Part shown: positions 1 through 64,000 of the stretch, in pieces
Position numbering within the stretch: position 1 is the first letter of the stretch
Layout: each line of letters opens with the position of its first letter
Origin: Dechloromonas sp. TW-R-39-2
GTDB taxonomy: Bacteria; Pseudomonadota; Gammaproteobacteria; Burkholderiales; Rhodocyclaceae
Direction: 5' to 3'
DNA length: 64,000 nt
Assembly (NCBI RefSeq): GCF_016864195.1
Contig: NZ_CP045202.1
Span: forward strand, 1,643,001-1,707,000
Program-made: the position numbers and the translations under genes
Notes under the pieces: model-generated
What the model saw: the letters and a program-made list of their open reading frames with translations, nothing else
What the model was told of the DNA's origin: nothing
Database searches by the model: none

Positions 1-101
1 GCGATCCGGAAGGGCTGAAGGATTTCGATGGCGACGGCTACGCCTATGCGCCGGATGTGTCGGACGAAAAACATTGGGTTTTCCGTCGTCGGGAAAGCTG
101 A
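1..101 (+). CDS. C-terminal end of an unidentified protein (partial)
   Basis: The frame with codons starting at position 3 is open from the left edge and ends at TGA 99-101, giving about 32 residues that end in a basic tail (FRRRES). A bidirectional hairpin terminator follows about 20 bases later, which supports this as a real gene end. The segment is acidic and glycine-rich (DGDGYAYAPD). It is too short to assign a family. The converging neighbour is flaG, so a flagellar or cell-surface role is possible but unproven. Confidence 0.55.
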   Translation, partial: DPEGLKDFDGDGYAYAPDVSDEKHWVFRRRES

Positions 102-121
102 ATTTCTGGCTGTCTGAAATC

Positions 122-160
122 AAAAAGGCCCGCCGGCATTCAGCGCCGGCGGGCCTTTTA
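122..160. terminator. Bidirectional Rho-independent terminator
   Basis: A 14-bp GC-rich stem (AAAGGCCCGCCGGC and its complement) with a short loop is flanked by A-rich sequence on the left and a T run on the right. It sits between the converging partial gene and flaG and can serve both. Confidence 0.85.
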
Positions 161-168
161 TGTTTGCT

Positions 169-576
169 TCAAGCCTGGCTGTTAATCAGCAGACCTTCCT
201 TGTAACGGTCCAGGCCGCGCGCAATGCGCAGCATTTCCTCGGAAGGAATCTGGCGAATGACTTCCTTGGTCTGGCGATCGAGAACCTTGACGACGGATTC
301 GCCGCTTTCCTTGTCGATCGAAAACTCAAGCTGAGAACCTGCGCCACCAACCCGGCGTTGCAACTCCTCGGTCAGCTGCTTCAATTCCTTGGCGTTCGGC
401 TTGGGATTCAGGGTTTGCTTCGTTTCGCCGGACTTCTCTTCCTTGCTCGCCTCGTTGGCTGCCAGGCGTGCGTTGTCACTGGCCGTGATCCGCTTTTCTT
501 CGGTGGGCGCCATTCCTTGCCGCAGGGCTTGCGTTCCCTGTGTGGGCAGCGGCGCATTCAGTTTCATTTCACTCAT
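169..576 (-). CDS. flaG: FlaG family flagellar protein
   Basis: 135 residues. The N-terminal half is low-complexity and charged. The C-terminal half carries the FlaG signature: an amphipathic strand LEFSIDKESGESVVKVLDR, then the conserved IRQIPSEEMLRIA segment and a short helix. FlaG proteins are small and usually lie next to flagellin and filament-cap genes, where they influence filament length. Here the gene lies 24 bases downstream of another small protein gene on the same strand. The start is backed by a GGAG ribosome site before ATG. It ends at the shared terminator at 122-160. Confidence 0.85.
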   Translation of the reverse strand: MSEMKLNAPLPTQGTQALRQGMAPTEEKRITASDNARLAANEASKEEKSGETKQTLNPKPNAKELKQLTEELQRRVGGAGSQLEFSIDKESGESVVKVLDRQTKEVIRQIPSEEMLRIARGLDRYKEGLLINSQA

Positions 577-600
577 GGCAAATACTCCAAAAAACAGCGC

Positions 601-1275
601 TCATGCTTGGGTGTTGACAAGATTGCCGGCACTGTCGAGCCTGCTGCCTGCGCTTTTTAGATTGTGGGCCAGTGTTTTCAGAAAACTTTGCAGGTCAGGC
701 GCACTTTGGGTGGTGGTTTCCGGGCTGGTTTTTCCCTGAAGCGCCAGCGCAAGATTCTGGAATGAAGTTTCGAGGTCGCTGGTCTTGCTGCTTCCCGTAG
801 TGCTGGTGCCGCTGTCGGTCGGTGTTCCCAGGGATTGGGCAAGATTTTGCAAACGCCCGGCCAGGTCGCTATAAGCATCCGTCCGGCGTGAGGCGGAAAC
901 GGTATTGCCATCCTCGCTTGCTTCACTCGATTCGGTACGTTGCGCACTGTTGCCGGTCGCATTCAGTGCCTGGAAAAGCGCGTTCATGAATTCGGGCAGG
1001 GCCTGTCCGGCATTCTGGGCGGTTTTTGAACTCGCACTTTCCGCATCATTGGCTTGTGTCTCGGTTGCAACCGGGGGGCGCGATGACGCGGCCGGCGCCA
1101 GGCCTGACTGATCGAGTGTTTTTTCCAGTGCCTTGAGTAACTGGCCGGCTTTGTTTTCAGGGACGCGTACCTGTGCTTCCTGATCTTTGCGCCCTTCGCG
1201 TTCAATACGACTGGCCGCGATATCGCTATTGCGGAGGGTGCTGACTGTACTGCTGTTGATATTACTGATGTCCAT
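601..1275 (-). CDS. Hypothetical Ser/Thr/Ala-rich protein upstream of flaG
   Basis: 224 residues from the second ATG. The first ATG (1281) directly abuts the ribosome site GGGAG, while the ATG at 1275 lies six bases from it, so 1275 is the better start. The protein is rich in Ser, Thr, Gln and Ala with no membrane segment. Its middle repeats short helical units (ALFQALNATG, LAGRLQNLAQSL, SFQNLALALQGK, SFLKTLAHNLKS), suggesting an elongated helical secreted or structural protein. Its last residues (LVNTQA) resemble the end of FlaG (LINSQA). Being co-directional with flaG suggests a flagellar role, but the family is not recognised. Confidence 0.6.
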   Translation of the reverse strand: MDISNINSSTVSTLRNSDIAASRIEREGRKDQEAQVRVPENKAGQLLKALEKTLDQSGLAPAASSRPPVATETQANDAESASSKTAQNAGQALPEFMNALFQALNATGNSAQRTESSEASEDGNTVSASRRTDAYSDLAGRLQNLAQSLGTPTDSGTSTTGSSKTSDLETSFQNLALALQGKTSPETTTQSAPDLQSFLKTLAHNLKSAGSRLDSAGNLVNTQA

Positions 1276-1377
1276 GATCATCTCCCGAGACGCACGATGC
1301 AGTCACGTGTTCATCAACGGCAGGTTTTAGGGGAACTTGAGGAATTTTTTTGTAATTTTATAAAATCAAAAAATGTA

Positions 1378-1408
1378 TTGACTCGGTATGGGTGGGCAAG
1401 GCTATAAT
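1378..1408 (+). promoter_or_regulatory. Sigma-70 promoter of the tRNA-Val/tRNA-Leu unit
   Basis: TTGACT (1378-1383) and a perfect TATAAT (1403-1408) are separated by 19 bases and end 10 bases before the first tRNA. The GCGCCCCC stretch just after the -10 resembles the GC discriminator of stable-RNA promoters. An AT-rich tract (1345-1375) upstream could act as an UP element. Confidence 0.7.
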
Positions 1409-1418
1409 GCGCCCCCTC

Positions 1419-1494
1419 GCGTTCTTAGCTCAGTTGGTAGAGCGTCTGCCTTACACGCAGAATGTCGGCGGTTCGAGCCCGTCAGGACGCACCA
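1419..1494 (+). tRNA. tRNA-Val (anticodon TAC)
   Basis: Full cloverleaf. The acceptor stem GCGTTCT pairs with AGGACGC and the CCA is encoded. The D-arm is AGCTCAGTTGGTAGAGC; the anticodon stem TCTGC/GCAGA encloses the loop CTTACAC, giving TAC; the T-arm contains GGTTCGAGCC. It lies five bases before tRNA-Leu and is probably co-transcribed with it. Confidence 0.95.
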
Positions 1495-1498
1495 AATT

Positions 1499-1583
1499 GC
1501 TCTGGTGGTGAAATTGGTAGACACGCTATCTTGAGGGGGTAGTGCCGCAAGGTGTGCGAGTTCGAGTCTCGCCCAGAGCACCA
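1499..1583 (+). tRNA. tRNA-Leu (anticodon GAG)
   Basis: Class II tRNA with a long variable arm. The acceptor GCTCTGG pairs with CCAGAGC and CCA is encoded. Anticodon stem CTATC/GGTAG encloses TTGAGGG, giving GAG. The T-loop is TTCGAGT. A tyrosine integrase gene begins 165 bases downstream, so this is the likely integration target of the following island. The tRNA itself is intact. Confidence 0.93.
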
Positions 1584-1611
1584 AAAATAGTTCTAAAGCA
1601 GTCCAAATAAG

Positions 1612-1651
1612 GCCAGAAAACCAAGCAAATACAAGGTTTCTGGCTTTTTTT
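1612..1651 (+). terminator. Rho-independent terminator after tRNA-Leu
   Basis: GCCAGAAAACC and GGTTTCTGGC form a 10-bp stem, followed by seven Ts. It ends the tRNA transcript before the integrase gene. Confidence 0.8.
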
Positions 1652-1687
1652 GCGTCCACGGAAGTCCAAAGCGATCTATTGCAATCC

Positions 1688-1717
1688 GGGGGTACAGAGG
1701 GGTATAAACAGGGGTAC
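1688..1717. repeat. GGGGTA-type repeats upstream of the integrase
   Basis: Three spaced copies (GGGGGTAC, AGGGGTATA, AGGGGTAC) lie between tRNA-Leu and the integrase start. Similar copies occur at 22669-22690 near the presumed right end. Such paired arrays fit integrase arm-binding sites, though this is inferred from position only. Confidence 0.5.
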
Positions 1718-1747
1718 AAGGCTACACGCCTAGAGGAGATACCCCCA

Positions 1748-2959
1748 ATGGCACTGAGCGACACCGCAGTACGTAGCGCAAAGCCTGCAAACAAGGCTTA
1801 CAAGCTTGCTGACGAAAAAGGTCTTTTCCTTCTGGTGCACCCAAATGGCTCAAAGTACTGGCGCCAGAAATACCGATTTGACGGCAAAGAAAAAACGCTT
1901 GCTCAAGGGGTCTATCCTGACATCAGTCTCAAGGAGGCCCGAGAACGCCGAGACGAAGCCCGAAAGCAATTGGCCAATGGGGTTGATCCCAGCCAACATC
2001 GAAAAGCAGCCAAAGCTACCCGGGAAGCCATCGTTGCCAACAGCTTCGAAATCATCTGCCGCGAATGGCTAGAGTACAAGCGCAGCAACATCGAAGAAGC
2101 TCAATACAAAAAGGCTCTCGCCCGATTGGAGAAGGATGTCTTCCCCTGGATGGGTACCAGACCAATCTCTGAGATTTCCGCCCCTGAAATTCTGGCCGTA
2201 CTTCGCCGGATTGATGCACGGGGAGCTCGCTACACTGCCCACAAAGCAAAGAGCGAAATCAGTCAATGCTTCCGTTTTGCCATCGCTACCGGCCGAGCGG
2301 AACGCGACCCCTGCCCGGACCTCAAAGGCGCAATTCCTCCGGCAAAGACCGAAAACCTTCCCTCAATCACCAATCCGAAAGAAGTGGGTGAGTTGCTTAG
2401 AGCGATAGATGGTTTCAAGGGCACATTCGTTGTGAAATGCGCCCTTGAGATCGGACCACGAGTATTTGTCCGTCCAGGTGAGTTGAGAAAAGCGAAGTGG
2501 GAGGATTTCGACCTCGACAAGGGCGAATGGCGTTACTTCATCACCAAGACAAAAACTGAACACCTCGTCCCGCTCGCCAGCCAGGTTGTCTCAACGCTAC
2601 GGGAACTACACGCCCTGACAGGCCACGGCCCCTATGTCTTTCCAGGGCGTGACCCCAAACTTCCCATGAGCGATGCTGCCATCAATGCGGCACTACGTCG
2701 TATGGGATACGACACAAAGACAGAAATCACTGGGCACGGATTCCGTGCAATGGCCCGCACTATCCTGCATGAAGAACTACATCAGAAGCCTGAAGTCATT
2801 GAGCACCAGCTGGCCCACTCCGTTTCTGATAGTTTAGGTACAGCCTATAACCGCACCAAGTTTCTCAAAGAACGTCGTGTGATGATGCAATCTTGGTCCG
2901 ACTACTTAGACAAGCTGAAATCTGGAGCACAAGTATTGGAATTTACGCCTGCTGCTTAG
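1748..2959 (+). CDS. int: Tyrosine-type site-specific integrase (DUF4102/P4-like)
   Basis: 403 residues. The N-terminal DUF4102 arm-binding domain is recognisable (LSDTAVRSAKP, KGLFLLVHPNGSKYW, GVYPDISLKEARERRDEA). A SAM-like core-binding region follows, then the catalytic domain with Arg in RPGELRKAKW, HxxR in HGFRAMAR, the second His in QLAHS and the nucleophile Tyr in AYNRTKF. It catalyses integration and excision of the island, with tRNA-Leu as probable target. The start at 1748 has GAGGAG ten bases upstream; an in-frame start at 1679 would run through the GGGGTA repeats and is unlikely. All key residues are present, so the enzyme could be active. Confidence 0.93.
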   Translation: MALSDTAVRSAKPANKAYKLADEKGLFLLVHPNGSKYWRQKYRFDGKEKTLAQGVYPDISLKEARERRDEARKQLANGVDPSQHRKAAKATREAIVANSFEIICREWLEYKRSNIEEAQYKKALARLEKDVFPWMGTRPISEISAPEILAVLRRIDARGARYTAHKAKSEISQCFRFAIATGRAERDPCPDLKGAIPPAKTENLPSITNPKEVGELLRAIDGFKGTFVVKCALEIGPRVFVRPGELRKAKWEDFDLDKGEWRYFITKTKTEHLVPLASQVVSTLRELHALTGHGPYVFPGRDPKLPMSDAAINAALRRMGYDTKTEITGHGFRAMARTILHEELHQKPEVIEHQLAHSVSDSLGTAYNRTKFLKERRVMMQSWSDYLDKLKSGAQVLEFTPAA

Positions 2960-2996
2960 ATTGCATTAACTAGTTATTTAAATTTTGAGGTGAAAA

Positions 2997-3608
2997 ATGG
3001 GAATATATGATAATGCATACCCAACTAATTTAGTCCAGCTCGCTGAAATAATGAAATCCAGTTCACTTGCGGATGCGATGACGAATTTGGCTAAAGAATT
3101 TGATTTAGACCGTGAATTGTCACTCACAATTGTCAAAGCAAGAACAACACCGGCCGAAGAAAGATGCGTCCACTACAAAAAACTCTACGAGCTATACGCA
3201 ACGATAATACAACGGTACCCCCTGAGCAATGCAATCTTGGAGATTATAAATGACCATGCAGAATACATGCACTATAAAAAAATGTGCAAGTTCTACAAAG
3301 ATGATCTAACTTCCGTAATAGAAGCAACAACAAAAAGAAAAGAAGCTGCAGCAAAGGGCGGCGAAGCAAGAACTAAAAAATCAAAAGATTTTGCGAAATT
3401 CATAAAAAAACTAGTGGACTCAACAAAACCCAAGGAAGGATGGGAGAGCATAAATCATTTCCTTGAAATCAACATGGAAAAAATTGAGCAAGAAAATTCT
3501 CTAAAAAAATACAACTTCGCAACATCCAATCTTAGAAAAACAGTAACAAAATGGATTAATTCCGGCGCACCACTCCCGGAGTTAAAGGACGCATTCAAGG
3601 CTAATTAA
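2997..3608 (+). CDS. Hypothetical AT-rich island protein
   Basis: 203 residues, mostly helical and lysine-rich, with no signal peptide or membrane segment. The stretch KRKEAAAKGGEARTKKSKDFAKF is strongly basic and could bind nucleic acid. It has a good ribosome site (GAGGTG) and lies 37 bases after the integrase on the same strand, converging on the Gp2-like gene. Its base composition is clearly more AT-rich than the flanking chromosome, a sign of transfer. I do not recognise the family. A role in the integrative element is suggested only by location. Confidence 0.7.
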   Translation: MGIYDNAYPTNLVQLAEIMKSSSLADAMTNLAKEFDLDRELSLTIVKARTTPAEERCVHYKKLYELYATIIQRYPLSNAILEIINDHAEYMHYKKMCKFYKDDLTSVIEATTKRKEAAAKGGEARTKKSKDFAKFIKKLVDSTKPKEGWESINHFLEINMEKIEQENSLKKYNFATSNLRKTVTKWINSGAPLPELKDAFKAN

Positions 3609-3616
3609 TTCAGATT

Positions 3617-4741
3617 TTAGTGACACACAGCACTTTGATTTTTTCGAGGACGCCCCCCCTTTTTTACAACCACCTTAAGTTCAGATCTGCCAAAGGTTCT
3701 TCCGACCACTCCGGATAGCGCCACATAGTAATCCACCTCTGCCAGATAACCCGCCGATTTTAGTAGGTTTTTACGTAAAATCGCATTATCGTGGCTTATA
3801 GAACCAATTCCAAGAACCCCTCTTTTTTCGTAATACGGCTTGTTAGCATTGCAATTCCAGTACGCACCTTTTTTATTCGTTAAATTAATCCAAGTCTCCC
3901 CCGCCATTTTTCCTAGGTTTATATCATTGCGTGCTTTTGATGAATCAAAAAAAAGCATGACATGAAAATGAAGGCCTCGTGACGGACCAAACTCCAGTTT
4001 CCAAATATATCCTACAAATGCGCTGAATTTTTCTCCGGAACGGATATGCCGAAGCCACTTTTCCAAATCCAAGTGCGCGCTCTTGCAATTATCAGAGCAA
4101 AGAATTGATCCATTCACATAAGATAGATCGACACGAACAACCAAAAGTCGCGAGTGGATATCAAAAAGATTATTGATCAAATTCAATGCGCTTCTTGCAT
4201 TCTTACTAGCAGCTCTGCGTCTGTTTTTAACTGTCTTTGTAAAATCCGCACCAGAAGATTGCTCCCTGAAATTATTTATAAACTTATTGAATGCATCATA
4301 CGCAAATACCTTCTTATCCATTGTGCTGGTATTGTAAAAATTGAAATATGATTTCAACACCGAATCTTTTGATAGTAAATCAACGAAAAGCTTAAATATT
4401 GGATCGAGATCATGATATGAAAAATCTGCCATAACGCGCCGCAAATCTCTCTGCAGTATATTCTCAAACAAATTCATCAAATTGCTATCCCCCCTTGATG
4501 CTATCGCATATTTTCCATCCTTGTTTTTTCTCAAGACATCAAAGACATTCCCATCAAAAAGCAACAAATCCGTCAGTGAGTCCAAGCACCTTCGAAGTGC
4601 CTTGACCGCATCGCAATCAGGGCGACCAGCTCCCTCTCCATTAGAGCTGATATCACCCCCTGTCCATGCGTTTCTCCCGACCCAGTCACTCAGACAGGCA
4701 ACCCGATCTTTACTCATGACAACACCAACTTGACAAAACAT
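3617..4741 (-). CDS. Inovirus Gp2-like / YagK-YfjJ family replication protein
   Basis: Up to 374 residues. The C-terminal half matches the inovirus Gp2 (YagK/YfjJ) type: a strand RVDLSYVNG, then FVGYIWKLEFGPSRGLHFHV with the HFH (HxH) metal motif of HUH rolling-circle enzymes, then LMLFFD-like and GAYWNCN segments. Such proteins occur on filamentous-phage-like and P4-like satellites next to AlpA and integrases, as here. Start is uncertain: ATG 4741 or ATG 4717 (MSKDRVAC), neither with a strong ribosome site. AT-rich. It probably starts replication of the excised element. No separate catalytic Tyr motif can be assigned by eye. Confidence 0.75.
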   Translation of the reverse strand: MFCQVGVVMSKDRVACLSDWVGRNAWTGGDISSNGEGAGRPDCDAVKALRRCLDSLTDLLLFDGNVFDVLRKNKDGKYAIASRGDSNLMNLFENILQRDLRRVMADFSYHDLDPIFKLFVDLLSKDSVLKSYFNFYNTSTMDKKVFAYDAFNKFINNFREQSSGADFTKTVKNRRRAASKNARSALNLINNLFDIHSRLLVVRVDLSYVNGSILCSDNCKSAHLDLEKWLRHIRSGEKFSAFVGYIWKLEFGPSRGLHFHVMLFFDSSKARNDINLGKMAGETWINLTNKKGAYWNCNANKPYYEKRGVLGIGSISHDNAILRKNLLKSAGYLAEVDYYVALSGVVGRTFGRSELKVVVKKGGRPRKNQSAVCH

Positions 4742-4894
4742 TTAAATAAAAACAACCGGAACCTGTTGTAAATAATTCAAAAGCACCCCCGCACTTCTCT
4801 GTAGGATGGTTTTGTATCTTAAATAGTAATGTGAAATCAAGTAAAACAATCACGCAAAATTCTCCGCAGTAGAATTGAAAATATCGCCGTTTTT

Positions 4895-5131
4895 CTACCT
4901 AATCCTCCCGACTTCAGATCGGGCCTGTATCCACTCGCAAACCTCCTCCAACAACCACCCAACAGAAGCTCCTCCTAACTTGAATGGCGCAGGAAATGTT
5001 TGATCAAATCTCGGAGATTTTGGATTAATCCAGTCGTAAATTGTTGATCGACCTATTCCTATCATTGACTGCAGGTCTTTTATACGAATGACCCGCGCCG
5101 GCTTTGTTATCACATCAATATCGTTCATCAT
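4895..5131 (-). CDS. alpA: AlpA family phage/island transcriptional regulator
   Basis: 78 residues from ATG 5131 (ATG 5128 is equally possible), preceded by AGGGG. An in-frame start 72 bases further upstream adds a hydrophobic sequence foreign to the family. The core is a winged MerR-like helix-turn-helix: RVIRIKDLQSMIGIGRSTIYDWI, then the wing region FPAPFKLGGASVGWLLEEVCEWI. AlpA proteins switch on integrase/excision functions of P4-type elements and often precede a replication gene, as here. The Gp2-like gene lies about 150 bases downstream on the same strand, so a unit is plausible. Confidence 0.85.
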   Translation of the reverse strand: MMNDIDVITKPARVIRIKDLQSMIGIGRSTIYDWINPKSPRFDQTFPAPFKLGGASVGWLLEEVCEWIQARSEVGRIR

Positions 5132-5192
5132 TGTTTCCCCTGTTTGTTTTTGGACAACGACAAATATAAAAAATAATTTCAGTTGTCGTAGA

Positions 5193-5231
5193 GCTTTAGC
5201 CAAGCTTGGTTGATTTGTGCTTAGCTAAAGC
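5193..5231. repeat. Inverted repeat upstream of alpA
   Basis: GCTTTAGC (5193-5200) and GCTAAAGC (5224-5231) form an 8-bp inverted repeat around the 10-bp palindrome CCAAGCTTGG (5200-5209). It lies 60-100 bases before alpA and could be an operator, or an end of the neighbouring IS relic. Confidence 0.35.
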
Positions 5232-5278
5232 CACGCTTAACCACCAACGCAGGGGCCGCCTAAGACAAACTGCCGGAC

Positions 5279-5480
5279 GACCATGCCGAAAGGCAGCGAG
5301 TTCGGGAGTTTGTGGCCATTCAGATTCGCTACGGTGTTGAATGCATCCAGGTGCTGCTGGGTCAATACAGCTGCGGTGCGAAGACTGGCTAATCAATCAC
5401 AAGAAGACTTACCGGATTTGCTGTGAGAAAGCCTGAACCTACGGAGCAAGCTGCCGCACACCGGCAAGGACGCCCCGTGA
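5279..5480 (+). pseudogene. Relic of an IS3-family transposase (OrfB)
   Basis: Reading across at least two frameshifts and a stop gives, in order, RQRVREFVAIQIRYG, VECIQVLL, WLINHKKTYRI and LNLRSKLPH. These match the order RIRE..RYGYRRIHVLL..W.VNHKKTYRIY..EGLNLR of the N-terminal half of IS3-family OrfB, the part before the DDE domain. No OrfA or catalytic DDE part is visible. It is a dead remnant between the alpA module and the next module, and marks an old junction in the island. Confidence 0.65.
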
Positions 5481-5754
5481 TCACGTCACTTCCTTCATGT
5501 AGCCTTTTGAGTAATTGACGACAGGGCAACTTAGTTCCCCTGGCACAGTCGAGTTGGTTCTACACCCACTCAGCACGGGTCTTTGCTAGGGGCTCCTGTT
5601 CCAAAATTATTTCAGCTGCTGAACCAGCCCGTGAATTGAGAAGGCTCCCGCCCGATCCTGTTTCTAAAGTATCTGAGCCACGTATATCTGAATTGGAAAC
5701 CTGAGAGAACTGTCTTCGGAGTGTCGAATTGGCAAGTCTCTGCATATTCACAAG
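5481..5754. other. Non-coding stretch after the IS3 relic
   Basis: Apart from a 94-residue minus-strand open frame without ribosome site or recognisable motif, I see no gene here. The stretch leads into the terminator at 5755-5787, so it may be the end of a former transcript or a small RNA; nothing in the sequence decides this. Confidence 0.3.
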
Positions 5755-5787
5755 AAGCCCACTCCGTTGCTGACGGAGTGGGCTTTT
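5755..5787 (+). terminator. Rho-independent terminator
   Basis: AAGCCCACTCCGT pairs with ACGGAGTGGGCTT around a 5-base loop, followed by a T run. No complete gene upstream on this strand uses it, so it may close an unrecognised transcript. It insulates the following gene. Confidence 0.8.
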
Positions 5788-5877
5788 CTGTATGTGCTTT
5801 CCGAGTAGTTCAGCTAACAGCAGATGCTCCGGCCATTGGCTCATCTGTCCTTCCTCAATGAACGCAGGAGAAAAACC

Positions 5878-6252
5878 ATGACTTTGAAATGCCCAGTGTG
5901 CAAATCCAGAAAACTTGAAACGTTCGATTACGGCAAAAAGACGGGCGCCACGATCGGCGTTGTAGGTGGCGCAGCGAGCGGTGCCGCCGGGGCCATGAGT
6001 GGTGCTCGGCTGGGTGCGAGCGTCGGTGCCGTCGTAGGGCCTGTTGGGATCGGTATTGGCGGTATTGCCGGGGCAATTATTGGAGCCATTTTGGGCGGAT
6101 CAGCAGGTGGTGCGGCAGGTGCCAAGATTGGTCAAGCAATCGATGAACGCTACTTGGAGAACAACCGCTGCCTGAATTGTGGCCACACATTCAGCAACGA
6201 CTCCCAGGACGATCAGCATAATCAGCGCGCGCGACTGCCACTCCATCGCTGA
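5878..6252 (+). CDS. Glycine-zipper membrane protein flanked by CxxC zinc-ribbon halves
   Basis: 124 residues. It starts with a CPVCKSRKLETFDYG segment (CxxC), continues with about 70 residues of Gly/Ala-rich hydrophobic sequence full of GxxxG spacing (GVVGGAASGAAG, GPVGIGIGGIAGAIIGAIL), and ends with NNRCLNCGHTF (second CxxC). The two Cys pairs could form one zinc ribbon, with the glycine-zipper hairpin inserted in the membrane. The ribosome site AGGAG lies eight bases before ATG. Island location, next to the DUF932/YqaJ module. Function unknown. Confidence 0.7.
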   Translation: MTLKCPVCKSRKLETFDYGKKTGATIGVVGGAASGAAGAMSGARLGASVGAVVGPVGIGIGGIAGAIIGAILGGSAGGAAGAKIGQAIDERYLENNRCLNCGHTFSNDSQDDQHNQRARLPLHR

Positions 6253-6380
6253 GCCCTTGTTCGGATTCACCCCGGTGCGTCCAGTGCTTACGGCATGACG
6301 GGACGCCTGTAGTCCGTTGATCCATCGATCGTTCATCCATATTCCACTTTTACATCCTCGATCCGTTTAGGAGAGTTTCA

Positions 6381-7349
6381 ATGGCACATCTCGTGCAACA
6401 AATGGCCTACGTCGGTGAAGAGCCGTGGCACGGCTTGGGCAATCGCCTTCCAAGCAAACAGCCTTTAGAAGTCTGGCAACAGGAAGCCGGCATGAATTGG
6501 CAGATCAATGAGTCGCCGGTTCGCTTCATGTCGGACAGTATCGGTTCGTTAGGCTCGATTCACTCGTTTCCGGAACAGAAGGTCTTGTATCGTTCGGATA
6601 CGAAGGAAGCGCTTTCTGTGGTCTCACAACGCTATCAGGTCATTCAGCCGCGTGAGGTACTGGAGTTTTATCGCGATCTCACGGAAATCTCTGGTTATCA
6701 GTTGGAGACGGCAGGGGTTTTGAAAGGCGGGAAGAAGTTTTGGGCGTTGGCGCGAACAGGACAGTCGACTACTTTGAAGGGGAATGACCAGGTCAATGGC
6801 TATCTGCTGCTGGCCACTTCCTGTGATGGCACCCTGGCCACAACAGCAACCCCCACGACGATACGGGTGGTCTGCAATAACACCCTGACCATTGCCGTGA
6901 ATGGCGCAACGCAAGCGATCAAGGTGCCGCACAGCACGCGTTTTGACGCCCAGTTGGTCAAACAGCAATTGGGTATTGCCGTTTCCCAGTGGGATGGCTT
7001 CATGTATCGCATGAAGACTCTGGCTGAGCGTAAGGTGAAATCACATGAGGCGATGAACTACTTCCTGCGCGTGCTGTGTGATGCCCAGCCGGTTCCCGGT
7101 GATTTATCTGTCCTGTCCAATGAACGGGCGTTGAAAAAGGTCCATAGCCTCTACGATGGTCAAGGGCGAGGTGCGGAACTTGAAGCGGCCAAAGGCACAG
7201 CCTGGGGCTTGCTGAACGCCGTGACTGAGTACGTTGATCATGAGCGGCGTGCTAGAAGTACCGAGTACCGGATGGATTCTGCCTGGTTCGGTCAAGGAGC
7301 CGTGATTAAACAACGGGCTCTGGATACCGCTTTACTGCTTGCCGCCTGA
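6381..7349 (+). CDS. DUF932 domain protein (phage/plasmid-like family)
   Basis: 322 residues, typical for the family. It begins with the usual MAYVGEEPWHGLGNRLP motif and contains SQRYQVIQPREVLEFYRDL, ETAGVLKGGKKFWALAR and ATSCDGTLATTATPTTIRV, the central DUF932 features. DUF932 proteins are common on large phages, plasmids and ICEs next to YqaJ nucleases and single-strand annealing or recombination proteins; their biochemical role is not established. A ribosome site AGGAG precedes the start. First gene of a three-gene module with the exonuclease and the RDF-like protein. Confidence 0.88.
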   Translation: MAHLVQQMAYVGEEPWHGLGNRLPSKQPLEVWQQEAGMNWQINESPVRFMSDSIGSLGSIHSFPEQKVLYRSDTKEALSVVSQRYQVIQPREVLEFYRDLTEISGYQLETAGVLKGGKKFWALARTGQSTTLKGNDQVNGYLLLATSCDGTLATTATPTTIRVVCNNTLTIAVNGATQAIKVPHSTRFDAQLVKQQLGIAVSQWDGFMYRMKTLAERKVKSHEAMNYFLRVLCDAQPVPGDLSVLSNERALKKVHSLYDGQGRGAELEAAKGTAWGLLNAVTEYVDHERRARSTEYRMDSAWFGQGAVIKQRALDTALLLAA

Positions 7350-7390
7350 ATTCATCGCCAGCCCAGCTTTTACCTTTTACGCCTCCACAG

Positions 7391-7427
7391 ACAACGCCCG
7401 GTTCAGCAAATGCTGACTGGGCGTTGT
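7391..7427 (+). terminator. Hairpin between the DUF932 and YqaJ genes
   Basis: ACAACGCCCGGTTCAGCA and TGCTGACTGGGCGTTGT form a long stem with one bulge and an AA-centred loop, followed by a weak T-rich tail (CGTTTCT). It may attenuate transcription into the nuclease gene or stabilise the upstream message. Confidence 0.6.
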
Positions 7428-7448
7428 CGTTTCTGAAAGGAACACATC

Positions 7449-8456
7449 ATGCAAACCCAAGTCTTGCCACTGGTCAGTTCGGCTAAACCTCGCCCGGCAT
7501 TGCGCCTGGTGGGTACCAAGGAACTGCCGCGTGACGATTGGCTAGCCGTTCGCAAACAAGGGATCGGCAGTTCCGATGCGGCCGCTGCGGTGGGGCTCAA
7601 TCCCTACAAGTCCCAACTCGAACTCTGGCTTGAGAAAACTGGACGAGATGGCAGCATGCCCAAAGCAGATCCCCAGGATGAGGAAAGCCCAGCCTATTGG
7701 GGCAACATCCTCGAACCGATTGTGGCGGCGCACTACACCAAACGGACCGGCCACCGGGTGCGGCGCATTAACTCTGTACTGCAACATCCAGATCCAACAC
7801 TCGCTTGGATGCTGGCGAATATCGACCGTGAAGTGACGGGGGCCAGCGATGTTCAGATCTTGGAATGCAAAACAGCCGGGATTAACGGTGCACGTCTCTG
7901 GAAGGAAGGTGTTCCGGAATATGTCCAGTTGCAGGTCCATCACCAATTGGCCGTGACGGGCAAGCAAGCCGCTGATGTGGCCGTCCTGCTCGGTGGTCAG
8001 CACCTGGAAATCCATCGTATCGAACGAGATGAAACGTTGATCCGGCGCTTGATCGAACTGGAACGCCAATTCTGGCGCTACGTTGAAACCGATACACCAC
8101 CACCCGCCGATGGCTCCGAATCTGCTGAGAAGAGTTTGCGTTGTCTGTACCCGAAGGATCACGGACAGATGCTGGATTTCACCCAGGATCGGAACCTCTC
8201 GGCCAGCTTCGCGGATTTGCTGGCGGTCCGTCAGTCCATTACGGAGCAGGAGAAGCTGGAAGCGCAGTTGAAGCAGCGCCTGCAGCAGGCCATCGGTGAG
8301 GCGAGCGGGGCACATTTTGAAACGGGTTGCGTCACCTGGAAACGGAGCAAGGACAGCGTGGCAGCGGACGTTGCCCGACTCCTGGCCGATCACCCCGATC
8401 TCCAACAGCGCTATGCCACGACGAAGGCTGGCAGCAGGCGGTTTCTGATCGCTTGA
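7449..8456 (+). CDS. YqaJ-family recombination exonuclease
   Basis: 335 residues. The lambda-exonuclease/YqaJ fold is visible: RKQGIGSSDAAAAVGLNPYKS at the N-terminus, WGNILEPIVAAHYTKRTGH (conserved Glu), LANIDREV (catalytic Asp), then LECKTA (the ExK pair) and VQLQVHHQLAVTG. This is a PD-(D/E)xK nuclease that resects double-stranded DNA ends to feed an annealing protein. A C-terminal coiled-coil (ITEQEKLEAQLKQRLQQAIGE) follows. In plasmids and ICEs it accompanies DUF932 and the next gene, which fits a mobile-element recombination kit. No single-strand annealing protein is recognisable here. Confidence 0.9.
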   Translation: MQTQVLPLVSSAKPRPALRLVGTKELPRDDWLAVRKQGIGSSDAAAAVGLNPYKSQLELWLEKTGRDGSMPKADPQDEESPAYWGNILEPIVAAHYTKRTGHRVRRINSVLQHPDPTLAWMLANIDREVTGASDVQILECKTAGINGARLWKEGVPEYVQLQVHHQLAVTGKQAADVAVLLGGQHLEIHRIERDETLIRRLIELERQFWRYVETDTPPPADGSESAEKSLRCLYPKDHGQMLDFTQDRNLSASFADLLAVRQSITEQEKLEAQLKQRLQQAIGEASGAHFETGCVTWKRSKDSVAADVARLLADHPDLQQRYATTKAGSRRFLIA

Positions 8457-8540
8457 ACCCCATTCACCCAAACACGACCGCCGCCGGAATCATCCGGGGC
8501 GCTCGTGTGCGGGCAATTATTGATAGAAGGAGTAAAAATC

Positions 8541-9464
8541 ATGCTGAAAGGTTTGGTCATCACGCCGCCGGTACTCGGGCGAATTTCCATTGGCAAGGTC
8601 GTCGAGCGCAACGGCAAGCGACTACCGGAGAAAGACGATCAATTCACCATTACGAGCCAGGTTCAAGGAAAGGATGGCTGGTTGCCTCACCCCTTTGATG
8701 AGGGCTTACGCAAAGGGCAGGGCGGCAAGATACGCAGCATCCCGATTCAACTCCTTTTCAACGATCCAGAATTGAGTTTTAGGGCGGAGTACAGCCTGTT
8801 CGACCGAAATACCGGCCGGCCACTGTGCGTTGGTAATGGCGAAACCTGCAAACGGCGAAGCGAAGAGGGGATACAGAGTTTGCCGTGTCCTTCACCGGTT
8901 GGTTGTCCTTTGGCGCAGGGTCATGCGTGTAAGCCGTATGCTCGTCTGAATGTGAGCGTCGGTGACGATGATCCATTGGGTTGTTTTGTGTTTCGGACGA
9001 CTGGATTCAACAGTATTCGGACGCTCGTGGCACGCTTGCGTTACTTCCAGGCCATTTCCGGTGATCGACTCTCCTGTCTGCCGCTGGAGTTGAGATTGCG
9101 CGGCAAATCCACACGGCAGAGTCATGGCGCGCCGATTTTCTATGTCGATATCACCCCGAGAAGCGGCATGACCATCGAAGAGATGTTGGCTGATGCCAGG
9201 CGAAAGGACGCTGATCGACAGTTGGCAGGTTTTGATCAAGCGGCCTTGGACATTGCTGCTCGGCTAGGTTTGGGCAACGGGGCATTTGAGGAAAGCGATG
9301 AGGATGGCAGCGTTGTGGTCGAAGAGTTTTTCAGCGACACACAATCGGCTCAGCAACTTCCATCGAAGCTTGATTCGGATGGGGGAAAACCTGATTTGGT
9401 CGTGCAAGGAAAGTCATCGCTCGCGACAAAGCTGGATGCCAAGGCTGATTCACTCGTTTCCTGA
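8541..9464 (+). CDS. Putative recombination directionality factor-like / metal-binding protein
   Basis: 307 residues from ATG 8541, which has AAGGAG eight bases upstream. After the start (LKGLVITPPVLGRISIGKVV) comes a region with four spaced cysteines (CVGNGETC, LPCPSPVGC, GHAC), likely a zinc site, and a conserved VFRTTGFNSIRTLVARLRYF block. This type is usually labelled 'hydrolase or metal-binding protein' and accompanies YqaJ and DUF932. It also resembles the Gp3-like recombination directionality factor family, which I state with moderate confidence. The C-terminus is acidic and low-complexity. Confidence 0.7.
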   Translation: MLKGLVITPPVLGRISIGKVVERNGKRLPEKDDQFTITSQVQGKDGWLPHPFDEGLRKGQGGKIRSIPIQLLFNDPELSFRAEYSLFDRNTGRPLCVGNGETCKRRSEEGIQSLPCPSPVGCPLAQGHACKPYARLNVSVGDDDPLGCFVFRTTGFNSIRTLVARLRYFQAISGDRLSCLPLELRLRGKSTRQSHGAPIFYVDITPRSGMTIEEMLADARRKDADRQLAGFDQAALDIAARLGLGNGAFEESDEDGSVVVEEFFSDTQSAQQLPSKLDSDGGKPDLVVQGKSSLATKLDAKADSLVS

Positions 9465-9546
9465 TCAACGCGCGCGAATCATCGATTGGCTTGAGTACAG
9501 TTTAAGTACGGCAGGGCGTCATATTGTGCAGGTTCTGATTTGAACT

Positions 9547-9582
9547 GAGACAGGCGGTGGGGATGCCACCTCCTGTCTTAAT
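9547..9582 (+). terminator. Hairpin terminator after the recombination module
   Basis: AGACAGG and CGGTGG pair with CCACC and TCCTGTCT around GGATG, with a short TTAATTTT tail. It closes the three-gene module. Confidence 0.6.
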
Positions 9583-10060
9583 TTTCGTCGGAAATTTTTT
9601 TGTGATTTGGGTACGAAAAGGGCTGTGTGCGCAATACCTAACAGCGTTATCAGGCCGTCAATGGAGCCCTTATTTTGCGAGCACGCTGACAAAATTAAAC
9701 ATGACTACGATGATCGCTAGATTATCCGGCGGCATCTTCCCATTTCCATTAATTAACGGGTCGCTTCGACAGTTTCCCGAAAAATCAGTAGTGGGTGGAG
9801 TAGTTGCAGTACTGACAGCACCTCGGCCATAGCGGTCTTACAGCAGATTTCGATAGTAAGGCCGGTATCAGCCAATTAGCAGACCTAAGGAACTGCAAAA
9901 TTTCAAAAATATTTTCCTGAGCAGTTATGGAGACATCAGCCCCGAGAAAATCTTTGCCATGATCTCCCCCGCCCCGCCCCGCCCCGCAGTGGCATTGCCC
10001 GCCCCCTGTTGAATCCGCCGATGTCATTCAAAGCCATGATGATGGAACGATGCGCATCGA
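9583..10060. other. Intergenic stretch with a CCCCG tandem tract
   Basis: No convincing gene is visible on either strand. The only striking element is a tract of four tandem CCCCG units around 9967-9987. The lead-in to the caspase operon is at the right end, but I cannot point to a clear -35/-10 promoter. Confidence 0.4.
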
Positions 10061-10336
10061 GTGCTACGCCAATCTGGAGTCTGTGCCATCGAATACCGTT
10101 ACATGGTTGGGGTGTACCCCAGCGGCAGCAAAAAACTTCTTGCGCTCATCACCTGTGAAAGCAGCTATTTTCTGGAACTTGGCGACCCAGGAAAATTTGC
10201 CCTCGAGGTATTTTTGCCGGAAGGTCACCATACCCTCGATGTGGCGACCGAGTATGGTCCCTGGAATGTTTTCCTCAAGAAAGCCGTGACGGTTATCGAA
10301 TCCCTCCTCGCCGACAGCCAATCCCCCACGGCATAA
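10061..10336 (+). CDS. Small hypothetical protein, possible first gene of the caspase operon
   Basis: About 91 residues from GTG 10061; the frame opens just after tandem TGA codons at 10037-10042, so the start is uncertain (ATG 10103 would give RYM-VGVYPSG). The core VGVYPSGSKKLLALITC, FALEVFLPEGHHTLDVATEYGPWNVFLKK reads as genuine protein. It lies 30 bases before the sigma-like gene on the same strand. No signal peptide or family recognised. A truncated 5' end or frameshift is possible. Confidence 0.45.
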   Translation: MLRQSGVCAIEYRYMVGVYPSGSKKLLALITCESSYFLELGDPGKFALEVFLPEGHHTLDVATEYGPWNVFLKKAVTVIESLLADSQSPTA

Positions 10337-10366
10337 TGGCGTTCGCTTCAATCCTGACCCCATCTC

Positions 10367-11125
10367 ATGGCAACTCTCCCCGACAATCAGGCGATTCTTG
10401 GTTACTGGCGCCGACGCAAACTTTCACCTGGCCTGTCAGAGGCGGAATGGGCGGATTTCTATCAAAAGGTCACCCGCCTGCTGATACGCACCCGGTTGCC
10501 GGCGGAATATGCCGACACCGAGGCGCGGCAGGATCTGATCCATGCTTTTTTCGTGCAGAAGATTTTGCAAAACGCCCGGACAACCCAGGCGGGCGATCTG
10601 GAAAATGCGCATGTTCTGCACGGTTACCTGAAGCGCTTTGCACAAGATGAAATACGCGAACAGGCCGGACTGGTGGAAATAGACGAATACGTTGCTGACG
10701 AAGAAGATGTCTTCACCGATGTGGTGGAGGCATGTGCCGTGGCGCTTTCCCACGACGACTTGCACCTCCTGGCTGAAGCCGGCATCGATGTGGCGACAGC
10801 CAATGCCGAAGCGGATCGTTTTCTCGCCACCTTGGGCGAAGGTGAGCGACGGATGCTACGTCATCACACTTGTGCCGAAGATGAGGCACGTCTGCCGATG
10901 GACGCAATCGCCAAACGCTGGCAGATCGCCAGCTACCACTACAAGGCCAAAAAGTTGGGAATCACCGGGCAGAAGGGCGGCTTTTTTCAAGGTTATGAAA
11001 ACACCTTGCTCGGCGGCTGGCTGACAAAACTGCGGGCAGAAATTTCTCCGGAATGGCACCGGGAATTGGTCGCACTATTGAATCTCCTGTGCTTGCGCGT
11101 TCAGAAAACCATGGGGGAAACGTGA
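10367..11125 (+). CDS. Sigma-70-like (ECF-like) regulatory protein
   Basis: 252 residues, larger than most ECF sigma factors. Residues about 45-105 resemble sigma region 2 (ADTEARQDLIHAFFVQKIL, then VLHGYLKRFAQDEIREQ). Residues about 150-200 resemble region 4 (FLATLGEGERRMLRHH, then DAIAKRWQIASYHYKAKKLG as helix-turn-helix). A C-terminal extension of about 50 residues ends WHRELVALLNLLCLR. The stop overlaps the start of the next gene, which has one membrane segment, as for sigma/anti-sigma pairs. It probably directs transcription of this operon or the downstream secreted-protein genes. Assignment rests on motif order by eye, so a non-sigma helix-turn-helix protein remains possible. Confidence 0.6.
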   Translation: MATLPDNQAILGYWRRRKLSPGLSEAEWADFYQKVTRLLIRTRLPAEYADTEARQDLIHAFFVQKILQNARTTQAGDLENAHVLHGYLKRFAQDEIREQAGLVEIDEYVADEEDVFTDVVEACAVALSHDDLHLLAEAGIDVATANAEADRFLATLGEGERRMLRHHTCAEDEARLPMDAIAKRWQIASYHYKAKKLGITGQKGGFFQGYENTLLGGWLTKLRAEISPEWHRELVALLNLLCLRVQKTMGET

Positions 11126-12240
11126 TGCAGCGCCGGCTCTATCCCCCGCTCGAACGCTTGCGCCGGGAGCTTTTCGATTCCCCTGTGTCACCGGAATCAT
11201 CTGAGTTCCTTCCTGACCTGGATGCTGCCCAGCCAGATACGCCGCCGCCCATGCCCGACTTCATCCGCGAACACATCGCACGCACGGTGGCCGCACAACT
11301 TGCACATGTGCCGAGCGCTCCGGCTGTTGGGCAAATTCGTGCCTTGTCTGCAGTCAACGCGATAAACAAGCAGAATTCCCGACCGCTTGGCCGCAATGTC
11401 GGCGTGCTGCTCGGTGCCCACTTGGGCGGCCAGCAATGGCAAGGCTGGTTGGTGACGGCCGATACCGATTACGCCACCGACCGGGACTTGCTGATCGAGG
11501 AAGACGACGGCCCCGCTGACCCGCAAGCCGGCATGGTCATGACCCGCTTGCCGTTGCGAGCCATCATCCCGGGCGACGCGCCGATTCTCGCCAAGCTGTC
11601 CCCGGCGCGCCTGGGGGCCGTTATCGCACTGGCTGAAGCGCCGGACGGTGCCGAGCCGATTCCCCCCCGGCCAGGACATATCTTCGCCCGCGACCTCGAC
11701 GCCGAGCATGTCGGCATCACCGGCTCGCCGCTCGGCGGCCCCGGCGATCCACGCCACGCCTATCGTGCCCTCCACCAGCAATTGGCCGACGAAATGAGCA
11801 GCACAGCCGAGGCGGTGGCCCCCCAGACCAAAGAACAGCCGATCCGTAGCGGATTCTTCGCTTGGCTGTTCAGTCGCCACTGGGCTCCGGCGCCGGTCCT
11901 GGCGGCCTTGATTGCTGTCATCGCTGTCCAGAATCTGTGGCTCAACGTCGGCGACGATGAAACCCTGCGCTATCGGGGCCACAGCGAGGTCACGACGCCC
12001 TGCGCGGCAGTTGCCCGCCTGCGCGTCGTCTTCAAGGCCAATGCGCCACAGGAAACCGTGGTGTTGCTGCTGCGCAAGGCTGAGGCACGCGTCGTCAGCG
12101 GCCCCTCGGAAATCGGCGAATGGTGGCTCAGCCTGCCTGCGGATGCTTCAGTAAAAGAAGCTTTGGCACAGTTGCGCAACAGCCCGTTGGTGGCAGATGT
12201 AATCGTCGTCGAGACAAAGGAAACGGCATGCCAGCCCTGA
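11125..12240 (+). CDS. Single-pass membrane protein, putative anti-sigma-like partner
   Basis: 371 residues from ATG 11125, which shares its A with the preceding TGA. The N-terminal 270 residues are cytoplasmic-type: basic start, Pro-rich linker, then a globular part (GRNVGVLLGAHLGGQQWQGW, LPLRAIIPGDAPILAKL, HVGITGSPLGGPGDPRHAY). One membrane segment follows (APVLAALIAVIAVQNLWL). The last 100 residues, predicted periplasmic, form an alpha/beta module (ARLRVVFKANAPQETVVLLL, GEWWLSLPADASVKEALAQL). This is the layout of membrane-bound anti-sigma or sensor-transducer proteins. It overlaps both neighbours, implying translational coupling with the sigma-like protein and the caspase. Confidence 0.6.
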   Translation: MQRRLYPPLERLRRELFDSPVSPESSEFLPDLDAAQPDTPPPMPDFIREHIARTVAAQLAHVPSAPAVGQIRALSAVNAINKQNSRPLGRNVGVLLGAHLGGQQWQGWLVTADTDYATDRDLLIEEDDGPADPQAGMVMTRLPLRAIIPGDAPILAKLSPARLGAVIALAEAPDGAEPIPPRPGHIFARDLDAEHVGITGSPLGGPGDPRHAYRALHQQLADEMSSTAEAVAPQTKEQPIRSGFFAWLFSRHWAPAPVLAALIAVIAVQNLWLNVGDDETLRYRGHSEVTTPCAAVARLRVVFKANAPQETVVLLLRKAEARVVSGPSEIGEWWLSLPADASVKEALAQLRNSPLVADVIVVETKETACQP

Positions 12241-13583
12241 TTCGCCTGATATTCTTGGTTTTGCTGCTAAGTTGCGGCGCCAGCGTCAGTGCCGCAGGCA
12301 ACCAGGCGGTAAAGCATGCGCTGGTATTGGCGAATGGCGGATATAGCCGCGATGCGCTGCCCAATGCCCTGCGCGATGGCAAGCTGATGGCTCAGACACT
12401 GCGGCAATTGGGGTTTGCCGTGACCGAACGCACCGACTTGCCCCGCGAAGAAATGATGGCAGTCGTGGCCCGCTTCACCGATGGACTGCCGGAAGGAGCG
12501 ACCGCACTGGTGTACTACGCCGGGCATGGCATGCAGGTGGGCGGCGGCAATTACCTGACCCCCATCGACATGCAACTGACCGGCGAAGCCAGCGTCCCGC
12601 TCAAGGCCTATCCGGTGCGCCATTTGCTCGAACGCCTGGCGCTGGCCCGTAGCGCGGTCAACATCCTGATCCTTGACGCCTGCCGCAACAATCCTTTCCT
12701 GCCGGCCGGCGCGGTCCGTTACCGCAGTTTCAACGCGTTGGGCCTCGCCCGGGAACATACCCCGCGCGGCACGCTGATCGCCTATTCCGCCTCCCCCGGG
12801 CAGCAGGCGCCCGAAGGCCAGGGCAAAAACAGCGTTTACAGCGAAACGCTGGCCCGAACGCTGCTCGAACCGCAACTTGAAATACGCGACATTTTCAACA
12901 AGGTTGGCAGCCTCGTCCGCCGGCAAAGCCTGGACGACCAGATTCCCTGGTATGAGTCGTCACTAACCGACGACTACTATTTCCAGCCGCCGGACGGCGT
13001 CACCGTGGCGGCCGGCAAACCCCTCCAGTTCGCCCGACTGGGGCGGGAGGGGCGCAAGGTTCGGGGAGAAACCCCGCCATCGCTCAACTGGTTCAACGAT
13101 CTCAGCGTGCAGGAATGGGACATGCTCGATTGGGAAATCCAGCAGCGCGTCGAACGCCTGACCGCCGACGAACTCCCCGCGCTCGAACACAAGGCCGAAG
13201 GCGGCAGCCTGGTGCACCAAACCACGCTGGCGCTTGCCTATCGCGAAGGCGTCGAAAAGGCCATTGAACCGGGCAGCGGCAAAGTCACGCGCTACAACGC
13301 CAACAACTCCAAGGCGCTCAAATGGCTGGCCCAGGCGGCTGAGGCCGGATTCCCCATTGCCCAGGTGGAGCTGGGTGAAATGTATTTCGCCGGCCATGGC
13401 GTCGACCGCAATCTCGACACCGCCCGCCGCTGGATAGAACAGGCCAACCACGTGCGCTACACCCGTGCCCGGCTGGATCTGCTTCAACTGGACACTCTGC
13501 TGTCGGCCATGGAGGCAGCACGCGACCCCTATCTGGGCGGCGTAAGCAAAAGGGCGGCGGCTGTTCCAGAGGAGAGGCGATAA
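12228..13583 (+). CDS. Secreted caspase-family (C14) protease with Sel1 repeat
   Basis: 451 residues from ATG 12228, overlapping the previous gene by 13 bases. A hydrophobic export signal with a possible lipobox-like LLSC lies at residues 4-20. The caspase p20-like domain follows: KHALVLANGGYS, catalytic His100 in YYAGHG, catalytic Cys152 in LDACRNNPF, then GTLIAYSASPGQQA. The C-terminal third contains a Sel1/TPR-type unit (SKALKWLAQAAEAG, AQVELGEMYFAGHGVDRN). The catalytic dyad is intact. Bacterial caspase-like proteases cut after basic residues and are often coupled to regulatory or repeat domains. Coupling to sigma and anti-sigma-like proteins suggests signal-responsive proteolysis, inferred from gene order only. 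Confidence 0.88.
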   Translation: MPALIRLIFLVLLLSCGASVSAAGNQAVKHALVLANGGYSRDALPNALRDGKLMAQTLRQLGFAVTERTDLPREEMMAVVARFTDGLPEGATALVYYAGHGMQVGGGNYLTPIDMQLTGEASVPLKAYPVRHLLERLALARSAVNILILDACRNNPFLPAGAVRYRSFNALGLAREHTPRGTLIAYSASPGQQAPEGQGKNSVYSETLARTLLEPQLEIRDIFNKVGSLVRRQSLDDQIPWYESSLTDDYYFQPPDGVTVAAGKPLQFARLGREGRKVRGETPPSLNWFNDLSVQEWDMLDWEIQQRVERLTADELPALEHKAEGGSLVHQTTLALAYREGVEKAIEPGSGKVTRYNANNSKALKWLAQAAEAGFPIAQVELGEMYFAGHGVDRNLDTARRWIEQANHVRYTRARLDLLQLDTLLSAMEAARDPYLGGVSKRAAAVPEERR

Positions 13584-13677
13584 CACCATGTCGGCTCATC
13601 GACTTCAAAATAGGTACAAGCCAAAAATCTTATTGGCATGTACGTTATGATCGAATCATTTTGCTCAAGGGGGCGTT

Positions 13678-14169
13678 GTGCGTCTGTTCAGACTGATCCT
13701 GGCACTAACTGTTTTGCCAATGTGCGTACCGGCACAAGCCGGCGAGCGTGAATTGCTAGAGGCCATCAAGCAAGCCAACTGGCCGGTCGTCAAACAGGAA
13801 ACCGAGCAGCTGGCCAGCGCCGGCAATGCCTGGGGGCTTTACATGAAAGCGGCTTTTATCGGCGGGATACTTTGCCAAGATGCCAGCAGCCCTTGCAAGC
13901 CCATCCCCGGATTTGAACTGGATAGAAAAGCGGCGGGCCAGTATCTGCTTGCCGCAGCCGAGAAAGGCGAACGACAAGCTTTCGACTACCTTGCCTTCGG
14001 CTATGAGCGCGGACTTTGGGGCTTGCCGGTAGATCGGGAGGCCGCCATCGCCTGGTCACTGAAGGGACTTCACTTGATGGATGAGCGCAGCGCGAGTCGC
14101 TACTACGCTCTGACCGGCTTGAAGCGCGGCAGCCTGCTGCCCGGCGCTCACTTCGGTTCAAGGCAATAA
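13678..14169 (+). CDS. Secreted Sel1-like small repeat protein
   Basis: 163 residues starting at GTG 13678, eight bases after AAGGGGG. The signal peptide MRLFRLILALTVLPMCVPAQA ends at an AQA cleavage site. The mature part contains two Sel1-like helical units (KQANWPVVKQETEQLASAG; AAGQYLLAAAEKGERQAFDYLAFGYERG, then DREAAIAWSLKGL). Sel1 proteins are scaffolds for protein contacts. It follows the caspase gene by about 95 bases and probably has its own promoter. It may work with the caspase, which carries similar repeats, but no direct evidence shows this. Confidence 0.75.
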   Translation: MRLFRLILALTVLPMCVPAQAGERELLEAIKQANWPVVKQETEQLASAGNAWGLYMKAAFIGGILCQDASSPCKPIPGFELDRKAAGQYLLAAAEKGERQAFDYLAFGYERGLWGLPVDREAAIAWSLKGLHLMDERSASRYYALTGLKRGSLLPGAHFGSRQ

Positions 14170-14226
14170 TTTTTCAAAAAATGAAATCACAGGCGTTATA
14201 GCAGTGCGACAACCAAGGGAGACACC

Positions 14227-15369
14227 ATGAAACGCACAGTATTCGGTATAGCCACATTATTACTTCTCAGCACCGCCCCCTGCGTGGCCAACGCCTTCAC
14301 GGCCATCGCCTGGAGCCAGTCCGGGCAAAAAGGCGGATCGGTCAAGAATGCGCCGACCAAGGAAGCAGCCATTTCAGCGGCTATTGCCGATTGTAAAAAG
14401 AGCGGTGGCGGTGCGGATTGCCAGGTCTTCAAAGTCACCGATGAGCCCGGATTCGTCGCGCTCTACGCCACCTGCGCCAAGACCTGCGGCGTCACTGCGG
14501 TAACGGGGCGCCCTACGGCGGAGCAGGCGCGGATCGATGGCAAGCGGGAGTGTGAAGCCTATTACCGGGCTAGCTGCCAGTTGGCGCAGGAGTGGCAAGA
14601 AGGCCAGCCTCGCCAGCTTCCTGCATCCAGCCAAGAAGCAACAACACAGTGTTTTGTTCAGGACCATCCCTGCGCATGCGTTACGACAAACCCAACGGCA
14701 AAATTGGACAAAATTGTCAGCGGCGAAATGAGTTACGAAAAATACATGGAACAACTTTCGGGAATTGAGATTATTTGCATGTATACGGTGGGGCAAAAGA
14801 CAAGCAACCAAGAAATGAGTCGAGAAGCGGCCCATGCGATGCTTAATCGCCAAGATGCGGCGAGGGAGGCAGTGAAATACGGTTTTTTGAATCTGGAACA
14901 ATATGAATTAGCGGCCAAGCAAAATGGTTGGAGCACCAACAAGGCAGCAGCGGTTACTCCAGAACAAGGGCGTCATCAGAACGCTGGTGTAGTTACTAAT
15001 CAAAGAGCCTGTGATTCCGGCGACGGGGCAGGCTGCTACAACCTCGGGGTGATGTACTACAAGGGGGAGGGCGTCAGTCAGGACAAGGAGGAAGCAGTTC
15101 GGTCTTACGATAAGGGCTGTGGTTTGGGGGATGGAAAAGGCTGCTACAACCTAGGGAATATTTATCGTAAAGGTAATGATGCTCGTCAGGACAAACAGAA
15201 AGCATTTCAATATTACGACAAGGCCTGTAGTTTGAAGGTTGGAGCTGGTTGCTACGCTGTCGGGTTGATGTATGACGATGGTAGTGGTGGTCGCCAGGAT
15301 AAACAGAAAGCGGCCTATTTTTTAAAGAAGGCCTGCGAGCTTAATGTTGACGCGGCCTGTGGTAATTAA
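14227..15369 (+). CDS. Secreted DUF4189 and Cys-rich Sel1 repeat protein
   Basis: 380 residues with a signal peptide ending CVANA. Residues about 24-105 resemble DUF4189 (AIAWSQSGQKGGSVKNAPTK, AAIADCKKSGGGADCQVFK) with paired cysteines. A linker with more cysteines follows, then at least three Sel1/Hcp-like repeats, each with a Cys pair (CDSGDGAGCYNLGVMYYKGEG, CGLGDGKGCYNLGNIYRKGND, CSLKVGAGCYAVGLMYDDGS), as in disulfide-locked Hcp proteins. Periplasmic or secreted. Ribosome site GGGAG. Function unknown; repeated Sel1 proteins in this region suggest a shared system. Confidence 0.75.
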   Translation: MKRTVFGIATLLLLSTAPCVANAFTAIAWSQSGQKGGSVKNAPTKEAAISAAIADCKKSGGGADCQVFKVTDEPGFVALYATCAKTCGVTAVTGRPTAEQARIDGKRECEAYYRASCQLAQEWQEGQPRQLPASSQEATTQCFVQDHPCACVTTNPTAKLDKIVSGEMSYEKYMEQLSGIEIICMYTVGQKTSNQEMSREAAHAMLNRQDAAREAVKYGFLNLEQYELAAKQNGWSTNKAAAVTPEQGRHQNAGVVTNQRACDSGDGAGCYNLGVMYYKGEGVSQDKEEAVRSYDKGCGLGDGKGCYNLGNIYRKGNDARQDKQKAFQYYDKACSLKVGAGCYAVGLMYDDGSGGRQDKQKAAYFLKKACELNVDAACGN

Positions 15370-15381
15370 AAATAAATAATA

Positions 15382-15403
15382 AATGGGGTCGGCTCCCTAT
15401 TAA
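15382..15403. repeat. REP-like intergenic motif, copy 1
   Basis: AATGGGGTCGGCTCCCTATTAA. It is one of five related motifs (consensus about AATGGGGGCAGaCCCCTATTAA) in gaps of this cluster, partly palindromic. It lies between two secreted-protein genes, about 75 bases before the next start. Confidence 0.55.
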
Positions 15404-15476
15404 ATTCTTAGAAAACCAAGGCCATGAAGAATTTTGAAGCAATCCTTCTGGGAAATTAGGACAAAGGAGAAATTGA

Positions 15477-16154
15477 ATGTCGAAATCATGTCTTCCCCTA
15501 TCGATGGGAGCTCTTGTACTGCTGGGCTGTTTTTCGATGGCTCATGCCCAGAACAAAATCCTCGACATGGGATCGGGCAAAACTCAGGCTAACCCCGAGG
15601 CCTATTACCAACAGATGTCCGATAAACTGCAAAGCTGGCGTGCCAATATGCCCAAGGGGGCTGTCGTCGTCACGACCAATGCCATATTGGAACGCTCCAG
15701 TACAGGCGGAGATCTACCCGGCTTCATCGTGCGCAAGGTGAAGGGCAACCAAGTGACCGTGATTGGCCAGCACGACAATTACTGCACCGAGGTCATCTCA
15801 TACTGGGTAGATAGAGAAACCGGAGAGAGATCGGTCAAGGATTGCGCCCAATACCGGGATAACCCGGAAGGCTATATCACCCTGTCGAAAAGCGACCTGC
15901 TCCCGCTTTATTGGACGAACAACACCCAACCCGCGTATTCACTGTCCGACAGCAGCAAGATTGACCAATATCAGAAATACAAGCGCTATAACGGCGACTT
16001 GATCCCTTTGCGTTACACCGAAGCCAAGCCGGAACCGGTTGATCCCCGCTTCGCCAAATACAGAATCAACTCCAGCGCAATTAATGAAGCTCGACACGAT
16101 CCCGGGGCGTCGGCTCGACGCATGAAGGAACTTTTCCAGATCAAGGTTGAATAA
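15477..16154 (+). CDS. Secreted hypothetical protein
   Basis: 225 residues with a clear signal peptide (MSKSCLPLSMGALVLLGCFSMAHA) that also contains an LLGC sequence, so either signal peptidase I or II could act. The mature part has no repeats: AYYQQMSDKLQSWRANMPKGAVVV, IVRKVKGNQVTVIGQHDNYC and a C-terminal YRINSSAINEARHDPGASA. Strong ribosome site AAGGAG. The family is not recognised. It lies between Sel1-repeat genes and is probably exported with them. Confidence 0.7.
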   Translation: MSKSCLPLSMGALVLLGCFSMAHAQNKILDMGSGKTQANPEAYYQQMSDKLQSWRANMPKGAVVVTTNAILERSSTGGDLPGFIVRKVKGNQVTVIGQHDNYCTEVISYWVDRETGERSVKDCAQYRDNPEGYITLSKSDLLPLYWTNNTQPAYSLSDSSKIDQYQKYKRYNGDLIPLRYTEAKPEPVDPRFAKYRINSSAINEARHDPGASARRMKELFQIKVE

Positions 16155-16244
16155 GTCCGGTAAGCCAGCTCCGCCATTTTTATACCTTGCTTACTTCACT
16201 GTAAGTAATAAACACCGTATCAGAAATCACCAAGGGAATATCAA

Positions 16245-17378
16245 ATGTCTGCTGTATCAAAAAAAATCATTGCAATTGTTTTGGCAATTCTCTTTGTCAG
16301 CGCCTGCGGAAACGACAAGCAAGCCGCTGCCAGCGCCAAAGAAACTATAGGTTCAAATTTCACCGAAAACCTGAAAAAAGCTGAAGCGGGCGACGCCACA
16401 GCCCAGGCGCTGGTAGGACGTGCTTACCTCAAGGGTGAGGGGGTGGCAGCCGACAGTGCCAAGGCACTGGAATGGATCAAGAAATCCAATGCGCAAGGCA
16501 ATCCAGAAGGGCAAGCCGCTCTTGGCGGAGTCTATTGGGGTGGCGACGTGGGTGTTCAGCAGGATTATAAGGAGGCCTGCCGTCTTTACCGTCTTGCTGC
16601 TGAGCAGAACAATGCAGCAGGCCAAGTGGCGTTGTCAGGCTGTTATGAGTTGGGCGTCGGCGGGCAGAAAAAAGACATAGCCAAGGCAGCAAGCCTGCAG
16701 GAACAGGCTGCGGCACAAGGAAATACACTGGCCCAAGAAATGATTGGCCAAAAATATTTTTATGGCGTGGGCGTCAAAACCGATCAGGAAAAAGGAATGC
16801 AGTGGCTAACCAAGGCAGCAGAAGCGGGCCAAACCGATGCCATGCTTACGATTGCTCGAATCTATTACACAGAGAAGAATGATCCAGTTGAAGCGGTTAA
16901 ATGGGACCAAAAAGCGGCAGATAAGGGCAATCCTGCCGGGATGAATTCAATAGCGAACTGCTACGAAAACGGTGAGTTTGGCTATAAAAAAGACGAAAAA
17001 ACCGCATATCAATGGTACCAAAAAGCTGCGGATACCGGTAACGCTGACGCCTTGTTCAATATTGGCCGGTTTCATCGTCTTGGGCTAGCCGGCTTAAAGA
17101 AGGATGAAAACGAGGGGGCCAAGTGGTATCAGAAAGCCGCCGACGCGGGTAGTCCTATAGCAATGTACAACGTTGGCACCTATTACGAGAACGGTGAGTC
17201 TGGTTACAAAAAGGATATGGCTGTAGCCGCCCTCTGGTACCGCAAGGCAGCTGAGTTGGGTGATAAAGATAGCCAACTCATGCTGGTTGATCTCTATACC
17301 CAAGGCCTCGGTGTAAAGAAAAATTTGAAGGAAGCCGCCCGTTGGCAGCGTATGGCCGATACAAATAACGGGGCGTAA
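16245..17378 (+). CDS. Sel1-repeat lipoprotein
   Basis: 377 residues. Lipoprotein signal with lipobox VSAC (Cys21). The rest is about nine Sel1/TPR-like repeats of about 36 residues, each of the form ALVGRAYLKGEGVAADSAKAL-EWIKKSNAQGN, for example AQEMIGQKYFYGVGVKTDQEKGMQWL and ALFNIGRFHRLGLAGLKKDENEGAKW. It forms a superhelical scaffold at the cell envelope. Several repeats have Asn/Tyr-Glu-Asn-Gly turns (CYENGEFGYKKDEKTA) nearly identical to each other, suggesting recent internal duplication. Partner unknown. Confidence 0.85.
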   Translation: MSAVSKKIIAIVLAILFVSACGNDKQAAASAKETIGSNFTENLKKAEAGDATAQALVGRAYLKGEGVAADSAKALEWIKKSNAQGNPEGQAALGGVYWGGDVGVQQDYKEACRLYRLAAEQNNAAGQVALSGCYELGVGGQKKDIAKAASLQEQAAAQGNTLAQEMIGQKYFYGVGVKTDQEKGMQWLTKAAEAGQTDAMLTIARIYYTEKNDPVEAVKWDQKAADKGNPAGMNSIANCYENGEFGYKKDEKTAYQWYQKAADTGNADALFNIGRFHRLGLAGLKKDENEGAKWYQKAADAGSPIAMYNVGTYYENGESGYKKDMAVAALWYRKAAELGDKDSQLMLVDLYTQGLGVKKNLKEAARWQRMADTNNGA

Positions 17379-17493
17379 TAACGCGACCTGAACTGTAAAA
17401 CCAAACCAATTTGGTACGAATCGGAAAGGCTATTTGTACCCAGCGCACCGATAGCCTTTCCAGAAAACACTAGCGGCCAACAGGAGGTTCCCA

Positions 17494-17841
17494 ATGAGTT
17501 TGCCCGTTTTGCAATGGCGTTGGCTGGTCTTTTTCGTGCTCTTGCCTATCCTGGTTTTCTTACCGTTCGTGTTTGTGGGGTGGTTGCATTTCAACGGTTA
17601 CGTTGAGGCCGCTTACTTCGCTATCCTGGCCATTGCGGCAATGGCGTCGCAGGCCCAAAAACAGGAGCGCAATCCTGTTGCTGCACGCATCTCGAGTCTG
17701 ATCGTATGGACAACTGGTGCTTGTGGAGGGCTTGCATTAGCCGTGGGTGACACAGTTTTTGGCTATTCCATAGCGATTCCGCTAATGGCAACAAGCATTG
17801 CCATGTCATTTATAGTGGTTCACCTCCGCCGCACGACTTGA
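17494..17841 (+). CDS. Small three-helix membrane protein
   Basis: 115 residues with three predicted membrane segments (WRWLVFFVLLPILVFLPFVFVGW; AAYFAILAIAAMA; TTGACGGLALAVG with a further C-terminal IPLMATSIAMSFIVVHL) and short loops. Ribosome site GGAGG six bases before ATG. No family recognised. It follows the Sel1 lipoprotein gene by 115 bases. Confidence 0.65.
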   Translation: MSLPVLQWRWLVFFVLLPILVFLPFVFVGWLHFNGYVEAAYFAILAIAAMASQAQKQERNPVAARISSLIVWTTGACGGLALAVGDTVFGYSIAIPLMATSIAMSFIVVHLRRTT

Positions 17842-17854
17842 TTTGTACCAAATA

Positions 17855-17877
17855 AATGGGGGCAGATTCCTATTGAA
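17855..17877. repeat. REP-like intergenic motif, copy 2
   Basis: AATGGGGGCAGATTCCTATTG is the most diverged in its right arm. It lies right after a small membrane-protein gene and before the next. Confidence 0.5.
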
Positions 17878-17946
17878 AATTGCCAGAATTTTTATAAAAA
17901 TTTTCAGCCTAATTAATCACTAAAAACAAACAGCGAAAGGAATAAA

Positions 17947-18294
17947 ATGTCAGAAGTTCAATCGGATAGAGCATGGGTTTTTGGTCAAGTCTCACCCCTT
18001 GTCAGGCTCTTTATGGTCGTTCCATTAATAGGCGATTTTGTAGGTTTATTTACGATTCTCCCCATATTGTTAAGATTTGTTGTCAGCCATTCAAAGAAAA
18101 AACTTGTCGATTTATCGATTCTTGGTTTTTGGGTTTTGTTCTTTTTCATGCTTTGTTATGTCGTTGTTGCTTACGTCTTTATGTTCTTGGGGGCAAAGGA
18201 AGATACAGCTTGGACTCTTGGGTTGTATGGAGGGATTGCACTCAGATTCTTTGTGCTTTTCAAAATCCTTCCCTGGTTCATCAACCGAGTTTAG
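17947..18294 (+). CDS. Small membrane protein
   Basis: 115 residues with three or four predicted membrane segments (LVRLFMVVPLIGDFVGLFTI; LSILGFWVLFFFMLCYVVVAYVFMF; GGIALRFFVLFKILPWFI). Ribosome site AAAGGA. More AT-rich than the flanking chromosome. Same length as the previous membrane protein but no clear sequence similarity. No family recognised. Confidence 0.65.
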   Translation: MSEVQSDRAWVFGQVSPLVRLFMVVPLIGDFVGLFTILPILLRFVVSHSKKKLVDLSILGFWVLFFFMLCYVVVAYVFMFLGAKEDTAWTLGLYGGIALRFFVLFKILPWFINRV

Positions 18295-18340
18295 GTTGGT
18301 GCGGCATTAAATCTCATTTTGACGATGACGCCAGTAACAG

Positions 18341-18367
18341 ATAGGGGCAGACCCCTATTAACATACT
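18341..18367. repeat. REP-like intergenic motif, copy 3
   Basis: ATAGGGGCAGACCCCTATTA is the most symmetric copy (AGGGG...CCCCT around CAGA). It is followed by ACATACT, which recurs in copy 4. Confidence 0.6.
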
Positions 18368-18497
18368 AGTTATTCCACAGAAAATCATGGCCATGACGGA
18401 TATTTGGGTTGGCGTTTTGAGGCTCGCCTCAATTGTGACCAGCGCAACTATGGACATTAGCGGCCTGTTTGCGAAAACCAAACGTATTTGAGGTGAC

Positions 18498-19400
18498 ATG
18501 TTCACGAAAACATCCACATTCCTGAGGGACCACCTGACCCCCATCAACACCTTGGTCTTGCCGTTTACCGTGCTCAATGGGTTTCTCGATTTTCTCGGCG
18601 ATGCTTTCACGAGTCTCAGGTACGTTGTCTTTACGGTGATCGGCATGATCTTCATCGTGATGACCACGCTGGCGATCAAGGAAAAACGGCAAGCCGCCCA
18701 AGCCAATGGGCTTGCCGAGCAAGCGCCCGCTCGCTGGAATCGTCCATTCACCAGAGTATTAGCCGCCTTGCTTGGCGCTTCTGCGTTGTTCGGCGGTATT
18801 TCGCTGGCCTATGCGAGCAAGGGTGGGGTGGCGGCAAATGCTTATCCTCCGCTGAAAGATGTGCAGCAGGCCATGCTCGGCGTGTTGCTGGACGTCAAGG
18901 CGGATACCACCGTGATCAAGGACGGGGTAGAGAAAATTTCGCGGCAAATGGAAAACCCGCGTGCGCAACTGAAATCGCGTGGCTATGAGGTGACTTCACA
19001 TGGATTGTTTGAGGCCATCAAGCAGCGCGATGAAGAGGCGGTAGCGCTTTTCTCTGCTGCCAGGCTGCGGGTGGATCAGCCGGAGCCACTTGGGTTTCTG
19101 CTGGATAGTTATTGGGATGCGAAGATCGCCGCTCTGCTGACCGAGGAAATGTTCACCGACGAAAGCGCCTGCATCAATAAACAGGGAGCCGGTTCGCAAG
19201 AAATTACGATGTATCTGGGCATGTATATGCACAACCTACGTCCCGACCAGCCCGAGAAGGCTGAGACATTCAAGCGCCTGTGCAAGTCGGCTCTTGTTCG
19301 CGAGTCTTTGGAAAGGCGGGTGCAGACGATGCCCGAGACGGGTGAAAATCCTGAGTTACTGGCGCAATACCGATGGGCACTGAATTACCTGAGCAAGTAA
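18498..19400 (+). CDS. Two-helix membrane protein with helical cytoplasmic or periplasmic domain
   Basis: 300 residues. The first 65 hold a hydrophobic hairpin (LVLPFTVLNGFLDFLGDAF; LRYVVFTVIGMIFIVMTTLAI), and a further segment at about 90-110 (VLAALLGASALFGGISLAYA). The remaining 190 residues are helical and include an ankyrin-like turn (GLFEAIKQRDEEAVALFSAARLRV). Its first 190 bases are copied, with a stop, at 21997-22190. Ribosome site GAGGTGA. Family not recognised. The next gene begins 18 bases downstream, so the two are probably co-transcribed. Confidence 0.65.
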   Translation: MFTKTSTFLRDHLTPINTLVLPFTVLNGFLDFLGDAFTSLRYVVFTVIGMIFIVMTTLAIKEKRQAAQANGLAEQAPARWNRPFTRVLAALLGASALFGGISLAYASKGGVAANAYPPLKDVQQAMLGVLLDVKADTTVIKDGVEKISRQMENPRAQLKSRGYEVTSHGLFEAIKQRDEEAVALFSAARLRVDQPEPLGFLLDSYWDAKIAALLTEEMFTDESACINKQGAGSQEITMYLGMYMHNLRPDQPEKAETFKRLCKSALVRESLERRVQTMPETGENPELLAQYRWALNYLSK

Positions 19401-19418
19401 TGCCGAGGATAAATCGCC

Positions 19419-19985
19419 ATGTCCTTTGACGAAGACGCCAGGAAGAAAGCTCTGGTTAATTGGCTATTGGGTATCGCTGCGTTTATTGCCTTGTACGCCT
19501 ATGCCCGGTTTTTCTTTGGCTGGCTGATCGGCTTTGTCGTGATCACGCCCATTATCGGCGTCGCAGTTTCGGTTTTTGTCGTGAAACACGGCGCCGGCGG
19601 AGCGTTTCGCTGGCTCAAGCGCATGGCGCTCAGCGACCAGCAAGGCATCCACCACGCTTTCCACGACCATCCTGTCTGCGTTCGCTGGCAAGACGGCGAT
19701 TGCCAAACGCTGGCAGCGGATGTGTTCGACATCCTCCGTCATCAAACCGATGCCACTCTGTTGCGGCGACTGGCCTTGCACTACGGGGAGAATGGATTTT
19801 TCAAGGACTGGCGAGGGCATTGGTGGTTCGGTGAATCGGCCCTTCTGGATTGGCTGCATCGCCGTTCGCAATCGCTGGATTATCAAACCTTGCGCTTGCA
19901 TCGCTGGTTCGCGAAAGAGGTTTTTCCGCCAATGCGGAAAAAGGCGGAATTGCGCGGGGAAAAGCTTTTGATCATTGAGGATTGA
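19419..19985 (+). CDS. Hypothetical membrane-anchored protein
   Basis: 188 residues. Two membrane segments in the first 55 residues (WLLGIAAFIALYAYARFFFGWLIGFVVITPIIGVAVSVFVV). The rest is soluble and rich in Trp, His and Arg (HHAFHDHPVCVRWQDGDC, GFFKDWRGHWWFGESALLDWLH). It follows the previous gene by 18 bases and likely forms a unit with it. No known motif is recognised. Confidence 0.65.
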   Translation: MSFDEDARKKALVNWLLGIAAFIALYAYARFFFGWLIGFVVITPIIGVAVSVFVVKHGAGGAFRWLKRMALSDQQGIHHAFHDHPVCVRWQDGDCQTLAADVFDILRHQTDATLLRRLALHYGENGFFKDWRGHWWFGESALLDWLHRRSQSLDYQTLRLHRWFAKEVFPPMRKKAELRGEKLLIIED

Positions 19986-20133
19986 ACGAGGCTCTTCCGC
20001 CCCGGACTGAATTACCACAGATTCCCGTTGGGATATTTTTCGGCATTTTTCAAAAATGTTCGCCAGTCTCCGTTTTATCAGCAGAAACCGCGCTCAGGGT
20101 GAGCAGGTAGAAACTGACAAGACAGGAGCCAAT

Positions 20134-20280
20134 ATGCTCGATCTCGAGACCAAACTGGGAAATGGCACCCAGAACTTCCAGCAAATGTTGCAGAACGAAG
20201 GCTGCGGGGGCATTGATGACTGCATTAATCGCGAGATGACGGGCAAGTTTGCCGGTGACATAGCGCTGTTATCCAACTAA
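20134..20280 (+). CDS. Possible 48-residue protein
   Basis: ATG 20134 has AGGAG six bases upstream and the frame reads LDLETKLGNGTQNFQQML, then CGGIDDCINREMTGKFAGDI. It ends 13 bases before the next gene. No signal or membrane segment. It is too short for firm support; the ribosome site and spacing are the main evidence. A longer in-frame start at 20056 lacks a ribosome site. Confidence 0.45.
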   Translation: MLDLETKLGNGTQNFQQMLQNEGCGGIDDCINREMTGKFAGDIALLSN

Positions 20281-20293
20281 TGCGAAAACTTCA

Positions 20294-20704
20294 ATGACCA
20301 ACCTGACGCAAAGCATCGCCATCCTTCTGACCCAGGAGTTTCACAACGAGCTGGCCCTGGTCGCCTCGCTGTCATCGCTCGGGAAACTTGTGTATGGCTT
20401 CTACGCACTGGCCGCGATCCTGGTGATCCGGCCGCACATCCGGCAGTTACTGCGCTATCGCCACGGCAAGGCCGGCAAGGGCGATTTTTGCCATCGGGCG
20501 CAGTACGAGGCGATTTTCTGGCGGCTGGCACCGCTGTTGTACGCCTTCGTAATCGATTCCAAGCTGCTTGGAATTTCGGTGTTCATCGATATCGTCGGAC
20601 GGTTGTGGACCATCCACGAGAGCCACAAGGCAGAGCGGCGCTTCATGCGGGCGAATCAGAAAGTTCTGGTGCAGCAAGAGGCTATGTCGTCATGTGCTGC
20701 GTGA
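20294..20704 (+). CDS. Hypothetical membrane-associated protein
   Basis: 136 residues with a hydrophobic stretch (LGKLVYGFYALAAILVI) and a second weaker one (LAPLLYAFVIDSKLLGISVFI), separated by a basic loop (RQLLRYRHGKAGKGDF). No strong ribosome site, so translation may be coupled to the small frame upstream. Its 3' end overlaps the Lar-like gene by 13 bases. No family recognised. Confidence 0.55.
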   Translation: MTNLTQSIAILLTQEFHNELALVASLSSLGKLVYGFYALAAILVIRPHIRQLLRYRHGKAGKGDFCHRAQYEAIFWRLAPLLYAFVIDSKLLGISVFIDIVGRLWTIHESHKAERRFMRANQKVLVQQEAMSSCAA

Positions 20705-20940
20705 TTTGCACCGAGCCGGGGGCCGGCGACACCGGCCAAGTTGAGGTTGGCCAAAAGAGCGAAACCTTGAAGCATTGTCCGTTTTGCAGCTCCGACCAGA
20801 TAGGCGACATCGAGATCGATCAGGGCCGCTGGGCGGTTTGCTGCCCACGATGTGGCACCATCGGTCCGCATTGCCGAAGCCGGGAGCTGGCCACCGCGCG
20901 TTGGAATTCGCCGATCGAACGCTCAACGGAAACCACATGA
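20692..20940 (+). CDS. Lar-like restriction alleviation family protein
   Basis: 82 residues from ATG 20692, inside the end of the previous gene. It has the zinc-ribbon pattern of the Lar family: CPFCSSDQIGDI, then WAVCCPRCGTIGPHC, then ATARWN at the end (the usual 'A...WN' tail). Lar of the Rac prophage modulates host type I restriction. Many phage and island homologues are known, mostly uncharacterised. An N-terminal extension CCVICTEPG adds three cysteines. Short and coupled to the preceding frame. Confidence 0.65.
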   Translation: MCCVICTEPGAGDTGQVEVGQKSETLKHCPFCSSDQIGDIEIDQGRWAVCCPRCGTIGPHCRSRELATARWNSPIERSTETT

Positions 20941-20954
20941 ACAGTGAACAAAAA

Positions 20955-20981
20955 GGGGGGAGAGGCCTCTATTAACATACT
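20955..20981. repeat. REP-like intergenic motif, copy 4
   Basis: GGGGGGAGAGGCCTCTATTA followed by ACATACT. It is 12 bases after the Lar-like stop and just before an IS5-like end. Confidence 0.5.
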
Positions 20982-21068
20982 TGGGAAACTCTGCATAATT
21001 AACCGTCATTAAGCGGAATTTGTGAAAATAGGGCCATTGTCATAGCGACCACGAAACTGATGAAATCG

Positions 21069-21197
21069 ATGAAACAACTCTGTCTTGCCGATACCGGTTT
21101 TCTGCCAAAAGCGAGCAAGCAAACTCGGAACGCCGTTTTCTTGTCGGAGATGGAGCAAATGGGGGCAGCCCCTATGAACCGAGGAAAAACACAATGA
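21069..21197 (+). pseudogene. N-terminal fragment of an IS5-family transposase
   Basis: A 42-codon frame starts MKQLCLADTGFLPKASKQTR and continues NAVFLSEMEQ, matching the start of IS5-family transposases (MKQ.S.AD.....K.TRR..FL.EME). Similarity stops at EMEQ, where REP-like copy 5 begins, and the frame then ends inside the next gene's start. No catalytic domain is present; it is a truncated relic. Confidence 0.6.
21158..21180. repeat. REP-like intergenic motif, copy 5
   Basis: AATGGGGGCAGCCCCTATG sits exactly at the break in the IS5 fragment and 14 bases before the next gene's start. Confidence 0.55.
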
Positions 21198-21880
21198 AGA
21201 AATCCATCCTGCTGGCTGTAGCCTGCGCCTGCCTGAGCGGCGGAACTTTCGCTGCTCAGGAGACGCTTGAAAAAGAACCAAAGCAACCCGTCCAGGCCGA
21301 ACAGGCGCAGGAAGCGGTGACCCCGCTTGAACGGATGAATCTGGTGCCGATGCCGGACCATTTGAAGCCGGGGAAAGTGACGAGCGTGTTTCCTCTGGCC
21401 GGTGGCGATGCGCTGGAGGTGAAGGGTTCGTGGGTTGTTCTGTCGAGCGAGGGCCAAGGCATGTTCCAGTTGGCACCGTCCGACGATCAAAGCGGAAAAC
21501 GCGCGCGGATGCTGGTGGTCTCTTCGGACAAGATGGATTCGGACGTGGAGTTCGGATCTCGCCTGCTGAAAACCTTCCGCGAAACGACCTGCAAGGACAA
21601 GGAGAAGCTGACGGCCGAATCGATTCCGGAAAAAGCTGTTTTGATTCAAACAGCGCAAGGCGCGGCCTTCTTCTCGTCCTGCTCGGTTGGTGACAAGGCG
21701 CTGCTTTATGCCATCGATTCGATCAAAGGCTCCGGCAAGATGCGCCACGGAATCCTTTATGGAGTGGATGAAGATCGCCCGGGTTCGCCGCAAGCAGCCA
21801 CAGATTTGTCGGACAAGGCGATCCGCGAATACCAATCGATGTTCCTGAAAGTGACAGCCGACCTCAGCAAGGGGCGCTAG
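21194..21880 (+). CDS. Secreted hypothetical protein
   Basis: 228 residues with a typical signal peptide (MKKSILLAVACACLSGGTFA). The mature protein starts with a Glu/Gln-rich linker, then a mixed alpha/beta domain (LEVKGSWVVLSSEGQGMFQL, RARMLVVSSDKMDSDVEFG, FFSSCSVGDKALLYAIDSIK). Ribosome site GAGGAAA. Its upstream region is built from the IS5 fragment and REP-like copy 5. No family recognised. Confidence 0.7.
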   Translation: MKKSILLAVACACLSGGTFAAQETLEKEPKQPVQAEQAQEAVTPLERMNLVPMPDHLKPGKVTSVFPLAGGDALEVKGSWVVLSSEGQGMFQLAPSDDQSGKRARMLVVSSDKMDSDVEFGSRLLKTFRETTCKDKEKLTAESIPEKAVLIQTAQGAAFFSSCSVGDKALLYAIDSIKGSGKMRHGILYGVDEDRPGSPQAATDLSDKAIREYQSMFLKVTADLSKGR

Positions 21881-21996
21881 CCAACGCAGGGAAAGAGGTT
21901 CCGAACCCCTCGCCATTTTTATTAGCCTTGTTTTACGCCATCAACAATCCGGTTTGCCGTGCATAAATCAAAATCTGCCAACCAATCCGGGGCAAC

Positions 21997-22190
21997 ATGT
22001 TCACGAAAACATCCGCATTCCTGAGGGACCACCTGATCCCCATCAACACCTTGGTCTTGCCGTTTGCCGTGCTCAATGGGTTTCTCGATTTTCTCGGCGA
22101 TGCTTTCTACTAGCTTCAGATACGTTGTCTTCACGGTGATCGACATAATCTTTGTCGGAATGACCACGCTGGCGATCAGGGAAAAACGAC
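21997..22190 (+). pseudogene. Duplicated 5' fragment of the membrane-protein gene at 18498
   Basis: About 190 bases are near-identical to the start of the gene at 18498-19400 (MFTKTSAFLRDHLIPINTLV, then LPFAVLNGFLDFLGDAF). A small change introduces a stop (TAG) after GDAFY and shifts the frame; similarity ends at the GGGAAAAACG segment. It is clearly a truncated copy, probably from a local duplication or gene-conversion event. No ribosome site like that of the parent gene is kept. Confidence 0.8.
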
Positions 22191-22545
22191 TATGGGGTTT
22201 ACCGCCTGATACTGTTTAGCTGCCCACGGTCAGGTATGGGCACGCAGCACTCATTGGCTAACAATGAAAGCAGCTATCCGGGGAAATAGTTCAGTCAGTG
22301 GCCGGTTCAATGTTAACTGCGGTCGTACAGGCGGCATTCCTCGAATGACCGTTCAGGCCGAGCAGCTGCCTGTTGTCGCTAGCAATAGAGTAGATATCGG
22401 GCAAAGCTACCATGCAACCATCGCCGAACGGTGGGCTGACGGGAAACCGTTTAGTAGAGTAGAGACGTCAGGTCGCAGTAAAATGCCAGGAGACTACAGC
22501 ATTCCACTGAGCGCCACACCAACGAGCAGACAGTTCCTACGCAAT
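22191..22545. other. Non-coding stretch near the island right end
   Basis: A 107-codon plus-strand frame (22264-22587) runs through here but ends inside the hairpin at 22546-22587, has no ribosome site and no recognisable protein features, so I do not call it a gene. The stretch follows directly on the duplicated gene fragment. Confidence 0.35.
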
Positions 22546-22587
22546 CTACACACAAGTGCGCTGCCTGAGCAGCGCACTTGTGTGTAG
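22546..22587. repeat. Perfect 19-bp inverted repeat
   Basis: CTACACACAAGTGCGCTGC and its exact complement flank the loop CTGA. No T run follows, so it is not a standard Rho-independent terminator. It lies about 155 bases inside the presumed island end and may be a recombination or protein-binding site, or a strong RNA hairpin. Confidence 0.8.
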
Positions 22588-22668
22588 ATCAAACCCTGGT
22601 TTTTCGATGTGCCAGCCTCTGCTATAGTTTGCCCTGTGCTCCACACAAATTCCTTGCTGCAACAGTTA

Positions 22669-22690
22669 GGGGGTACAAATAGGGGTATAC
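22669..22690. repeat. GGGGTA-type repeats at the island right end
   Basis: GGGGGTAC and AGGGGTATAC copies resemble the array at 1688-1717 before the integrase. They lie 52-73 bases from the degenerate tRNA-end copy, fitting integrase arm sites on the other side of the element. Confidence 0.5.
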
Positions 22691-22741
22691 GGGATTTTGT
22701 AAAAATTGAAACGCTTGAACCACAATGATTTCCTGGGTTTG

Positions 22742-22763
22742 TTCGATGCCCGCCCAGGCACCA
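22742..22763 (+). repeat. Degenerate copy of the tRNA-Leu 3' end (candidate right attachment site)
   Basis: TTCGA, four variable bases, CGCCCAG, GCACCA reproduces the layout of tRNA-Leu 1561-1583 with one base missing. Together with the GGGGTA repeats it suggests the right attachment site. The match is imperfect, so this is a candidate. Confidence 0.45.
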
Positions 22764-22795
22764 TTTGGAAATCGGTCACCTCCGACCGCGTTATC

Positions 22796-22820
22796 AAACC
22801 CGCACTTGGCGGGTTTTTTT
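22796..22820 (+). terminator. Rho-independent terminator
   Basis: AACCCGC and GCGGGTT pair around ACTTG, followed by seven Ts. It lies just outside the presumed island end and could be the original terminator of the tRNA unit before insertion. Confidence 0.75.
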
Positions 22821-22877
22821 ATTTCCATCATTGCCGCACCGTTTGCTGTTTCCTCGCAGCACAGTCCAGGAATTTCC

Positions 22878-23195
22878 ATGACCACACGCCATAACCACCG
22901 CCAGCGCAAGAAGCTCCATATTGGGGAATATAAGGAACTCGGCTTTACGGTCGAAATCCAGTTTGTCGAGGGCTTGTCTGATGCCGCCCAGGATGCTTTC
23001 CTTGATGCATTTGTCGGTCAGGTCATCGAAGTGCGCAAGCTGATGTACGGCGGCAGCTTCTCGTATGGTTTCGTTTGTCGCGATACACGCGCCGACGCCA
23101 GTGAGGAAGACCGTACTGCCGTTCGCGAATGGTTGGCCCAGCGTAGCGAAGTGCAGTCGGCAAGTGTCAGCGAACTGGTGGATGCCTGGCGATAA
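22878..23195 (+). CDS. yggL: YggL family (DUF469) ribosome-associated protein
   Basis: 105 residues, usual for the family. Conserved start RHNHRQRKKLHIGEYKELGF, then VEIQFVEGLSDAAQDAFLDAF, then the glycine stretch MYGGSFSYGFVC. YggL binds the 50S ribosomal subunit in E. coli. It begins the core-chromosome segment right of the island. AGGA precedes the start by a few bases. Confidence 0.88.
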   Translation: MTTRHNHRQRKKLHIGEYKELGFTVEIQFVEGLSDAAQDAFLDAFVGQVIEVRKLMYGGSFSYGFVCRDTRADASEEDRTAVREWLAQRSEVQSASVSELVDAWR

Positions 23196-23216
23196 ATCGG
23201 CAGTTGTTTTGCTGTT

Positions 23217-23249
23217 GTAAAAAAGTCCGCTGCGTGCGGACTTTTTTAC
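23217..23249. terminator. Bidirectional Rho-independent terminator
   Basis: GTAAAAAAGTCCGC pairs with GCGGACTTTTTTAC around TGCGT. It serves yggL and the convergent zinc-ribbon membrane gene. Confidence 0.88.
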
Positions 23250-23602
23250 ATGAAAAAACTGAGCAGGAAGGCGAGTAACGTCACCGTTTGGCGTGTGCGT
23301 CGATGCTTTTCCACTGTGTCGGCATCGATGGGCAGCAGTTCGGCGCTTCGCCAGGTGCGGAAAAAGAACCAGGCTATGCTTGGGATGATGGCGTAAAGCG
23401 GTAGCGGGGAGTTGGTCAGCGCGGCGACCAGGCCCCAGGTGCAGCCGAGCAAGACGATGCCGACGCTGATGCTGGTCGAGACCTTGTTGGCCACGTAGCT
23501 GTTGCCCTGGCAAGCCGGGCAGCGGGCTGGGCTGGCCGGGTCAGCGCTGATTTTTGCGCGGAGGCTGATACTTTGTGCGGCACAGTGCGGACAAGCGTCC
23601 AT
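23246..23602 (-). CDS. Zinc-ribbon membrane protein
   Basis: 118 residues from ATG 23602. The N-terminus has two CxxC pairs (MDACPHCAAQ and ARCPACQGN) forming a zinc ribbon. Then come two membrane segments (VGIVLLGCTWGLVAALT; LPLYAIIPSIAWFFF) and a final hydrophobic tail (TVTLLAFLLSFFM). It starts eight bases after the PIN gene and probably shares its transcript. The frame is open further upstream, but that part overlaps the PIN gene. Function unknown. Confidence 0.65.
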   Translation of the reverse strand: MDACPHCAAQSISLRAKISADPASPARCPACQGNSYVANKVSTSISVGIVLLGCTWGLVAALTNSPLPLYAIIPSIAWFFFRTWRSAELLPIDADTVEKHRRTRQTVTLLAFLLSFFM

Positions 23603-23610
23603 CCGGATTC

Positions 23611-24030
23611 TCAGGCCGTCAGGCAGGCCGAGGCTGCATCCGGTTTCATGATCTGAAAGCCCAGCTTGGTCCGGCCGCGCAAGCGGAGCAGCGCTTTGTC
23701 CTTGCTGACCAGGATGTCGGCACCGCAGCGGGCGGTGAGTTCGAGGAACTTCTGGTCGTCGCGGTCCTTGCAGCGCGGCAGTGGTGGGGCTTCGCCGGGT
23801 GGGACAAGCTTGATCAGCGCGCTGTAGCGTTGATAACGCTCGACGATCATTTCCGGCGTCAATTTGAGTTGCGGGTAGGTCAGCACCCGCTGGAGTTCGT
23901 CGAGCGTTCGCTCGTCGGCGAAGCATTCGATCCGGCCGGCCTCCAGCGCGGCCATGATCGGCACGGCATCGAGGTTGGCCCAATGGAAGAGATCGAGGAC
24001 GACGTTGGTATCGAGGACTAAGCGCAGCAT
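23611..24030 (-). CDS. PIN-domain protein (putative toxin-antitoxin toxin family)
   Basis: 139 residues. PIN-type acidic residues are visible: LDTNVVLDLF near the N-terminus, ADERTLDELQRVL in the middle, and DRDDQKFLELTARCGADILVSKDKALL near the C-terminus. These form the Mg-dependent ribonuclease site. The family is named as a toxin component, but no antitoxin gene is adjacent: the upstream side is the divergent dusC and the downstream gene is a membrane protein. A housekeeping RNase role is equally possible. Confidence 0.78.
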   Translation of the reverse strand: MLRLVLDTNVVLDLFHWANLDAVPIMAALEAGRIECFADERTLDELQRVLTYPQLKLTPEMIVERYQRYSALIKLVPPGEAPPLPRCKDRDDQKFLELTARCGADILVSKDKALLRLRGRTKLGFQIMKPDAASACLTA

Positions 24031-24081
24031 GGGGCGGATTATAATGCGCGACTCTTCAGCGCCTTGCCCGGATTACCTTTC

Positions 24082-25041
24082 ATGTCCCGTATTATTCTCG
24101 CCCCGATGGAGGGGCTCGCCGACAATCTGCTGCGCGGCGTGCTGACCGATATCGGGGGCTACGACTGGGGCATCTGCGAATTTGTCCGGGTTTCCAACAG
24201 CCTGCTGCCGGTCAAGACCTACCAGCGGATTTGTCCGGAACTGCTCAACGACGGCAAGACCCAGGCCGGGACGCCGATGCGCGTCCAGTTGCTTGGCTCC
24301 GATCCGCACTTCATGGCGGCGAATGCTGCCCGTCTGGTGACGCTCAATCCGGCCGGGATCGATATCAATTTCGGCTGCCCGGCGCCGACGGTCAATCGGC
24401 ATCGCGGCGGCGCCGCCTTGCTGGGCGAGCCGGAGCTGCTCCATGCCATTGTTTGCGCGGTGCGGGCGGTTGTCCCGGTCGACATCCCGTTTACGGCCAA
24501 AATGCGGCTCGGCATCAACGACACCAGCAAGGCCGTCGAATGCGCCCAGGCGCTCGAAGCCGGCGGCATCGACGAACTGATCGTACATGGCCGGACCAAG
24601 GTTGACGGCTATCGGCCGCCGGCGCGTTGGGAATGGATCGATACCGTGCGCAACGCGATCGGTATTCCGCTGATTGCCAACGGTGAGGTGTGGACCGTCG
24701 AGGATTTTCGCAATTGCCAGGTGGCGACCGGTTGCCAGGACATCATGATCGGGCGCGGGGCGATTGCCGACCCCTTGCTGGCCCGGCGTGTGCGCGGCGA
24801 TCAGGTTGGCGGCTGGGAAGAAGTCCAGCCCGGCGTCGCCGCCTACTGGCTCGGCGTACGCCAGAAAGTCGTGCCGGGCCATGCCGGCGGGCGGATCAAG
24901 CAGTGGCTGGCGCTGCTCCGGCGCAATTATCCTGAAGCCGGTGCGTTGTACGACGTGCTGCGCCCGATCAAGGAGGCTGGCGATATCGATACGGCGCTGC
25001 TCGCGGCCGGTGTTTTAAAGGAAAGGCCGCAGCTCGGATGA
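24082..25041 (+). CDS. dusC: tRNA-dihydrouridine(16) synthase DusC
   Basis: 319 residues from ATG 24082; a TTG at 24064 is less likely. FMN-dependent TIM barrel: ILAPMEGLADNLLRGVLTD at the start, INFGCPAPTVNRHRGGAALL (catalytic Cys in GCPAP), MRLGINDTS, IVHGRTKVDGYRPPARW, LIANGEVWT and MIGRGAIADP. The GGAALL and DGYRPPA forms are typical of DusC rather than DusA/B. It reduces U16 of tRNAs. Its stop overlaps the methyltransferase start by four bases (ATGA), so they form an operon of RNA-modification genes. Confidence 0.92.
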   Translation: MSRIILAPMEGLADNLLRGVLTDIGGYDWGICEFVRVSNSLLPVKTYQRICPELLNDGKTQAGTPMRVQLLGSDPHFMAANAARLVTLNPAGIDINFGCPAPTVNRHRGGAALLGEPELLHAIVCAVRAVVPVDIPFTAKMRLGINDTSKAVECAQALEAGGIDELIVHGRTKVDGYRPPARWEWIDTVRNAIGIPLIANGEVWTVEDFRNCQVATGCQDIMIGRGAIADPLLARRVRGDQVGGWEEVQPGVAAYWLGVRQKVVPGHAGGRIKQWLALLRRNYPEAGALYDVLRPIKEAGDIDTALLAAGVLKERPQLG

Positions 25042-25715
25042 ACCCGGAAAGCACAGGCAACTCGCGCTTCATCAGCAGCGCCCAGGAAGGCCCGCACCGC
25101 GATCTCGAAGCGCTGCTCGCCCGCCATATGGCGCACCCGTTTCGCAAGCCGATACTCGACTACAACCGCGCAGCCTACGCTGCGGCGATGGCGGCACGTG
25201 ATGCCTGGCGGCCGGATGCGCCGCTGATCCTCGATGCCGGTTGCGGTGTCGGCTGGAGTACGCAACGCATTGCCGAGACTTATCCCGATCATTTTGTTTT
25301 TGGCGTCGATCAGTCGGTCGACCGCATCAGTCGCGGCAAACCGCTGCCGATGCCGGCCAATGCCGTGCTGATCCGGGCTGATCTGGTCGATTTCTGGCGT
25401 CTTCTGGCCGAGAGCGGCGTGCGTCTGGCGCGCCACTACAATCTTTATCCCAACCCCTGGCCGAAAATCGGGCATCTCGCCCGGCGCTGGCAGGGCCATG
25501 CCGTTTTTCCCGTCTGGCGCGAGCTGGGCGGCGAAATCGAGTGCCGCAGCAACTGGCACATCTATATCGAGGAAATGGCCTTGGCGCTGACCCAGCTGAC
25601 CGGCCAGCCGGTCGTCGCCGAGCCGTGGCAGACGGCTGACCCGATGACGCCGTTCGAGAAAAAATATCTCGCTTCCGGTCACGAACTATGGCGCTGCCGG
25701 GTTTCGCTGAAATGA
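25038..25715 (+). CDS. TrmB-like SAM-dependent methyltransferase
   Basis: 225 residues. SAM-binding motif LILDAGCGVGWST, then FVFGVDQS and ADLVDFWRLL, and the TrmB signature region YNLYPNPWPKIGHLARRWQGHAVFP. TrmB makes m7G46 in tRNA. The motif NPWPK matches the family's PDPWPK/NPWPK element, but the protein is shorter at the start than typical TrmB, and a second canonical trmB may exist elsewhere. Overlaps its neighbours at both ends by ATGA, so translation is coupled. Confidence 0.8.
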   Translation: MNPESTGNSRFISSAQEGPHRDLEALLARHMAHPFRKPILDYNRAAYAAAMAARDAWRPDAPLILDAGCGVGWSTQRIAETYPDHFVFGVDQSVDRISRGKPLPMPANAVLIRADLVDFWRLLAESGVRLARHYNLYPNPWPKIGHLARRWQGHAVFPVWRELGGEIECRSNWHIYIEEMALALTQLTGQPVVAEPWQTADPMTPFEKKYLASGHELWRCRVSLK

Positions 25716-26026
25716 GTGTTTGCCAGAGCTGTGGCGCCTGCTGCGCCGCGTTTCGCGTCGATTTTCATCCGGCTGAACTGGCCGGTGGCAATTTCGCATG
25801 GGATGGCGGCGTTCCCGTCGACATGACTGTCAGGCTGACGCCGAACATGGTCCGCATGTGCGGCACCGATAGCGCCGCCCCGCGCTGCGTCGCACTGGCC
25901 GGCGAAATCGGCCAGCAGGTGAATTGCACCATTTACCACGGTCGACCGTCGCCTTGCCGCGAATTCGATGTCGAGCACGCCGCCTGCAACCGGGCGCGCC
26001 AGCGTCACGGGCTGGCCCCGCTGTAA
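25712..26026 (+). CDS. YkgJ-family cysteine-cluster protein
   Basis: 104 residues from ATG 25712, overlapping the methyltransferase stop. The CxxCxxCC cluster appears in VCQSCGACCAAF, with further cysteines at RMCG, APRCVAL, NCTIYHGRPSPCREF and HAACNRAR. This matches the YkgJ zinc/iron chelatase type (PF03692), of unknown exact function. Last gene of the dusC unit, ending at a hairpin. Confidence 0.85.
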   Translation: MSVCQSCGACCAAFRVDFHPAELAGGNFAWDGGVPVDMTVRLTPNMVRMCGTDSAAPRCVALAGEIGQQVNCTIYHGRPSPCREFDVEHAACNRARQRHGLAPL

Positions 26027-26036
26027 ACGCAGGGCA

Positions 26037-26069
26037 GCAGCGAAGCCGCTTGTCCGGTTGCTTCGCTGC
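26037..26069. terminator. Hairpin between convergent genes
   Basis: GCAGCGAAGC pairs with GCTTCGCTGC around a 13-base loop. No T run, but it lies exactly between the convergent stops at 26026 and 26087. Confidence 0.5.
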
Positions 26070-26086
26070 GCCTCCCGTGAGCCGGG

Positions 26087-28072
26087 TTAAAGCCGGCCGA
26101 GCTTGCGATACAGGGTGTTGCGGCTGATCCCCAGTTGCCGGGCCGCCGCGGAGATGTTGCCGCCGGCTGCTTCGAGGGTACGTTGCGCAGCGAGGCGGCC
26201 GATTTCTTCAAGACTGCCTGCGCCTTGCTCGACCGGGGCGGTCGGACTGGGTTGGCTGACTGAAGCTGCCGGGCTTGGCTTGCTGTATTCCTGCTCGAAC
26301 AATTCCTCCGGCAAATGGCTGGGGGTGATCAGGATTTCGTCGTCGTCGAGCAAGGCAATGCCGACCCGGATAACGTTGAACAACTGGCGGATGTTGCCCG
26401 GCCAGGTGTATTGCTCGATAGCCCGCAGGGCGTCTTCGGAGAACTTGACCGGCGCCCGGCCGCTACATTCGGCAGCGGCAATCTTGCTGACCATCTGGCG
26501 AATGTCGGTTCGTTCGCGCAGGGCCGGCAGCGTGACGCACATGCCGTTCAGCCGGTAGTACAGGTCTTCGCGGAAAGTGCCGCGGGCGACTTCTTCGCGC
26601 AGCTTGCGGTGCGTGGCGCAGACCAGCGAGATGTCGACCTGGATCGAGCGCGTGCTGCCAAGCGGCGTGACACAGCGTTCCTGCAGCACGCGCAGCAGCC
26701 GGGCTTGCAGATTGAGCGGCATGTCGCCGATTTCGTCGAGGAAGAGGGTGCCGCCGTGGGCCTGCTGGATCTTGCCCGGTGCGCCTTCCTTGCGGGCGCC
26801 GGTGAAAGCGCCGCCCTGGTAACCGAAGAGTTCCGATTCGATCAGGGTTTCCGGAATCGAGGCGCAGTTGAGTGCGACAAACGGCTCGCTCTGGCGCGGA
26901 CCGCTGTTGTGAAAGGCCTTGGCGAACATTTCCTTGCCGGCACCCGATTCGCCTTGAATCAGAATCGGAATGTCGCGGCCGAGGATGCGCCGCGAACGAT
27001 CGATTGCAGCCTGCAGGCGGGTATCGCCGGTGTTCAGGGTGTCGAGCGTGAGCTTCGGCGGAGCAACGGTCTCGGCGCGCCGGGGAGGGCGTATCGCCGG
27101 CGCTTCGTCGTAGACCCGGCCGGCCACCGTCTGTGGCGGCAACTGGCCGCGCAATTGGAGGTGCAGAGCGCGGCCATTGACCTTGATTTCGCAACTGGCC
27201 TGCGGGTGGTTGCGCAAGCGGTCGACCAGTGCCGACAGGTTGCTCTCGAAAACCATTGAGAAATCGCGGCGCACGGCGTCGACCTGGCGGATGCCGAGGA
27301 TATCGGTGCCGTTGCGGTTGATCGCCAGCACCTGGCCATCCGGTGAAACGGCGGCCAGGCCTTCTTTCGGGCTGCCGAGGTAATCGGCCCGTTCGTGGAA
27401 GCAGACGATGATGTCGCGGGCGTGGATCGATTCGAACAGGCGTTTTTCGACAATCAGCGAAGACAGCCGGACCAGGCCCAGCGTATGGCGCTGTGGGGCG
27501 CGGTAATCGCCGGAAATGTCGAGGACGCCGATCAGCCGGCCGTCCGGCCCGAAGATCGGGCTGGCGCAGCAGGTCAGGAAACCATTGCTTTCAAGGAAGT
27601 GTTCGCCGCCCAGTACTTCAATCGGCGTTTCTTCGAGCAATGTCGTGCCGATGGCGTTGGTGCCGCGCTGGTTTTCATCCCACGACGCACCAGCGGCCAG
27701 CGCCACACGGTCGGCCCGGTCGAGAAACTCGGCATCGCCGACGGTTTCCAGGAGCAGCCCGTTGGCGTCGGCCAGGATGACCATGCTGCCGGATTCACGG
27801 ATGTGCTCGAAAACATGCTCCATGATCGGCCGACCCTGTTGCAACAGGTAGCGGTTGCGATCCTGTTCGGTTTTCAGGGCCATCCGGTCGAGTGCTTCGA
27901 CAATCGGCAGGGCATTGTTTTCGGTCAGGCCGAAGCGTCGGCAACGTTCCCACGAACGGACGATTTGTTGCGTGACCAGCCCGTCGGGCACGCTGCCCTG
28001 TTCGAAAAATAGCTGCCTGGCCTGACGCAGTCGCAAATCATGCGTCTCGGCCGGAAGTTGTACTTGTCCCAT
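26087..28072 (-). CDS. Sigma-54-dependent activator, AcoR type
   Basis: 661 residues from ATG 28072, preceded by GGAGGAG. Order: N-terminal AcoR-type region (VRSWERCRRFGL), a GAF-like sensor domain (MVILADANGLLLETVGDAEFLDRA, NAIGTTLLEETPIEVLGGEHFL, CCASPIFGPDGRLIGVLDISG), a PAS-like stretch (AVSPDGQVLAINRNGTDILGI), the AAA+ domain with Walker A GESGAGKE, the intact GAFTGA sigma-54 loop and Walker B TLFLDEIGD, then a Fis-type helix-turn-helix (AARQLGISRNTLYRKLG). AcoR-type activators sense small molecules such as acetoin or alcohol-oxidation intermediates. It diverges from the cytochrome c-550 operon, whose sigma-54 promoter is at 28275-28290, and is the best candidate to control all four sigma-54 promoters seen here. 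Confidence 0.9.
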   Translation of the reverse strand: MGQVQLPAETHDLRLRQARQLFFEQGSVPDGLVTQQIVRSWERCRRFGLTENNALPIVEALDRMALKTEQDRNRYLLQQGRPIMEHVFEHIRESGSMVILADANGLLLETVGDAEFLDRADRVALAAGASWDENQRGTNAIGTTLLEETPIEVLGGEHFLESNGFLTCCASPIFGPDGRLIGVLDISGDYRAPQRHTLGLVRLSSLIVEKRLFESIHARDIIVCFHERADYLGSPKEGLAAVSPDGQVLAINRNGTDILGIRQVDAVRRDFSMVFESNLSALVDRLRNHPQASCEIKVNGRALHLQLRGQLPPQTVAGRVYDEAPAIRPPRRAETVAPPKLTLDTLNTGDTRLQAAIDRSRRILGRDIPILIQGESGAGKEMFAKAFHNSGPRQSEPFVALNCASIPETLIESELFGYQGGAFTGARKEGAPGKIQQAHGGTLFLDEIGDMPLNLQARLLRVLQERCVTPLGSTRSIQVDISLVCATHRKLREEVARGTFREDLYYRLNGMCVTLPALRERTDIRQMVSKIAAAECSGRAPVKFSEDALRAIEQYTWPGNIRQLFNVIRVGIALLDDDEILITPSHLPEELFEQEYSKPSPAASVSQPSPTAPVEQGAGSLEEIGRLAAQRTLEAAGGNISAAARQLGISRNTLYRKLGRL

Positions 28073-28150
28073 CTCTCCTCCGGTGTCCCAAAGTCTGCTT
28101 TTTGTATTTTTTGTTTCATAACGATGCACCTGACTATTTTGTCAGCAATG

Positions 28151-28169
28151 TGCTCAAAGCTGTTCAACA
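28151..28169. promoter_or_regulatory. Candidate activator site for the cytochrome c-550 promoter
   Basis: TGCTCAAAGCTGTTCAACA holds TGCTC and TGTTC half-sites, about 105-125 bases before the sigma-54 promoter. Similar pairs occur at the same distance before the other three sigma-54 promoters. Confidence 0.45.
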
Positions 28170-28274
28170 ACAGTACAGCAATTGACGTGCCAAGCCTTGT
28201 TTCAAATGCGCTGTTCTGACCATCTTGTCCCAGTTTCGTTCCTCGGCAGCGAATTGATGACTTTTTTAGCGACC

Positions 28275-28290
28275 TGGCACAGGCCTTGCA
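28275..28290 (+). promoter_or_regulatory. Sigma-54 promoter of the cytochrome c-550 operon
   Basis: TGGCAC-N5-TTGCA with the required GG-N10-GC spacing (consensus TGGCAC-N5-TTGC). It ends 48 bases before the cytochrome start and is divergent from the sigma-54 activator gene. Confidence 0.85.
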
Positions 28291-28338
28291 GACTGCCCGG
28301 TACAGGGGAGCTTCCCAGTCATTAATAAAGGAGACATT

Positions 28339-28767
28339 GTGAAAAAGAATTTGCGACATTTCGCGGCCCTGGCCGTTGTTCTGGCTATCGGCGCGGCGGC
28401 GCCCCAGGTTTTTGCCCACGGTGATGTGGTGCCGCAGGCGGTCGATACGACCGGCCTGAAGAATCTGGGTGCTGATTTCCTGGCGAGCAATCCGTACCGC
28501 AAGGACAAAACGGCGATTCGTATCGGCGACTCCGCATTCAACCAGAATTGTGCCCGTTGCCACGGTCTCGGCGCCATTTCCGGTGGTATTGCGCCGGATC
28601 TGCGTTTCCTGCCACTCGGTGATGAGGGCGATGAAGTTTTCCTGCAGCGTATCCGCAAGGGCGCGGTGCGCGACGGTCGTGTCTACATGCCGCCGTTCGA
28701 AGGCACGCTGAGCCAGGAGGCCATGTGGGCGATTCGTACCTGGCTGGAAACTGTCCATGAAGACTGA
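28339..28767 (+). CDS. pedF: Periplasmic cytochrome c-550 (PedF type)
   Basis: 142 residues. Signal peptide ending QVFAHG. One heme site CARCH (Cys71, Cys74, His75) with the distal Met at VYMPPF (Met117). The segments NPYRKDKTAIRIG and APDLRFLPLGDEGDEVF are typical of the PedF-type c-550 associated with PQQ alcohol dehydrogenases. It accepts electrons from the quinoprotein and passes them to the oxidase. First gene of a sigma-54-driven operon; its stop overlaps the next gene by 11 bases. Confidence 0.88.
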   Translation: MKKNLRHFAALAVVLAIGAAAPQVFAHGDVVPQAVDTTGLKNLGADFLASNPYRKDKTAIRIGDSAFNQNCARCHGLGAISGGIAPDLRFLPLGDEGDEVFLQRIRKGAVRDGRVYMPPFEGTLSQEAMWAIRTWLETVHED

Positions 28768-29602
28768 TCGCCGCCTCTGGCTCAAGGCGCTGGCCGCCTT
28801 GCCCATCGCCGCTGCCGTTCCGGCCCGCGCCGATGGCCTCGAAACGATACGTCAGCGCGGTCGGCTGCGGGTCGCCATCTATAACGATTTCCCGCCTTAC
28901 GGTCAGGCCGGCGGCAAGGGGATCGATGCCGATATCGCCCGGGCCATCGCTGAAAAGCTGGGCCTGGCACCGGAAATCGTCGGCTTCAATGCCGATGAGG
29001 ACATGAACGACGACCTGCGCAATATGGTCTGGAAGGGGCATTACCTCGGTACCCAGCCGGCCGATGTGATGATGCATGTGCCGGTCGACGAGCATCTGGC
29101 CAAAGCCAACGACAAGGTCCGCATTTTTGGCGCGTATCACCGCGAAACGCTGGCGCTGGCACGCGATCCGGGGCGCATTCAGGTGCTGTCCGGTTCGGCG
29201 GCGATGGCGCTGGAAGTGTTTACCCGCGAGAAAATCGGGGTTGAAACGGCATCGTTGGCCGATTCTTTCCTGCTCAGCGTGCTGAACGGCCGTTTGCGTG
29301 AAAACGTGGTGCATTTCAGCAATGTCGGCGAGGCGGCGAAAGCGCTGGCGGCTGGACAGGTGGCGGCGGTTCTCGCCCCGCGCGGCGAATTGGAAGGGGC
29401 GCTGAAAGACAATTCCCGGCTGGTACTTGAAACGCCGAAGATGGCCGAGTTGAAGATCGAAGGCTGGCCGCTCGGCATGGCGGTCAAGGCTGAAGAGCAG
29501 GCGCTGGCCGAGGCTGTCGGCGGCGCACTGGCCGAATTGAAGCGCAACGGTACTGTGGCGGCGATTTTCAAGCGCCACGGCATTTCCCATCTGCCTGCCT
29601 GA
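28757..29602 (+). CDS. Quinoprotein-associated periplasmic substrate-binding protein
   Basis: 281 residues with a Tat-like or Sec signal (TDRRLWLKALAALPIAAAVPARA). A family-3 solute-binding fold: LETIRQRGRLRVAIYNDFPPYG, GIDADIARAIAEKLGL, ADVMMHVPVDEHLAKAN, then EVFTREKIGVETASLADSFLL. This matches the group annotated as quinoprotein dehydrogenase-associated ABC substrate-binding proteins (XoxJ-like), which lack an adjacent permease, as here. The ligand may be part of the dehydrogenase maturation process rather than a nutrient. Confidence 0.85.
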   Translation: MKTDRRLWLKALAALPIAAAVPARADGLETIRQRGRLRVAIYNDFPPYGQAGGKGIDADIARAIAEKLGLAPEIVGFNADEDMNDDLRNMVWKGHYLGTQPADVMMHVPVDEHLAKANDKVRIFGAYHRETLALARDPGRIQVLSGSAAMALEVFTREKIGVETASLADSFLLSVLNGRLRENVVHFSNVGEAAKALAAGQVAAVLAPRGELEGALKDNSRLVLETPKMAELKIEGWPLGMAVKAEEQALAEAVGGALAELKRNGTVAAIFKRHGISHLPA

Positions 29603-29609
29603 GGTTGCC

Positions 29610-30548
29610 ATGACTCATCGTTTGCTTCCCGTGGCCGTCTGGCTGCTGGTCTTTTGCTCTGCGGTGCAGGCCGGTCCGCTGGCTTATGTGCCGAATGAAA
29701 AATCGGCCAGCATCAGCCTGATCGATACGGCTGATGACCAGCGTCTGCGTGATATTCCCATCGGCCAGCGACCGCGCGGTATTGCCGGCGATGCGCAGCG
29801 GCTCTACCTGACGGACGGCAAGACCGGCAGTCTGCTGATTGTCGACAAGCGTTCCGGCCAGCTGGAACGCACGGTTCGGGTCGGCGATTCGCCCGAAGGC
29901 GTCAGTCTTTCAAGCGACGGCAAACTGCTCGCCGTGGCGGTCGAGGACGATAACAGCGTTGTCTTGCTGAGCGCACCGCAGGGCAAGGAAATGGCGCGCA
30001 TCAAGGTGCAGGGAAAAAATCCGGAGCATGCCGTGTTCAGCCCGGATGGCCGCTGGCTCTACGTCAGTGCCGAAGAGGCGGAGCAGGTCGATGTAATCGA
30101 TGTCGCGGCGCGGCGTCAGGTGGCCAGCATCGCGGTTGGCAAACGGCCGCGGGGCATCGCTTTCCTGCCCGATGGGCGTCGGGCCTATGTCGCCAGCGAA
30201 CTGGCCGGCAAGGTCTATGTGATCGATGTTGCCGAACGGCGTGTGCTGGCTGAAATCGTCGCCGGCCAATATCCCAACGGTGTCGCGGTCCACCCCGATG
30301 GAAAGCGGATTTTCGTTTCGAATGGGCGCGACCCCAGCGTGATGGCGATCGATGTGGCGAGCAATGCAGTGGTGGCCACGGTGGAAGTTGGCAAACGGCC
30401 ATGGAATATGGCGCTGACGCCGGATGGCAGCAAACTGTATGTCGCCAACGGGCGGTCGAACAGCCTGTCGGTCATCGATACCGCCAGCTTCACCCGCTTG
30501 CGGGATGTCGAGGTTGGCGAATTGCCCTGGGGAGTGACTATCCAATGA
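29610..30548 (+). CDS. PQQ-associated YVTN beta-propeller protein
   Basis: 312 residues with a signal peptide ending AVQAG. About seven YVTN-type repeats are seen (LAYVPNEKSASISLIDTADD, LYLTDGKTGSLLIVDKRSG, AYVASELAGKVYVIDVAERR, IFVSNGRDPSVMAIDVASN, LYVANGRSNSLSVIDTASF), making a single beta-propeller. It belongs to the PQQ-catabolism-associated propeller group. Located in the periplasm. Role probably in electron relay or assembly, not proven. Overlaps the cytochrome b561 gene start by ATGA. Confidence 0.85.
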   Translation: MTHRLLPVAVWLLVFCSAVQAGPLAYVPNEKSASISLIDTADDQRLRDIPIGQRPRGIAGDAQRLYLTDGKTGSLLIVDKRSGQLERTVRVGDSPEGVSLSSDGKLLAVAVEDDNSVVLLSAPQGKEMARIKVQGKNPEHAVFSPDGRWLYVSAEEAEQVDVIDVAARRQVASIAVGKRPRGIAFLPDGRRAYVASELAGKVYVIDVAERRVLAEIVAGQYPNGVAVHPDGKRIFVSNGRDPSVMAIDVASNAVVATVEVGKRPWNMALTPDGSKLYVANGRSNSLSVIDTASFTRLRDVEVGELPWGVTIQ

Positions 30549-31078
30549 GTATCCAACGTTATAGCTGGCAGGCCATGGCGCTGCATTGGGCGCAGGCGAT
30601 CCTGATTGCCTGGTTGCTGTGGCTGGGCTGGACGATGACCGATCTGCCCAAGGGGGCAGAACGCAGCGCGGCGTATGGCTTGCACAAGTCGCTTGGCTTG
30701 CTGGCCTTGCTGGTGCTCGCCGTGCGTCTTTTCTGGCGTCGGCGCAATCCACCGCCGCCGGCGCTGGCTCAGGGGCGTGAAGCCTATCTGGCGACAGCGA
30801 CGCACCACGCACTCTATGCCTGTCTGTTGCTTGCGCCGCTGGCCGGCTATCTGGCCTCATCCTTTACGCCTTATGCGATCAAGTTTTTCGGCATCGAAAC
30901 GCCGCGGCTGTTCTGGCAGGACGAAGTGCTGAATGGCGTTTTCAAGCAACTGCACCTGGTTCTCGTCTGGTCAATGGCCGGCTTGATCGCACTGCATATT
31001 GCCGGGGCAATCAAACATGCGCTAATGCGCGACGGAACGCTGGCGCGCATGCTGCCCGAAAAACTGTTCCATAAATGA
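30545..31078 (+). CDS. Cytochrome b561 family membrane protein
   Basis: 177 residues with four membrane segments: WQAMALHWAQAILIAWLLWLGW, SLGLLALLVLAVRLFW, ALYACLLLAPLAGYLASS and LHLVLVWSMAGLIALHIAG. Histidines in or next to the membrane (ALHW, LHKS, TTHHAL-type THHAL and ALHIAGAIKH) are candidate ligands for two b hemes. It moves electrons between quinol and periplasmic partners. Last gene of the c-550 operon; its start ATG overlaps the propeller stop. Confidence 0.88.
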   Translation: MSIQRYSWQAMALHWAQAILIAWLLWLGWTMTDLPKGAERSAAYGLHKSLGLLALLVLAVRLFWRRRNPPPPALAQGREAYLATATHHALYACLLLAPLAGYLASSFTPYAIKFFGIETPRLFWQDEVLNGVFKQLHLVLVWSMAGLIALHIAGAIKHALMRDGTLARMLPEKLFHK

Positions 31079-31107
31079 ACACCTGCTCCAGCCTGGAGCG
31101 ATTGTTC
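31077..31107. repeat. Long symmetric dyad with TGTTC and GCTCC half-sites
   Basis: GAACA-N3-GCTCCAG-C-CTGGAGC-N3-TGTTC is a perfect nested palindrome starting at the cytochrome b561 stop. It has no T run. Its GAACA/TGTTC and GCTCC/GGAGC arms are the same half-sites seen before the sigma-54 promoters, so it may be an extra activator site or a terminator hairpin between convergent genes. Confidence 0.6.
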
Positions 31108-31134
31108 CGCTGACCCAGGACACCAAGTGCGCCA

Positions 31135-32148
31135 CTAGATTTTCAGGCGCACTTGTTTTGGGGCGACACCGAAATGGCGCCGGAAGGCTGTCGAAAAATT
31201 GGCCTGGCTGCTGTAGCCGGCAATTTCGGCGGCGCGGGCAACACTGATGCCGCTTTGCTGCAATTCGGCAGCCGCGTGTTGGAGCCGGCGTTGGCGCCGG
31301 TAGTCGAAGATGGTCTGGCCAAAGGCCAGACGAAACTGCTGCTGCAGCGTATTCGGATTGCAGCCCATTTCCTGGGCGATGGCTGTCAGATCAAGATGGT
31401 TGGCCGCTCCGCTATCAAGAAATTGCTGCAGGCGGCAGATCCTCTGGTATTCACCCGGGCGTAGCCCGGCTGGAGCTTCTCGTGGCTGGCTGTCGGCCTG
31501 GGCGAGGGCCTCGGCAACCAGTTCGAGGGCGCGGCTTTCCTGGTAAAGAGCGTGCATTGGACCGGTAAATGAACTTGGCCGAACCAATTGTTCGGCAATC
31601 CCGATGGCACGGGCCGAAGGCTGCCAGCTGCGGATCGACAAATGAGGTTTGAACGGTTCCGGATCAATCCCGGCTGAGGCAAACCAGTCGGCGGTCAACG
31701 TGATGACGACCATGCGCTCGCGAGTGCCGGCCCGGCTGCATCGTTTGAAATCCTCAGCTTGGCTCAGTGTGACGATAGCGCCGCGCGGTGTTGCGCTGCT
31801 GCCTTGGCCGGCATCGAGCGGCAGCGGTGTGCCGCCGAAACTGACTTCGGCATTCCCTTCCAGTTTGAGCAGCACCTTGATTCCGGGCTGGAGTAATGGA
31901 AAGTGGACCGTCATGTCGTGCAGATGGGTGACATTCGTGCAATGCAGAAAAAACCCCTCGCGTAGCCGGTCAAGGGAGAAGCTGCCTTCAAGTACGGCTG
32001 CGTCGGCTGCTTGTACCTTGCTCTCCGCCTGATGGCCTCGACCGATGCGTTGGCTCAGCGCGACCAGATCAATCACCGCGCTTGATGGCAATGAGGCCGG
32101 CTGTCCTGGATTGAATGGAGGCGGGTAAATTTTCTTGGCGGCAAACAT
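31135..32148 (-). CDS. AraC-family (PchR-like) regulator
   Basis: 337 residues from ATG 32148; an in-frame TTG at 32169 would add seven residues. The N-terminal ligand domain (VHFPLLQPGIKVLLKLEGNAEVSFGG) precedes two helix-turn-helices (LDLTAIAQEMGCNPNTLQQQFR; VARAAEIAGYSSQANFSTAF) and the AraC tail FRRHFGVAPKQVR. PchR-type regulators activate siderophore receptor genes when the ferri-siderophore is present. It is divergent from the TonB receptor at 32276 and probably controls it. Confidence 0.88.
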   Translation of the reverse strand: MFAAKKIYPPPFNPGQPASLPSSAVIDLVALSQRIGRGHQAESKVQAADAAVLEGSFSLDRLREGFFLHCTNVTHLHDMTVHFPLLQPGIKVLLKLEGNAEVSFGGTPLPLDAGQGSSATPRGAIVTLSQAEDFKRCSRAGTRERMVVITLTADWFASAGIDPEPFKPHLSIRSWQPSARAIGIAEQLVRPSSFTGPMHALYQESRALELVAEALAQADSQPREAPAGLRPGEYQRICRLQQFLDSGAANHLDLTAIAQEMGCNPNTLQQQFRLAFGQTIFDYRRQRRLQHAAAELQQSGISVARAAEIAGYSSQANFSTAFRRHFGVAPKQVRLKI

Positions 32149-32210
32149 CTTTGTTGTTCTCGCAAACAAATGATTTGAAGGTTTTTGCGATACTAGCGCC
32201 CTTTGTTACA

Positions 32211-32230
32211 AATGAAAACTATTCGCAATT
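32211..32230. promoter_or_regulatory. Fur-box-like site
   Basis: AATGAAAACTATTCGCAATT aligns with typical Fur boxes (AATGAGAATTATTCTCATT-like) with a few mismatches. It lies between the AraC gene and the TonB receptor gene, where iron control would be expected. Confidence 0.55.
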
Positions 32231-32275
32231 GACCGATGGGTATTTATCGGCGTTTGCTTTTCAGAGGGGTTCTGC

Positions 32276-34270
32276 ATGCAGTCAGTAGGAAATGATGTAT
32301 CGCGTATCAAGCCGGTCGCACTGGCCTTGTTGGGGATTTTTTCACTATCGGCATTGGCGGCCGACGAGCAGACGCTGGCCCCGATGGTGGTGAGTGAAAA
32401 AATGGTCCCGGAGGCAACTTCAGTGATCCTGAGCGACGCTATCGTCAAGCGGGCCGCCCGTAATTTGCGTGAAGTCCTGCAGGATGAGCCGGGTGTCACC
32501 GTGGGTGGTGGACCGGCGATTGCCCAGAAAGTCTATGTTCGCGGTGTCGAAGACACGATGTTGAGCACGACGCTCGACGGTGCGCCACAAACTGGCCGGG
32601 CTTTTCATCACCAATCGCGCTTGATGATCGATCCGGATCTGGTCAAGCAGGTCGAACTGGATCGGGGCAGCTCGGCGGCCAGTGCCGGGCCGGGCGCGCT
32701 GGCCGGTTCGCTGCGCATGACGACCAAGGATGGCCGCGATCTGCTGCGCCCGGACCAGAAGCTGGGCGGCATCGTCCGTGGCGGTGTTTCGTCGAACAAC
32801 GGTGAACGTTTCGGTGCTTCGGTGTATGGTCTGGCCGGCGATGATTTTGATTTCCTGCTCTCCGGCAATCAAAACAATACCGATGATTACAAGGACGGCA
32901 ACGGCAAGACGCAGGTCAACAGTGGCTCGACGCAAAAGAGTGGCTTGGCCAAATTCAACTGGCGGATGGCGCCGGGGCATAGCCTGGCGGTGGGCTACCA
33001 GGCCGTGCAGGATGAAGGCGTTCGTTTCCTGCGACCGAACATGTGGGGGCTGGGGGCCAATAATGGCCCGGCAATGCCGCAAAAAAGCGAGCGCGATACG
33101 CTGACGGCAACCTATCGCTACGATGGCAGTGGTAGCGCACCGGCTGTCGAATTGAATGTTTTCTCGGACAAAATGACGGTCGAGCGGACAACGCCGACAA
33201 CGCAAACACGCTTCAACAAACCGGCTGGTTACACCTGGGGCGAGCAGATCGATGCGCAGGGTGCCAATCTGTTGCTGACTTCGAAACTGGGTGGGGCGAC
33301 CTTCCGTTACGGCTTGAATCATCATCGCTTCGAGTCGCACGCGATTAATTCACGACCGGTTGACAAGACCAGTACCGGCAACGAGAAAAGCGGTGTCAGC
33401 GGTCTGTTCGTCGAGGGGGACATGCCGCTTGCCGATCGCTTCATCATCGGCGCAGGCGCCCGTTACGACTGGTACAGCTACACCGATAACCACAATCAGA
33501 ATCTCTCCAGCAATGGCCTGAGTCCCAGTGGCAGTTTGACCTGGCTGGCCACCGACGCACTCAGTTTCCGCGCTGCCGCATCGCGAACGATGCGCGGGGC
33601 CGGGTTGAAGGAGGCTTTCTTCATCGATAGCACGACCTGGAAGAACGATCCGAACCTAAAGGAAGAAAAGGCCAGCAACTACGAGCTTGGTTTCAACTAC
33701 GGTAGCGGCCCGTGGAGCCTGAAGGGTTCCATCTTCCGACTAAACATCGAGGACTTCATCACGACCGGTACCGGCACCTACATCACCAATGTCGGCGATA
33801 TGGTCTCGAAGGGTTACGAACTGGGCGGTGGCTGGCGCAGTGGTGCCTTCCGCGTCGGTGCCAGTGTGGCCCATGCCAAGCCCAAGCTGAATGGCTACGA
33901 CCTCAGCGAAACCAACGATGGCCTCGGCGTATCGACCGGCCGTAGCTGGAGTTTCAATGCCGGCTACGACATTGCGGCGTGGAATCTCGATCTTGGCTGG
34001 ACCAGCCGCCTGGTCGAGGAGCACAAGTACACCGATTTGACGAAGGTCGAAAAGTCGAAGGACGGCTACGCGGTGCATGACATCTACGCCAACTGGCTGC
34101 CGCTCGGCAAGGACCGTATGCGTGTCACCTTCAGCGTGCGCAACCTGTTCGACAAGTTCTACTACGATCAGGGGACCTACGCTTACCTGAGCAACACCGG
34201 CAGCACGGTTTATTACGGCTATGCCGAACCGGGCCGCGACGTTCGCCTCGACCTGAGCTGGAAGTTCTGA
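32276..34270 (+). CDS. TonB-dependent siderophore receptor
   Basis: 664 residues. Signal peptide ending LSALAA. Possible TonB box MVVSEK, plug domain (RNLREVLQDEPGVTVGGG, KVYVRGVEDTMLSTTLDG, VKQVELDRGSSAASAGPGALAG), and a 22-strand-type barrel ending with the usual aromatic C-terminus (VRLDLSWKF). It imports an iron-siderophore or similar chelate. Ribosome site GAGGGG. Linked to the divergent PchR-like gene, a Fur-like box and a downstream iron-uptake membrane operon. Confidence 0.92.
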   Translation: MQSVGNDVSRIKPVALALLGIFSLSALAADEQTLAPMVVSEKMVPEATSVILSDAIVKRAARNLREVLQDEPGVTVGGGPAIAQKVYVRGVEDTMLSTTLDGAPQTGRAFHHQSRLMIDPDLVKQVELDRGSSAASAGPGALAGSLRMTTKDGRDLLRPDQKLGGIVRGGVSSNNGERFGASVYGLAGDDFDFLLSGNQNNTDDYKDGNGKTQVNSGSTQKSGLAKFNWRMAPGHSLAVGYQAVQDEGVRFLRPNMWGLGANNGPAMPQKSERDTLTATYRYDGSGSAPAVELNVFSDKMTVERTTPTTQTRFNKPAGYTWGEQIDAQGANLLLTSKLGGATFRYGLNHHRFESHAINSRPVDKTSTGNEKSGVSGLFVEGDMPLADRFIIGAGARYDWYSYTDNHNQNLSSNGLSPSGSLTWLATDALSFRAAASRTMRGAGLKEAFFIDSTTWKNDPNLKEEKASNYELGFNYGSGPWSLKGSIFRLNIEDFITTGTGTYITNVGDMVSKGYELGGGWRSGAFRVGASVAHAKPKLNGYDLSETNDGLGVSTGRSWSFNAGYDIAAWNLDLGWTSRLVEEHKYTDLTKVEKSKDGYAVHDIYANWLPLGKDRMRVTFSVRNLFDKFYYDQGTYAYLSNTGSTVYYGYAEPGRDVRLDLSWKF

Positions 34271-34288
34271 CCCTTTCCAATAGTGACA

Positions 34289-34316
34289 GCCTCCGGCTTT
34301 GCAGCCGGGGGCTTTT
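34289..34316 (+). terminator. Rho-independent terminator after the receptor
   Basis: GCCTCCGGCT pairs with AGCCGGGGGC around TTGC, followed by TTTTGC. It partly separates the receptor from the next operon. Confidence 0.7.
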
Positions 34317-34347
34317 GCATTTTTCGGCACGCTTAATGGGTATTTCC

Positions 34348-34620
34348 ATGTCTTTACTTTCCGCTGACACGGCTCGCCTGTGCCTGCGCATCCTGGCCGC
34401 CGCGTTCGGCGGCTACGCCCTGTGCTGGGCGATTTTCTACTCGTTGTGCCGCTGGCTGCCTTATGAAAAGGCCACCGTCTGGTACCTGACCGGCCAGTTG
34501 GCGCCGCTGCCTTTTGTCGGCGTCCTGCTCTGGGCCTTCGTCAGCCGGTCGGTCTGGCGGGCGCTGGGCTGGCCGCTGCTCTGGGCGGCCGCCATTGCCT
34601 TGTTCGGGGGGCTGGCATGA
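34348..34620 (+). CDS. DUF3649-like iron-uptake membrane protein
   Basis: 90 residues from ATG 34348; ATG 34336 (MGIS) is also possible. Three membrane segments (LRILAAAFGGYALCWAIFYSL; TGQLAPLPFVGVLLWAFV; LLWAAAIALFGGLA). Matches the small protein that starts DUF3649-PepSY-DUF3325 operons next to siderophore receptors. Overlaps the next start by four bases. Exact role unknown. Confidence 0.78.
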   Translation: MSLLSADTARLCLRILAAAFGGYALCWAIFYSLCRWLPYEKATVWYLTGQLAPLPFVGVLLWAFVSRSVWRALGWPLLWAAAIALFGGLA

Positions 34621-36080
34621 ATGCGCTCGGCAAGGCGCTGCTCGGGCTGCATGCCTGGGGCGGCATGGTCTTTTCGTGGTTGTTGGTGCCGATTTTCGTC
34701 GCCGGCAGCCTGGCTGTCTTCGAGCCGGAAATCAGCCACTGGATGCGGCCGGAAGTGAAATTTGCCGATTTTTCGCAGTCGACCGCAGCCATGCTCGGCG
34801 AGGCCCGCCTGCGCGAGGTCGGGGCCGACGCCGCCGTCTGGCGGCTGCGCCTGCCCAACGAGCGGGCGCCGAGCATTGGCATTGGCTGGGGCAAGAACCC
34901 GCGCGCCCTGCAGGAAGAAACCCTCGATGCGGTCAGCGGCCAGCCGCTGCAGATCCGGGCCACCAAGGGCGGCCATTTGTTCACCGACCTGCACGCCGAG
35001 TTGCTGCTCGACACGTCGGGCAAGTGGATTGTCGGCGCCATCGGCATCTTCATGCTGGCGGCGCTGGTTTCCGGTGTGCTGATCCATCACCGCATCCTGC
35101 GCGACTTCTTCACCCTGCGGCCGCGCGCCAACCGCCGCCGGGCCTGGCTCGACGTCCATAACCTGGTCGGTGTCGCGACCTTGCCCTTCCTGCTGATGAT
35201 CACCTACACCGGCGTTGTCATCCTCGCCGAAGCCTTCATGCCGGCCGCCACCTACGCGCTCTACGAGGGCAAGCCGCGCGCCAACCGGGCCGAGGTGCTG
35301 AAATCCTTCGAGCGCAAGGCGAGCGGCGAAGCGGGCCGGTTGCGGCCGTTGGCCGAACACCTTGCTGCCGCCGAGCGCGAACTGGGGGCGGGCACGATCA
35401 GCAACCTGCTGATCCGCAACCCCGCCGACCGCAACGGCCTGGTCCAAGCTTATCGCCATGTCAATGACCGGCTGTCGGCGGTGGCCGACCATGTCACCTT
35501 CGATGCGGTGAGCGGAGAAGTGTTCGGCAAGCAGGTGGACTGGAACCCGATGGCCTACGCCTACCGGGCGCAGGTCGGCCTGCATGTCGTGCATTTCGGT
35601 GGCTCGGCGCTGCGCTGGCTGTATTTCGTTTCCGGCCTGCTCGGCGCGGCGATGATGGCGGCCGGCACCGTACTTTTCCTGCGCAAGCGCCGCCAGCGGC
35701 ATGGCGCCGAGCCCAGCCAGCGCTGGCTGGAAGCATTCGGTATCGCCTCGGTCAGCGGCGGCCTGCTCGCCTGTCTCGGCTATTTCTGGAGCAACCGGCT
35801 GCTGCCGGTGGCGCTGGATGGCCGGGCCGGCTACGAAGTGGCCGCCTTTTTCGCCGTCTGGATTGCGGCGCTGGCCCATGCCGGCTGGCGCGGCCGGGCG
35901 GCGTGGTGCGAGCAGTTCATGCTGGCCGGCCTGCTCGCTGTGCTGATCCTGCCGCTTGACCAGTTCACCGGCGGTGGGCCGGATGTCATGCGCCAGGGCT
36001 TCGATCTGGCCGCCGTGCTGCTCGGCGGCTTGTTGCTGATGATCGGCTGGCGCTTTTTCGGATGGGAGACCGAGCGATGA
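34617..36080 (+). CDS. PepSY-domain membrane protein (PiuB-like)
   Basis: 487 residues with four main membrane segments and PepSY-associated helices: GMVFSWLLVPIFVAGSLAVFEPEI near the start, GAIGIFMLAALVSGVLIHHRI, VATLPFLLMITYTGVVIL, then GLHVVHFGGSALRWLYFVSGLLGAAMMAAG. Conserved histidines (LHAWGG, LIHHR, LHVVHFG) may bind heme or metal. PiuB-type proteins are thought to reduce ferri-siderophores at the inner membrane. Middle gene of a three-gene coupled operon downstream of the TonB receptor. Confidence 0.88.
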   Translation: MNALGKALLGLHAWGGMVFSWLLVPIFVAGSLAVFEPEISHWMRPEVKFADFSQSTAAMLGEARLREVGADAAVWRLRLPNERAPSIGIGWGKNPRALQEETLDAVSGQPLQIRATKGGHLFTDLHAELLLDTSGKWIVGAIGIFMLAALVSGVLIHHRILRDFFTLRPRANRRRAWLDVHNLVGVATLPFLLMITYTGVVILAEAFMPAATYALYEGKPRANRAEVLKSFERKASGEAGRLRPLAEHLAAAERELGAGTISNLLIRNPADRNGLVQAYRHVNDRLSAVADHVTFDAVSGEVFGKQVDWNPMAYAYRAQVGLHVVHFGGSALRWLYFVSGLLGAAMMAAGTVLFLRKRRQRHGAEPSQRWLEAFGIASVSGGLLACLGYFWSNRLLPVALDGRAGYEVAAFFAVWIAALAHAGWRGRAAWCEQFMLAGLLAVLILPLDQFTGGGPDVMRQGFDLAAVLLGGLLLMIGWRFFGWETER

Positions 36081-36349
36081 TGCTGCTGTTTGTGCTGGCC
36101 TTGTTGCTGATCGTCGCCGGCATGGCCGGTCTGGCGCTCGGCATGGCGAGGCATTTCCAGGAAGTCTTCCGGCATCCGCCGGCGGCCGGTGTGCTGCACT
36201 GGTGGCGCGGCGCCGGCAGGGTGCTGCTCGGCCTGGCCCTGCTGCCCTGCATCGCCGGCTGGGGCGTGGCGATTGGCATCGTGCTGTGGAGTGGCCTGCT
36301 GGCCGCCGGGGTGATCGCGGTGGCGCTCTATCTGGCGCAGGGGCGCTGA
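36077..36349 (+). CDS. DUF3325-like small membrane protein
   Basis: 90 residues from ATG 36077, overlapping the PepSY stop. Three membrane segments (LLFVLALLLIVAGMAGLALGMA; VLLGLALLPCIAGWGVAIGIVLW; GLLAAGVIAVALYLA). Matches the last member of the usual DUF3649-PepSY-DUF3325 operon. Function unknown, presumably iron uptake. Confidence 0.78.
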   Translation: MMLLFVLALLLIVAGMAGLALGMARHFQEVFRHPPAAGVLHWWRGAGRVLLGLALLPCIAGWGVAIGIVLWSGLLAAGVIAVALYLAQGR

Positions 36350-36500
36350 ATGGCGGTCTCGCTACTGGACGCTTACTGCGGTCGACCTCTCCAAAAACTC
36401 GAAAACGGCCAGGCAGGTTTTCGGGTAAGTTGATTTCCCAGGGCTGGGTGCTCACGGTTTTGATAGCATTTTTATACCCGGTTTCATAGCATTCCGGGTT

Positions 36501-37988
36501 ATGCGCAACATCAAGCAATGGATGCCGGCAGTGGGCTATTCGTGGGCCGTTCTGGGAACGGCACTCGGCAGCCTGTTGCTCAGCCCCCTGCACAATCTCG
36601 TCGATCTGTCGAACGTGGCACTGCTCTACGTTCTGGCCGTCGTGCTGGTGGCGGTCACTTACGGCCGCGGGCCCGCGGTACTCAGCGCACTGTTCAGCTC
36701 GTTGTGCTACGCCTACTTTTTTGTCCCGCCGCATTTCTCGCTGGCGATCACCGAAGCCCAATATTTGCTGGCAACCGTCATCATGCTGGGTGTTGCCTTG
36801 ATGGTTGGCCACCTGACGTCGCGCTTGAAGCGGCACGCCGATTACGCCGATCAGAAGTCCACGGAGAGCACCAAGCTCTACGAGTTGTCCCAGGCGTTGG
36901 CCAGTGCGACGACACCGGATTCGGTCATTGCGCTGGCTGGCCGGTTTTTTATCGATGCCCGCCTGGCACGGCAGGTCAGGGTGTTTTTGCCGGACGAATT
37001 CGAGGCTGCGGAAGACCCGGTGACTCCGGCTTTGTTGAAAAAGTGCGTGGATTATGGCCAGCTGCTTTCACGTCCGCTCGGGGCCGGGCATTTTTATGCC
37101 GTGATGCCGTTGACCGCAGCAAGTGGGGTTCAGGGTGTATTGGGTCTGGAGGTCGAGGCCCAGGTGCTCGGTTCGGAACAAGCCGTCGAATATATTGAAA
37201 CGGTGGCATCGGTTATCGCCGTTGCGATGGAGCGATCGTTCTTTGCCGCCAAGGCGCGCGAAACCGAAATCAAGCACGCGGCCGAGGCATTGCGCAGCTC
37301 GATACTTTCGGCCTTGTCGCATGATTTGCGCACGCCGCTGACCGCGCTGGTCGGCATGGCTGAAGCGCTTGCCCTCGGTAAAGCCCCGGTCGAACGCCAG
37401 AAGCCCTTGCTCGAAGCGATCCGCAATCAGGCACTGTCGATCAGCCAGCAGATGACCAATCTGCTCGATATGGCCAAGCTCAGTGCCGGCAAATTCGAGC
37501 TCAATTCCGACTGGCAACCGATTGAAGAGGTGCTTGGGGCGACCCTGCAACAGGCGGAGTTTCAGTGGCCCAGCCGGAAAATCCGGGTGAGCATGGAGCC
37601 GGACCTGCCGCCGGTGAATATCGATGCGGTGCTCATTGAGCGCGTTTTGTGGAATCTGGTCGAGAACGCAATCAAGTATTCACCGGACCACGCCGAGATC
37701 GAAATAGGGGTCAAACGCAGCGATGAGCATATCGAGATCAACGTCTGCGACCACGGCTCGGGCATCGATTTGAGTCGACGGGAAGCGTTGTTCGAAGTCT
37801 TCCAGCGCGGCAAGGTCGAGTCCGAAGTGCCGGGCGTCGGTTTGGGGCTTTCGATTGCCAAGACCATTGTCGAAGCGCATGGCGGCAGGATTTCGGCACG
37901 TAACCGGAACGGCAGGGGAAGTTGTTTCCAGATTCAGCTGCCGCTCGGGAATCCTCCCGTTTTTGATGAAATGGACGACAGGGAATGA
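36501..37988 (+). CDS. KdpD-like sensor histidine kinase lacking the KdpD N-terminal domain
   Basis: 495 residues. It begins with the DUF4118 four-helix membrane domain (LGTALGSLLLSPL, VALLYVLAVVLVAVTYGRGPAVLSALFSSL, YAYFFVPPHFSLAI), then a GAF-like domain, HisKA with the phospho-His in LSHDLRTPLTAL, and HATPase (NLVENAIKYSPDH, GSGIDLS, GLGLSIAKTIVEAHGG). Full-length KdpD has about 900 residues with an N-terminal ATP-binding/USP half; that part is absent. No kdpFABC genes are nearby. Overlaps its response regulator by ATGA. Confidence 0.88.
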   Translation: MRNIKQWMPAVGYSWAVLGTALGSLLLSPLHNLVDLSNVALLYVLAVVLVAVTYGRGPAVLSALFSSLCYAYFFVPPHFSLAITEAQYLLATVIMLGVALMVGHLTSRLKRHADYADQKSTESTKLYELSQALASATTPDSVIALAGRFFIDARLARQVRVFLPDEFEAAEDPVTPALLKKCVDYGQLLSRPLGAGHFYAVMPLTAASGVQGVLGLEVEAQVLGSEQAVEYIETVASVIAVAMERSFFAAKARETEIKHAAEALRSSILSALSHDLRTPLTALVGMAEALALGKAPVERQKPLLEAIRNQALSISQQMTNLLDMAKLSAGKFELNSDWQPIEEVLGATLQQAEFQWPSRKIRVSMEPDLPPVNIDAVLIERVLWNLVENAIKYSPDHAEIEIGVKRSDEHIEINVCDHGSGIDLSRREALFEVFQRGKVESEVPGVGLGLSIAKTIVEAHGGRISARNRNGRGSCFQIQLPLGNPPVFDEMDDRE

Positions 37989-38677
37989 GCGAAATGGAAA
38001 CCATCCTGATCGTCGAGGACGAACAGCAAATCCGAGAAGCCGTGGCCATGGCACTGGAGAGCGAAGGATTCCATGTGCGCCAGGCCGGAAGCGCCAGCCA
38101 CGCAGCAGTGCAGGCGGCGACGCACAAGCACCAGCTGGTCATCCTCGACCTGGGGTTGCCGGACCGCGATGGCGTCGAATTCATTCGCGATTACCGGGCA
38201 TGGTCGTCCACCCCCATCCTGATCCTCTCTGCGCGCAGCGAAGAGCGCAGCAAGGTCGATGCGCTGGATGCCGGCGCCGATGATTATCTGACCAAGCCTT
38301 TCGGCATTGCCGAATTGCTTGCGCGAGTTCGAGCCCTGCTACGCCGCCGCCAGTTCTCGCCCAACGATGAGCCGCAGGCCACGTTGCTGTTCGGTGAATA
38401 CACGATTGATTGCGTCAATCGTAGCGTCACCCGGCATGGCCAGGCGATCCATCTTTCGCAGATCGAATATCGCTTGCTCGCCTTCTTCGCGGCCAATCCC
38501 GGCCGCGTCCTGACCCACCGCCACCTCCTGTCGCAAGTCTGGGGCGGGCAGGCGGTCGAAAACCCCCAGTACCTTCGCGTTTATGTCGGGCACCTGCGGC
38601 AGAAAATCGAAGACAACCCCACTCAGCCTCGCCACATCCTGACCGAAATTGGCGTTGGCTACCGTTTCCAACCCTGA
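37985..38677 (+). CDS. KdpE-like OmpR-family response regulator
   Basis: 230 residues. Receiver domain with VEDEQQIR (acidic pocket), phospho-Asp in LVILDLGLPDRDG, LSARSEERSKVDALDAGADDYLTKPF; then the winged-helix output domain (LSQIEYRLLAFFAANPGRVLTHRHLLSQVWG, YLRVYVGHLRQKIE, GVGYRFQP). Highly KdpE-like. It is coupled to the short KdpD-like kinase. Target genes are not evident here; the next gene is a ferredoxin-NADP reductase. Confidence 0.9.
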   Translation: MSEMETILIVEDEQQIREAVAMALESEGFHVRQAGSASHAAVQAATHKHQLVILDLGLPDRDGVEFIRDYRAWSSTPILILSARSEERSKVDALDAGADDYLTKPFGIAELLARVRALLRRRQFSPNDEPQATLLFGEYTIDCVNRSVTRHGQAIHLSQIEYRLLAFFAANPGRVLTHRHLLSQVWGGQAVENPQYLRVYVGHLRQKIEDNPTQPRHILTEIGVGYRFQP

Positions 38678-38703
38678 TTGCTTTCTTTCATTGAAATATT
38701 GTC

Positions 38704-39480
38704 ATGAGCGCCTATTCCACCGAAACAGTCCTGTCCGTTCACCACTGGAACGACACCCTTTTCAGCTTCCGTTGCACGCGCGGTTCCAGCTTGCGCTTTA
38801 CCAGTGGCCAATTCGTCATGATCGGGCTGGAGGTTGATGGTCGTCCGCTGACGCGTGCCTACAGCATCGCCAGTGCCAGCCACGAAGAGCACCTTGAATT
38901 TTTCAGCATCAAGGTCGAGAACGGCCCGCTGACTTCACGTCTGCAACACCTCAAGGTCGGCGATCCCGTCCTGGTCAGCCGCAAGCCGACTGGTACGCTG
39001 GTGCTGCGCGACCTCAAGCCGGGCAAGCGTTTGTTCATGTTTGCCACAGGGACGGGCCTGGCCCCGTTCATGAGCCTGATCCATGAACCGGAAACCTATG
39101 AGCGTTTCGAACAGGTCATCCTGATCCACGGCGTCCGCTGGACTAGCGAGCTGGCTTATCACGACTACATTGAGCAGGATCTTCGCGACCACGAATACCT
39201 GGGCGACCTGATCCGTGAACAACTAGTCTATTACCCCACGGTGACGCGCGAACCTTTCCGCAACGAAGGGCGCCAGACCGATCTGATCCTGTCCGGAAAA
39301 CTGTTCGAGGATCTCGGCATCGAGCCGCTCAACCCTGAAACCGACCGCGGCATGATTTGCGGCAGCCCGGCGATGCTCAAGGAAATTTCCGGCATGCTGG
39401 ATAGCTTCGGCTTCCAGATTTCGCACCGTATTGGCGAAATGGGTGACTACGTGATTGAACGGGCTTTCGTCGAGCAGTAA
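38704..39480 (+). CDS. fpr: Ferredoxin-NADP+ reductase
   Basis: 258 residues, usual for bacterial Fpr. FAD site RAYSIASA, the beta-barrel segment FTSGQFVMIGLEVDGRP, the NADP domain with LFMFATGTGLAPFMSLI, then DRGMICGSPAML and the C-terminal GDYVIERAFVEQ. It transfers electrons between NADPH and ferredoxin or flavodoxin, feeding Fe-S and stress-response enzymes. It lies 26 bases after the response regulator, possibly on the same transcript. Confidence 0.93.
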   Translation: MSAYSTETVLSVHHWNDTLFSFRCTRGSSLRFTSGQFVMIGLEVDGRPLTRAYSIASASHEEHLEFFSIKVENGPLTSRLQHLKVGDPVLVSRKPTGTLVLRDLKPGKRLFMFATGTGLAPFMSLIHEPETYERFEQVILIHGVRWTSELAYHDYIEQDLRDHEYLGDLIREQLVYYPTVTREPFRNEGRQTDLILSGKLFEDLGIEPLNPETDRGMICGSPAMLKEISGMLDSFGFQISHRIGEMGDYVIERAFVEQ

Positions 39481-39486
39481 TTAGAC

Positions 39487-39738
39487 GTGCTGCGGAAAGC
39501 ACGTTGTTCCGAGCCTTCGCCGATGGGCGAAAGGCTCGATCCATCCGGCAGCCCCGATCTTGCGGCTACCGGGTGGGATGAACTGCAGCGAGCCTTGCTG
39601 AATTACGAAACCGGTTCGCCTGAACAGGCTATGGCTTGGGAGCAGGGGGCGATGAAGTTGCCGGCATGGCAGCGGGAGGCCATGCCATCGCTGCACCAGT
39701 TGCTACAACTGGCTGAAAAAGCCTGGCCCAAACCCTGA
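39487..39738 (+). CDS. Possible small hypothetical protein
   Basis: Up to 83 residues from GTG 39487, or 71 from ATG 39523. The C-terminal part (WDELQRALLNYETGSPEQAM, WQREAMPSLHQLL) reads as helical protein. However, the start region overlaps a hairpin (GAGCCTTCGCC/GGCGAAAGGCTC) and no ribosome site is seen. It could equally be a noncoding 3' region of fpr. Confidence 0.4.
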   Translation: MLRKARCSEPSPMGERLDPSGSPDLAATGWDELQRALLNYETGSPEQAMAWEQGAMKLPAWQREAMPSLHQLLQLAEKAWPKP

Positions 39739-39759
39739 GCCCGGCCCGCCATGTGAGGC

Positions 39760-39942
39760 TCAGCGGCCGGTAGCCTGCTTGCGCTCAAAGGCGATCGAGC
39801 GCGAGAGCCATTCAGCCCAGGCTTCCATGGCCGGCGGATAGTTGCTGTAACCCTGGCGTTCGATATCGGCATCCAGCACAGCCTGGATTTCAGCGGCCAT
39901 CGAGAGAGCCGGGTAATTGGTGCGACGTTTTGCGGTTTTCAT
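39760..39942 (-). CDS. Small hypothetical protein
   Basis: 60 residues from ATG 39942 (MKTAKRRTNYP). The middle reads as a helical acidic domain (LSMAAEIQAVLDADIERQGYSNYPPAMEAWAEWLSRSIAFERK). No signal peptide. Ribosome site is weak. Convergent with the preceding small frame. No family recognised. Confidence 0.45.
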   Translation of the reverse strand: MKTAKRRTNYPALSMAAEIQAVLDADIERQGYSNYPPAMEAWAEWLSRSIAFERKQATGR

Positions 39943-40127
39943 TGCGGGGCTTGTCGGTAACATTCGAAGGGCGTGAACTTTACCTGCAATGCGCCACGAG
40001 CGGCTAATTTGATCGTCCAGCCATGCCGGGACAATCGACCTTGTCGTTTGTCAGCGGCATGGCTGGCGAGTCGGGGTGCTGCTCTCCCCGGTCTTCTTGT
40101 TTGACTTGTTCGTCTGGTCGCCGTGGC

Positions 40128-40454
40128 TCAGCTGAGTGACAAGACCCATTTGATCGCGGCCTTCAGATCGTCATCGCTGATCTTGTCGGTGCCATGCGGC
40201 AGCATCGGGATTTCACCCCAGTTGCCGCTGCCGCCGGCGCGTACCTTGTCGAACAGCTTGCCCGGGGCGCTGCTGTCGTTACGGTACTTGGCGGCAACAT
40301 CCTTGTAGGCCGGGCCGACACGCTTGCTATCGACGGTGTGACAGGCAACGCAGCGGGCTTTCTTGACGATTTCTTCGCTGGCGCGGACCGGGTTGGTGAC
40401 GCACAGGACGGCGGCAGCGATCAGGGGGAGCAGGGTAAGGCTGGTTTTGTTCAT
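40128..40454 (-). CDS. Periplasmic class I cytochrome c
   Basis: 108 residues from ATG 40454. Signal peptide ends NPVRA. Heme site CVACH (Cys35, Cys38, His39) and distal Met84 in EIPMLPHG, with the typical KRVGPAYKDVAAKY and ADDDLKAAIKWVLSL-type C-terminal helix (ISDDDLKAAIKWVLS). Resembles cytochrome c551/c552. Last gene of the aldehyde dehydrogenase unit; probably shuttles electrons during alcohol oxidation. Confidence 0.9.
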   Translation of the reverse strand: MNKTSLTLLPLIAAAVLCVTNPVRASEEIVKKARCVACHTVDSKRVGPAYKDVAAKYRNDSSAPGKLFDKVRAGGSGNWGEIPMLPHGTDKISDDDLKAAIKWVLSLS

Positions 40455-40468
40455 GGAAAATCCTTGGG

Positions 40469-40840
40469 TTAAACGAGGCCGGCGGCCTGCAACTCGGCCC
40501 ATTCATCATCGGTAAACAGTCGCGAGCGGGTGTGAAAGGCTTTGCCGGTGTTGCCTTCGAGCGAGAAGGTGCCGCCCTGGCCGTCGATCACATCGATGAT
40601 CAGCTGCGTGTGCTTCCAGTATTCGTACTGCGATGCGCTGATGTAGAACGGCACATCGCCGATGTTGCCGAGATGCACGTCGTAAGGGCCGATGGTCAGG
40701 TCGGTTGGCAGGTAGCAGTTGGCGGCGCTGTTGTCGCAACAGCCACCGGACTGGTGGAACATCAGCGCCGGGCCGTAGCTTTGTTTCAGTGTGGCGATCA
40801 GTTCGAGCGTGGCGGGTGTGGCAATGACGCGGTCGACCAT
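40469..40840 (-). CDS. DUF779 protein
   Basis: 123 residues. Conserved start TLKQSYGPALMFHQSGGCCDNSAANCYLP with the Cys-Cys pair, then VHLGNIGDVPFYISASQYEYWKHTQLIIDV. DUF779 proteins accompany ExaC/AcoD-type aldehyde dehydrogenases in many bacteria; their role is not known. Ribosome site AGGAG. Middle gene between the dehydrogenase and the cytochrome. Confidence 0.9.
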   Translation of the reverse strand: MVDRVIATPATLELIATLKQSYGPALMFHQSGGCCDNSAANCYLPTDLTIGPYDVHLGNIGDVPFYISASQYEYWKHTQLIIDVIDGQGGTFSLEGNTGKAFHTRSRLFTDDEWAELQAAGLV

Positions 40841-40918
40841 GATTTCTCCTGAAAAAAGGGGGCGGTTGCCCGCCCCCGAAGAGTTGCCCGCAACTGGGCC
40901 AGGGAGGAGCTACAACGG

Positions 40919-42439
<1,521 letters not shown>

Positions 42440-42548
42440 GTTTGTCTCCAGTTTCTTGAATGATGTTTGCGGACGATTTATTCAAGACCGGCAGGTCGTG
42501 GCTCTCACTGGAGCATTGGTACCTGCCGTGACTCGTGCCGGAATAAGT

Positions 42549-42564
42549 GCATGCCGTGTGCCAG
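42549..42564 (-). promoter_or_regulatory. Sigma-54 promoter of the aldehyde dehydrogenase unit
   Basis: Read on the minus strand: TGGCAC-ACGGC-ATGCA, with GG-N10-GC spacing. One mismatch to consensus in the -12 element (A for T). About 110 bases upstream of the dehydrogenase start. Confidence 0.78.
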
Positions 42565-42680
42565 CCTTGGGCTGCCTTCGTGCCATGATTTTTAATCCAT
42601 TTAAATCAATGGATTATTCGAATTGTCTGAAATTGACCGATGCCCATGAACAAGTCGTGAGCGATCAAATGCGCAACAGT

Positions 42681-42699
42681 TGTTCAAATCTGGAGCACA
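42681..42699. promoter_or_regulatory. Candidate activator site for the aldehyde dehydrogenase promoter
   Basis: TGTTCAAATCTGGAGCACA contains TGTTC and GGAGCA half-sites, about 117-135 bases upstream of the sigma-54 promoter, at a typical enhancer distance. A weaker GAACA/GAGCG pair lies at 42647-42663. The rest of this 445-base gap shows no gene. Confidence 0.45.
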
Positions 42700-42884
42700 G
42701 TGTTTTGGCGCTATTCAATTTTTCGCGGTCGACCGTGAGAAAAATGCAAAACCCCTCGTTTTCCCAGAAAAATGCTGCGCCGCGTCAATTTCAGACTGAA
42801 AAAGTTTGATTTGACCCTCTATGGGGCGAGTGGTAAAACAGGAAATAAATTAAAACTAAAGTCATAGAGTTCGGGGAGCGTTGA

Positions 42885-43997
42885 ATGAAACGAGGCATTC
42901 TGAGGGTCGTCAGCCCGCTGCTGCTCGCCTTCGTATTACTCGGCTGCACACCCAAGGAACCGATCCGGATCGGCTTGCTGGCCGGTCTCTCCGATCGTGG
43001 TTCGGATTTTGGCGAAAGCGTCCGCAATGGCGTCATCCTCGCGGTCGAGCAGCAAAACCAGGCCGGCGGCATTCATGGCCGGATGATCGAGCTGGTCGTG
43101 CGCGACGACGGTCAGGAGCGCGAACAGGCGATCAAGGCGGCCAACGAGTTGATCGCCCTGCGGCCGGATATCGTGATAGGCCCGGTAACCAGTTCGATGG
43201 CCGTCGTTGTCCAGCCGATGCTGAGCCAGGCGGGTCTGGTGATGATCAGCCCGACCGTTGCTTCGCCCGACTTCTACGGCAAGGATGACAATTTTTTCCG
43301 TGTGAACCGCACGACGCATGAAGCGGCGCGGCAGCACGCCGAGGTTCTTTTCGCGCGCCATGTCCGGCGTGTGGCGCTGGCCTTCGACGCATCGAATGGA
43401 CCGTATTCCAATACCTGGGTTGAGGAATTTACCCGTCATTTCGGAAAGCTGGGCGGCAAGGTGACGGCCAGTGCAGGGTTCGATTCCACGGCATCGCCCA
43501 GTTTTGCCGATGTGCTCAAGCCCTTGCTGGCCAGTCAACCGGGCGCCTTGCTCTTTGTCGCCAGTTCGCTCGATACCGCTCGTTTGAGCCAGCAGGCGCG
43601 GCGACTGGCGCCATCCTTGCCGCTCAGTTCGACCGAGTGGGCGGCATCGGCCGAACTGCTCAGCGAAATGGGCGGGGATGCGGTCGACGGCCTGCTGATC
43701 GCCCATGCCTACGACCGGGATGATCCGCGGGCGCCTTACCAATCGTTCCGCTCGGCCTTCAAGGCCCGTTTCCAGCGCGAATTCGGCTCTTTTTCCTTGC
43801 TCGCTTACGATACGGCCAATGTCGTGATCGAAGCCATGCAAAAGCGCCAGGGCAATGAAGATATCAAGACAGCCTTGCTCAAGTACGGCCCTTACCGGGG
43901 CGCCCAGCAAAGCATCGTCTTCGATGCCAACGGCGATGCTGCGCGCCAGGTGTTCTTCACCGAAATTCGCGGTGGACGCTTCGTGCAGATCAAATAA
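42885..43997 (+). CDS. Branched-chain-amino-acid-type periplasmic binding lipoprotein
   Basis: 370 residues. Lipobox LLGC (Cys21). The receptor-ligand fold (Peripla_BP_6) is clear: [70 protein letters not shown] [18 protein letters not shown] and [19 protein letters not shown]. There is no permease or ATPase nearby; the next gene, overlapping by one base, is a membrane sensor kinase. The lipoprotein therefore likely acts as the ligand-sensing partner of that kinase rather than for transport. Confidence 0.88.
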
Positions 43998-46645
43998 TGA
44001 CGCCTGCCATGCAACGCGAATGGCCGCTGCGCGCCTACCTCGGCGGACTGCTCGCCGTGACTTCGGTGCTGACCTTCCTGATCGTCGGCTCGATCTTCCT
44101 GCTCAATCGCATTCCCCAGCTAGAGTACGAAATTCGTACCCGCGCCGAGGGCGATGCCCATGAACTGGCCTTGCGCATCGAATTGCAGATGGGGGCCCTG
44201 CAGGATCAGCTGGCCCTGATCGGCGAGGCGCTGCAGAGCGGTGGTTCGACGCGCAGCCTGATCAATCGCGCGGTAGGCAACGGCCAGACCTTCCGCGCGC
44301 TCTATGTACTTTCACCCGAGGGGCGGGTGATGGCCGCCGGGCTGGCGCCGCAGTACGGAAAATTGCGCGATGAGGTCCTCGGTAGCGATCTTTCCGCCGC
44401 ACCGATGTTCCTTGATGTCAAAAATCGCCAGACGCCGGTCTGGAGCGACAAATACCTTTCATCGCTGACCGGCGTCGTGACCGTCGGCCTGGCGCTGCCG
44501 CTGGAACAAGGCAAGGTGTTGCTCGCCGAAGTGCCTTTGTCTTACCTGGTCAATGTCGTCCGCCAGACGGAGGGCGGTCAGCAACGTTCGATCTGGGTTA
44601 TCGACCAGCGCGGTGAACTGCTCGCCGATACCGAAAACCAGCGCCAGATCGGCAGCCTCAACCTGTATTCCTCGCCGCTGCTCAAGGCGGTGCTCGACGG
44701 CAAGCCGCTACCGATGAAATTCACCTTCGACGGCCGTGATTACTACGTCGGCGGCGCACGCTCCAGCGCACTCGGCTGGTCGTTCATCGCCCGGGAGGCG
44801 GCCGGGCTGGATCACCCGGAAATTCGCATGACGGTGTTCATCGTCTGCGGCGGTTTTCTGGCTTCGCTGCTGATCGGCGCGTTTCTCGCGGTGTACGGCG
44901 CATCCCGGCTGTTGCGGCCGCTCACCCGGATTGTCGAACAGGCGCATCAAGTCGCGCAGGGCGAGCAGATCCTGGCCTGGCCGCGTGGCCGGATCAGTGA
45001 GTTCAACCATCTTTCGGGCGACATCGGTCACATGGCCAGTGCGATTCTGGAGCGCGAGCAAAAGGCGCAAGCCATCTTCAATGCCTCGCCGGTTCCCATG
45101 CTGTTCAGCAAGCTGGAGGGCGAACCGCGCATTGCCGATATCAATCCAGCCTGGGTCAAGCAGTTCAAGCGCCAGCGCGAGGATGTGATCGGGCGCACCG
45201 GCGGCGAAATCGGCATCTGGCATTCCGAGGCCGAGCGGCTGGCGGTCGTCGCCCAGGTGGCGCGTGGCAATGTCCTGACCGAAGCCTGGCTGTGTTGCGG
45301 CGACGGCCAGTTGCTGCTCTGCCGGATCATCGTCCAGCCGCTTGAACTGGGCGGCCAGCGCTTCCTGGTCTGGGCGCTGGAAGACATTACCGAGTTCCGC
45401 CGCATCGAACAGGAACTGCGCGAGCTGAACAGCGATCTCGAAGCGCGGGTCAGCGAACGGACAACCGCCCTGTCGATTGCCAAGGAAGCAGCCGAAGTCG
45501 CCAGCCGTGCCAAAACCGCGTTCCTGGCCAACATGAGCCACGAAATCCGCACGCCGCTCAACGCGATCAGCGGCATGGCCCACCTGATTCGTCGCGGCGG
45601 TTTGCCGCCCGAGCAGATCGGCCGGCTCGACAAGCTTGAAGCGGCTGGTCGGCACCTGATTGAAATCATCAACATGGTGCTCGATCTGTCGAAAATCGAA
45701 GCCGGCAAACTGGTCCTCGAAGAGACGGTATTCCGTCCGGCCAGCCTGTTCGAGAATGTCGCCTCGATGCTGCAGGAGCGGGCGGCTGAAAAGCAGCTGC
45801 AACTGGTCGTCCGGACGGGCAATCTGCCGGCCAGCGTGGTGGGCGACCCGACCCGCTTGCAGCAAGGCTTGCTCAACTATGCCAGCAATGCCGTGAAGTT
45901 CACCGAACGGGGCAGCGTCAGCCTGAGCGGCGCTGTTCTGGCCGAAGAGGCTGACCATGTCGTGTTGCGTTTCGAGGTTGGCGATACCGGCATCGGGATC
46001 GCACCGGAAGCGCAGGCCCGGCTATTTTCAGCCTTTGAGCAGGCCGATAATTCGACGACCCGGAAATACGGCGGTACCGGCCTGGGGCTGGCGATTACCG
46101 CCAAGATTGCCGAAGCGATGGGTGGTGAGGTCGGTGTCAGCAGTACGCCGGGGCAGGGCAGCACTTTCTGGCTGACCGTGCGCCTCAAGAAACACCGGCT
46201 ACCGGATCAAAGCAGCCCGATGCAGCAGCCGGATGCCGGCGAACGTCTGAAAGCCGCTTTTGCCGGCCGTCGTGTCCTGCTGGCTGAAGACGAACCGGTC
46301 AATCGCGAAATTGCCCAGATCCTGCTCGATGAAGTCGGTCTGGTCATCGATAGCGCCGAAGATGGCGAGGAAGCCGTCAGGCTTGCCAGCCAGCAACATT
46401 ACGATGTCGTGCTGATGGACATGCAGATGCCGCGCATGGACGGCCTGGAGGCTACCCGGCGCATCCGCCAGTTGCCGGGCGGTACGGCATTGCCTATCGT
46501 CGCCATGACGGCCAATGCCTTCGCCGAGGACAAGGCGCGCTGCCTGGCGGCGGGCATGGATTACTTCACGACCAAGCCGATCGATCCGGACGTGCTGTAC
46601 ACCGTCCTGCTGGCCTGCCTGTCGGGCCAAATGACGAACGATTGA
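43997..46645 (+). CDS. Hybrid sensor histidine kinase / response regulator
   Basis: 882 residues. First membrane segment [23 protein letters not shown], a long periplasmic dCache-like sensor region, second segment [20 protein letters not shown] with a HAMP-like region, a PAS domain ([17 protein letters not shown]), coiled coil, HisKA ([15 protein letters not shown]), HATPase ([28 protein letters not shown]), and a C-terminal receiver with phospho-Asp in [14 protein letters not shown]. No separate output regulator is adjacent. It shares its first base with the lipoprotein stop, so they form a sensing pair, probably tied to the alcohol-oxidation genes around it. Confidence 0.9.
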
Positions 46646-46663
46646 GCCTTTGTTGGCCGATTG

Positions 46664-46702
46664 AAAAATGGCGCATCCGGACGATGCGCCATTTTGTTTT
46701 TT
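46664..46702 (+). terminator. Rho-independent terminator
   Basis: AAAATGGCGCATC and GATGCGCCATTTT form a long stem followed by TTTTTT; it terminates the sensor pair and separates it from the convergent cache protein gene. Confidence 0.88.
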
Positions 46703-46753
46703 GCCCTGCCGGGCAGTCGACCGCAAAAGTCGGCGGTACAGCCAAATCAAACC

Positions 46754-47605
46754 TTACTCGGTGTAGAAACCCACGCCGATCAGGCTGCCGTTTTCGCGGC
46801 GGATGAAGGTACGTTTCTTTTCGACCGCGTTGGTGACCGGGTTGCGCCAGACATAATCGACGGTGCCTTCGCCCGTAGTCTTGGCCTGTTCGAGCATTTC
46901 CTTGACCAGCGGGTGACCTTCGACATCGTGCAGGTCGCTGGCGTTGGTCCCGGTCCATTTCGGATTCATGCCGTGCGCTTCGAACTTGCCGCTCGCCAGA
47001 TTGATCGCGAAAACGTAGAGATCGTCATGGACGAACGGGCCGCGCGGGTCGTTGAAGCTGGCCAGCGACTTGGCCATGCCTTGCTTCTTGATCTGGGCGC
47101 TGGCCGCATCAAGCAGTTTTCGGGCATTTTCAGCCGTCGACCGCGGCGCGTAGTAACCGACGCCGAGAATGTATTCGCCTTCGCGGTGCAGCCAGGCCAC
47201 CTTCGGCTCGACGTGGTTGCTCTGGCGGTTGAGCCAGACATAGCGAATGCGCGCTTCCTGCTGCTTGTCGGTGACGGCAATCATCTGGCGGAACAGCGGG
47301 TTGCCGGCGGCGTCGACGCTGTCGAGCACCTTCAGGCCGATCAGGCTGTCCGGTGCGGCGCCGTTGGCGATATACGTGCCCTGGCGGTCGATCACATAGA
47401 CGTAGAGGTCTTTTTTGACGAAGGGGCCCTTCTTGTTGTTGAAGGCAGCCCAGGATTTTTCAGGTCCGTTGGCCTGCAGGTATTTGACCGCCTGGTCAAA
47501 CAGCACCTGTGCTTCGCGCGGGGTGGCATGCCCGGCGGCGCCGGCCAGCCCGCTCAGGCTGATGGCGAGGCCGGCAAGGGCAAGGCGGATGGTTCTCGGG
47601 TACAT
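46754..47605 (-). CDS. Secreted double-cache domain protein
   Basis: 283 residues with a signal peptide ending LAGAA. Two similar cache-like units follow: SWAAFNNKKGPFVKKDLYVYVI with RYVWLNRQSNHVEPKVAWLHR, then SLASFNDPRGPFVHDDLYVFAI with DYVWRNPVTNAVEKKRTFIRR. Each ends GVGYYAP or GVGFYTE. Such cache pairs bind small ligands. There is no kinase or chemoreceptor part, so it is a free periplasmic binder. It follows the PQQ dehydrogenase gene by 73 bases on the same strand. Confidence 0.85.
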   Translation of the reverse strand: MYPRTIRLALAGLAISLSGLAGAAGHATPREAQVLFDQAVKYLQANGPEKSWAAFNNKKGPFVKKDLYVYVIDRQGTYIANGAAPDSLIGLKVLDSVDAAGNPLFRQMIAVTDKQQEARIRYVWLNRQSNHVEPKVAWLHREGEYILGVGYYAPRSTAENARKLLDAASAQIKKQGMAKSLASFNDPRGPFVHDDLYVFAINLASGKFEAHGMNPKWTGTNASDLHDVEGHPLVKEMLEQAKTTGEGTVDYVWRNPVTNAVEKKRTFIRRENGSLIGVGFYTE

Positions 47606-47678
47606 CGGATTCTCCTCTGGTCTGGTCGATCATTCTCAGAAGGCGGGACGCCTGTGCGACGTCCCGCCCTGGCAAGGA

Positions 47679-49463
47679 TCAGCCCTTGTGCAGCTTGAAC
47701 ACCCAAACCGAACCACCCTGTTCGAGGAAGTTCACGCGCTTGGCAACGTCGCCGCCCCAGAGCGGAACAGCGCCGCCCCAGCCGGTGGTCACGGCGATCA
47801 TCTGCTCGCCATCCTGTTCCCAGCTGACCGGCGGTGCAACGATGCCGGTGCCGGTCTGGAAGGACCACAGTTCCTTGCCGGTCTTGGCGTCAACACCCTT
47901 CAGGAAGCCCTCAGGCGTACCGTAGAAAATCAGGCCGCCGGCGGTGGTCAGCACGCCACCCCAGAGCGGGGCGTAGTTCTTGTTTTCCCAGACGATCTTG
48001 CCGGTCTGCGGGTCCATCGCGCGCAGCACGCCAATATGGTCTTCGTTCAGCGCCTTGATGGTGAAGCCGGCACCGAGGTAAGCGGCGCCCTTCTTGTAGG
48101 ACACCGGCTCGTTCCAGATGTCCATCGACCACTCGTTGGCCGGCACGTAGAACAGGCCGGTCTGCGGGCTGTAGGCCATCTGCTGCTGGTTCTTGCCGCC
48201 GAGGAAGGACGGTGCCGAGAAGACGACCTTGCCCTTCTTGCCATCAACACCTTGCGTCGGGTCGCCCGGGCGGCCTTCTTCGATGTAGTTCGGACGGCCG
48301 GTTTCGAGGTTGTAGCCAGTGGCCCAGGTGATCTTCTTGACAAACGGGAAGGCGTTGATCAGCTTGCCGTTGGTCCGGTCGTTGACGAAGAAGAAACCGT
48401 TACGGTCGGCCTTGCCACCAGCCTTGATGATCTTGCCGGTCTTCGGATCCTTGTAGTCGAAGGAAACGAATTCGTTCACACCGTCAAAGTCCCAGCCGTC
48501 GTGCGGGGTGTTCTGGTAGTGCCAGGTGATCTTGCCGGTATCGGCATCGATCGCCACGGTGGATGACGAGAACAGGTTGTCGCCGGGGCGCAGGTGGCTG
48601 TTCCACGGGGCCGGGTTGCCGGTGCCGGCGAAGATCAGGTTGGTTTCCGGATCGTAGGTCGCGCCGTTCCAGGTGGCGGCGCCGCCGGTCTTCCACAGGT
48701 CGCCTTCCCAGGTGGCATTGGTCGTGCCGGAGATGCCGTTTTCGATGGCCTTGCCTTCGGCATCGTAGCTGTAGCCCATGTGGCCTTCGACCGTCGGACG
48801 CGTCCAGATCAGCTTGCCGGTCAGCGGGTTGCGCGCGTCGATGCGGCCGACGGCACCGAATTCACCGCCGGAAATGCCGGTGATCAGCTTGCCCTTGGCG
48901 ACAATCGGGGCAGCGGTGGCCGAGTAGCCGGCGGCGTAGTCGCCGAGCTTTTCCTTCCAGACGACCTTGCCGGTGTCCTGATTGAGGGCGACCAGCTGGG
49001 CGTCGAGCGTGGCGAAGATGACCAGGTTGCCGTACAGGGCGGCACCACGGTTGATCACGTCGCAGCACGGCATGATGCCGTCGGGCAGGCGGTGTTCGTA
49101 CTTCCACAATTTCTTGCCGGTTTTCGCGTCGACCGCGAAAAGGCGGCTGTACGACGCGGTGACGAACATCTTGCCGTTATGGATGACTGGCTGCGATTCC
49201 TGGCCGCGCTGCTTTTCGCCGCCGAAGGACATCGACCAGGCCGGGACCAGATTCTTCACCGTCTTGGTGTTGATCTGGGTCGACGGCGTGAAACGCTGGC
49301 CCTGCGTGCCGAGGCCAAAGCTGACGACGTCGCCGGTGGTCTTGGCATCATTGAGGATATCGGCGTCGGTAACTTCGGCGCTGGCCGGGCTGCCGGCAAA
49401 GGCCGCTGCAACAAGCAGGGCGATGCCGAGTGTGCGCCGCTGGGGGCGGGTGTGACGATGCAT
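47679..49463 (-). CDS. PQQ-dependent alcohol dehydrogenase, predicted lanthanide type
   Basis: 594 residues from ATG 49463 (AAGGAG upstream). Signal peptide ends PASAE. Eight-bladed propeller with Trp-docking repeats ([40 protein letters not shown]). The vicinal disulfide PCCD lies at Cys133-134, metal ligands are likely Glu201 (GGEFGAVG) and Asn283 (GTGNPAPWN), and catalytic Asp325 is in HDGWDFDG. The residue two after it is Asp327; calcium enzymes carry Ala or Ser here, while XoxF and PedH carry Asp to bind a lanthanide. It oxidises alcohols in the periplasm, reducing PQQ. A sigma-54 promoter lies at 49595-49610. Confidence 0.93.
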
Positions 49464-49594
49464 GGATTTGTCTCCTTGGTTTATGCATTGATTCCTGCTG
49501 TCCGGCAAAGGGCGTTCAGCCGCGGTGCCGTGGCATGAAAACCGGGGGAGACCGTCCATTCCCTGAAATTTCCCCCCTGGCCGGACAGGCGATC

Positions 49595-49610
49595 TGCAAG
49601 CCCTGTGCCA
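49595..49610 (-). promoter_or_regulatory. Sigma-54 promoter of the PQQ dehydrogenase gene
   Basis: Read on the minus strand: TGGCAC-AGGGC-TTGCA, a full consensus match with correct spacing, about 130 bases from the start codon. A second overlapping TGGCAC element sits 11 bases further upstream (TGGCACGGTCGTGGC). Confidence 0.88.
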
Positions 49611-49702
49611 CGACCGTGCCAGCCGCTTGAATCGGCCCGTCCACCGGCCTTGGAGGGGTATTTGGCGGCATTGCGCCGGCTTGGCCAGGCGTTCAGGCCG
49701 CC

Positions 49703-49727
49703 TGTTCCAAATGAACACAACTGCTCC
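49703..49727. promoter_or_regulatory. Candidate shared activator site between divergent promoters
   Basis: TGTTC-CAAAT-GAACA is a perfect dyad (49703-49717), followed by GCTCC (49723-49727). It lies about 95-120 bases from both divergent sigma-54 promoters (49595-49610 and 49825-49840), so one set of sites could serve both. Confidence 0.5.
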
Positions 49728-49824
49728 AAAGTTGCGCAACCGTTCTGCTGCGGTCGACGCCAGTTTTTTGGCAAAAACGCCGAATCACGCTTGGCGCGGT
49801 CGTTTCCGCTGGTGGTTCGGGCTT

Positions 49825-49840
49825 TGGCACGGCCTTTGCG
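49825..49840 (+). promoter_or_regulatory. Sigma-54 promoter of the quinoprotein-relay operon
   Basis: TGGCAC-GGCCT-TTGCG, full match in the core GG-N10-GC and TTGC. It ends 45 bases before the first start of the operon 49886-56647. Confidence 0.87.
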
Positions 49841-49885
49841 CCAGTCTTGCCCAAACAGCCCGCAGGGCGACTGGAGCGAGACACG

Positions 49886-50656
49886 ATGAAATTTCCTTTG
49901 ACCATTGCCGCCATTGCGCTGGCCGCGCTGATGTCGCCAGCCGATGCCGCCGCGCTGAAAGAGAGCGGTGATCCGCTCGCTTCGGCGCGCTGGGGCGACA
50001 TGCAGAAAAGCCTGCTCGGCAATGCGCCGGTGCTGTTTGATCCGCGCGTCAAGGTGATCGCCCCGTCGACCGCCGAGAACCCGATGCAGGTGCCGGTGAC
50101 GATCGACGCCACGGCCTTGCCCGGCGTGCAGGAAGTGCTGGTCTTTGCCGATTTCAATCCGATCGTCCAGGTGCTGCGTTTCTTCCCCGAAGCCAGTGGC
50201 GCCTACCTCGGTTTCCGCGTCAAGTTGCAACAATCGACACCGGTGCGCGCTGCCGTGCGCACGGCGGATGGCGTCTGGCATGTCGGCGGCACCTGGGTCA
50301 ATACGGTAGGCGGCGGCTGCACTGCACCGTCCGGCGCATCGGCCTCGAAAGCCTGGCAGCAGAAACTGAACATGGTCAGCGGCCGGCAGTGGTCGGAAGG
50401 CCCGTACAGCGGCCGCGTCCGCTTGAGCATCGTGCATCCGATGGATACCGGGCTGGTTGCCGGCACGCCGGCCTTTCATCTTGAAGAAGTCGAATTGAGC
50501 GACGCCGCTGGCCAGCGCCTGATGCGCCTGCAGACTTACGAACCGGTCGCCGAAAATCCGGTGTTCACGCTGAATCGCGGTGCGGTTAGCGGGCCGGTCG
50601 AAGCGCGCGGGCGCGACAACAACGGCAATACCTTCAAGGCGCAGATCGAACAATGA
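49886..50656 (+). CDS. Quinoprotein-associated SoxYZ-like carrier
   Basis: 256 residues from ATG 49886 (GGAG upstream). Signal peptide ending PADAA. A SoxY-like part (VKVIAPSTAENPMQVPVTIDA, VQEVLVFADFNPIVQVLRF) ends in the SoxY-like swinging-arm region with Cys (NTVGGGCTAPSG). A SoxZ-like part follows (VRLSIVHPMDTGLVAGTPAFHLEEVEL). In Sox systems the cysteine carries sulfur intermediates; in this quinoprotein-linked family the cargo is unknown. It is always found with PQQ dehydrogenases and a Zn hydrolase, as here. Confidence 0.88.
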   Translation: MKFPLTIAAIALAALMSPADAAALKESGDPLASARWGDMQKSLLGNAPVLFDPRVKVIAPSTAENPMQVPVTIDATALPGVQEVLVFADFNPIVQVLRFFPEASGAYLGFRVKLQQSTPVRAAVRTADGVWHVGGTWVNTVGGGCTAPSGASASKAWQQKLNMVSGRQWSEGPYSGRVRLSIVHPMDTGLVAGTPAFHLEEVELSDAAGQRLMRLQTYEPVAENPVFTLNRGAVSGPVEARGRDNNGNTFKAQIEQ

Positions 50657-51591
50657 AGCGCCTGATCGCACTCGTCGCCACGTTTTTGTCGGCCTCGGCC
50701 GGCGCCGCCGATTTCGACTACGGCCTGCAAGCCCAGTCGGTTGCCGAGCAGGTTTACGTTTTCATCGGACGCAACGAGGACTTTTCCACGGTCAACGGCG
50801 GAAATATCGTCAATACCGCTTTCATCGCCGGTCCGGGCGGCATTGTCGTGATCGACAGCGGCCCGTCGCTGCGCTACGGCGAGCAGATGCGCCGGGCGAT
50901 TTCCGGGATCAGCGGCCAACCGTTGGCGCTGGTCATCAACACGCACCACCATCCTGACCATTTTCTCGGCAACCAGGCATTTGCCGGCATCCCCATCGCC
51001 GCGCTGCCGGCGACCATCGAAGGCATTGCGGCCGAGGGCAACGCCTTTGCCGAAAACCTGTTCCGGATGAGTGGCGACTGGATGAAAGGCACCGAGGTGC
51101 TCGTGCCGAACCGTGCGCTGGCTGCCGGCACAAGCGAAATCGCCGGTCGCCGCCTGCGCCTGATCGGGCTGGATGGCCATACCGGGGCCGATCTCGCGGT
51201 CTACGACGAAAAAAGCGGCGTTTTGTTTGCCGGCGATCTGGTGTTCAACGGCCGCACCCCGACTACGCCGCACGCCGATATCGCCCACTGGTTGACCGCG
51301 CTCGACCGGCTGGAGACGATCACCCGCGAGCCCGGTTTTGCCGTGTTGGTCCCCGGTCACGGCGCAGTGACGCGTGACGCCGCGCCAATTCGCCAGACCC
51401 GCGCCTGGTTGCGCTGGCTGCAAGCCGCGATGCAGACCGCGGCGCGCGAAGGGCTGGACATGAACGAGGTGCTGGCCCTGCCGCTGCCAGCCGAGTTCGC
51501 CGATCTGCCGGTGGCGGCCAGCGAATATCGCCGCTCGGTCGGCCACCTGTTTCCGGCGGCGGAGCAGGATGCGCTCGGGGCAGGGCGCTGA
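50653..51591 (+). CDS. Quinoprotein-relay zinc metallohydrolase (MBL fold)
   Basis: 312 residues with a signal peptide ending SAGAA. Metallo-beta-lactamase motif HHHPDH (HxHxDH) binds two zincs; then GLDGHTGADLAVYD (third His), LFAGDLVFNGRTP (bridging Asp) and VPGHGAVTRD. It resembles the SoxH-like hydrolase of the quinoprotein relay system, likely acting on the thiol-bound cargo of the SoxYZ-like carrier. It overlaps the carrier gene by four bases, so both are made together. Confidence 0.9.
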   Translation: MKRLIALVATFLSASAGAADFDYGLQAQSVAEQVYVFIGRNEDFSTVNGGNIVNTAFIAGPGGIVVIDSGPSLRYGEQMRRAISGISGQPLALVINTHHHPDHFLGNQAFAGIPIAALPATIEGIAAEGNAFAENLFRMSGDWMKGTEVLVPNRALAAGTSEIAGRRLRLIGLDGHTGADLAVYDEKSGVLFAGDLVFNGRTPTTPHADIAHWLTALDRLETITREPGFAVLVPGHGAVTRDAAPIRQTRAWLRWLQAAMQTAAREGLDMNEVLALPLPAEFADLPVAASEYRRSVGHLFPAAEQDALGAGR

Positions 51592-51592
51592 A

Positions 51593-52336
51593 ATGGCGAT
51601 GGCGATCAACTTTCAGCCGGAACTGCGCCTGCCCGTTGTGCCGGCTGCTTTGAGTCGCCGATTTGTCGCCTTGCTCGGCTTGTCGCTGCTGTTCCATGCC
51701 GTGCTGTTCGGGCTGATCAGCTGGCAGCGCAAGAGTGTGCCGCCCGTTTTGCCGACGATCATCGCCGTGCTGCGCCCGGCCAGCACGCCAGAATCCGGAG
51801 CCAGCGCCGTCGTCCAAGCGTCGCCCGCCGCTGCACTCCCCCCCAAGGCAAGGCCGGAGCCGGTTCGTCCGCTTGAAAAAGGCAGCGGACGGAACATCGC
51901 TCCGGCCGTGCCGGCCACCGTTGCCACGTCTGCTGCATCGAGCGAGGCAACGTATTCGCCACCGGCTGCCGTGGCGGCGCCGAGCGAAGCGCTGGCCAGC
52001 CGCGAAGTTGCAACTCCGCCGGCCAAGCCGCAGAGCGAGGTGCTCGATGCCTATCGTCGTCGGCTCGGCGAACTGCTGGCGCGTCACCAGGAATACCCAC
52101 GCGTTGCCGCCCTGCGCGGCTGGGAGGGTGAAGTCCGGCTGCGTCTGAAAGTGGCGCGCAAGGGAAATCTGCTTGGCGTGCAGGTCGACCGCAGCAGCGG
52201 TTTCGAGGTGCTCGACCAGCACGCGCTGGCCATGCTCGAAGCGCTGGCCGGCTTGCCGCCGCTGCCCGAGGCGCTGGAAGCCAACGAAATTCAAGTCGTC
52301 GTTCCAATCAACTACAAACTCAAAAAAACAACATGA
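51593..52336 (+). CDS. TonB family energy-transducer protein
   Basis: 247 residues. N-terminal membrane anchor (RRFVALLGLSLLFHAVLFGLI) with the TonB-type SLLFHA motif, a Pro/Ala-rich periplasmic linker, and a C-terminal TonB domain (LLARHQEYPRVAALRGWEGEVRLRL, KGNLLGVQVDRSSGFEVLD). It transmits the proton-motive force to an outer-membrane receptor. No ExbB/ExbD gene is adjacent. It overlaps the receptor gene start by ATGA, so it is probably dedicated to that receptor. Confidence 0.88.
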   Translation: MAMAINFQPELRLPVVPAALSRRFVALLGLSLLFHAVLFGLISWQRKSVPPVLPTIIAVLRPASTPESGASAVVQASPAAALPPKARPEPVRPLEKGSGRNIAPAVPATVATSAASSEATYSPPAAVAAPSEALASREVATPPAKPQSEVLDAYRRRLGELLARHQEYPRVAALRGWEGEVRLRLKVARKGNLLGVQVDRSSGFEVLDQHALAMLEALAGLPPLPEALEANEIQVVVPINYKLKKTT

Positions 52337-54639
52337 GACAACATCCCAAGCCCACTTTGCTCGCCCTGGCGCTGGCCGCCGCTTTTGGCCAGGCTGGTGC
52401 GGTCGACCGCGAAATCCAGGCCGAAACCGTCGAAGTCGTCGGCAGTACGCCGCTCGCCGGGGTCGGCGTGCCGCGCCTGCACTTGCCGGCCAATGTCCAG
52501 TCGATCAGCGCCAGCCAGATGGAGGAGCAGGAAAGCCTGAATCTGCCGGAAGCGATGCTGCGCCAGTTGCCCAGCGTCAATCTCAACGAGATTCAGGGCA
52601 ATCCTTTCCAGGCTGACCTGAATTACCGCGGTTTCACCGCCTCGCCACTGCTCGGTACGGCGCAGGGCCTGTCGGTCTATCTCGATGGCGTGCGCATCAA
52701 CGAACCGTTCGGCGACACGGTCAACTGGGATTTGCTGCCGCATTCGGCGATTGCCGGGATGGACCTGATGCCCGGTTCCAACCCGGTTTTCGGCTTGAAC
52801 ACGCTGGGCGGCGCGCTGGCGATCCGTACCAAGAGCGGCTTCAGTCATCCTGGCAGCAAAATTGAACTGTCCGGCGGCAGCTTCGGGCGGCGCAATGTCG
52901 AGATCGAGCATGGCGGCAACGCCGGCTCGCTCGGCTGGTATATGGCGGCTGACGCCTTCAGTGAAGACGGCTGGCGCGATTACTCGAAATCCGAGGCCAA
53001 GCAGTTCTTCGGCAAGTTGTCGCACAAAAGCGCCGCCGGCGAGGCCGATCTGACGCTGACTCGTGCAGTGACCAAGATGACCGGCAACGGCCTGCTGCCG
53101 CTATCGATGTTCGCCGAGCGGCGCGACCAGATTTTCACCCACCCCGACCAGACGCGTAACGACCTGACCCAGATCGCGCTCAGCGGTCGTCTGTGGCTGA
53201 ACGACAGCCAGAGCCTGAGCGGCAATGTCTATCACCGGCGGAGCACGACACGGACCTTGAATGGCGATCTAAACAACGATTTCGAAGGCGGGGCATTCGA
53301 CGGTGTGGCCAATCAGGAATCGGGCGCCAATAACCGGACCCGGACGCGGCAGCAGGGCAGCGGCGTCAGCGGGCAGTGGAATCTCAGCACCCGCCAGCAT
53401 CAACTGACGGTGGGCAGCTCCTTCGATTACGCCCGGATGGATTTTCGCCAGACGCAGCAGATCGGCACCCTCGATGCGACGCGCGGCATCACTGATCTGG
53501 CTGCCGAGCAGGAAGAAAACCGGCTGCGCGGCACGACGCAGACCGCCAGCGTATTCGGCACCGAAACCTATGCCTTGCTGCCCAATCTGCACCTGACCGG
53601 CTCGGCCCGCTACAACATGAGCCGCGTCACGACGTTTGACGAACTCAATCGCGCCGCGCCGAATCTCGACGGCGACCACAGCTACCGCAAACTCAATCCG
53701 GCCTTCGGGCTGAGCTGGCAGGTCGTCCCGGCGCTCAATGCCTACGCCGGTTTCAGCCAGGGTAACCGGGTGCCGACGCCGATCGAGCTGGGTTGCGCCG
53801 ACCGGGCCAATCCCTGCACCTTGCCCAATTCGATGGCTTCCGATCCCTATCTGAAACAGGTCGTCACGCAAACCGTCGAAGCCGGCCTGCGCGGCAAGCT
53901 GGCTGGCGATATTGGCTGGAATGCCGGGGTCTACCGCAGCATTTCGAGCGACGACATCATTTTCGTCGGCACCTCGACCAGCGCCGGTTATTTCACCAAT
54001 TTTGGCAAGACGCAACGTCAGGGGCTGGAACTGGGCCTGAACGGCCGCCTGAGTCGTGTCGACTGGTTCGCCAATTACAGCTACCTGGAAGCCACCTATC
54101 AATCGAGCGCCTGTCTGCTCGGCGCCAACAACAGCTCGCGCGGCACCGCGCCGGAATGCACGGCAGGCGGGCAGGATGACGAAATTCTGGTGCGCAAGGG
54201 CGACCGCTTGCCCGGCTTGCCAAATCACAGCGCCAAGTTCGGCCTGAGCTGGCGGACGACCGACTGGCTGCGTCTCGGCGGCGATGTCCAGGCTTTCTCC
54301 GGCCAGTACGCCCGGGGCAACGAAAACAACCAGCACCAGTCAGGCACCTTCACCGATGCGCTGGGCAATACCCGGACTTTCGACGGTCCGGGCAAGACGG
54401 CCGGCTACGCCATCCTCAACCTGAATGGCGAAGCCCGGCTGGGCGGCGGCTGGCAGATGTTTGCCAAGGTCAATAACGTTTTCGACAAGCGTTATGCAAC
54501 GGCTGCCGCGCTGGCTGAAAACCCCTTTGCCGGTGGCAGCTTCCAGATCGACTCGGGCAACTGGCGGCGCGAAACCTTCGTCGCACCGGGCGCACCGCGC
54601 GCGGCCTGGATCGGCTTGCGCTACGCCTTCGGCAACTGA
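52333..54639 (+). CDS. TonB-dependent receptor linked to the PQQ dehydrogenase system
   Basis: 768 residues. Signal peptide ending GQAGA. Plug domain (LHLPANVQSISASQME, LPEAMLRQLPSVNLNE, DLNYRGFTASPLLGTAQGLSV, PFGDTVNWDLLP), then a long barrel ending with an aromatic-type C-terminus (WIGLRYAFGN). It is encoded with its own TonB and with relay proteins under a sigma-54 promoter. Its substrate may be a lanthanide chelate or PQQ itself, since no PQQ-synthesis genes are seen here. That substrate guess rests on context only; an iron-chelate receptor cannot be excluded. Confidence 0.9.
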   Translation: MRQHPKPTLLALALAAAFGQAGAVDREIQAETVEVVGSTPLAGVGVPRLHLPANVQSISASQMEEQESLNLPEAMLRQLPSVNLNEIQGNPFQADLNYRGFTASPLLGTAQGLSVYLDGVRINEPFGDTVNWDLLPHSAIAGMDLMPGSNPVFGLNTLGGALAIRTKSGFSHPGSKIELSGGSFGRRNVEIEHGGNAGSLGWYMAADAFSEDGWRDYSKSEAKQFFGKLSHKSAAGEADLTLTRAVTKMTGNGLLPLSMFAERRDQIFTHPDQTRNDLTQIALSGRLWLNDSQSLSGNVYHRRSTTRTLNGDLNNDFEGGAFDGVANQESGANNRTRTRQQGSGVSGQWNLSTRQHQLTVGSSFDYARMDFRQTQQIGTLDATRGITDLAAEQEENRLRGTTQTASVFGTETYALLPNLHLTGSARYNMSRVTTFDELNRAAPNLDGDHSYRKLNPAFGLSWQVVPALNAYAGFSQGNRVPTPIELGCADRANPCTLPNSMASDPYLKQVVTQTVEAGLRGKLAGDIGWNAGVYRSISSDDIIFVGTSTSAGYFTNFGKTQRQGLELGLNGRLSRVDWFANYSYLEATYQSSACLLGANNSSRGTAPECTAGGQDDEILVRKGDRLPGLPNHSAKFGLSWRTTDWLRLGGDVQAFSGQYARGNENNQHQSGTFTDALGNTRTFDGPGKTAGYAILNLNGEARLGGGWQMFAKVNNVFDKRYATAAALAENPFAGGSFQIDSGNWRRETFVAPGAPRAAWIGLRYAFGN

Positions 54640-56003
54640 TGATGCGCCGGCTCAGCCTTCACACCCGCGTCGGCCTGGTCTTTACCGGGCTGGCGGCCAG
54701 CCTGCTGCTGGTCCTCGCCGCCTTGTGGTCGCACGGCGCGCGCAATGCGACGCATGAAGAGGTCGAAGCAGCCAGCCGGGTGGCCGAGCAGTGGTTGCGG
54801 GCGATGGCCGGTGAAATGCGTCAGCTGCCGCCGGCCGTGCTGCCCGAACGGGTGCTCGGCGTGGTCAAGCCGCTCGGCCGGATTCGCGCCAACGAACTGG
54901 AAGTGATCGCCGCCGACGGCCGCCTGCTTTACCGTTCGCCGGCCCCGACCTACAAGGCCGGACGCCAGGTGCCGGCCTGGTTTGCCGGACTGCTGACGCC
55001 CGAATTCGAAGCGCGGCGCGTTGCGCTGGGTGAGTTGCAACTGGTGCTCCATCCCGACGCCTCGCGTTCGGTGATCGATGCCTGGGACGATCTGCAGCGC
55101 ATGGCTGCTTGGGCCGTGCTGCTGCTCGTTGGCTTGTTCCTGATCAGCCGCTACGCCCTCGACCGCGCCCTGCGCCCGCTGGCCCAGGTCATGCAGGCGC
55201 TGGAAAGAACGGGGTCAGGACGTTTCGATACCCGCCTGCCGGTGTTTGCCACGCCGGAACTGGGCCGTCTGTCGCGTGCCTTCAATGGCATGGCCGACCG
55301 CCTGAATGCTGCGGTCAACGACAATGTACGGCTGGAAACCGAGCATGAAGTCGCTGAGCAGATGCAAGGCCGCCTGCAGCAGGAGCGCCAGTTGATTGCC
55401 CGCGAGTTGCACGATGAACTGGCCCAGGGCATTACCGCCGTGCGGGCGCTGGCCGGGGCCATCGTCCAGCGCAGCAGCGATCAGCCGGGACTCAAGCTGC
55501 CGGCCGAAAGCATTGTTGCCGTGACCGGCGAGATGCAGCAGGGCGTCAGGCATATTCTCCAGCGTCTGCGGCCGGCCTCTGCCGCCGGGCTTGAAGCCGG
55601 CCTCGAACGGCTGCTGGTCGCCTGGCGGATGCAGCATGAAAGCATCGAACTGCGCGCAACAATCGAGCTTGAACACGCCCGGTTGAGCGATGCCGTGGCC
55701 CAAACCCTGATCCGCATCGTCCAGGAAGGGCTGACCAACGTTGCCCGCCACGCTGCAGCCAGCCAGGTCGAACTGCTGCTTGGCGAAGCCGCCGGGCAGA
55801 TCAGGCTGTTGCTGAGCGACAACGGCCGCGGTTGCGATGGCCGGCGTTCGCCGCAAGCCGGTTGCGGCTTTGGCTTGGCCGGCATGGCCGAGCGCATTGC
55901 CGAACTCGGCGGTGTGCTGACAATGGCACGGCCGGCGGCCGGCGGTTTCTGTTTGCAGGTTTGCCTGCCGCATCATCACGAAATCATGGAGGAAGCATCA
56001 TGA
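54639..56003 (+). CDS. NarX-type sensor histidine kinase
   Basis: 454 residues. Membrane segments at VGLVFTGLAASLLLVLAALW and MAAWAVLLLVGLFLISRYAL enclose a periplasmic sensor of about 110 residues. A HAMP-like region (LGRLSRAFNGMADRL) precedes HisKA_3 with the phospho-His in LIARELHDELAQGITAVR, and HATPase (LIRIVQEGLTNVARHAA, DNGRGCDG, GFGLAGMAERI). Start overlaps the receptor stop. With the next gene it forms a pair at the end of the quinoprotein-relay operon and may sense substrate or metal. Confidence 0.9.
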   Translation: MMRRLSLHTRVGLVFTGLAASLLLVLAALWSHGARNATHEEVEAASRVAEQWLRAMAGEMRQLPPAVLPERVLGVVKPLGRIRANELEVIAADGRLLYRSPAPTYKAGRQVPAWFAGLLTPEFEARRVALGELQLVLHPDASRSVIDAWDDLQRMAAWAVLLLVGLFLISRYALDRALRPLAQVMQALERTGSGRFDTRLPVFATPELGRLSRAFNGMADRLNAAVNDNVRLETEHEVAEQMQGRLQQERQLIARELHDELAQGITAVRALAGAIVQRSSDQPGLKLPAESIVAVTGEMQQGVRHILQRLRPASAAGLEAGLERLLVAWRMQHESIELRATIELEHARLSDAVAQTLIRIVQEGLTNVARHAAASQVELLLGEAAGQIRLLLSDNGRGCDGRRSPQAGCGFGLAGMAERIAELGGVLTMARPAAGGFCLQVCLPHHHEIMEEAS

Positions 56004-56647
56004 ATTCCAGTCTGCACGGCATTCGCGTCATGCTGGCCGACGATCACGCCATCGTCCGCCTGGGTTTTCGGCTGCTGCTCGAAGGGGCCGGAGCCGAAGT
56101 GGTCGGTGAGGCAGAAACCGGCGAAAGCGCCATCCGGCTTTATGCCGAGTCCACGCCCGATCTGGTGGTGATGGATGTGTCGATGCCCGGCATTGGCGGG
56201 TTGGCGGCGCTCGAACGGCTGCTCGTCTGGGCGCCGAAAGCGCAGGTGCTGATGTTGTCGGCACACCACGACGACATCGTTCCCGTCCGCGCCCTGCGTC
56301 TCGGCGCAAGTGGCTACCTGTGCAAGCGTGCCGCGCCGGAAGAATTCCTGCGGGCGGTCGGGCAGGTTGCGGCCGGGCGGCGCTACATCGATCCTGAACT
56401 GGCGCAGAACGTCGCGCTGGCCCAGCTCTCTGGTTCAGCCAATCCGGTCGACAGCCTGACCGAAAAGGAACTGGCCGTTTTCCTCAAACTGGCCGAAGGG
56501 CGCTCGGTCAACGACGTGGCCAGCGATTTTTGCCTCAGTCCGAGCACGGTCGGGACGCACCTTTATCACATCAAGCAAAAGCTCAATTTGCAGAACGCCG
56601 CCGAACTGACGCTGGTCGCCGTGCGCAACGGGCTGATCGAAGCCTGA
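56000..56647 (+). CDS. LuxR/NarL-family response regulator
   Basis: 215 residues from ATG 56000 (GGAGG upstream, ATGA overlap). Receiver with LADDHAIVRLGF, phospho-Asp in LVVMDVSMPGIGG and LRLGASGYLCKRAAPEE; then a LuxR helix-turn-helix (LTEKELAVFLKLAEGRSVNDVASDFCLSPSTVGTHLYHIKQKL). Resembles ExaE/AgmR-type regulators of alcohol oxidation. It may act with, or downstream of, the sigma-54 activator on the same genes. Confidence 0.9.
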   Translation: MNSSLHGIRVMLADDHAIVRLGFRLLLEGAGAEVVGEAETGESAIRLYAESTPDLVVMDVSMPGIGGLAALERLLVWAPKAQVLMLSAHHDDIVPVRALRLGASGYLCKRAAPEEFLRAVGQVAAGRRYIDPELAQNVALAQLSGSANPVDSLTEKELAVFLKLAEGRSVNDVASDFCLSPSTVGTHLYHIKQKLNLQNAAELTLVAVRNGLIEA

Positions 56648-56680
56648 TGGCTGATTTTCTGGCAACGGCCAGACCCCGGT

Positions 56681-57157
56681 TTATGCTGGGTCTTGCAGGG
56701 CTAAGGCCAGGTATTGTGTGCCGGGCACCGGGTTGAAGCTGACCGGTTCGGCGACCGAAAAGCCGAGCGATTCGTAAAGCTTCTGCGCCGCCACGAACTC
56801 CGGTAAAACGTCGAGACAGATGCGCCGATAACCGGCCTGCCTGGCTTCGGCGATCAGCTGCTCGACGAGTTTGCGGCCGAGTTGTTGGCCTCTCGCCGAT
56901 GGGCGAACATAAACCCGTTTCATTTCGTAGGTCGACGCATCAATCCGGCGCAGGGCGGCGCAGCCGAGAACGGCATCTCCTTGGCGCGCCAGGAAAAGAC
57001 GCCCCTCCGGCGCCGCATACTTGCCCGGTAGCCCTGCAAACTCCGTCTCGTAATCCTGAAAATCGAGGCTGACAGTCGGGCTTTTGACGTACTCGCGGAA
57101 AATCGAAATAACGTCGTCGTGTTCATCCGGGAAGCGGGCTTGTCGAATGGTGAGCAT
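56681..57157 (-). CDS. GNAT-family N-acetyltransferase
   Basis: 158 residues. The acetyl-CoA site VRPSARGQQLGRKLVEQLIAEA (R/QxxGxG/A) and flanking LGCAALRRIDASTYEMKRVYV and ICLDVLPEFVAAQKLYESLGF are typical. Substrate unknown. It converges on the response-regulator gene, with a short AGACCC/GGGTCT inverted repeat (56671-56693) across the gap. Not part of the PQQ regulon. Confidence 0.9.
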   Translation of the reverse strand: MLTIRQARFPDEHDDVISIFREYVKSPTVSLDFQDYETEFAGLPGKYAAPEGRLFLARQGDAVLGCAALRRIDASTYEMKRVYVRPSARGQQLGRKLVEQLIAEARQAGYRRICLDVLPEFVAAQKLYESLGFSVAEPVSFNPVPGTQYLALALQDPA

Positions 57158-57238
57158 GCTGGGTACGTTGGTGAATTCGGTGGTTCAGAGAGTAGATTAC
57201 GGCAGGAGGCGGAGCATAAAACGGAAGATGAACTTCGT

Positions 57239-57640
57239 TTATCGCTCACCCCTGGATATTTTGCCGGGATGATCGGGGGCAAGATATTTATCTTTCAGTA
57301 ACACTTTGGCCTTGCTCTGCTCAATGTGTTTGAACTGAAGCGGTGAATCTGTACGGAAATAAAACCAGAAGTATTCACCGGATGCATTCCTGGCAATTCT
57401 TGTCAGGGTGTAGGCTAAAAACGAGCCTTTAATTTGCTCGACGACTTCTTTTTCCTGCATGAGTTGTGCTGTTTTGCCATCGAATTGAACGAGGGCATTA
57501 TCTGGATAGATAGACTGTGCGGCGAATGCAGCGAGGGCGGCAGGGCGGTGGCTGGCCTTGTAGCGATAGCCGCGCAGTAGCTGGTAAGCCAGGAGGCCGC
57601 CGGTGGTCAGCACTGTAAGAAGAATGCCCGTAATGTCCAT
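57239..57640 (-). CDS. Hypothetical single-pass membrane protein
   Basis: 133 residues. One N-terminal membrane segment (MDITGILLTVLTTGGLLAYQLL), then a soluble alpha/beta domain (IYPDNALVQFDGKTAQLM, FLAYTLTRIARNASGEYFWFYFRTD). No family recognised. It lies upstream of the GNAT gene on the same strand, 80 bases away. Confidence 0.6.
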   Translation of the reverse strand: MDITGILLTVLTTGGLLAYQLLRGYRYKASHRPAALAAFAAQSIYPDNALVQFDGKTAQLMQEKEVVEQIKGSFLAYTLTRIARNASGEYFWFYFRTDSPLQFKHIEQSKAKVLLKDKYLAPDHPGKISRGER

Positions 57641-57885
57641 GTCCTGATTTTATAGTACGTAAATTGTCGGCCTGCGCGGCTTCATCCAGGTCCGGAAAAA
57701 TGGCGCTTTCAGGCGTGGTGAAGTTGATCCATGAGCAGGCCGCATTATCGCTGAACTGTTGACGATTCTGCTTGTGACCGGCATCTCATGATTTTCATGA
57801 GCTGGCTTTGGCGAATGTGATGGCGCGGCGGGGGGGCGTGGCAGCCGATGATGTGCCTTATAACGACACCAACGAGACACCTGCC

Positions 57886-60015
57886 ATGAAACACCGTCTG
57901 AGCTGCATTGCCGCTGCATTGACCCCGATTTTTTCGCTCGGTACAGCCTGGGCTGCCGATGTGATGCTTGATCCCGTTGCTGTGACCGGCAGCCGGATCG
58001 AACACAATACGTTCGACCTGGCTGCTGCGGTCGACGTCGTCGATGCGGCCAGAATCGGGGCCGATCAGGCGAAGGTCAATGTTTCCGAGGCGCTGGCCGG
58101 GGTGCCGGGAATTTCGGTGCAGAACCGCCAGAACTACGCGCAGGACCTGCAGATTTCCTCGCGCGGCTTTGGCGCCCGTTCGGCCTTTGGCGTGCGCGGC
58201 ATTCGTCTGATGGCCGATGGCATTCCAGCCTCGATGCCGGATGGTCAGGGGCAGGCGGCCACCTTCAATCTTGATCGGGCCGAACGCATCGAAGTCATGC
58301 GTGGCCCGATGTCGTCGATCTACGGCAATCACGCTGGCGGGGTGATCCAGATGTTTACCGCCGACGGCAAGGGTGCGCCGAGCATCGAAGGCGGTCTGGT
58401 GACCGGCAGCTACGGCATGTGGAAGGCTGATCTTTCGGCCCAGGGCGAAGCGGCCGGGATGGGTTATGTGCTAGATACCTCGCGCTTTTCGACCGATGGC
58501 TACCGGGCGCACAGCAGCGCCCAGCGCGACCAGAGTTCGGCCAAGCTGACTTTTGCGCCGGATGCCGACAGCCGCTTGATGCTGGTCGCCAATGCCTTTA
58601 CCCAGACGGCAGACGATCCGCTGGGCGTGACTTGGGGGCGCTTTGGCAGCAATCCGCGCAGTGTCGAAACGGTGGCCGAGCAGTACAACACGCGCAAAAG
58701 CATCGATCACATGCAGGGCGGCGTGAGCTATGAACGTCGCTTTGGCGAGCAAAGCGTGCAGGTTTCAGCTTATGCCGGCCAGCGTACGGTGATCCAGTAC
58801 CAGTCGATTCCGCGGTCGACGCAGTTGGTGACCGGTGCGACGCCGGCCAATTCACTGAACCGTCGCAGCTCCGGCGGGGTGATCGATTTTGATCGCGATT
58901 TCTCCGGCGTTTCCGGTCGCTGGACCGGCAAGTACGATCTGGCCGGCGGCAAGCTGACGACCACCGTCGGCGTCGAGTACGAGCAGTCGGTCGATCAGCG
59001 GCGCGGCTACGAGAATTACATCGGAACGACGCTTGGCCTGGCCGGCTCACTGCGCCGCAAGGAAGAAGATCGCGTCACCACCTTCGACCAGTACGCCCAG
59101 GCCGAATGGCAGGGCGAGCGTTGGAATTTCACCGGTGGCCTGCGCCACAGCCGGGTGGCTTTCAAGGTGAGCGACAGCTACATTACGACCGGCAATGGCG
59201 ACGACAGCGGCAGCGTCAGCTACGAAAAAACTACGCCGATGCTCACCGCGCTCTATCGCCTGACGCCGACAATCAATCTTTACGCCAGTGCGGCCCGCGG
59301 CTTCGAAACGCCGACCATGAATGAACTGTTCTACTCCGGCCCGAACAGCAGCTTCAGCTTCGACCTCAAGGCGGCCACCAGCACGCATTTCGAAACCGGC
59401 CTCAAGGCGCTGGTCGGTGACGACAGCCGGGTGGATGTTGCGCTGTTCCAGATCAGGACGAGCGACGAACTGGTCGTCGCCTCCAGCTCTGGTGGACGGA
59501 CCAGCTACCGCAACGCCGGCCAGACCCTGCGCCGAGGCATCGAAGCTGCGGTCGACAGCCGCTGGGGCCTCGGTTTCACCAGCCGTCTGGCCTACACCCT
59601 GCTGGATGCGCGTTACGACGAAGCATTCACCACCACGGTTCTCGGTGTTTCCACACCGGTCGATGCCGGCAGCCGTTTGCCCGGCGTCGCCGCCCAGACG
59701 CTGTTTGGCGAACTGGCCTGGCGCCATGCGCCGAGCGGCTTCCACATCGCCGCCGAAGGCATCGCACGCAGCAAGGTTTATGTCGAAGACAGCAACAGCC
59801 AGCAAGCCGCCCCGGCCTACACCATCGCCAATCTGCGCATGGGCGTCGATCAACAGGTCGGGTCGCTCAAAATGCGTGCCTTTGCCCGTCTGGACAATAT
59901 TTTTGACCGCCAGTACGTTGGCTCGGTCGTCGTCGGCGACGGCAACGGCCGCTTCTACGAATCGGCCCCCGGCCGGAACTGGCTGCTTGGGGTGAATGCC
60001 AAGTACGCGTTTTGA
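57886..60015 (+). CDS. TonB-dependent outer-membrane receptor
   Basis: 709 residues from ATG 57886. Signal peptide ending GTAWAAD. Plug domain (VNVSEALAGVPGISVQNRQNYAQDLQISSRGFG, GIRLMADGIPASMPDGQGQ, AERIEVMRGPMSSIYGNHAGG) and a barrel ending YAF, an aromatic C-terminus. Resembles siderophore or metal receptors. It has no adjacent TonB. The upstream stretch holds a CTCATGATTTTCATGAG inverted repeat (57785-57801) that could be regulatory. Start lacks a strong ribosome site. Confidence 0.92.
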   Translation: MKHRLSCIAAALTPIFSLGTAWAADVMLDPVAVTGSRIEHNTFDLAAAVDVVDAARIGADQAKVNVSEALAGVPGISVQNRQNYAQDLQISSRGFGARSAFGVRGIRLMADGIPASMPDGQGQAATFNLDRAERIEVMRGPMSSIYGNHAGGVIQMFTADGKGAPSIEGGLVTGSYGMWKADLSAQGEAAGMGYVLDTSRFSTDGYRAHSSAQRDQSSAKLTFAPDADSRLMLVANAFTQTADDPLGVTWGRFGSNPRSVETVAEQYNTRKSIDHMQGGVSYERRFGEQSVQVSAYAGQRTVIQYQSIPRSTQLVTGATPANSLNRRSSGGVIDFDRDFSGVSGRWTGKYDLAGGKLTTTVGVEYEQSVDQRRGYENYIGTTLGLAGSLRRKEEDRVTTFDQYAQAEWQGERWNFTGGLRHSRVAFKVSDSYITTGNGDDSGSVSYEKTTPMLTALYRLTPTINLYASAARGFETPTMNELFYSGPNSSFSFDLKAATSTHFETGLKALVGDDSRVDVALFQIRTSDELVVASSSGGRTSYRNAGQTLRRGIEAAVDSRWGLGFTSRLAYTLLDARYDEAFTTTVLGVSTPVDAGSRLPGVAAQTLFGELAWRHAPSGFHIAAEGIARSKVYVEDSNSQQAAPAYTIANLRMGVDQQVGSLKMRAFARLDNIFDRQYVGSVVVGDGNGRFYESAPGRNWLLGVNAKYAF

Positions 60016-60035
60016 AATATTCCAGCTGAAACAAG

Positions 60036-60062
60036 AAACCCGCCTTTGGCGGGTTTTTTTGT
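60036..60062 (+). terminator. Rho-independent terminator after the receptor
   Basis: AACCCGCC pairs with GGCGGGTT around TTT, followed by a T run. Confidence 0.88.
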
Positions 60063-60155
60063 TGGCGTGCAGACCGACGTACTTTGAGAAAAGGGCCGGG
60101 AGATCCGAATCTACCGGTCTGGTCCGGTTTCTGGCGCAAGCCCCGGTGTACTGAT

Positions 60156-61028
60156 CTATCGGGCTGATGCCGGAATCGTGAATCCGGTATCGCGCAGAAA
60201 TGTTTCAAATTCAGATTTCCACGCATCGCGGTTGCCGCTGAAAATGCCGTGTCCATCGTCCTTGTAGGGTGGCAGTTCAACGAATTTTCCCTTGCCGCCG
60301 GCCTTGCTGAACGCCTGGAACCATTCTTTGGGCAGTTCGGCGCCCCAATAGCGGTCGTTCTCGCTGTAGAACCAGAGCGTCGGGATTCTGGATGCTCTGC
60401 CGTAATCCTCGAACAGCGCCGCGAGGCGATGATAGCTGCAGGGATTGGCCGGGCGGCTTGCCGGGTTGCCGCCGCCTCCGCCGGCAAAATTGACGGCAGC
60501 GATCAAGCCGGGTAATTGCCTGGTTGAAAGCGTGATCGACGTCATCCCGCCGAATGATTGACCGACCACCACGCCGCGCGACCGGTCGACATAGGCCAGA
60601 TCGGCTGCAAAATCGAGTACGGCTGCCGTTTGGTCAGCGGCCACCGCGTAAGCCGGCGGAAAGTTCCGGCTCTCGCAACGCCCGGAATCTTCCACATCCG
60701 GCCCGCCTGTCTCTCCATAGCCGACGCGGGTAGGAACTAGCACGACGAAACCCAAAGCGACGAAGTAGCGCGAGTTGTCGGAATAGCGCTGTCGTTTCAT
60801 GCCGGCAAAACCAGCCACAGTGGCCGGCCTGCCGTGATTCAAAACCAGATACGGCGCTTTCTCCCGCTGGTCATCACGAAAAACCGTCACCTTGATGGCT
60901 TGATTGACCTGCTGCCCGTACATCGTTTTGACGCTGACCGGAACATCGAGCACCTCCTCGACAATAGCGGCCAGCGACAGGCTGGGGATCACAAGTGCCA
61001 GAACGAGTAACAGGTGGTTTTTTCGCAT
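60156..61028 (-). CDS. Secreted alpha/beta hydrolase
   Basis: 290 residues from ATG 61028 (MRKNHLLLVLALVIPSLSLA signal peptide); the frame is open upstream to 61199 but that part is not export-like. Nucleophile motif GQSFGG, oxyanion region LVLNHGRPA, acid in SENDRYWG, and His in DDGHGIF. Resembles dienelactone-hydrolase-like or prolyl-oligopeptidase-like periplasmic hydrolases with unknown substrate. It lies at the far end of the integron cassette array and may be an ordinary chromosomal gene. Confidence 0.8.
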   Translation of the reverse strand: MRKNHLLLVLALVIPSLSLAAIVEEVLDVPVSVKTMYGQQVNQAIKVTVFRDDQREKAPYLVLNHGRPATVAGFAGMKRQRYSDNSRYFVALGFVVLVPTRVGYGETGGPDVEDSGRCESRNFPPAYAVAADQTAAVLDFAADLAYVDRSRGVVVGQSFGGMTSITLSTRQLPGLIAAVNFAGGGGGNPASRPANPCSYHRLAALFEDYGRASRIPTLWFYSENDRYWGAELPKEWFQAFSKAGGKGKFVELPPYKDDGHGIFSGNRDAWKSEFETFLRDTGFTIPASAR

Positions 61029-61152
61029 CGTGGAGGCGATTGTCGCTGAGAAAGCAGCGTTGAGATAACGATACGTTGCTTTTTGGCACTTCGATTCAAT
61101 AAAAATGTTCTTTGAGAGACGATTTTGAATTGCAGGCATGCGGGTGCTTTGA

Positions 61153-61280
61153 TTATTTACACCATTGTTTCTCGCAGGGCATGCCGTCGTTGTTTCCATC
61201 CATTTTGTTTAGGCGGTAACTCAAAATGGCCAGAAACAACATGCATTTGAGCCACATTCTGCGGCACCTATTACAGCGCA
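61153..61280 (-). pseudogene. Fragment of an Excalibur calcium-binding domain protein
   Basis: A minus-strand frame ends RLNKMDGNNDGMPC followed by EKQWCK and a stop at 61153, the hallmark of the Excalibur domain (xMDGxxDGxPCE..WC). Upstream the frame soon hits a stop after about 40 residues, and the neighbouring frames look degraded, so the gene is broken by frameshift. It may be the decayed last cassette of the adjacent integron array. Confidence 0.55.
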
Positions 61281-61687
61281 ATCCTTGGGGTAGGGATCAT
61301 GCCCGGTGCCATTTTCTCCTGGCTCCTTAGCTTGGCTTTCTGACAAGGCGATAGATGCATTTCGACATTTGATGAAGCGCCGTGGCAAAACATGTAGAAG
61401 CCGCCACACACCAGCGCGAAGAACAAATCGGCGAGCAAACTCAGAACACGAGCAATGCCCGGTGTGGACGCGAAATGCGCATGCAAACCCTTTTTTCGGG
61501 GAAATGTGGCGTTGGTATGAACCAATGGCTTGAGCTGCGGCATAGCGAAGCATGGTGGTGCCTGGTGTTTGATCTCAATGAGGATGCTACGGTCGACTCA
61601 AAAAAATGTCTCAAAACGAAAATGGCGTAGATCAAAACTGCACCATTTTTTTGCCGGAAATTAGGCTGGGAAGTGTTTTTTCTGCAG
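61281..61687. other. Degraded stretch between the array end and the Excalibur fragment
   Basis: Several overlapping minus-strand frames (90-110 codons) are present. One contains a membrane-like segment (LLADLFFALVCGGFYMF) read in the same direction as the Excalibur tail, but none has a ribosome site and good length together. It is probably a decayed cassette. Confidence 0.35.
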
Positions 61688-61756
61688 CCTCAACGTTTGA
61701 ATTCACCGGACCTGTGCAGCTTTTTTACTCTGGTCCGGTGGAATGATTTGTTGGGC
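61688..61756 (-). repeat. attC site of the first cassette
   Basis: On the minus strand: GCCCAAC (R'') and GTTGAGG (R') bracket an inverted repeat CCACCGGACC / GGTCCGGTG with a 19-base loop. Total 69 bases. The cassette ORF stops inside it. Confidence 0.75.
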
Positions 61757-62045
61757 ATGGTTCTTTATGCGGTGAGCGACGAGCTAGCCAAAGAAAAACC
61801 CCCTGAAAGAGCAGCCGGATAAAGCTGGCAACGGCGAATACAGAAATGAGAATACCCAAGACAGCGGAGCCAGAGAAGATGCCTGTCGTAAGCTGGTTTA
61901 CCTCTTTGTCAGAATAAGCAAATAGCAAAGTCCATAAGCAGAACCAGATAACAAACCAAACGACAATAAAGGGCTTCCTCCAAGGCACTGCAAGCGGAAA
62001 AATCACTAGGACTACACAGATGAAAAAGATGACCTCAGCGTTCAT
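61725..62045 (-). CDS. Cassette-encoded membrane protein
   Basis: 106 residues with three membrane segments (VIFFICVVLVIFPLAVPW; FIVVWFVIWFCLWTLLFAY; ILISVFAVASFIRLLFQGVFLWL). The last dozen residues are read from the attC site, a usual feature of integron cassettes. ATG 62045 directly follows the previous attC. No family recognised; cassette proteins are often orphan. Confidence 0.6.
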   Translation of the reverse strand: MNAEVIFFICVVLVIFPLAVPWRKPFIVVWFVIWFCLWTLLFAYSDKEVNQLTTGIFSGSAVLGILISVFAVASFIRLLFQGVFLWLARRSPHKEPCPTNHSTGPE

Positions 62046-62096
62046 TAAGCTGTGTCCAGCGACTGAAAGGAGCGAGGTTGAGCGCCGGGTTAGGAG
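62046..62096 (-). repeat. Truncated or degenerate attC
   Basis: On the minus strand, TCCTAAC followed by CCGGCGCTCAACC is a typical attC left side and overlaps the stop of the upstream cassette ORF. The right side (GCTGGACACAGCTTAATG) lacks a clear GTTRRRY, so the site is incomplete or fused to the next cassette. Confidence 0.5.
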
Positions 62097-62566
62097 TTTT
62101 GTTTGCGCGCATATTGTTCGAAACCTAGAAGGCGACTGAGCTCGAACATAGTTAAGCCAAGCAAACCAAGGCCGCCAAGCATGGACAAATACATGCCAAC
62201 GACGAAAAAGACTGGCGCACCGTTTGTGTAACGCGATGGCACCGCCAGCAATAGTGGCCGTGAAATGAGATTGAGCGCCCCAATAGCGGCACCGAAAATA
62301 AGTAGAAAAATGCCGACCTTACGGAGTGCATTCCCGAACCCTGCTATCTCGGGGGCATCAAGAGTACCCGGAGTCTTTGCTACAAGAAACACCCGGTATA
62401 GCCCTATGACAAGAAGGACGATTGGTCCCAAAAATGGGACGCCCAAAGATGTGCCTCCCGTTGCCAAGGCCACCCAGCCCGAACTTGCCAAGCCGATCGG
62501 GAGTACAGCACTAAGAACCACCAAGGCATATGCCCACTTGAGATACAAAGGTGCGCGTAGATACAT
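62090..62566 (-). CDS. Cassette-encoded four-helix membrane protein
   Basis: 158 residues with four membrane segments (YALVVLSAVLPIGLASSGWVAL; FLGPIVLLVIGLYRVFLV; GIFLLIFGAAIGALNLI; FFVVGMYLSMLGGLGLLGLTMFEL). Stop TAA lies within the attC core. Start ATG 62566 is 11 bases after the preceding attC. No family recognised. Confidence 0.65.
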   Translation of the reverse strand: MYLRAPLYLKWAYALVVLSAVLPIGLASSGWVALATGGTSLGVPFLGPIVLLVIGLYRVFLVAKTPGTLDAPEIAGFGNALRKVGIFLLIFGAAIGALNLISRPLLLAVPSRYTNGAPVFFVVGMYLSMLGGLGLLGLTMFELSRLLGFEQYARKQNS

Positions 62567-62576
62567 TGAAATAGAC

Positions 62577-62666
62577 TCCTAACGTTCGAAATAAGGGGCG
62601 CCGAGCGCCTGCGAGGGGAGCCAAAAGCTTGCTTTTGGCCGTCCCGACTTGATTGAAAGGTTAGGG
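62577..62666 (-). repeat. attC site (90 bp) between cassettes
   Basis: On the minus strand, CCCTAAC (R'') and GTTAGGA (R') flank complementary L sites (CTTTCAATCAAG and CTTATTTCGAAC) and an internal hairpin GCCAAAAGC/GCTTTTGGC. The upstream ORF's TAG lies directly against R''. All features of an attC recombination site are present. Confidence 0.85.
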
Positions 62667-64000
62667 CTATGGCTTGCACAAAATGTGAGCTTGAACCCCA
62701 AAATCTTTACATGAACTTATAAACGTATTTATTAGCCATATTAACTGTACATAGTGTGGTTTGCATTTTTGTCCTGAAGCTAGTTTATTTAATTCGGCTG
62801 TCAGTTTTGATTTTTCCAAAAAAGGGGTTGCGAGTACAATTTTCTTTATGGAATTTGGATTTTGATTTATTTTGTCAAGAGCTATTTCTATTTCTTGCCA
62901 ATTTTTAGCTCCAGTAATTCTTTTAATATTGGTGTTTTCATAATTTCGTTGCCACTCATTATCGTATTTATTCTTAAATAGTTGTTTTTCGGCCTGAGTT
63001 CGGCCAATATTTTTTAGCGCCTGAGCAACTACATCATGAAAAGCACTGGCGCCGTATGTATCTTTGTCAGTAAATTTAGAGTGTATAAATGAGATGGATG
63101 GGATTGTGCTGTTACTATCTATTGCAATATGATCAGCCCATTCATCATTCATGTCGTCACAAATGACAATGTTATGGCCTGTGCAATATTGATCTTCTAC
63201 TTTTCTGAATAGAGAATTAATTGGGAATCGAGTTAGGCTTGCATCGTGTGGCTTCTCTTTTTCACTCAGCGAGCCACTAAGGTTGTAATTATCATTAAAT
63301 ACGTTGAGTATTGACTGAATGTTATTTATTAAGTGCTTGTCTTCAAAGCATGACTTTGAGTAATATGAATAATTGGGTGAGTCAAATACAGCGGAAAATG
63401 GTTTTTCTTTGTTTATATATGCGCCTATCGTGTAATTTTCAGAGCCATTTTCAGTTACGGAAATGCTATCAAGAAGTTTGCTTCTAATTGTAATTAAATT
63501 TTTTGAGCATGAAATATTTCCAGGTAAGGTTACGCCTTTAACCGACAGTGAATTATTATTGACTGCGATAGGTGATTTTAGGAAATTAAATAGCTTGGTG
63601 ATTTCCCTGCTATTCAAATTACTTCCATTTCCTTTGCTTAAAACCGCCTCCCCTTCCAAAACCTTTTTTTCTATTTCAGTCAAATCTATGAGGATGGCAA
63701 CGACTTTATGACCTGACTCTATAATTTCTTTCAAACAAATTGGAGAAGCAAAATTACGAAGAAATTCGCTTTGATTGGTGGTTGCTTTAATTTCTTCTTT
63801 GGTGTCAATAATCCAATCAATCAGTTCGTCAAGTGACGTTTTTTTATCCCTGTGACTAACTCTAGAAGAGCTTGGATTTAAAGTGTACGAATCCTCTCCG
63901 ACTTTCATTCGAAAATTGCTTGGTATTGATCGACTTGACGAATTTGAGGGGAGAATTCCATTTAAGTTTTTGGCTTCTAATGATCGTGATCTTATAATGG
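62667..64000 (-). CDS. AT-rich cassette ORF with nuclease-like motif, incomplete at the window edge
   Basis: At least 413 residues from ATG 63908, but the frame stays open to the right edge with protein-like sequence (SLEAKNLNGILPSNSSSRS), so the true start is probably outside. Much more AT-rich than its surroundings. Near residues 240-290 of the ATG form, IVICDDMNDEWADHIAID then ISFIHSK and ASAFHDVVAQALKNIGR resembles a PD-(D/E)xK nuclease core (Asp/Glu followed by a strand ending in Lys) and the tail of some helicase-nuclease defence proteins. Stop TAG abuts attC. A defence role is inferred only. Confidence 0.65.
   Translation of the reverse strand, partial: IIRSRSLEAKNLNGILPSNSSSRSIPSNFRMKVGEDSYTLNPSSSRVSHRDKKTSLDELIDWIIDTKEEIKATTNQSEFLRNFASPICLKEIIESGHKVVAILIDLTEIEKKVLEGEAVLSKGNGSNLNSREITKLFNFLKSPIAVNNNSLSVKGVTLPGNISCSKNLITIRSKLLDSISVTENGSENYTIGAYINKEKPFSAVFDSPNYSYYSKSCFEDKHLINNIQSILNVFNDNYNLSGSLSEKEKPHDASLTRFPINSLFRKVEDQYCTGHNIVICDDMNDEWADHIAIDSNSTIPSISFIHSKFTDKDTYGASAFHDVVAQALKNIGRTQAEKQLFKNKYDNEWQRNYENTNIKRITGAKNWQEIEIALDKINQNPNSIKKIVLATPFLEKSKLTAELNKLASGQKCKPHYVQLIWLINTFISSCKDFGVQAHILCKP

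Follow-up and report, generated by a model that had tools for sequence, protein, structure and literature searches.

The window, the whole stretch of 64,000 nucleotides analyzed here, corresponds to positions 1643001-1707000 of the 3.46 Mb single-contig genome of Dechloromonas sp. TW-R-39-2. It contains a compact operon of three genes, called g1, g2 and caspase below, which likely code for a divergent sigma factor, an anti-sigma-like membrane protein and a caspase-family protease (Table 1). A tRNA-Leu gene (1499-1583) and a phage-type integrase gene (1679-2959) lie near the start of the window and are followed up to 9464 by YagK-type, DUF932, YqaJ and recombination-directionality-like genes. 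The region 1499-9464 resembles the left-hand part of an integrated element whose far end was not found within the window, and the trio is located downstream of it.

Table 1. Genes and sequence features of the three-gene operon and its downstream neighbors (positions in the window)
Feature	Position	Strand	Description
g1	10367..11125	+	252 aa; ATG 10367, TGA 11123-11125; divergent ECF-like sigma factor (likely)
g1 sigma region 2-like part	10370..10669	+	residues 2-101
g1 sigma region 4-like part	10748..11044	+	residues 128-226; conserved SYHYKAKKLGIT
g2	11125..12240	+	371 aa; ATG 11125, TGA 12238-12240; single-pass membrane anti-sigma-like protein
g2 presumed cytoplasmic domain, predicted MazF-like barrel	11314..11655	+	residues 64-177; sequence-profile test not significant
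g2 hydrophobic, presumed transmembrane helix	11896..11952	+	residues 258-276
g2 presumed periplasmic propeptide-like domain	12007..12237	+	residues 295-371
Caspase (C14), signal-like start, Sel1 repeats	12228..13583	+	451 aa; ATG 12228, stop 13583
Caspase catalytic His100 codon	12525..12527	+	
Caspase catalytic Cys152 codon	12681..12683	+	
Downstream neighbor, signal-like start, weak Sel1 match	13678..14169	+	163 aa
Downstream neighbor, DUF4189 + Sel1, signal-like start	14227..15369	+	

As reported in the initial annotation, the three reading frames overlap at both junctions, by one base between g1 and g2 and by 13 bases (12228-12240) between g2 and caspase, an arrangement that suggests joint translation. 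Longer mechanical starts are also present at 11053 and 12120. The junction starts are preferred because they agree with the N-termini of homologues, among them a conserved LYPP start of g2, and with the hydrophobic signal-like start of the caspase. Upstream of g1 lies a small open reading frame (10061-10336), which is shifted in frame by a four-base gap relative to locus L005 and may be interrupted in the window copy.

The third gene is the most readily classified. Its product belongs to peptidase family C14 (Pfam E 3.8e-34) and carries Sel1 repeats (2.1e-11), and both residues of the proposed His/Cys dyad are in place. Export of the protein, likewise proposed at the outset, is supported by a hydrophobic signal-like stretch at residues 3-21. 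The caspase also matches a PADLOC caspase model (8.8e-10) in a search that took in g1, g2, the caspase and, from other loci, three further proteins; the same search gave no match for g1 or g2.

The g2 protein contains a single hydrophobic stretch and would be oriented with a cytoplasmic head and a periplasmic tail. A relative with 91% identity is named Azonexus sp. Profile comparison revealed clear homology between g2 and canonical ECF anti-sigma factors in the helix and the C-terminal domain (98.4%, E 5.5e-15), the alignment being confined to columns 254 and beyond. The C-terminal domain is predicted to adopt a propeptide-like, ferredoxin-type fold that is common to subtilisin propeptides and the inhibitor POIA1. 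On the other side of the helix, the structure model shows a pair of helices at the N-terminus together with a MazF-like barrel. This fold is predicted from the model: the sequence-profile comparison with MazF/PemK was not significant (probability 0.4%, E 0.17), none of 25 g2 family members matched PemK, and a PDB sequence search of g2 returned nothing usable. Nor did the cytoplasmic part show profile homology to the N-terminal domain of canonical anti-sigma factors (probability 0.1%). The class I anti-sigma domain is helical, whereas the main cytoplasmic domain of g2 is predicted otherwise, though the two N-terminal helices of g2 could take the role of that domain. The description of g2 as a membrane anti-sigma-like protein thus holds for the membrane helix and the C-terminal domain, but the cytoplasmic domain corresponds to no known anti-sigma domain.

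The g1 protein lacks hydrophobic stretches and gave no match to any Pfam family. Sigma family models of Pfam and NCBIfam yielded at best a sigma70-ECF hit below the cut-off (E 0.24) and no Sigma70_r2 or Sigma70_r4 match, and a PDB sequence search returned nothing usable. A weak 'aroma-sacti' match (E 0.0013) stayed under the cut-off and was seen in 6 of 15 family members. In its AlphaFold model (pTM 0.50), g1 shows a likeness to sigma region 2 followed by region 4, with a mixed Foldseek list and a helical Z background, and the g1 profile is collinear with canonical ECF sigma factors in a profile-profile alignment. The sigma assignment of g1 and the MazF assignment of g2 come mainly from models built on 15 and 24 sequences, respectively. 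Together with the synteny to canonical ECF operons described below, fold model and alignment lend moderate support to the proposed sigma-like nature of the first protein, which is likely a divergent ECF-type sigma factor.

A survey of genome neighborhoods, suggested in the initial annotation, found that the trio recurs. Twelve distinct g1 loci were collected (the window, L005-L011, L030, L081, L082 and L083; L084 is apparently the same contig as L011). g2 adjoins g1 in ten of them, the exceptions being L081 and L082, and a C14 caspase lies near g1 in eight. It is directly adjacent in seven (the window, L005, L007, L008, L009, L083 and, upstream, L010) and in L006 is found beyond a CHASE2 gene. 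The CHASE2-domain protein of this Rhodocyclaceae locus (12854-16241) is encoded between g1-g2 and the caspase, and the C-terminal sequence of g2 differs there. In L030, a CHAT-like protein (5326-7563) without a signal-like N-terminus replaces the caspase (sub-threshold CHAT match, E 0.003). The g2 protein of this locus has no clear membrane helix, and L030 is possibly a cytoplasmic version of the module. No protease was seen in L011, whose contig begins 756 bases before g1. L081 and L082 are apparently solitary g1-like genes of Burkholderiaceae, located beside apparent kinase and response-regulator genes.

g1 was detected in 5 of 399 genomes of the order, the window included, went undetected in the 35 other genomes searched of the same genus, several of them incomplete, and a search of 398 genomes of the phylum added no new locus. 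The closest locus, L005, stems from a Rhodocyclaceae MAG. More distant relatives (25-30%) are encoded on five Burkholderiaceae plasmids, where they may be solitary: no annotated neighbor of the g1-like genes on NZ_CP071131.1 and NZ_AP023183.1 is named caspase or anti-sigma, and a third plasmid is without annotation.

The C14 caspase family, PF00656, was detected in 56 of 274 genomes of the class. When the best caspase of each genome was inspected, sigma and anti-sigma genes adjoined it in the window and in L036, a sigma gene on the same strand was found in L127, and in L087 and L123 one lies close by in another orientation. The remaining 51 of the 56 loci showed no nearby match with our own sigma HMM, several of these stretches ending at contig edges; the caspases of L112 and L139 were not matched by our own caspase HMM. 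The second caspase of the host (G000:C1:327095, L085) likewise has no sigma match close by. A caspase that occurs widely without the first two genes had been named beforehand as an argument against the proposed unit, and taken literally this is what the 51 loci present. Yet a C14 caspase accompanies 8 of 12 g1 loci, so the association runs from g1-g2 to the caspase and not in the reverse direction, and measured against the 56 of 274 class genomes with C14 it lies above chance. The five best-scoring relatives of the window caspase in the pool all come from sigma operons (L005, L007, L008, L031 and L010), and the sigma-operon caspases of L009 and L006 score below several solitary ones. A caspase tree was set aside as evidence: its topology is mostly unresolved, good support is limited to 3 of 22 inner branches, several branches are long, and the label 'sigma operon' does not form a clade in it (six changes).

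The C-terminal domain of g2 links the trio to a broader set of loci. Anti-sigma factors with this type of domain were found in 16 of 369 genomes surveyed, an ECF sigma gene lies upstream in 14 of the 16, and a protease gene adjoins 13 (11 subtilases and two caspases). An S8 subtilase is the next gene by Pfam in nine loci (L032, L033, L034, L035, L038, L039, L040, L041 and L043) and was recognized in L037 and L044 by tblastn with the L040 subtilase; the L044 match covers 49 residues (E 1.2e-7) on a piece that is blank in Pfam, at a contig end. The next gene in L031 and L036 codes for a C14 caspase. L042 and L045, both from one family, have no protease next door, and L046 was left out of the protease judgement. 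Anti-sigma factors with this C-terminal domain therefore usually adjoin a protease gene, in most cases for a subtilase and in some for a caspase, and the window trio emerges from the survey as a variant of an ECF sigma/anti-sigma/protease module. Gene order, the anti-sigma helix and C-terminal domain, and the protease in third place are the same as in the canonical loci (caspase in L031 and L036, subtilase in L032-L035 and L037-L041), and the L031 caspase shares the C14-Sel1 layout. The canonical sigma factors are readily recognized, in L031 by Pfam and in the others by reading, whereas that of the window is very divergent. The canonical anti-sigma factors have a short cytoplasmic part, with HxxxCxxC in 10 of 16 by reading, in contrast to the modelled MazF-like barrel of g2. 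Relative to the canonical module, the trio would thus stand out by its very divergent sigma factor, by the use of a caspase and by the MazF-like barrel modelled for the cytoplasmic domain of its anti-sigma factor. By eye, L127 (892-4263) also contains an ECF sigma gene, an apparent single-pass membrane protein and a caspase in a row; the membrane protein looks different, and the locus is possibly an independent case of the same arrangement.

The best explanation, for which the chances appear about evenly balanced, is that g1 is an ECF-type sigma factor, g2 its membrane anti-sigma factor and the exported caspase a site-1 protease or protease-sensor acting on g2. The cytoplasmic part of g2, with its two helices and predicted barrel, would hold g1 at the inner membrane and display the propeptide-like domain to the periplasm. 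Upon an envelope or extracellular cue, the caspase would bind this ectodomain and make the first cut. A site-2 protease (an M50 protease is present) and cytosolic proteases would complete the breakdown of g2, and the freed sigma factor would activate its genes. The analysis identified neither an interface nor a cut site nor a promoter.

A rather unlikely alternative keeps the same sigma/anti-sigma pair and regards the caspase as one of the regulon's outputs, a protease for stress or quality control in the periplasm. The propeptide-like ectodomain would then sense or restrain the caspase, much as subtilisin is inhibited by its propeptide, and would not be its substrate. The fold predicted for this domain, shared with subtilisin propeptides and POIA1, would suit such a role, ECF operons commonly include their own target genes, and the genes downstream also have signal-like starts; the strict translational overlap and the recurrence as immediate neighbor, however, fit a stoichiometric partner better. 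More doubtful still is the idea that g1 looks like a sigma factor in its domains but serves instead as a helical DNA-binding regulator or adaptor. Solo copies, the failed family searches, the pTM and the mixed Foldseek list would agree with this, but the N- and C-terminal parts of g1 both match sigma domains in the proper order, and g1 stands before a homologous anti-sigma ectodomain where other loci have a true ECF sigma factor. It is highly improbable that the operon encodes a MazF-like toxin tethered to the membrane, which the caspase would set free for cell death or arrest in abortive defence, with g1 as regulator: the predicted fold, the nearby integrase and recombination genes and the PADLOC caspase match recall such systems, but PemK/MazF profile homology and PADLOC matches for g1 and g2 are lacking, the ectodomain is of the anti-sigma type and, in the weak PemK/MazF alignment, the position that we take to be the catalytic Thr is not conserved and L010 and L011 have lost the presumed Arg (by reading).

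The proposed action of the caspase on g2 follows the logic of regulated intramembrane proteolysis in the RpoE-RseA-DegS pathway, where a membrane anti-sigma factor is cut first by an envelope protease and then processed further. The envelope protease there, DegS, differs from the caspase in being a serine protease from a different clan. The target of DegS in that pathway is RseA (PMC10028731). A protease, an anti-sigma factor and an ECF sigma factor are also combined in CalpL-CalpT-CalpS, the trio of a type III CRISPR Lon system (PMC11417357). CalpL is a cA4-activated Lon-SAVED protease, whereas the third gene of the window trio codes for a C14 caspase outside that family. CalpT is said to be MazF-like; if so, g2 and CalpT are candidates for common descent. 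In Craspase/CASP (Csx29-Csx30-CASP-sigma), a caspase-like CHAT protease cleaves the inhibitor of an ECF-like sigma factor (PMC10028731). This system is RNA-guided, and L030 likewise pairs a CHAT-like protein, there with g1-g2. The ECF54 group likewise has ECF sigma factors with subtilase and CHAT proteins in their context (PMC8999054). The initial annotation knew of no described system with these three genes. No paper describing the trio was found in titles and the beginnings of abstracts among the matches listed, but canonical sigma/anti-sigma/caspase loci exist (L031 and L036), and Calp and CASP share the logic. A bolder reading, less likely than not, would make g2 the founder of an anti-sigma class in which a repurposed MazF-like barrel holds the sigma factor. 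Gating would fall to caspase-type proteases on both faces of the membrane, the caspase acting outside and, as in L030, CHAT acting inside, and the system would be a non-CRISPR cousin, perhaps a source, of Calp and CASP.

To our knowledge, bacterial caspases are common, and natural substrates are known for a minority of them. With this operon, the anti-sigma ectodomain becomes a concrete candidate for such a substrate, and the sigma regulon would be an output that can be measured. The operon can also be compared, as a chromosomal case, with CRISPR-linked signalling from protease to sigma factor, and suggests a general module of sigma factor, propeptide-domain anti-sigma factor and protease in which two unrelated protease families, S8 and C14, occupy the same slot.
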